Below the pieces are notes generated by a model, which saw only the letters and a program-made list of their open reading frames with translations, was not told the origin of the DNA and made no database searches. Both the position numbers and the translations under genes were made by a program. Below, piece after piece: positions 1 to 13,901 of a stretch of DNA of 13,901 nucleotides (positions are counted from its first letter, which is position 1; each line of letters starts with the position of its first letter). This DNA is from Deltaproteobacteria bacterium (lineage in GTDB: Bacteria > JAUYMQ01): contig JAUYMQ010000330.1 in assembly GCA_030698575.1 (NCBI GenBank), positions 1-13,901 of the forward strand, written 5' to 3'.

Positions 1-1
1 C

Positions 2-868
2 CGGGGCAGTTCGCCGCTCTTCCTGTGGGTCCACTTCCAGGATCCGCACGGGCCCTACGTGCCGCCGGACGATCTCGCGGACCGCTACCTCGAAGCCGAG
101 CGCGCCGCGCCCGACGGACAGGTTCTGTTGTCCCTTTCGAATAACGTCCGCGGGATAGGGGGGATCCCGACCTATCAGGTGGTCGCGGGCCGCACGCAGG
201 CCGCGGAGTACCGCGCCGCGTACGACGGCGAGGTGCGCTACGCGGACGCCGAGATCGGCCTGCTGCTGGAGGGCCTCGCGGAGCGAGGGCTCACCGGGGG
301 TGCCGTCGTGATCTTCGCCGCCGATCACGGGGAGGGAATGGGCGAGGGGAACTACTGGTTTGCCCACGGCGAGTACCTGAGCGACGCGCTTCTCCACGTG
401 CCGCTGCTCATCGCCGGGCCGGGCGTCGCGCCGGGCGAGCGCCTAGACCTCGTCTCGCTCGTTGATCTGCTGCCTACGATCACCGGTCTTCTCGGCGTGG
501 CGCCCCCGCCGGAGCTTGCGGGCCGCAACCTCTTTTCAGGCGGGCTGGACGAAGGGAAGGAGAGCGAGGAGCGGGCGGTTTACTTCATGAGCCTGCCGAA
601 GGAATCGACAAGCCCGCGCTTCGGCCTGGCCCGCGGCGGGTACAAGTACATCGTGACAGCCGGGGAGGGCGGCCTGAGGGAGGAGCTGTTTGCGCTGGGC
701 CAGGATGGCGAGAACCTGCTGGTGGAGGAGCAGGAGGAGGCGCGATCCATGGCCGCCGCACTGGCGTCGTTACGGCGGCAGTTTCCGGAGGCAGGCAGCG
801 TGAAGAAGCGCAGCCTGTCGGCCACAGAGCGCGAGAAGCTTCGTTCGCTTGGCTACGTGTCGGAGTGA
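2..868 (+). CDS. Sulfatase family protein, C-terminal part (5' end outside window)
   Basis: The frame is open from the first bases of the window, so the true start lies upstream. The visible 288 residues begin with FLWVHFQDPHGPYVPP, the typical sulfatase segment after the nucleotide/metal core. They continue with VIFAADHGEGMGE and FAHGEYLSDALLHVPLLI, the DHGE...HG metal-site region of the alkaline phosphatase/sulfatase superfamily. The protein ends in LSATEREKLRSLGYVSE, a tail often seen in bacterial sulfatases. The family hydrolyses sulfate esters, or in some members transfers phosphoryl groups. The formylglycine motif (C/S-x-P-x-R) that would settle activity is not in the window, so substrate and activity cannot be assigned. 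The 3' end overlaps the convergent phasin gene by 16 bp (853-868), leaving no room for an intergenic terminator. Confidence 0.9.
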   Translation, partial: RGSSPLFLWVHFQDPHGPYVPPDDLADRYLEAERAAPDGQVLLSLSNNVRGIGGIPTYQVVAGRTQAAEYRAAYDGEVRYADAEIGLLLEGLAERGLTGGAVVIFAADHGEGMGEGNYWFAHGEYLSDALLHVPLLIAGPGVAPGERLDLVSLVDLLPTITGLLGVAPPPELAGRNLFSGGLDEGKESEERAVYFMSLPKESTSPRFGLARGGYKYIVTAGEGGLREELFALGQDGENLLVEEQEEARSMAAALASLRRQFPEAGSVKKRSLSATEREKLRSLGYVSE

Positions 869-1227
869 GGCGTACGAGGGCGGGATCGGGGGCGCTGCAT
901 GTTCTCGATCTTCTTCGTCAGGTGATCGATAGTTTCCCGCAGCCGCTCAATCTCGGCGCGCTCGGGGATGTTCAGGCGGCGGAGGGCGGCGCGGATGCTC
1001 GATTCGATGGCGTCTTCCCATCCGCCGGGAACGCGCTTGAAGGCGTCGGCGAGCTTGTCCTTCAGTTTCTGGGCATCGGCGGAGGTCAGGTCGCCCTGCT
1101 CACGCGCCTTCCGTATGAAATCATCGAGCTCGTCCTTCCCCACCGCAGCGGCGCCCACGCTCGCCAGCACGATCCGGCGCAGCAGGTCGCTGAGCCCCTC
1201 GCCGCTGTTGTTTTCTCGACCCGTCAA
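853..1227 (-). CDS. Phasin-like PHA granule-associated protein (COG3937 type)
   Basis: This 124-aa protein is predicted to be almost wholly helical. Residues 11-40 (GLSDLLRRIVLASVGAAAVG then KDELDDFIRK) form the amphipathic N-terminal helix pair seen in small phasins annotated as PHA synthesis regulators. Residues 44-110 form a charged coiled-coil region, followed by a basic, Pro/Arg-rich tail. Phasins coat polyhydroxyalkanoate granules or modulate PHA synthase. The chosen start is TTG, because GGGAGGA lies 5 nt upstream and the start overlaps the phaR stop by 4 bp (TTGA). It is the last gene of the operon and converges on the sulfatase with a 16-bp overlap. Residues 44-110 align without gaps to residues 126-192 of the PhaR protein just upstream. 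The family call is from memory of motifs, so a role in PHA metabolism is likely but not proven. Confidence 0.8.
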   Translation of the reverse strand: MTGRENNSGEGLSDLLRRIVLASVGAAAVGKDELDDFIRKAREQGDLTSADAQKLKDKLADAFKRVPGGWEDAIESSIRAALRRLNIPERAEIERLRETIDHLTKKIENMQRPRSRPRTPHSDT

Positions 1228-1856
1228 TTTCGTCCTCCCGCGGTCCTCGAAGCGCGCCGTTTGGCGCGCGGCTGCGCATCCAGCCGATCCACCGCATCGG
1301 CGAGCCGATCGACGCTGCTCCTCAGCCGATCGACATCCTCGCGGGCGGGGACGTCGAACCGGCGCGAGAGCTGCTGCAGGCGCTCATCGATCTGCCCCCC
1401 GATCTCCGTCTGCCCTTCCTTCACCCAGTCGGCCAGGCGGCGGACCAGGGTCTCTCCCTCGTCGACGTTCAGTTCGCCCCGGCTGACGAGGCGCCGGACC
1501 GTCAGCTCCAGATCACCGCCGGCGTCCGCGATTTTCTCCACCCCGCTCGTGATTGAGCGCCTCACTACATCGAACAGATCGTCGCCCTTCTGGATGAGCT
1601 CCACCAGGAGAGGCCTCGGAAGAGCGTCACGGCCCTTTCGCTCGTTCTCGAGGAGAATCTGCGAGAGGGTGACGCTGGTGAGATCCTCGCTGCTGTCGTT
1701 GTCGACGACACGGATGTTCGAGCCCGACTTCACCAGCTCAGCCAGCTCATCGAGGGTGATGTAGCGGCTCTCCCGGGTATTGTAGAGCTTCCGGTTCGAG
1801 TAACGCTTGATGAGCAACGGTGAGTTGGGATCGTCGGCCTTTTTTCTGCGGCTCAT
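1224..1856 (-). CDS. phaR: PHA accumulation regulator PhaR with C-terminal phasin-like module
   Basis: The protein has 210 aa. Residues 15-73 carry the PHB/PHA accumulation regulator DNA-binding domain (PF07879 type): IKRYSNRKLYNTRESRYITL followed by DELAELVKSGSNIRVVDN. PhaR proteins bind DNA and PHA granules and repress phasin and pha genes until granules form. The middle (residues 75-120) resembles the second PHB accumulation domain. Residues 126-192 form a charged coiled coil homologous to the neighbouring phasin, and the tail is basic (RAKRRASRTAGGR). The start is the ATG at 1856, preceded by AAGGTGG and overlapping the upstream gene by 4 bp (ATGA). The frame stays open upstream to 2141, but that stretch is antisense-like, low-complexity Arg-rich sequence lying inside the 163-aa gene. 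Autoregulation of this operon is plausible but inferred. Confidence 0.9.
   Translation of the reverse strand: MSRRKKADDPNSPLLIKRYSNRKLYNTRESRYITLDELAELVKSGSNIRVVDNDSSEDLTSVTLSQILLENERKGRDALPRPLLVELIQKGDDLFDVVRRSITSGVEKIADAGGDLELTVRRLVSRGELNVDEGETLVRRLADWVKEGQTEIGGQIDERLQQLSRRFDVPAREDVDRLRSSVDRLADAVDRLDAQPRAKRRASRTAGGRN
1233..1239 (-). promoter_or_regulatory. Strong ribosome binding site that fixes the TTG start of the phasin
   Basis: On the minus strand GGGAGGA is followed by 5 nt and then TTG. No ATG or GTG is as well placed. The site lies inside the 3' end of phaR, so the phasin start is coupled to translation of phaR. Confidence 0.7.
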
Positions 1857-2344
1857 TCCACCTTCACTTTCCGTGCACCACGCGACGGGCGCCCCTTCGG
1901 AGGCGATTGCGCGCCGAGGAGTTCCATCTGCCGGTCTATGATAGCCTTTACCGAGCGAAAGGTCTGTGCAAGAATCGCGGCATCTTTTCCCAGGGCGCCG
2001 GCTTCGAGACGCTCGATCTCCTTGGCGAGCGCTTCCTGCACCGTTGCGAGAGTCTCCCGCTTGATGGCTCGCGAGGGGTCGTCGCCGAGTTTGCGCAGCC
2101 GGCTTGCCGCCGAGTCGATCAATTCGCGGAGGAGGCGCCATCCGGCCGCTCCGCCGCTGTCCGTCCCCTCACTTCCCTCAGACCGAAGTTCTGCTACGTC
2201 GATGGGCACACTCACGGCGACCCGCAACGCGAGCAGCAGCTCCACGCCCGCGTTGGCCAGGTGGGCCTGCCCCTCGTCCCAGCGTCCCTCGAGGATCTCC
2301 GTGATCGCGGCGCCTCGCGCCTTGGACTTTCGTTTCGGACTCAT
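1853..2344 (-). CDS. Conserved-context protein of unknown function, helical, basic tail
   Basis: I do not recognise this 163-aa family. It starts with a basic stretch (MSPKRKSKARG). A helical segment near residues 18-50 follows (GRWDEGQAHLANAGVELLLA...), then a Gly/Ser-rich linker near 54-67, and two more amphipathic, charged helices at about 68-140. It ends in a Lys/Arg-rich tail (KGRPSRGARKVKVE). No signal peptide or membrane segment is visible. It is locked into the operon by 4-bp ATGA overlaps on both sides (ArsA-like ATPase upstream, phaR downstream), and GAGGGG lies about 9 nt before the start. The helical content, basic ends and position beside phaR and a phasin would fit a granule- or nucleoid-associated protein or a partner or client of the ATPases. 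That is only inference from context. Confidence 0.75.
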   Translation of the reverse strand: MSPKRKSKARGAAITEILEGRWDEGQAHLANAGVELLLALRVAVSVPIDVAELRSEGSEGTDSGGAAGWRLLRELIDSAASRLRKLGDDPSRAIKRETLATVQEALAKEIERLEAGALGKDAAILAQTFRSVKAIIDRQMELLGAQSPPKGRPSRGARKVKVE

Positions 2345-3513
2345 TTCTTGCGCCCCTCGAAGATGATGAGGAATCGACCCTGCTCGAGCTTGGCTCGCTT
2401 CACCTCAAGCCCGACAAGCGCCCTCGGAAGCTGGATGCTTCGCTTCACGTTGTTCACCCGCAGGATGAGATCGTCGCCCTTCACCCATAGCTCGACGTTC
2501 TCCTTCACGGCGAAGGGGAGGTGAATCGTCATGCGGTACTCGCCGTTCTTCTTGGAAACCTCGAAGGGCTTCTCCGTGTGATAGATCGAGGCCGGATCCT
2601 CGTTTCCGAAAACCTCCAGCGCCGCGTCTCCGAGCAATTCGACGCCGCCAATTTCGCGGGGAAACAGCGGGACCTGGAGGATCGGCAACGGCGAGAAGCA
2701 GGCGTCGGCGGTCTTCATGTGCTCGGTCTGGATATCCCGCCAGCCCGCCATGTAGGGGTCCTGCAGATCTTTCGGGAGAACCCGGTTGGCGAAAACGCAG
2801 TCGACGGAGAAGCCGTAAAGCGACAGGTAGGTGAGCGCGCGCTGGCTCTCCTTGATCACCATGCGCTCGGGGTTGAATACCAGCCGGATCGAGGCCTTCC
2901 CCGCGTCGCTCAGCAGATCCTTCATTCCCTTCAGCCGGAGATAGAGCCTCTCGACGTTGTCGTAGACATCTTCCGTCGGCAGCGGAACCTTCATGATGCG
3001 CTCCGCCACCGGCTTGAAGGCTTTCACCAGCTTCCGCTCGATGTGGAAAAATTTCTCCATGTACCAGCCCGCCACCTCGGGGAAGCTCAGCATTCGCATC
3101 GTGCTCCCCGTGGGCGCGCAGTCGATGATGGCAAGGTCGTAGTCGCCCGACTCGGCGAACTCCCGGAGCTTCAGGAGGCTGAACAGCTCCTCCATTCCGG
3201 GGAAGAGCGCCATCTCCTCGGCGATGACATCCTCGAAACCTTGTCGCTTCAGGAATTCGGTGAGGTAGGCGTGGATCTTGTCCCAGTTGACCTGCAGCTC
3301 CCGGTTGACGTCCAGCTCCTGCGCCCAGAGCCGCGGGGCGATTTTGACGAGATCGTGGCCCAGCGGCCGATCCAGCGCGTCGGCAAGGCTGTGCGCCGAA
3401 TCCGTCGAGATGACGACGGTGCGGTGGCCCAGTTCGGCGGCGCGCACGGCAGTCATGGCCGAAATGGTCGTCTTCCCGACGCCGCCTTTTCCCGTGTAGA
3501 GAATGATTCGCAT
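2341..3513 (-). CDS. ArsA/Get3-like ATPase with C-terminal HSP20-like domain
   Basis: The protein has 390 aa. The deviant Walker A GKGGVGKTT (residues 8-16) keeps the signature lysine K9. Switch I reads STDSAHSLADAL (36-47), close to the STDPAHNLSDAF of Get3/ArsA, and switch II is DCAPTGSTMR (131-140). Residues about 314-390 form a beta-rich domain (EYRMTIHLPFAVKENVELWV ...DDLILRVNN...) matching the small HSP20-like domain fused to some ArsA ATPases (PF17886 type). No CxxC zinc motif is present, unlike eukaryotic Get3, and there is no ArsB, ArsD or ArsR nearby, so an arsenite pump is unlikely. The ATG at 3513 is chosen because AAGGG lies 5 nt upstream and MRIILYTGKGG is the normal family N-terminus; a GTG 8 codons upstream is the alternative. 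It sits 41 nt after the second ATPase gene. Confidence 0.9.
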   Translation of the reverse strand: MRIILYTGKGGVGKTTISAMTAVRAAELGHRTVVISTDSAHSLADALDRPLGHDLVKIAPRLWAQELDVNRELQVNWDKIHAYLTEFLKRQGFEDVIAEEMALFPGMEELFSLLKLREFAESGDYDLAIIDCAPTGSTMRMLSFPEVAGWYMEKFFHIERKLVKAFKPVAERIMKVPLPTEDVYDNVERLYLRLKGMKDLLSDAGKASIRLVFNPERMVIKESQRALTYLSLYGFSVDCVFANRVLPKDLQDPYMAGWRDIQTEHMKTADACFSPLPILQVPLFPREIGGVELLGDAALEVFGNEDPASIYHTEKPFEVSKKNGEYRMTIHLPFAVKENVELWVKGDDLILRVNNVKRSIQLPRALVGLEVKRAKLEQGRFLIIFEGRKK

Positions 3514-3554
3514 GCGATCCCTTGACCTCGGATCCACTTCGGCCGGCGGCCCCT

Positions 3555-4721
3555 TCAGGCCGCGAAGAGGTGCTGGTTCAAAAGGCTCAGCCCGTCGAAA
3601 TCGTGCACGTCGAGGGGAAACAGCGGCACGCTCAGGAGCCCCACGCCCCTGTCGAGAGAGCCCGCAAGCGTTTCGATGTTGCGCGAATCCCTCTCGGCCA
3701 TCGCCTGGTGCCTTGCCAAATTTAGCAGGAGTTTGGACGCCGTGCTGCGGAAACCATCGAACCCCGCGGCTTCGGCCATGCGCGCGGCGGCTTCTTGCCG
3801 CCCCTGGTCCGAGAGCAGCGGACCCCCCGGACCAGCTGCGCTCCCCGCGAGAGGGCGGTGCACCTTGTTTACGATGACCGCGTCGACGTGCATTTTGTGC
3901 TCGACGAGCTTGTTGTAGAAGAAAACCGTCTCGTCGAGAAGCCGCCGGTTCGGGCTGGTGACCAGGAGAAAGCCGGTGTCCCTGTCCGCTAGGAGCGCCT
4001 TCACGCGCTTGGCCCGCTGATTGAAGCCGTCGTACATTCCCTCGAAGGAAAGAATGAAGTCCGAGATGTCCTTCAGGAACTCCATCCCCGTGACCTTTTC
4101 CAGCACCCCGAAGACGCTGCTCGTGCCCTTGCGGAACACCTTGAAGCCGAGCTGCCCTGCCATCAGATAGGGCTTCACGAGCCAGTGAATGACCTTTCCT
4201 TCCAGGAAGGCGGTGATCCGGTCCGGCGCCTCGAGAAAATCGAGGGCGTGCCGGGTGGGCGGCGTGTCGAGGACGATGAGATCCGCGTCTTCGGTCGAGT
4301 GAAGGTCGAAGAGCTTTTCCATCGCCATGTACTCGCGGCTGCCCGACAGCGTTTCCGAGAGTTGCTGGTAGATCGGATTTCCGAGAATTGCGTCGCGCAT
4401 CTCGACGTTGAGCGCGAAGCGCTCGACGAGATCGTCGAAGGTTCGCTTCGTGTCCACCATCATTGCGCGGAGTTCTCCTTTGAGCGGGACTCCCGCCTTT
4501 TCGAACTTCCGCCTTGGCACCGCCCGCACCTCGTTGCCGAATTCGGAGACTCCGAGCGCGTTCGCCAGCCGGCGGGCGGGATCGATCGTGAGAACGAGAG
4601 TGCGCTGTCCCAGCATTGCCGCCCGGATGGCGATTGCCGCCGCGGTCGTGGTCTTACCGACGCCGCCGGCGCCGCAACAGACGAGTATCTTCTTCTCCTG
4701 CAGGAGCGCGTCGAGATTCAT
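3555..4721 (-). CDS. ArsA-like ATPase, subfamily with CCGAGGVGKT P-loop
   Basis: The protein has 388 aa. The P-loop is CCGAGGVGKTT (residues 15-25). The catalytic lysine K23 is present, but the signature lysine of the deviant Walker A is replaced by alanine (A18). It is followed by LTIDPARRLANALG and, further on, by VLDTPPTRHALDFLEAPDRI, which stands in for the usual DTAPTGHTLR. These motifs match, from memory, the second member of the actinobacterial ArsA-like pair Rv3679/Rv3680, described as bacterial Get3-like ATPases. The length fits the family, and no membrane segment or HSP20-like domain is seen. The ATG at 4721 overlaps the upstream ATPase stop by 4 bp (ATGA), and the Shine-Dalgarno is weak, suggesting coupling. 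It probably works as a heterodimer with the neighbouring ATPase that keeps the signature lysine (inference). Confidence 0.9.
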   Translation of the reverse strand: MNLDALLQEKKILVCCGAGGVGKTTTAAAIAIRAAMLGQRTLVLTIDPARRLANALGVSEFGNEVRAVPRRKFEKAGVPLKGELRAMMVDTKRTFDDLVERFALNVEMRDAILGNPIYQQLSETLSGSREYMAMEKLFDLHSTEDADLIVLDTPPTRHALDFLEAPDRITAFLEGKVIHWLVKPYLMAGQLGFKVFRKGTSSVFGVLEKVTGMEFLKDISDFILSFEGMYDGFNQRAKRVKALLADRDTGFLLVTSPNRRLLDETVFFYNKLVEHKMHVDAVIVNKVHRPLAGSAAGPGGPLLSDQGRQEAAARMAEAAGFDGFRSTASKLLLNLARHQAMAERDSRNIETLAGSLDRGVGLLSVPLFPLDVHDFDGLSLLNQHLFAA

Positions 4722-5698
4722 GGCGTGTTGCTCTCGTCGATGATGATCTCGCCGAGCCCGCGGAGATCCTCGATCGAGAGATCGGTTTGATAGACGAAGG
4801 GGAGCTGGATGGTGCGCTTCCGCACGCGCGCCCGAAGGCGGCGGATGTGGTGAACATTCAGGGCCTGGCGCGCTATCGCATCCTTTCCGATCCGGATGAG
4901 AGCGGCGGCGTCGAGCCCCTCGCCGAGGGTTTGCGACAGTCGGTCCAGCGCCTCCGGGTCGGCTTCGAGCTTTTCGATGGCGGCGGCGTCGCTACTGTCG
5001 AAGAGCCTGGGGGCGACCCCGTTGACGATCACCAGTTCGAAGGGGACCTTCAGTTTTTCGTCCGCCGCCTTCGCCATCTCCGCGGCCTCGTTCACGGGCA
5101 GCTCCTCGGGGAGGGTCACGAGTATGAGACGCGTCCGCGCCGGGTCCTCGATAAGATCTCGCACCCACTGACTATGCGTTCGGGGCGGGCCGAACCTTAT
5201 CGCCTTCACGAAAGCGCCCGGCGTCTGCAGGAAGCCGAGCCCTTGCCCCGTGGCGGGCGCATCGACGATGATCAGGTCGTATTTCGGGCGGTTGGACCCG
5301 GCCTCCCGCTGGCTTTCGAGATGCCAGACCTTCCCGAGCGTGATGAGATCGCGGAAACCGGGCGCCACCTCGACGAGCTGCTTGAACAACGGATTGTGCG
5401 AGATGAGGCGGACCAGGCGGCGCGAGGGGAGCTGGGTCTCGAGGTATTCCTCCAGCGCCCGGTAGGGGTGGAGGTTGATGGCCCAGATGTTCTCGTCGAC
5501 GGGTACTTCGTTGTGGCCGGCGGGCTGGGCGCCGAAGATCCGAGAGAAGTGCTCGCGCGGCCCGATCTCGACCAGAAGGACCCGCTTCCCGCGCTTCGCC
5601 GCCGCCAGCGCCAGTGCGGCGCTCACGGTCGTCTTTCCGACCCCCCCCTTGCCCGTGACGAGCAGGAGCCGCATCGCGAGCGGGGAGGCAGCTTTCAT
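4718..5698 (-). CDS. ArsA-like ATPase, first gene of the operon
   Basis: The protein has 326 aa. The P-loop is TGKGGVGKTT with signature lysine K17, followed by LLVEIGPREHFSRIFG. The switch II segment is VDAPATGQGLGFLQTP. The C-terminal part carries RKRTIQLPFVYQTDLSIEDL, typical of the first partner of paired ArsA-like ATPases. No HSP20-like domain, CxxC motif or membrane segment is seen. The ATG at 5698 has AAGGGG 5 nt upstream. An upstream in-frame TTG at 5749 would add 17 residues without family support, and the internal ATG at 5674 lacks a ribosome site. It is the first gene of the operon and is preceded by a TTGACA-type promoter candidate. It differs strongly in sequence from the two downstream ATPases, so the three are old paralogues, not a recent duplication. 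Confidence 0.9.
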   Translation of the reverse strand: MKAASPLAMRLLLVTGKGGVGKTTVSAALALAAAKRGKRVLLVEIGPREHFSRIFGAQPAGHNEVPVDENIWAINLHPYRALEEYLETQLPSRRLVRLISHNPLFKQLVEVAPGFRDLITLGKVWHLESQREAGSNRPKYDLIIVDAPATGQGLGFLQTPGAFVKAIRFGPPRTHSQWVRDLIEDPARTRLILVTLPEELPVNEAAEMAKAADEKLKVPFELVIVNGVAPRLFDSSDAAAIEKLEADPEALDRLSQTLGEGLDAAALIRIGKDAIARQALNVHHIRRLRARVRKRTIQLPFVYQTDLSIEDLRGLGEIIIDESNTP

Positions 5699-5777
5699 TC
5701 TGGCCCCTTGCAGCTCCGCCCCCTTCCACCCGATCCGTGACAAGCGCAAGGCCGCCCGGCAGACACCCCCAAAAGCG

Positions 5778-5805
5778 AATTAACACGGTGCGTCAGGACT
5801 GTCAA
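5778..5805 (-). promoter_or_regulatory. Candidate sigma70-type promoter of the ATPase-PHA operon
   Basis: On the minus strand a perfect -35 TTGACA (5800-5805) is followed after 15-16 nt by GTTAAT/TTAATT (5778-5784). The spacer is slightly short. Transcription would begin about 70 nt upstream of the first ATPase start at 5698. The reading is based on consensus match only. Confidence 0.4.
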
Positions 5806-5839
5806 GCAGGGCAGCCGGGGCACCACGCGCCAGAGCCTT

Positions 5840-5867
5840 AAGAATCATCCCCGAATGGCCGATTCTT
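5840..5867. promoter_or_regulatory. Inverted repeat in divergent intergenic region, possible operator
   Basis: AAGAATC (5840-5846) and GATTCTT (5861-5867) form a perfect 7-bp inverted repeat separated by 14 nt. The half-site centres are 21 bp apart, about two helical turns, as expected for a dimeric regulator. It lies 43 bp before the zinc-ribbon gene start and just upstream of the candidate operon promoter. It could also be a weak hairpin. Confidence 0.35.
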
Positions 5868-5909
5868 TATTCAGGCGCCCGGCACCCGTGCGCCACCGTC
5901 GGAGCCTGC

Positions 5910-7406
5910 ATGATCGTCAGCTGCGAGTACTGCGCCACCCGCTTCAAGTTCGACGAGCAGCGCATCAAGCCCAAAGGGATCAAGGTCCACTGCTCGCGGT
6001 GCCGGCGCACCTTTGTCCTGAAGCATCCGGACACGCCCGTCGCCCCTGCCGAAACCGAGCAGGTAGCGCCCGATCTGGCCACGCAGGCCGAACTCCCTTC
6101 GCCCGTCGTCGACACCGCCGGCGCGGACTCCGCGGCGTTGTCCGACCCGGAGGTCTTCGAGGACGATCCGCTTGCCGACGTGCCGGGTTTCGACCCCGAC
6201 GACCTGCCGTCTTCCGTGAACGACGCAGCGGCGGAGGAGGAGAAGGCCCTCGAGGCTCTCGCGCGGGATGATCAGCTCGATGCCGGGGTGGCCCAGGCAC
6301 TCGATCGATTCGGGGCGCCGCCCTTCGATGCAGGCGAAGGCGAGGAGGAAGCCGCCGGGGAGGACGTGGCGGAAAGTGCCGATCTGTCCGCTGATGCGGA
6401 TCTCTTTGATGCCGCCGGCTTGACAGATGACGAGGCGGGCGAGGAGACAAACGACGATCAAGCGGATCTTCCCTCTCTCGAGGGGGAGGCCGCGAAGGGG
6501 GACGACAGCTTCGGCACGCCCGTGGAATTCGACTGGGATCAGGTCTCGTTCTCGAAGGGGAAGGAAGCCGCGAGCGCCGGCGCCGAGGAGAGCGAAACAG
6601 AGCCGGCGGTGGACGGCGAAGATGACACATCGTTTTTCACCGAGCCGACAGTCCATGAGAAGCAGGCGCCGCCGAGCCTCGCCTCGGTGGAGGCAGATTC
6701 GGCGAAGGCCTTCGAGACCGAATCACTGGAGCTCGACCTGAGGAATGTTTCGAGCCGGCCAGGCCTTGTGAAACCGGCCCCCGCGCCGGTCGCCCCCGCC
6801 GCGGCCAAGGCTCGTCCGGCGCCCGCGGTGGATAGTTCCCGCCGTGATGCCGCGGCGACTCCCAAAAAAGCCAAAGCCGTCGTCGTGCCCCCGCTCCGGA
6901 TGAGGGCGCGGCCGGAGCGCGCGGCCCTCGCGCTTCCGGGCATCAGCGGCCTGATTCTTTCGATCGGCCTCGGGCTCGTTGCCGCGGGCGCCGGGGCGAT
7001 ACTGGCCTACACGCCCTCCCGCGGTGGTGCCGAGCTTGTTCGACCGGCGGGGGGCGCCGCCGGAAGCACCGCTCTTTTGGTCGAGGATACCCGCAGCATC
7101 ACCGTCGATCGCCTTCAGGGGCCGTCGCTCTACCTGGTCACCGGCAAGGCGCGCTGGAAGGGACCGTCGCAGGCTTTGGCCTACCTCGAGGGGGTCATCA
7201 CCGACGACGCCGGGAAGATTCTCGAGCGCCGCCCGGCCCGCCTCGGCGAGTTGCCGAACTGGAAGACGATCGAAGCGGTCGACCCGGATCTCTTCGCCCC
7301 CCACACGCCGCTCCCCGCCGACGGAGAGACTCCCTTCAGCCTGCTCTTCGCTCCCGATCCGACATGGCGAGGCGAGGTGCACTTCGAGCTGCGCACCGGC
7401 GAATGA
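5910..7406 (+). CDS. Zinc-ribbon, acidic, single-pass membrane protein (MJ0042/DUF3426-like)
   Basis: The protein has 498 aa. The N-terminus holds a zinc ribbon, C5-x2-C8 and C28-x2-C31, in the arrangement of the MJ0042-type zinc-finger domain. Residues about 50-270 are a long, low-complexity acidic region (many D/E, A, G), probably disordered. A Pro/Ala-rich basic linker follows to about 335. One membrane helix spans about 340-366 (GISGLILSIGLGLVAAGAGA). Residues about 389-498 form an extracytoplasmic domain (VDRLQGPSLYLVTGKARWKG, ...GELPNWKTIEAVDPDLF) reminiscent of DUF3426. The start ATG has GGAG 5 nt upstream. It stands alone, divergent from the ATPase operon and sealed by a hairpin. The function is unknown. 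The topology (cytoplasmic zinc ribbon, outer domain beyond the membrane) suggests a scaffold or trans-envelope sensor, which is inference. Confidence 0.85.
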   Translation: MIVSCEYCATRFKFDEQRIKPKGIKVHCSRCRRTFVLKHPDTPVAPAETEQVAPDLATQAELPSPVVDTAGADSAALSDPEVFEDDPLADVPGFDPDDLPSSVNDAAAEEEKALEALARDDQLDAGVAQALDRFGAPPFDAGEGEEEAAGEDVAESADLSADADLFDAAGLTDDEAGEETNDDQADLPSLEGEAAKGDDSFGTPVEFDWDQVSFSKGKEAASAGAEESETEPAVDGEDDTSFFTEPTVHEKQAPPSLASVEADSAKAFETESLELDLRNVSSRPGLVKPAPAPVAPAAAKARPAPAVDSSRRDAAATPKKAKAVVVPPLRMRARPERAALALPGISGLILSIGLGLVAAGAGAILAYTPSRGGAELVRPAGGAAGSTALLVEDTRSITVDRLQGPSLYLVTGKARWKGPSQALAYLEGVITDDAGKILERRPARLGELPNWKTIEAVDPDLFAPHTPLPADGETPFSLLFAPDPTWRGEVHFELRTGE

Positions 7407-7420
7407 TGCGCAGCTGAATC

Positions 7421-7455
7421 AACAAGGCCGATCGCGCCTCGCGATCGGCCTTGTT
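7421..7455. terminator. Bidirectional hairpin terminator between convergent genes
   Basis: A perfect 15-bp inverted repeat (AACAAGGCCGATCGC and its complement) has a 5-nt loop, or 16 bp with a 3-nt loop if the inner G-C closes. It lies 15 nt after the zinc-ribbon gene stop and 32 nt past the end of tatA on the other strand. AACAA on the left arm and TTGTT on the right give a short U-rich end in both directions. Confidence 0.8.
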
Positions 7456-7486
7456 AATACCGCCTCCGCGAACCCTCAGGTCCGCT

Positions 7487-7699
7487 TCAGCTCGTCGAAC
7501 CGGGCGTGGAATTCCCGGTCTCGTCCTCGCCGGTCTTCTTGGGTGTCACGTCGATCTCGTCCGGCTCCTTTGTCGCCTTCTTGAAGGCCTTGATGCTCTT
7601 CCCGAGAGCGCCGCCCAGCTCGGGAAGTCGCCCGACGCCAAAGATGATCACGACCATCAGGAGGATAAGCACCAACTCCCAGATCCCCAGTCCGAACAT
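7487..7699 (-). CDS. tatA: Twin-arginine translocase subunit TatA/TatE family
   Basis: The protein has 70 aa. The N-terminus [20 protein letters not shown] is the short TatA membrane helix with the conserved Glu at residue 8, followed by [20 protein letters not shown], the hinge and amphipathic helix, and then an acidic/Thr-Ser tail. TatA oligomers form the protein-conducting element of the Tat pathway for folded proteins, in the inner membrane together with TatC. The ATG at 7699 is chosen because the family begins exactly here; the open frame extends 28 codons upstream with no family similarity. GGGGA lies about 6 nt before it. No tatB or tatC is adjacent. It converges on the zinc-ribbon gene across the hairpin at 7421-7455. 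Confidence 0.93.
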
Positions 7700-7783
7700 G
7701 GGCAGTCCCCATAACAGGGATCCCCTGGAACTCGCGCCATCGTGGCACGCGGGCTTCAGAAACCCCTTGTAATAGTTGAACAA

Positions 7784-7812
7784 ACGCTAGCCCAGGGGCA
7801 GGGGGAAGTCAA
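7784..7812 (-). promoter_or_regulatory. tatA: Candidate tatA promoter
   Basis: On the minus strand TTGACT (7807-7812) is followed after 17 nt by TAGCGT (about 7784-7789). The -35 is close to consensus and the -10 is poor (3 of 6). It would give a leader of roughly 80 nt before the tatA ATG. Confidence 0.3.
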
Positions 7813-7855
7813 CCACGATGATGTGGAGGGGCGCGGCGCCCGCCGGGCCGGTGTC

Positions 7856-8581
7856 TCAGACGAGACTCTGGAGGACATGCCGGTTGATGGCTCGCTGGTC
7901 CTTGGTTTCGATGCTGGTGAACTTGATTCCCACGCCCGGCGGATAGGACATCTCGGTGTCTGGCCGGTATTCGTTGCGCCAGGTCACAATGCCCTCGGAC
8001 TCGATGAGGTGCTTCCTGCGCGGGAGACTGAAGGCGAGCCTCAGCTCGGTGTTCTCCGGGGGAGGCGAGATCGTGCGGAGAAAGAGGCCTCCCGTGGAGA
8101 TGTTGTAGGAGTAGCCCGAGAGCTCGGTCTCCTCGATCCGGTAGCGAACGAGGATGTTTTCCTCGATCCGCGGATTCATCCGGAGCTCCCGCTTGTCGGG
8201 ATAGAGGATCCGGTTGATGCGGAAGAGAACTTGGTCCAGCGGGGTCTTCTTGCTCATGTAGCCCGCCGCACCCAGTTGCTTCAGCTCCTCCACGTGCTTT
8301 TCACGGTAGGCGCTCGAGATGGCCAGCACCGGGATACCCGCCGTGACCTTGGCCTGCTTCAGTTCACGGAGAACGCCGAAACCGTCCAGCTCGGGCATGC
8401 GGATGTCGAGGAGCACGAGGGAGACGTCCTGCAGCTCGTACTTCAGCTTCCGGACGCACTCAAGACCGTCCGAGGCGACGTGCACCGCGTAGCCGGCATT
8501 GTTCAGCATCTCCCGGAGCATGCGCTGCCAGAGCTTCGAGTCGTCGGCGACCAGAATGCTGATGTTCTGCGAGTTGGCCAT
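7856..8581 (-). CDS. Response regulator with REC and PilZ domains
   Basis: The protein has 241 aa. Residues 7-125 form a receiver domain. D13/D14 make the acidic pocket, D59 in LVLLDIRMPELDG is the phosphorylation site, S89/S90 take the Thr/Ser switch position, and K111/K112 supply the conserved lysine. Residues about 130-236 form a PilZ domain with both c-di-GMP motifs intact: RxxxR as R134-MNP-R138, and NxSxxG as N160-ISTG-G165. The ending PGVGIKFTSI is typical of the PilZ type common in Myxococcus-like bacteria. It therefore probably joins a phosphorelay input to c-di-GMP binding, as in motility or envelope control. The ATG at 8581 has GGGGAGGGG 7 nt upstream; a GTG six codons earlier overlaps that ribosome site and is less likely. 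No histidine kinase is adjacent. Confidence 0.92.
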   Translation of the reverse strand: MANSQNISILVADDSKLWQRMLREMLNNAGYAVHVASDGLECVRKLKYELQDVSLVLLDIRMPELDGFGVLRELKQAKVTAGIPVLAISSAYREKHVEELKQLGAAGYMSKKTPLDQVLFRINRILYPDKRELRMNPRIEENILVRYRIEETELSGYSYNISTGGLFLRTISPPPENTELRLAFSLPRRKHLIESEGIVTWRNEYRPDTEMSYPPGVGIKFTSIETKDQRAINRHVLQSLV

Positions 8582-8743
8582 GATGGCGCCCCTCCCCACC
8601 GCCGGGGGTTCTGCGGATTACTGCACTTGTCTGTGCTTATCGACGCTTTGCCACGAGATCCTGAGTTGGAAGGGGGGGCGGGGGGGATTGCTTCGTCGGG
8701 CCTGCGGTCCTCCTCGCAATGACATGCGGGCGCGGGGCCGGGC
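8582..8743. other. Intergenic region between permease and response regulator genes
   Basis: These 162 bp hold the interspersed repeat (8687-8724) and G runs. I see no clear promoter for the downstream response regulator gene and no good rho-independent terminator for the permease operon. The repeat itself may act as a weak hairpin. Confidence 0.5.
8687..8724. repeat. Interspersed CATTGCGAG...GAAGCAATC-type repeat
   Basis: On the minus strand the unit begins TGTCATTGCGAGGAGGACCG and ends GACGAAGCAAT. It has 5-bp terminal inverted repeats (ATTGC/GCAAT). Sequences of the form CATTGCGAG...GAAGCAATC are known to recur in intergenic DNA of unrelated bacteria. Only one copy is in the window. It is flanked on the left by two 7-base G runs (8672-8678 and 8680-8686). 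Confidence 0.6.
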
Positions 8744-10318
8744 TTACCTGTCCGGGGCGCCCTGCCCGGTTCGGTCGGGGGGGCGCCACCGTGCCCGGTG
8801 AAACAGCAGCAGAACGCCTGCAAAAACGAGGTATGCGGACCCCAGCAGCACCGGGGCCCGCTCGGCGATGCGCCAGGGGAGGAACATCTCGCCCCCCGGT
8901 AGAGGGGAATGGATGATCCCGAAGAGCGCGGCCAGGGCGCCGGCGGTCATGAAGGCGGCTGCCCGGAGAAGGGCGCCGTCGATGATGAGGGCAAGCGCTC
9001 CGCCCCAGAGCAGCGCGCTGAAGATGAAGCCGCCGGACAGCAGGTGAAGGCTCCGGTAGGTGGCGGCGGTCTCACCCGTGAGGCTGGCGGGGCCGAGGCC
9101 GACGTTCGAGAGGGTGGTGCCGATCTGGATCACGAGCAGGCTCGCGATTACCGGCAGAAAGGAGAGCGCCACGGCGGGGGCGTGCTTCGGCGGCGAAGCC
9201 TGGAACGCCTGCGCGCAGATCTCGATGCCGATGAAGACAAGGATGGGCGCGACGGCCGCCGCGGGAATGAAGGTCACGAAGAAGGAGAGGTAGCCGAGAA
9301 ATCCGCCCAGGCCGATGAAGAGCGCCGTTGCGGCGGTGTAGCCCGCGCGGCCACCCATCTCCTTGTAGGCTGGATGGCCGATGTAGGGCGTGGTCTGGAT
9401 GACGCCGCCGCAGAGCCCCGCCACGAAGGTTGCCAGCCCTTCCGTCATGACCACGTCGCGCGTGCTGTACTCATCTCCCGCCGCGGCGGCCGACTCGGTG
9501 TTGTCGATTCCGCCGACGACCGTCGCGAGGGCGAAGGGAATGGCGATTGGCAGGTAGGGGAGCATGGCGCCCAGCCCGTCGAGAAAGCCCAGCGTCGGCA
9601 ACGGCAAGGCGGGGTGGAGCATCAGCGCCTCCGCCAGCGGGGGGACGAGATGATGCGTGAGACCGGCGGCGCCGAGGGTGTAGAAAGCGACCGTGCCAAG
9701 CGCCGCCGCGAGAAAGGCGCCGGGAAAGGCCGCCGGCAGTGCGATGCGCGCGACCAGGCAGGCCAGCACGATGGAGAGCGAGAGGAAGCCCACCACGGGC
9801 TCGCCGAAGATCTCCAGCGCCGGCAGGAAGGCGATGAGCAGGATTGCGACTGCTGCGATCGATCCGAGGAGCCCCGCCCGAGGAACCACTCGGCGGACCC
9901 ATTCCGCCGCGTAGGCGCAGACCACTTTCAGGAGTCCCATCGACACCATGAGGGCCATGCCGATCTGCCAGGCGAGCGTCTCGTCTCCGGTGGCGCGCAG
10001 GGCGGGTCCGAGCACGCCGAATGTGAGCCCGAAAAGGCTCGGTGTGTCGATTCCCAGCGGCATGGCCGTCACGTCGTCGCGCCCCTCGCGACGCGCCAGG
10101 CGCACGGCCATCCACGTGTAGACGAGATCGCCGACGAGCACGCCCACCGCCGTGCCGGGGATGATGCGCGTCAGCACGATCTCCTCCGAGAATCCGAAGA
10201 TCTCGATCAGGATCCCGGCGAGGATCACGATCTGCGTCATGTTGTCGAGCATGAGCCCGAAGAAGGCGTTGACGTCTCCCCGGCCCACCCAGGCAACTCT
10301 CCGGCCTCCGGCGCTCAC
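8744..10318 (-). CDS. NCS2/AzgA-like permease, probably nucleobase or related solute
   Basis: The protein has 524 aa and about a dozen or more hydrophobic helices, an inner-membrane transporter. The N-terminal part (NAFFGLMLDNMTQIVILAGI, ...MPLGIDTPSLFGLTFGVLGP) and the central VVGGIDNTESAAAAGDEYST followed by CGGVIQTTPYIGHPAYKEMG resemble the NCS2 xanthine/uracil and AzgA purine permease superfamily, where a conserved acidic/Gly segment lies in the eighth to tenth helices. Sequence divergence from classical members leaves the substrate open. The start is GTG at 10318, with AAGGAG at 10325-10330 six nt upstream and overlapping the stop of the preceding gene. The gene is therefore co-transcribed with, and translationally linked to, the secreted protein gene 10 bp upstream. 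Confidence 0.82.
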   Translation of the reverse strand: MSAGGRRVAWVGRGDVNAFFGLMLDNMTQIVILAGILIEIFGFSEEIVLTRIIPGTAVGVLVGDLVYTWMAVRLARREGRDDVTAMPLGIDTPSLFGLTFGVLGPALRATGDETLAWQIGMALMVSMGLLKVVCAYAAEWVRRVVPRAGLLGSIAAVAILLIAFLPALEIFGEPVVGFLSLSIVLACLVARIALPAAFPGAFLAAALGTVAFYTLGAAGLTHHLVPPLAEALMLHPALPLPTLGFLDGLGAMLPYLPIAIPFALATVVGGIDNTESAAAAGDEYSTRDVVMTEGLATFVAGLCGGVIQTTPYIGHPAYKEMGGRAGYTAATALFIGLGGFLGYLSFFVTFIPAAAVAPILVFIGIEICAQAFQASPPKHAPAVALSFLPVIASLLVIQIGTTLSNVGLGPASLTGETAATYRSLHLLSGGFIFSALLWGGALALIIDGALLRAAAFMTAGALAALFGIIHSPLPGGEMFLPWRIAERAPVLLGSAYLVFAGVLLLFHRARWRPPDRTGQGAPDR

Positions 10319-10324
10319 TGTTCT

Positions 10325-10330
10325 CTCCTT
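10325..10330 (-). promoter_or_regulatory. Ribosome binding site deciding the GTG start of the permease
   Basis: AAGGAG on the minus strand is spaced 6 nt from the GTG at 10318. It overlaps the TAA stop (10329-10331) of the upstream secreted-protein gene. Confidence 0.65.
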
Positions 10331-11765
10331 ATCTTGCCAGCCCGGGCCCGGCCTTCACGCGTAGCGGCGCGTGCAGTCTCGCGAGAACGATCTTCTCCGT
10401 TCCCGGCCCGAAATCCTCGAGCACGTAAAGATGGACCTGGTCCGGTCCGTCGCCCGCCCGCCGTCCCGGGTTCGTGAGCCGCCAGCCGATGGCCGGCCGC
10501 CCTCCCGGCGCGCGCTCCGGCGGATCCGGCGCGGCGTCGTCGCTGAAGAGCAGCGTGGGCGCGGGCGAACGCGTGCCGCGCTTTCCGGCTTTTCGAAACA
10601 CGGCCAGGAGCGCGCCGTGCTGCGGCGTCCGGAGCGCCCACCAGGCCGAGGGGAGCCCGTCAAGCGCCTCCTCGACGGGCGTTTCCTTCCCGTCGGCGGG
10701 CACGCCTTTCGGGATCGGCGCGGCGAAAACCGTGCTGCCCTTCGGCGGCTGGAAGTCCCAGTAGAGGCGGGCAGTCACGTCGCGCACGAGAAAGCTCATC
10801 GCGCCGGGCACCCCGTCGGGCTCCTCGATGATGATCCGGTCGGGAAGGTGGATCGTGGTCGACTCCACCCTCGCGTCCAGCCAGGGTCTGAGGCGCACGC
10901 GGCGCTCGATCTTCCGGATGGCCCGCAGCGGGCCGTCGATGACGCCGAGCAGTCGGGCGTCGATGCGATCCTCGTTGCGGCGGAAATCGGCCCCGGGCAG
11001 GAAACGGAGGCGGCCTTCGTAACGCAGCTTCTCCCGGTCGAGAAGGTTAGGACCGTGCCGCTCGCTCCCCTTCCCGTCGATGGCCAGCTCGGTCATCACG
11101 CTGGGAACGAAACGCCCGCCCCGCCGGGGGTAGAAGATTCGGTAGTAAGGCGTGACGAAGCTGTCGCCGAGCGCGGCGGACGCCGCGTAGGCGCGGACGT
11201 CGTCCACGGCCGGGAGCGGAGGCACCGGTTCGTCGAACTGAAAGAGGTAAGCCCAGCCCCGGTGCCCCGTGACGGGGTCCTGGACCTCCAGCTCCACGCC
11301 TGCGATCGTCCCCTTGGGCCAGGCCGTCCGCGCAACGCGGACACCGAGGTCGCGAGGGCGGAAGACAATCTCGTCTTCCGGCGTGAATAGTCCCTCACCC
11401 TCCGCGGCAGGAGATTCTGCGGCCCCCGCGGGGGCCGGCCAGATCCATCTGCCTCCAGCGTCCCGCTCGTCGATCTGGAAGGGAATGACGGCCCACTCCT
11501 CGTCGAGCCGGTAGACCACCATGCGCAGGCGGCTGATCGCCACCGGCTCGCCGGGCAGAGCGACCTCTTTCCCTCGCAGAACCACGAGATCGCGGGGGCG
11601 GTCGATGCGTGATCGGGGAAGCTGCGCGCGCATGCGCGCGAAAACGGCGCCCGGGCCTTCCTGCGTGCCACTCGGAGATTCGGCCCAGGCGGAGGTGGGC
11701 GGCGCAGCCGCCAGCGTGAATGCGACCCAACACAAAAACAGAGCGGCGGCCTTAGATGCTCTCAT
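10329..11765 (-). CDS. Secreted protein of unknown function
   Basis: The protein has 478 aa. The N-terminus MRASKAAALFLCWVAFTLAA is a signal peptide, with likely cleavage after AWA near residue 28 (no lipobox cysteine at that site). The mature part is rich in predicted beta strands and aromatic/charged residues. It includes RMVVYRLDEEWAVIPFQIDE, FTPEDEIVFRPRDLG and a conserved-looking RIEEP/FLVRD region. Such PFQIDE...DEIVF patterns occur in uncharacterised exported proteins, and I cannot name a function. It shares an operon with the permease 10 bp downstream, so a role in binding or processing the permease substrate is possible. No Shine-Dalgarno precedes the ATG. CATAAT lies 5 nt upstream of it, which would place transcription start at or near the ATG (possible leaderless mRNA). 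Confidence 0.8.
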   Translation of the reverse strand: MRASKAAALFLCWVAFTLAAAPPTSAWAESPSGTQEGPGAVFARMRAQLPRSRIDRPRDLVVLRGKEVALPGEPVAISRLRMVVYRLDEEWAVIPFQIDERDAGGRWIWPAPAGAAESPAAEGEGLFTPEDEIVFRPRDLGVRVARTAWPKGTIAGVELEVQDPVTGHRGWAYLFQFDEPVPPLPAVDDVRAYAASAALGDSFVTPYYRIFYPRRGGRFVPSVMTELAIDGKGSERHGPNLLDREKLRYEGRLRFLPGADFRRNEDRIDARLLGVIDGPLRAIRKIERRVRLRPWLDARVESTTIHLPDRIIIEEPDGVPGAMSFLVRDVTARLYWDFQPPKGSTVFAAPIPKGVPADGKETPVEEALDGLPSAWWALRTPQHGALLAVFRKAGKRGTRSPAPTLLFSDDAAPDPPERAPGGRPAIGWRLTNPGRRAGDGPDQVHLYVLEDFGPGTEKIVLARLHAPLRVKAGPGLAR

Positions 11766-11805
11766 AGACGATTATGATCTGCGGCACGAATGTCTTGGCC
11801 GCGCG

Positions 11806-11835
11806 GTTCTACGGAAAGGGCGAGATGATGGACAA
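11806..11835 (-). promoter_or_regulatory. Weak candidate promoter of the secreted protein-permease operon
   Basis: TTGTCC (11830-11835) and TAGAAC (11806-11811) on the minus strand are 18 nt apart, each with 4 of 6 consensus matches. The competing reading is a -10-like CATAAT five nt before the ATG (11771-11776), giving a leaderless message. Confidence 0.25.
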
Positions 11836-11853
11836 GTAGGGGGAAGGGACTAA

Positions 11854-12312
11854 TTATCGGCTGCGCGTTCGATAGAGAGTTACCGTGCCTGAAAGGCCAA
11901 TGGTTGCTAGGAACGGTCTGCGCGTGTTCTTTACGGTTCGATACATCTTTGGTAGTGCGCGCGTGAATGCCTCAGCCATCTTCGCGCCCGTCAAATTTCC
12001 GGATGTCAGGATGAATGCACCAACTTCGTGCTGGACAATGGCCCGCCACTCAATTTCATTGTGACGGATCCTGCGGTCTTTGGACAGAACGATCCACCCT
12101 TGAAGGCCCGCCTCGGTGAGCCATATCTCGTCGGGAGTTCCCTGATCAAAACGCTCGTTGTGCGTAATGACAGCCGCGCCACTTTCTCTCAGAGCCTCGG
12201 CAATAGTATGCCCGCCCAGGGAGGCGTCCAGGAAGAAAATGAGTTGTTCAGGCGGCCTTGAGATCGAGCTCGCAGCGGATCGCTTCTTCGATCTCCGCCG
12301 CTTCCCGGCCAT
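11854..12312 (-). CDS. PIN-like domain toxin (DUF5615/PIN_10 type)
   Basis: The protein has 152 aa. After a Lys/Arg/Ser-rich N-terminal extension (MAGKRRRSKKRSAASS), the domain runs from LIFFLDASLGGHTIAEALRE. Acidic residues fall where PIN-like nucleases have them: D29, D61/E62 in TPDEIWLTEAG, and D79 in GWIVLSKDRRIRHN. The pattern 'FLD...AEALR..G....D..W...A...GW..L.KD.RIR' is that of small PIN-like toxins paired with DUF433 antitoxins, which are presumed RNases. The ATG at 12312 has GGAGG only 3 nt upstream; GTG at 12342 (10 residues longer) is the alternative. It overlaps the antitoxin gene by 65 bp, so the basic extension is read from antitoxin coding DNA in another frame. Local GC is lower than in the flanking operons. 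Confidence 0.8.
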   Translation of the reverse strand: MAGKRRRSKKRSAASSISRPPEQLIFFLDASLGGHTIAEALRESGAAVITHNERFDQGTPDEIWLTEAGLQGWIVLSKDRRIRHNEIEWRAIVQHEVGAFILTSGNLTGAKMAEAFTRALPKMYRTVKNTRRPFLATIGLSGTVTLYRTRSR

Positions 12313-12970
12313 AGTCCTCCATAAGATCCCGGATAGAGTCACCGGCCTTGTAACGTTCGGCGATCACCGAGGTAGGAACGTTTGTGCCTGTAATGACGGG
12401 CCTGCCAAAGGCAACTCGAGCATCTATCACGACGTTTCTCGGAGCATCCTGGATCGCCTGGCGAGTGAATGGAAAGAGCTTCACCGGTAGACCTTCAGGG
12501 TCGCGCTCGATCCTCCTGAGATAAGTTTCAAGCGCTTCACGAATGGTGATCTGACCGCCTCTCGTGATGGCGACGAGATCGCCCATGTGGCTAATGAACA
12601 AATCCTTTCCATCCGTTTCCATCGCTTTCTCTATCAGCGGGTGAACAGTATTGAAGTGCTTTCGGAGGTAGTCGACGGCACGCCGCACATCCGGCAGTGC
12701 CACGTGGTGCTGGCGTCGTATAGCGCCCAGCACGTGCGCCTCGCAGAGGTTGTAAAAGGAAAGTCTGGGGGGTGTGGGTTCCGGAATGCGAATCACCGGC
12801 AGCGCCGTTCTCGTGCCCTGCCGGGTAGCGTAAGGCCGGCCCATGACCCAAGCCCGAAGTGTGGCGGCGGGGAGGCCGAGATAGTGGGCGGCCTCCTTCA
12901 CGCCGTATACGCCAAGCGAACGTGGATCAGAGGCGAGTCTTGAATGGGAGCTATTCTTGGGCATTTGCAT
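12248..12970 (-). CDS. HTH-DUF433 protein, probable antitoxin
   Basis: The protein has 240 aa. Residues about 20-48 form a MerR-like helix-turn-helix (GVYGVKEAAHYLGLPAATLR AW). The middle (65-175) is the linker domain common in the longer DUF433 proteins. Residues about 182-236 are DUF433 (VAFGRPVITGTNVPTSVIAE RYKAGDSIRDLMEDYGR...). These proteins pair with PIN-like toxin genes, as here, and are expected to bind both toxin and promoter. The ATG at 12970 has GGGGGA 4 nt upstream; an in-frame TTG at 12994 would add eight residues, and ATG at 12964 is also possible. It lies upstream of the toxin in the usual antitoxin-first order. The promoter contains a palindrome suited to autoregulation. Confidence 0.85.
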   Translation of the reverse strand: MQMPKNSSHSRLASDPRSLGVYGVKEAAHYLGLPAATLRAWVMGRPYATRQGTRTALPVIRIPEPTPPRLSFYNLCEAHVLGAIRRQHHVALPDVRRAVDYLRKHFNTVHPLIEKAMETDGKDLFISHMGDLVAITRGGQITIREALETYLRRIERDPEGLPVKLFPFTRQAIQDAPRNVVIDARVAFGRPVITGTNVPTSVIAERYKAGDSIRDLMEDYGREAAEIEEAIRCELDLKAA

Positions 12971-13029
12971 CACGTCCCCCGGATAGGCTCGCAAGGACCT
13001 GAAGGGCCGTCGCGATCGGCTGGGGCGGT

Positions 13030-13058
13030 ATTCTGCTCGGGAGCAGTTGTTGTGGCAA
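13030..13058 (-). promoter_or_regulatory. Promoter of the antitoxin-toxin operon
   Basis: On the minus strand TTGCCA (13053-13058, 5 of 6 matches) and CAGAAT (13030-13035, 4 of 6) are separated by exactly 17 nt. The predicted leader is about 50 nt before the ATG at 12970. Confidence 0.5.
13033..13046. promoter_or_regulatory. Palindromic operator candidate within the antitoxin promoter
   Basis: CTGCTC-GG-GAGCAG is a perfect 6-bp inverted repeat located between, and touching, the -10 and the spacer of the candidate promoter. That is where MerR-like HTH regulators bind. No U-tract follows, so it does not look like a terminator for the upstream gene. Confidence 0.45.
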
Positions 13059-13066
13059 CAAGAATT

Positions 13067-13901
13067 CTAGCCGGATTCGGACGGCCAGGGATAGGCATCT
13101 TGCTTACAGGCCACGTAATTTTCATCGAGCCTAGGCTCGAGAAGCACGATCGCGGCTATCCGGCGGCCCATGTCGGTGACCTCGCGGGCTTCCTCCAGCC
13201 TGAGCGGCCTTCCCAGTAAAGCGCGCTCTCTATACGAAAGCCATTTTTTGATGACCTGGTAGCCACCGATAACGTAATCCCATACGCGTGAGGGAACATT
13301 CTTCCAGTACGCCTCGTTGTTCAGATAAACGTCGCAAGTGCGCTCCCCGAGGTGCTTCAACGCCTGCTTTGTGGTCAGACCGAGCGCCTTGGCGCCCGCG
13401 CTGATGGCTTCCATCTCGTCCGGCGCATAGTCCCGCGCCAGGATCTTTCCCTTCCCCGGCATTGTGACGCCCCCCTTACCCGAGTGCCCCCAACCGGCGG
13501 TCAGAGCCAATCGCTCGGAATCTGAGCTGATCTGCCCCCCGCCCACACGAAAGATCACGGCAATGCCTTTCAGTTCGGGCCGCAGCTTGCCCGAGGTCAC
13601 GCCCGGGACAGGGGTTTCCGTATCCAGCCGCATTGCGACCTGGTTTCCGAGCTCTGCGGAAGCCAAGAGCGCTTTCTTCGCGCTTGGAAGGGGAATGCGA
13701 GGCCAGTCCTGACGAATTCCATCCGTGTTATCAGCCAGGTATAGGGGTGAATAACCGATTGCGAGGGCGTGCAACCATATGATCTGAGGGTTGATGGCGC
13801 CAGCGCTCTTCTGGTTTTTGTCAATCGTGGATAGATAGCCGATTGCCCTGGGAGAATAGTTCGGCGAGGTGCTACCGTCATCGCGCGAAGTTTCTTGATA
13901 G
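13067..13901 (-). CDS. Type ISP restriction-modification enzyme, C-terminal part (5' end outside window)
   Basis: The minus-strand frame is open to the window edge, so at least 277 C-terminal residues are visible and the start lies outside. The region NPQIIWLHALAIGYSPLYLA (just upstream of a TTG that should not be taken as the start) and DVYLNNEAYWKNVPSRVWDY followed by VIGGYQVIKKWLSYRE and LGRPLRLEEAREVTDMGRRI are characteristic of the C-terminal specificity part of single-chain Type ISP enzymes and related helicase-methylase fusions. These enzymes join nuclease, helicase, adenine methyltransferase and target recognition in one long protein. The stop is TAG at 13067. It lies 96 bp upstream of the antitoxin gene and on the same strand. 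Whether the full gene is intact cannot be told here. Confidence 0.85.
   Translation of the reverse strand, partial: YQETSRDDGSTSPNYSPRAIGYLSTIDKNQKSAGAINPQIIWLHALAIGYSPLYLADNTDGIRQDWPRIPLPSAKKALLASAELGNQVAMRLDTETPVPGVTSGKLRPELKGIAVIFRVGGGQISSDSERLALTAGWGHSGKGGVTMPGKGKILARDYAPDEMEAISAGAKALGLTTKQALKHLGERTCDVYLNNEAYWKNVPSRVWDYVIGGYQVIKKWLSYRERALLGRPLRLEEAREVTDMGRRIAAIVLLEPRLDENYVACKQDAYPWPSESG

Follow-up and report, generated by a model that had tools for sequence, protein, structure and literature searches.

Why would three ATPases of the Get3/ArsA family be encoded together with a protein carrying a PhaR domain and a protein carrying a phasin domain? In the window analysed here, the whole 13,901-nucleotide stretch of DNA, six open reading frames lie in a row on the minus strand. 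These encode a BagA-like ATPase of 326 residues, the first gene of the operon (positions 4718–5698), a BagB-like ATPase of 388 residues (3555–4721), a Get3-like ATPase of 390 residues (2341–3513), an all-helical protein of 163 residues that belongs to no known family (1853–2344), a PhaR-like protein of 210 residues (1224–1856) and a small phasin-like protein of 124 residues with a TTG start (853–1227). BagB and the Get3-like gene are separated by a 41-bp gap, and the genes overlap by 4 bp at each of the other junctions (BagA/BagB, Get3-like/163-residue, 163-residue/PhaR and PhaR/phasin). The initial annotation had described just such an array, with KGG or AGG P-loops in the ATPases, four overlaps at five junctions and no arsenite genes alongside, and the reading frames, motifs and Pfam matches bear it out. 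From this layout we infer that the six genes are co-transcribed as one operon. The identical six-gene order was seen in the window only.

All three ATPases contain a PF02374 domain by Pfam scan, and the first two are homologous to BagA and BagB of Mycobacterium tuberculosis (Rv3679/Rv3680, PDB 6bs3), which are likewise encoded side by side. The top NCBIfam match of the BagA-like protein is BagA, at 153 bits against an equivalog cut-off of 400 (NF053622), and its homology to Rv3679 (6bs3_A, E 1.6e-27) spans residues 8–262 of 326. The BagB-like protein scores 337 bits for BagB against a cut-off of 521 (NF053621) and is homologous to Rv3680 over its full length (6bs3_B, E 4.5e-66, residues 9–384). 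By the NCBIfam cut-offs, the pair counts as a relative but not as an equivalog. The BagA-like P-loop, GKGGVGKT, keeps the signature (intradimer) lysine and there is no Asp at the switch-I position; the BagB-like P-loop, GAGGVGKT, lacks the lysine and the protein retains a TIDPARRLA switch I. Our motif survey found the same lysine pattern throughout, with the lysine present in 42/42 BagA P-loops and absent from all 45 readable BagB P-loops. Because BagA keeps the lysine and BagB never does, we predict that the two proteins form a heterodimer in this organism with a single composite ATP site, to which BagA would contribute the lysine and BagB the catalytic Asp.

The M. tuberculosis locus resembles the window in having two adjacent single-half ArsA-family genes with equally asymmetric P-loops; in contrast to the window, the actinobacterial BagAB loci that we examined have no PhaR-domain gene nearby. 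The accessible part of the published work on M. tuberculosis and M. smegmatis ties BagAB to glycerol, NO and citrate stress, not to arsenite (PMC10597346). PF02374 is named after ArsA, and the ATPases might on that ground be subunits of a pump for arsenite or another anion. However, the ArsA arsenite pump is a fused two-half ATPase beside an arsenite permease, whereas the window encodes single-half proteins whose nearest characterised relatives are BagAB and Get3, and the Pfam scan recognised no ArsB/Acr3-type gene there. We give this explanation almost no chance. A role in anti-phage defence was also set aside, the PADLOC matches being at the P-loop level only.

The third ATPase is much closer to Get3. 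It scores 292 bits for PF02374 and 265 bits for TIGR00345 (cut-off 135), has a GKGGVGKT P-loop with the signature lysine and a switch-I Asp in STDSAHSLAD, and aligns with archaeal Get3 (3ug6/3zq6, E about 1e-48) over the whole ATPase domain. At its C-terminus it carries an HSP20/alpha-crystallin-like domain (PF17886, 66 bits, cut-off 22.5), as expected of Get3d, and in the alignment it lacks CXXC at the site where archaeal Get3 has C..C. This make-up is shared with NosGet3d (All4481) and plant Get3d, which likewise combine a Get3 ATPase domain with an alpha-crystallin-like domain and have no CXXC (PMC10248533). However, the protein is nearer to archaeal Get3 (1e-48) than to All4481 (1e-21), and its 151 bits fall below the NosGet3d equivalog cut-off of 325 (NF050088). 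Get3-like proteins with 49% identity to it were found at two other loci (L025 and L027). An AF2 model built from three sequences was poor (pLDDT 56) and was left unused.

These features raise the possibility that the operon serves a pathway of the Get3 type, whose substrates would be tail-anchored or otherwise hydrophobic membrane proteins with genes outside the cluster; the PhaR-like and phasin-like proteins would regulate or assist this pathway. The alignment with archaeal Get3 and the alpha-crystallin-like domain are consistent with this, and tail-anchored protein binding has been reported for Get3d (PMC10248533). Against it, the cluster contains no tail-anchored gene, no GET receptor was identified and CXXC is missing, and we consider such a pathway unlikely. 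Hydropathy revealed no clear transmembrane segment in the phasin-like, PhaR-like or 163-residue proteins (for the last, the maximum 19-residue Kyte-Doolittle mean is 1.67), so these would not be classical Get3 clients.

The PhaR-like protein has the PHB_acc_N DNA-binding domain (PF07879, 90 bits) and a weak PF05597 match (29 bits), and it reaches 80 bits for TIGR01848, under the cut-off of 109. The granule-binding PHB_acc domain (PF05233) was absent from it in the Pfam scan; instead, its C-terminal half matches the phasin profile (E 2e-19). PhaR, the PHA synthesis repressor, combines PHB_acc_N with PHB_acc (PMC10888616). The window protein thus shares with true PhaR the N-terminal domain and an adjoining phasin-type gene, but differs in its phasin-like C-terminus, its place in a separate tree group and a genome without detected PhaC. 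The phasin-like protein matches PF05597 at 39.0 bits, over the curated cut-off of 28.8, and TIGR01837 at 47 bits, under the cut-off of 94.7; it is homologous to the C-terminal half of its PhaR-like neighbour (phmmer E about 1e-11). Like phasins of these families it is a small amphipathic helical protein, but no PHA synthase was found in its genome. The 163-residue protein had no match of useful score in Pfam, NCBIfam, PHROG or PADLOC. Its AF2 model (pLDDT 65) has five or six helices, and a fold search with this model returned unspecific helical bundles only. Small reading frames adjoining PhaR in L064 and L065 resemble it below significance, the best non-self match (E 0.088) being the one directly upstream of PhaR in L064.

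Is the neighbourhood merely a chance arrangement? Among 385 other deep-branching genomes, a PhaR-domain gene was present in 27/35 genomes with BagB, compared to 4.8 expected (p 5e-20 by genome, 6e-16 by family), and this co-occurrence held in genomes of at least 4 Mb (13/15 vs 5/32) as well as in those under 4 Mb. The two genes lay within 8 kb of each other in five genomes from five families (0.18 expected, p 1e-6). In a second sample, 83 PhaR loci from one phylum, that of G175 and probably Myxococcota, BagB was found within 10 kb of PhaR at 38 loci in eight families, where about 0.4 were expected. The pairing recurs in several phyla, mostly in genomes without a PHA synthase. Linkage and co-occurrence are thus far above expectation, and the conclusion that the association of the ATPases with PhaR is not chance is well supported; recurrence by chance alone, which the initial annotation had named as its refutation, is not what the survey shows. 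Linked sequences account for nine changes on the BagB tree, of which the starred branches force at least three, so there were several gains or losses of linkage. Neither partner requires the other next door, since 61/99 PhaR loci examined are near neither the ATPases nor PhaC and many BagAB pairs lie far from PhaR. The unlinked BagAB pairs have no neighbour common to all.

A frequent order in the G175 phylum is TatA, zinc-ribbon, PhaR, ParA, phasin-like, BagA, BagB, and the window has the TatA and zinc-ribbon flank in common with these clusters. In the window a zinc-ribbon gene (5910–7406, plus strand, PF13717/PF13719) diverges from the operon and is followed by a TatA-like gene (7487–7783, minus strand, PF02416, 65 bits). 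The zinc-ribbon gene also diverges from PhaR in related clusters (L056, L060, L114, L116 and others); the gene facing away from it is PhaR in the other phylum and BagA in the window, and in both cases TatA points towards the zinc-ribbon gene. The zinc-ribbon protein is a possible partner of the operon, and the TatA-like gene is possibly hitchhiking. Since these neighbours are seemingly unrelated in function and yet shared, the whole set could be an old housekeeping neighbourhood without common function, kept through lack of rearrangement. However, the members stay constant while their order and strands vary between groups, co-occurrence persists genome-wide where the genes are unlinked, and linkage is scattered across the BagB tree; we regard mere co-location as quite unlikely. 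The ParA gene suggests another explanation, in which ParA would position a phasin-coated body on the nucleoid and BagAB would maintain its coat. ParA indeed sits between PhaR and phasin/BagA at many G175-phylum loci, and L065 and L074 also have it close to PhaR, but the clusters of the window and of L037, L053, L064, L075 and L079 have no ParA, and such a role is decidedly unlikely.

The initial annotation proposed an ATP-driven system that moves amphipathic proteins to PHA granules or the membrane and is co-regulated with granule formation; on the granule reading, phasin and PhaR would be what the ATPases move. The association of the ATPases with PhaR/phasin proteins stands as a recurrent one, but the granule link is not supported. 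There is no recognisable PhaC in the window genome, a MAG that is 91.6% complete; the nearest candidate, an abhydrolase whose Ser box reads GHSMG, scores 68 bits where 365 are required. PhaC was likewise not found in G024, G082, G130 and G131, and G028 and G175 have only weak, abhydrolase-level matches. No PhaC lay within 10 kb at any of the 38 BagB-linked PhaR loci of the G175 phylum. The PF07879 and PF05597 domains themselves fit a granule system, PhaC-like genes occur in G044 and G049, where Get3 and PhaR are linked, and 16/38 genomes with a BagB-linked PhaR have some PhaC-like gene elsewhere. However, the other 22 have none, and the PhaRs that are linked to PhaC are separate copies whose C-terminus is of another kind. 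In the PhaR tree a 97% branch parts all 26 ATPase-linked sequences from all 12 PhaC-linked ones in one change, and 24/26 of the former have the phasin-like C-terminus compared to 0/12 of the latter. Because no PhaC was found, it is also unlikely that the phasin-like protein coats PHA granules. PhaC absence, the PhaR tree and domain make-up led us to drop the granule system, which the genomes without PhaC strongly disfavour and which we judge improbable. Neutral-lipid (WS/DGAT) droplets were also considered as the surface and rejected as inconsistent, PF03007 scoring over cut-off in 4/9 linked-ATPase genomes and not in G000.

We tentatively favour the explanation that the operon represents one version of an association that recurs independently of PHA, joins BagAB (here with a third ATPase, of the Get3 type) to PhaR-like and phasin-like proteins, and is devoted to ATP-driven handling of amphipathic proteins under PhaR-like feedback. 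Rather than a plastic-granule system, this is probably a protein-handling system that has yet to be described. BagAB and the Get3-like dimer would open and close as they use ATP, and in doing so would bind and shield the amphipathic helices of phasin-like proteins and pass them on to a lipid surface or a membrane. Speaking against this explanation are the many PhaR-domain genes and BagAB pairs that lie apart from each other, the restriction of the exact gene order to the window, and the lack of clear transmembrane segments in the phasin-like, PhaR-like and 163-residue proteins. The PhaR-like protein, which resembles the client at its C-terminus, could sense unbound client or surface and might repress the operon, by analogy with the feedback of true PhaR on phasins in PHA bacteria.

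Our search of the open literature found no paper joining PhaR, ArsA and phasin, and nothing on this association. A recurrent genomic partner offers a direct, testable lead on the molecular function of the conserved, Get3-like BagAB. It is possible, at the same tentative level, that a widespread bacterial system uses BagAB-type and sometimes Get3-type ATPases to handle phasin-like proteins, with feedback from a PHA-independent branch of PhaR. If so, the phasin-like proteins would provide BagAB with its first class of clients, and PhaR/phasin-type proteins would be shown to have a principal function beyond PHA storage. The split of PhaR-domain proteins into two groups calls for caution over annotations such as ‘polyhydroxyalkanoate synthesis regulator’ and ‘phasin’, which are probably wrong on function in many genomes that lack a PHA synthase.

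The operon lies on the minus strand and runs from a BagA-like ATPase (5698-4718) through a BagB-like ATPase (4721-3555), both called from NCBIfam and PDB matches, a Get3-like ATPase with an HSP20-like C-terminus (3513-2341; archaeal Get3 match, PF17886), a helical 163-aa protein with no family placement (2344-1853) and a PhaR-domain protein (1856-1224; PF07879) to a phasin-like protein (1227-853; PF05597). Four of the five junctions are 4-bp overlaps, the exception being a 41-bp gap between the BagB and Get3-like genes. Re-checking the ORFs bore out the coordinates, P-loops and family calls of the initial annotation in full. Read in the direction of the operon, a TatA gene and a reverse-oriented zinc-ribbon gene precede BagA. 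The C-terminus of the PhaR-domain protein is homologous to the neighboring phasin (E about 1e-11). The genome is a 4.1-Mb MAG, 91.6% complete and the sole member of its phylum among the genomes compared. It also carries a second BagA-BagB pair (L103 767-2991, contig C25), with no PhaR or phasin-like neighbor within the stretch read.

Rv3680 (6bs3_B) is matched by the window BagB along its length (E 4.5e-66) and Rv3679 (6bs3_A) by BagA residues 8-262 (E 1.6e-27); BagA and BagB are also the top NCBIfam models, with scores below the mycobacterial equivalog cut-offs. The BagBs we collected have a deviant Walker A, with the signature lysine replaced by S, A, P or T in all 45 readable sequences, and retain the switch-I Asp (TIDPARRLA). 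In BagAs the lysine is present (42/42 readable) and the switch-I position lacks Asp, reading LVEV or LVEI instead. Because the signature lysine works across the dimer in the MinD/Get3-type ATPase fold, this asymmetry predicts a BagA-BagB heterodimer with one composite, active site. In the third ATPase both motifs are intact and the CXXC has been lost; it resembles archaeal Get3 (E about 1e-48) and has PF17886 at its C-terminus. It shares 49% identity with Get3-like genes lying directly 3' of BagA-BagB in MAGs of Acidobacteria and Vicinamibacteria (L025 1111-4768; L027 about 7012-10315); these rows have no PhaR, so the three-ATPase array also occurs alone. This genome and about 45 other places hold ArsA_HSP20-bearing ORFs about 380-420 aa long, which probably encode Get3 fused to an alpha-crystallin domain. 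Their frequent occurrence in many deep-branching families makes it unlikely that this architecture is confined to photosynthetic bacteria.

The genome-neighborhood survey suggested in the initial annotation shows that the association of BagAB with PhaR is not due to chance. Of 385 other genomes from across the domain, 53 carry PF07879, 35 carry BagB (E at most 1e-35) and 27 carry both, versus 4.8 expected (hypergeometric p 5e-20), or 23 versus 4.8 by family (p 6e-16), p-values still inflated by shared ancestry. The excess holds for genomes of at least 4 Mb and below 4 Mb in the subset with listed sizes. Linkage of BagAB to PhaR within 8 kb was found in five genomes of five families (L053, L056, L060, L064, L075) versus 0.18 expected, and linkage of Get3-like genes to PhaR in three more (L046, L065, L079); in a Desulfobacteraceae MAG (L037), PhaR, phasin, BagA and BagB are consecutive. 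Two genomes with linkage, G028 and G175, belong to one phylum, probably Myxococcota. There, 77 genomes hold 83 PhaR loci, 38 of which, in 8 families, have BagB within 10 kb (about 0.4 expected). The usual order is TatA, zinc-ribbon (reverse), PhaR, ParA and phasin-like (both reverse), BagA and BagB; members and flank are shared with the window, although order and strands differ. On the BagB tree, PhaR-linked sequences are scattered, and well-supported branches force at least three changes. The association is thus real, and it appears to be new: our searches of the open literature found no description of it.

On the BagB tree, the sequences closest to that of the window come from MAGs titled Ca. 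Poribacteria/Abyssobacteria, where they are not linked to PhaR. In such MAGs (L146, L147, L021), BagAB are preceded by PTS enzyme I and by a protein of approximately 300 aa that seems to have a membrane helix at its N-terminus, and a 147-aa protein lies 3' of BagAB in L021, L147 and L022.

The initial annotation had proposed that the ATPases move amphipathic proteins to PHA granules or membrane and are regulated together with granule formation. We dropped the granule reading for this operon on the absence of a detected PhaC, the PhaR tree and the C-terminal domain. No PhaC was found in this genome at its 91.6% completeness, the best candidate having a GHSMG serine box and scoring 68 bits against a cut-off of 365; searches of four compared genomes (G024, G082, G130, G131) found none, and G028 and G175 gave weak matches only. 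In the G175 phylum, PhaC lies within 10 kb of 12 PhaR loci, none of them BagB-linked. Of the 38 genomes whose PhaR is BagB-linked, 22 lack PhaC entirely, and six of the 38 carry a BagB-linked and a PhaC-linked PhaR as two separate copies. Some with a single, BagB-linked PhaR carry PhaC elsewhere, and this PhaR may regulate PHA in trans. A quick-method PhaR tree places all 26 ATPase-linked sequences apart from all 12 PhaC-linked ones on a 97% branch, with one change. True PhaR has at its C-terminus PHB_acc, which binds granules (PMC10888616), whereas a phasin-like C-terminus occurs there in 24/26 ATPase-linked and 0/12 PhaC-linked PhaRs.

Elsewhere on the minus strand, a PIN_10-like gene (PF18478) overlaps an HTH/DUF433 gene (PF04255) at 11854-12994, a probable toxin-antitoxin pair. 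The fragment at 13067-13900 (minus) matches the C-terminal specificity domain of Type ISP enzymes (PF18135) and is therefore probably part of a restriction-modification gene running past the contig end. The 524-aa multi-pass membrane protein at 8744-10318 (minus) looks like a permease by eye and matched nothing in Pfam or NCBIfam. The 478-aa protein at 10329-11765 and a 487-aa protein at L104 3937-5400 look by eye like paralogues, with apparent signal peptides, and have no Pfam match.

The best current explanation, we infer, is that BagAB may handle phasin-like proteins. The ATPases belong to a class that uses ATP to cycle hydrophobic or amphipathic clients. The PhaR-like regulator has a domain resembling the likely client and could therefore signal the presence of unbound client or exposed surface, in the way that true PhaR does for phasins on PHA. 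Since PhaC was not found, this surface is more likely to be the membrane or some other lipid body; a link to WS/DGAT as the lipid surface was inconsistent. Mycobacterial BagAB has been tied to glycerol, NO and citrate stress (PMC10597346) and, in a transposon screen, to antibiotic survival (PMC12216072); these data name no client and fit an envelope or metabolic role for BagAB.
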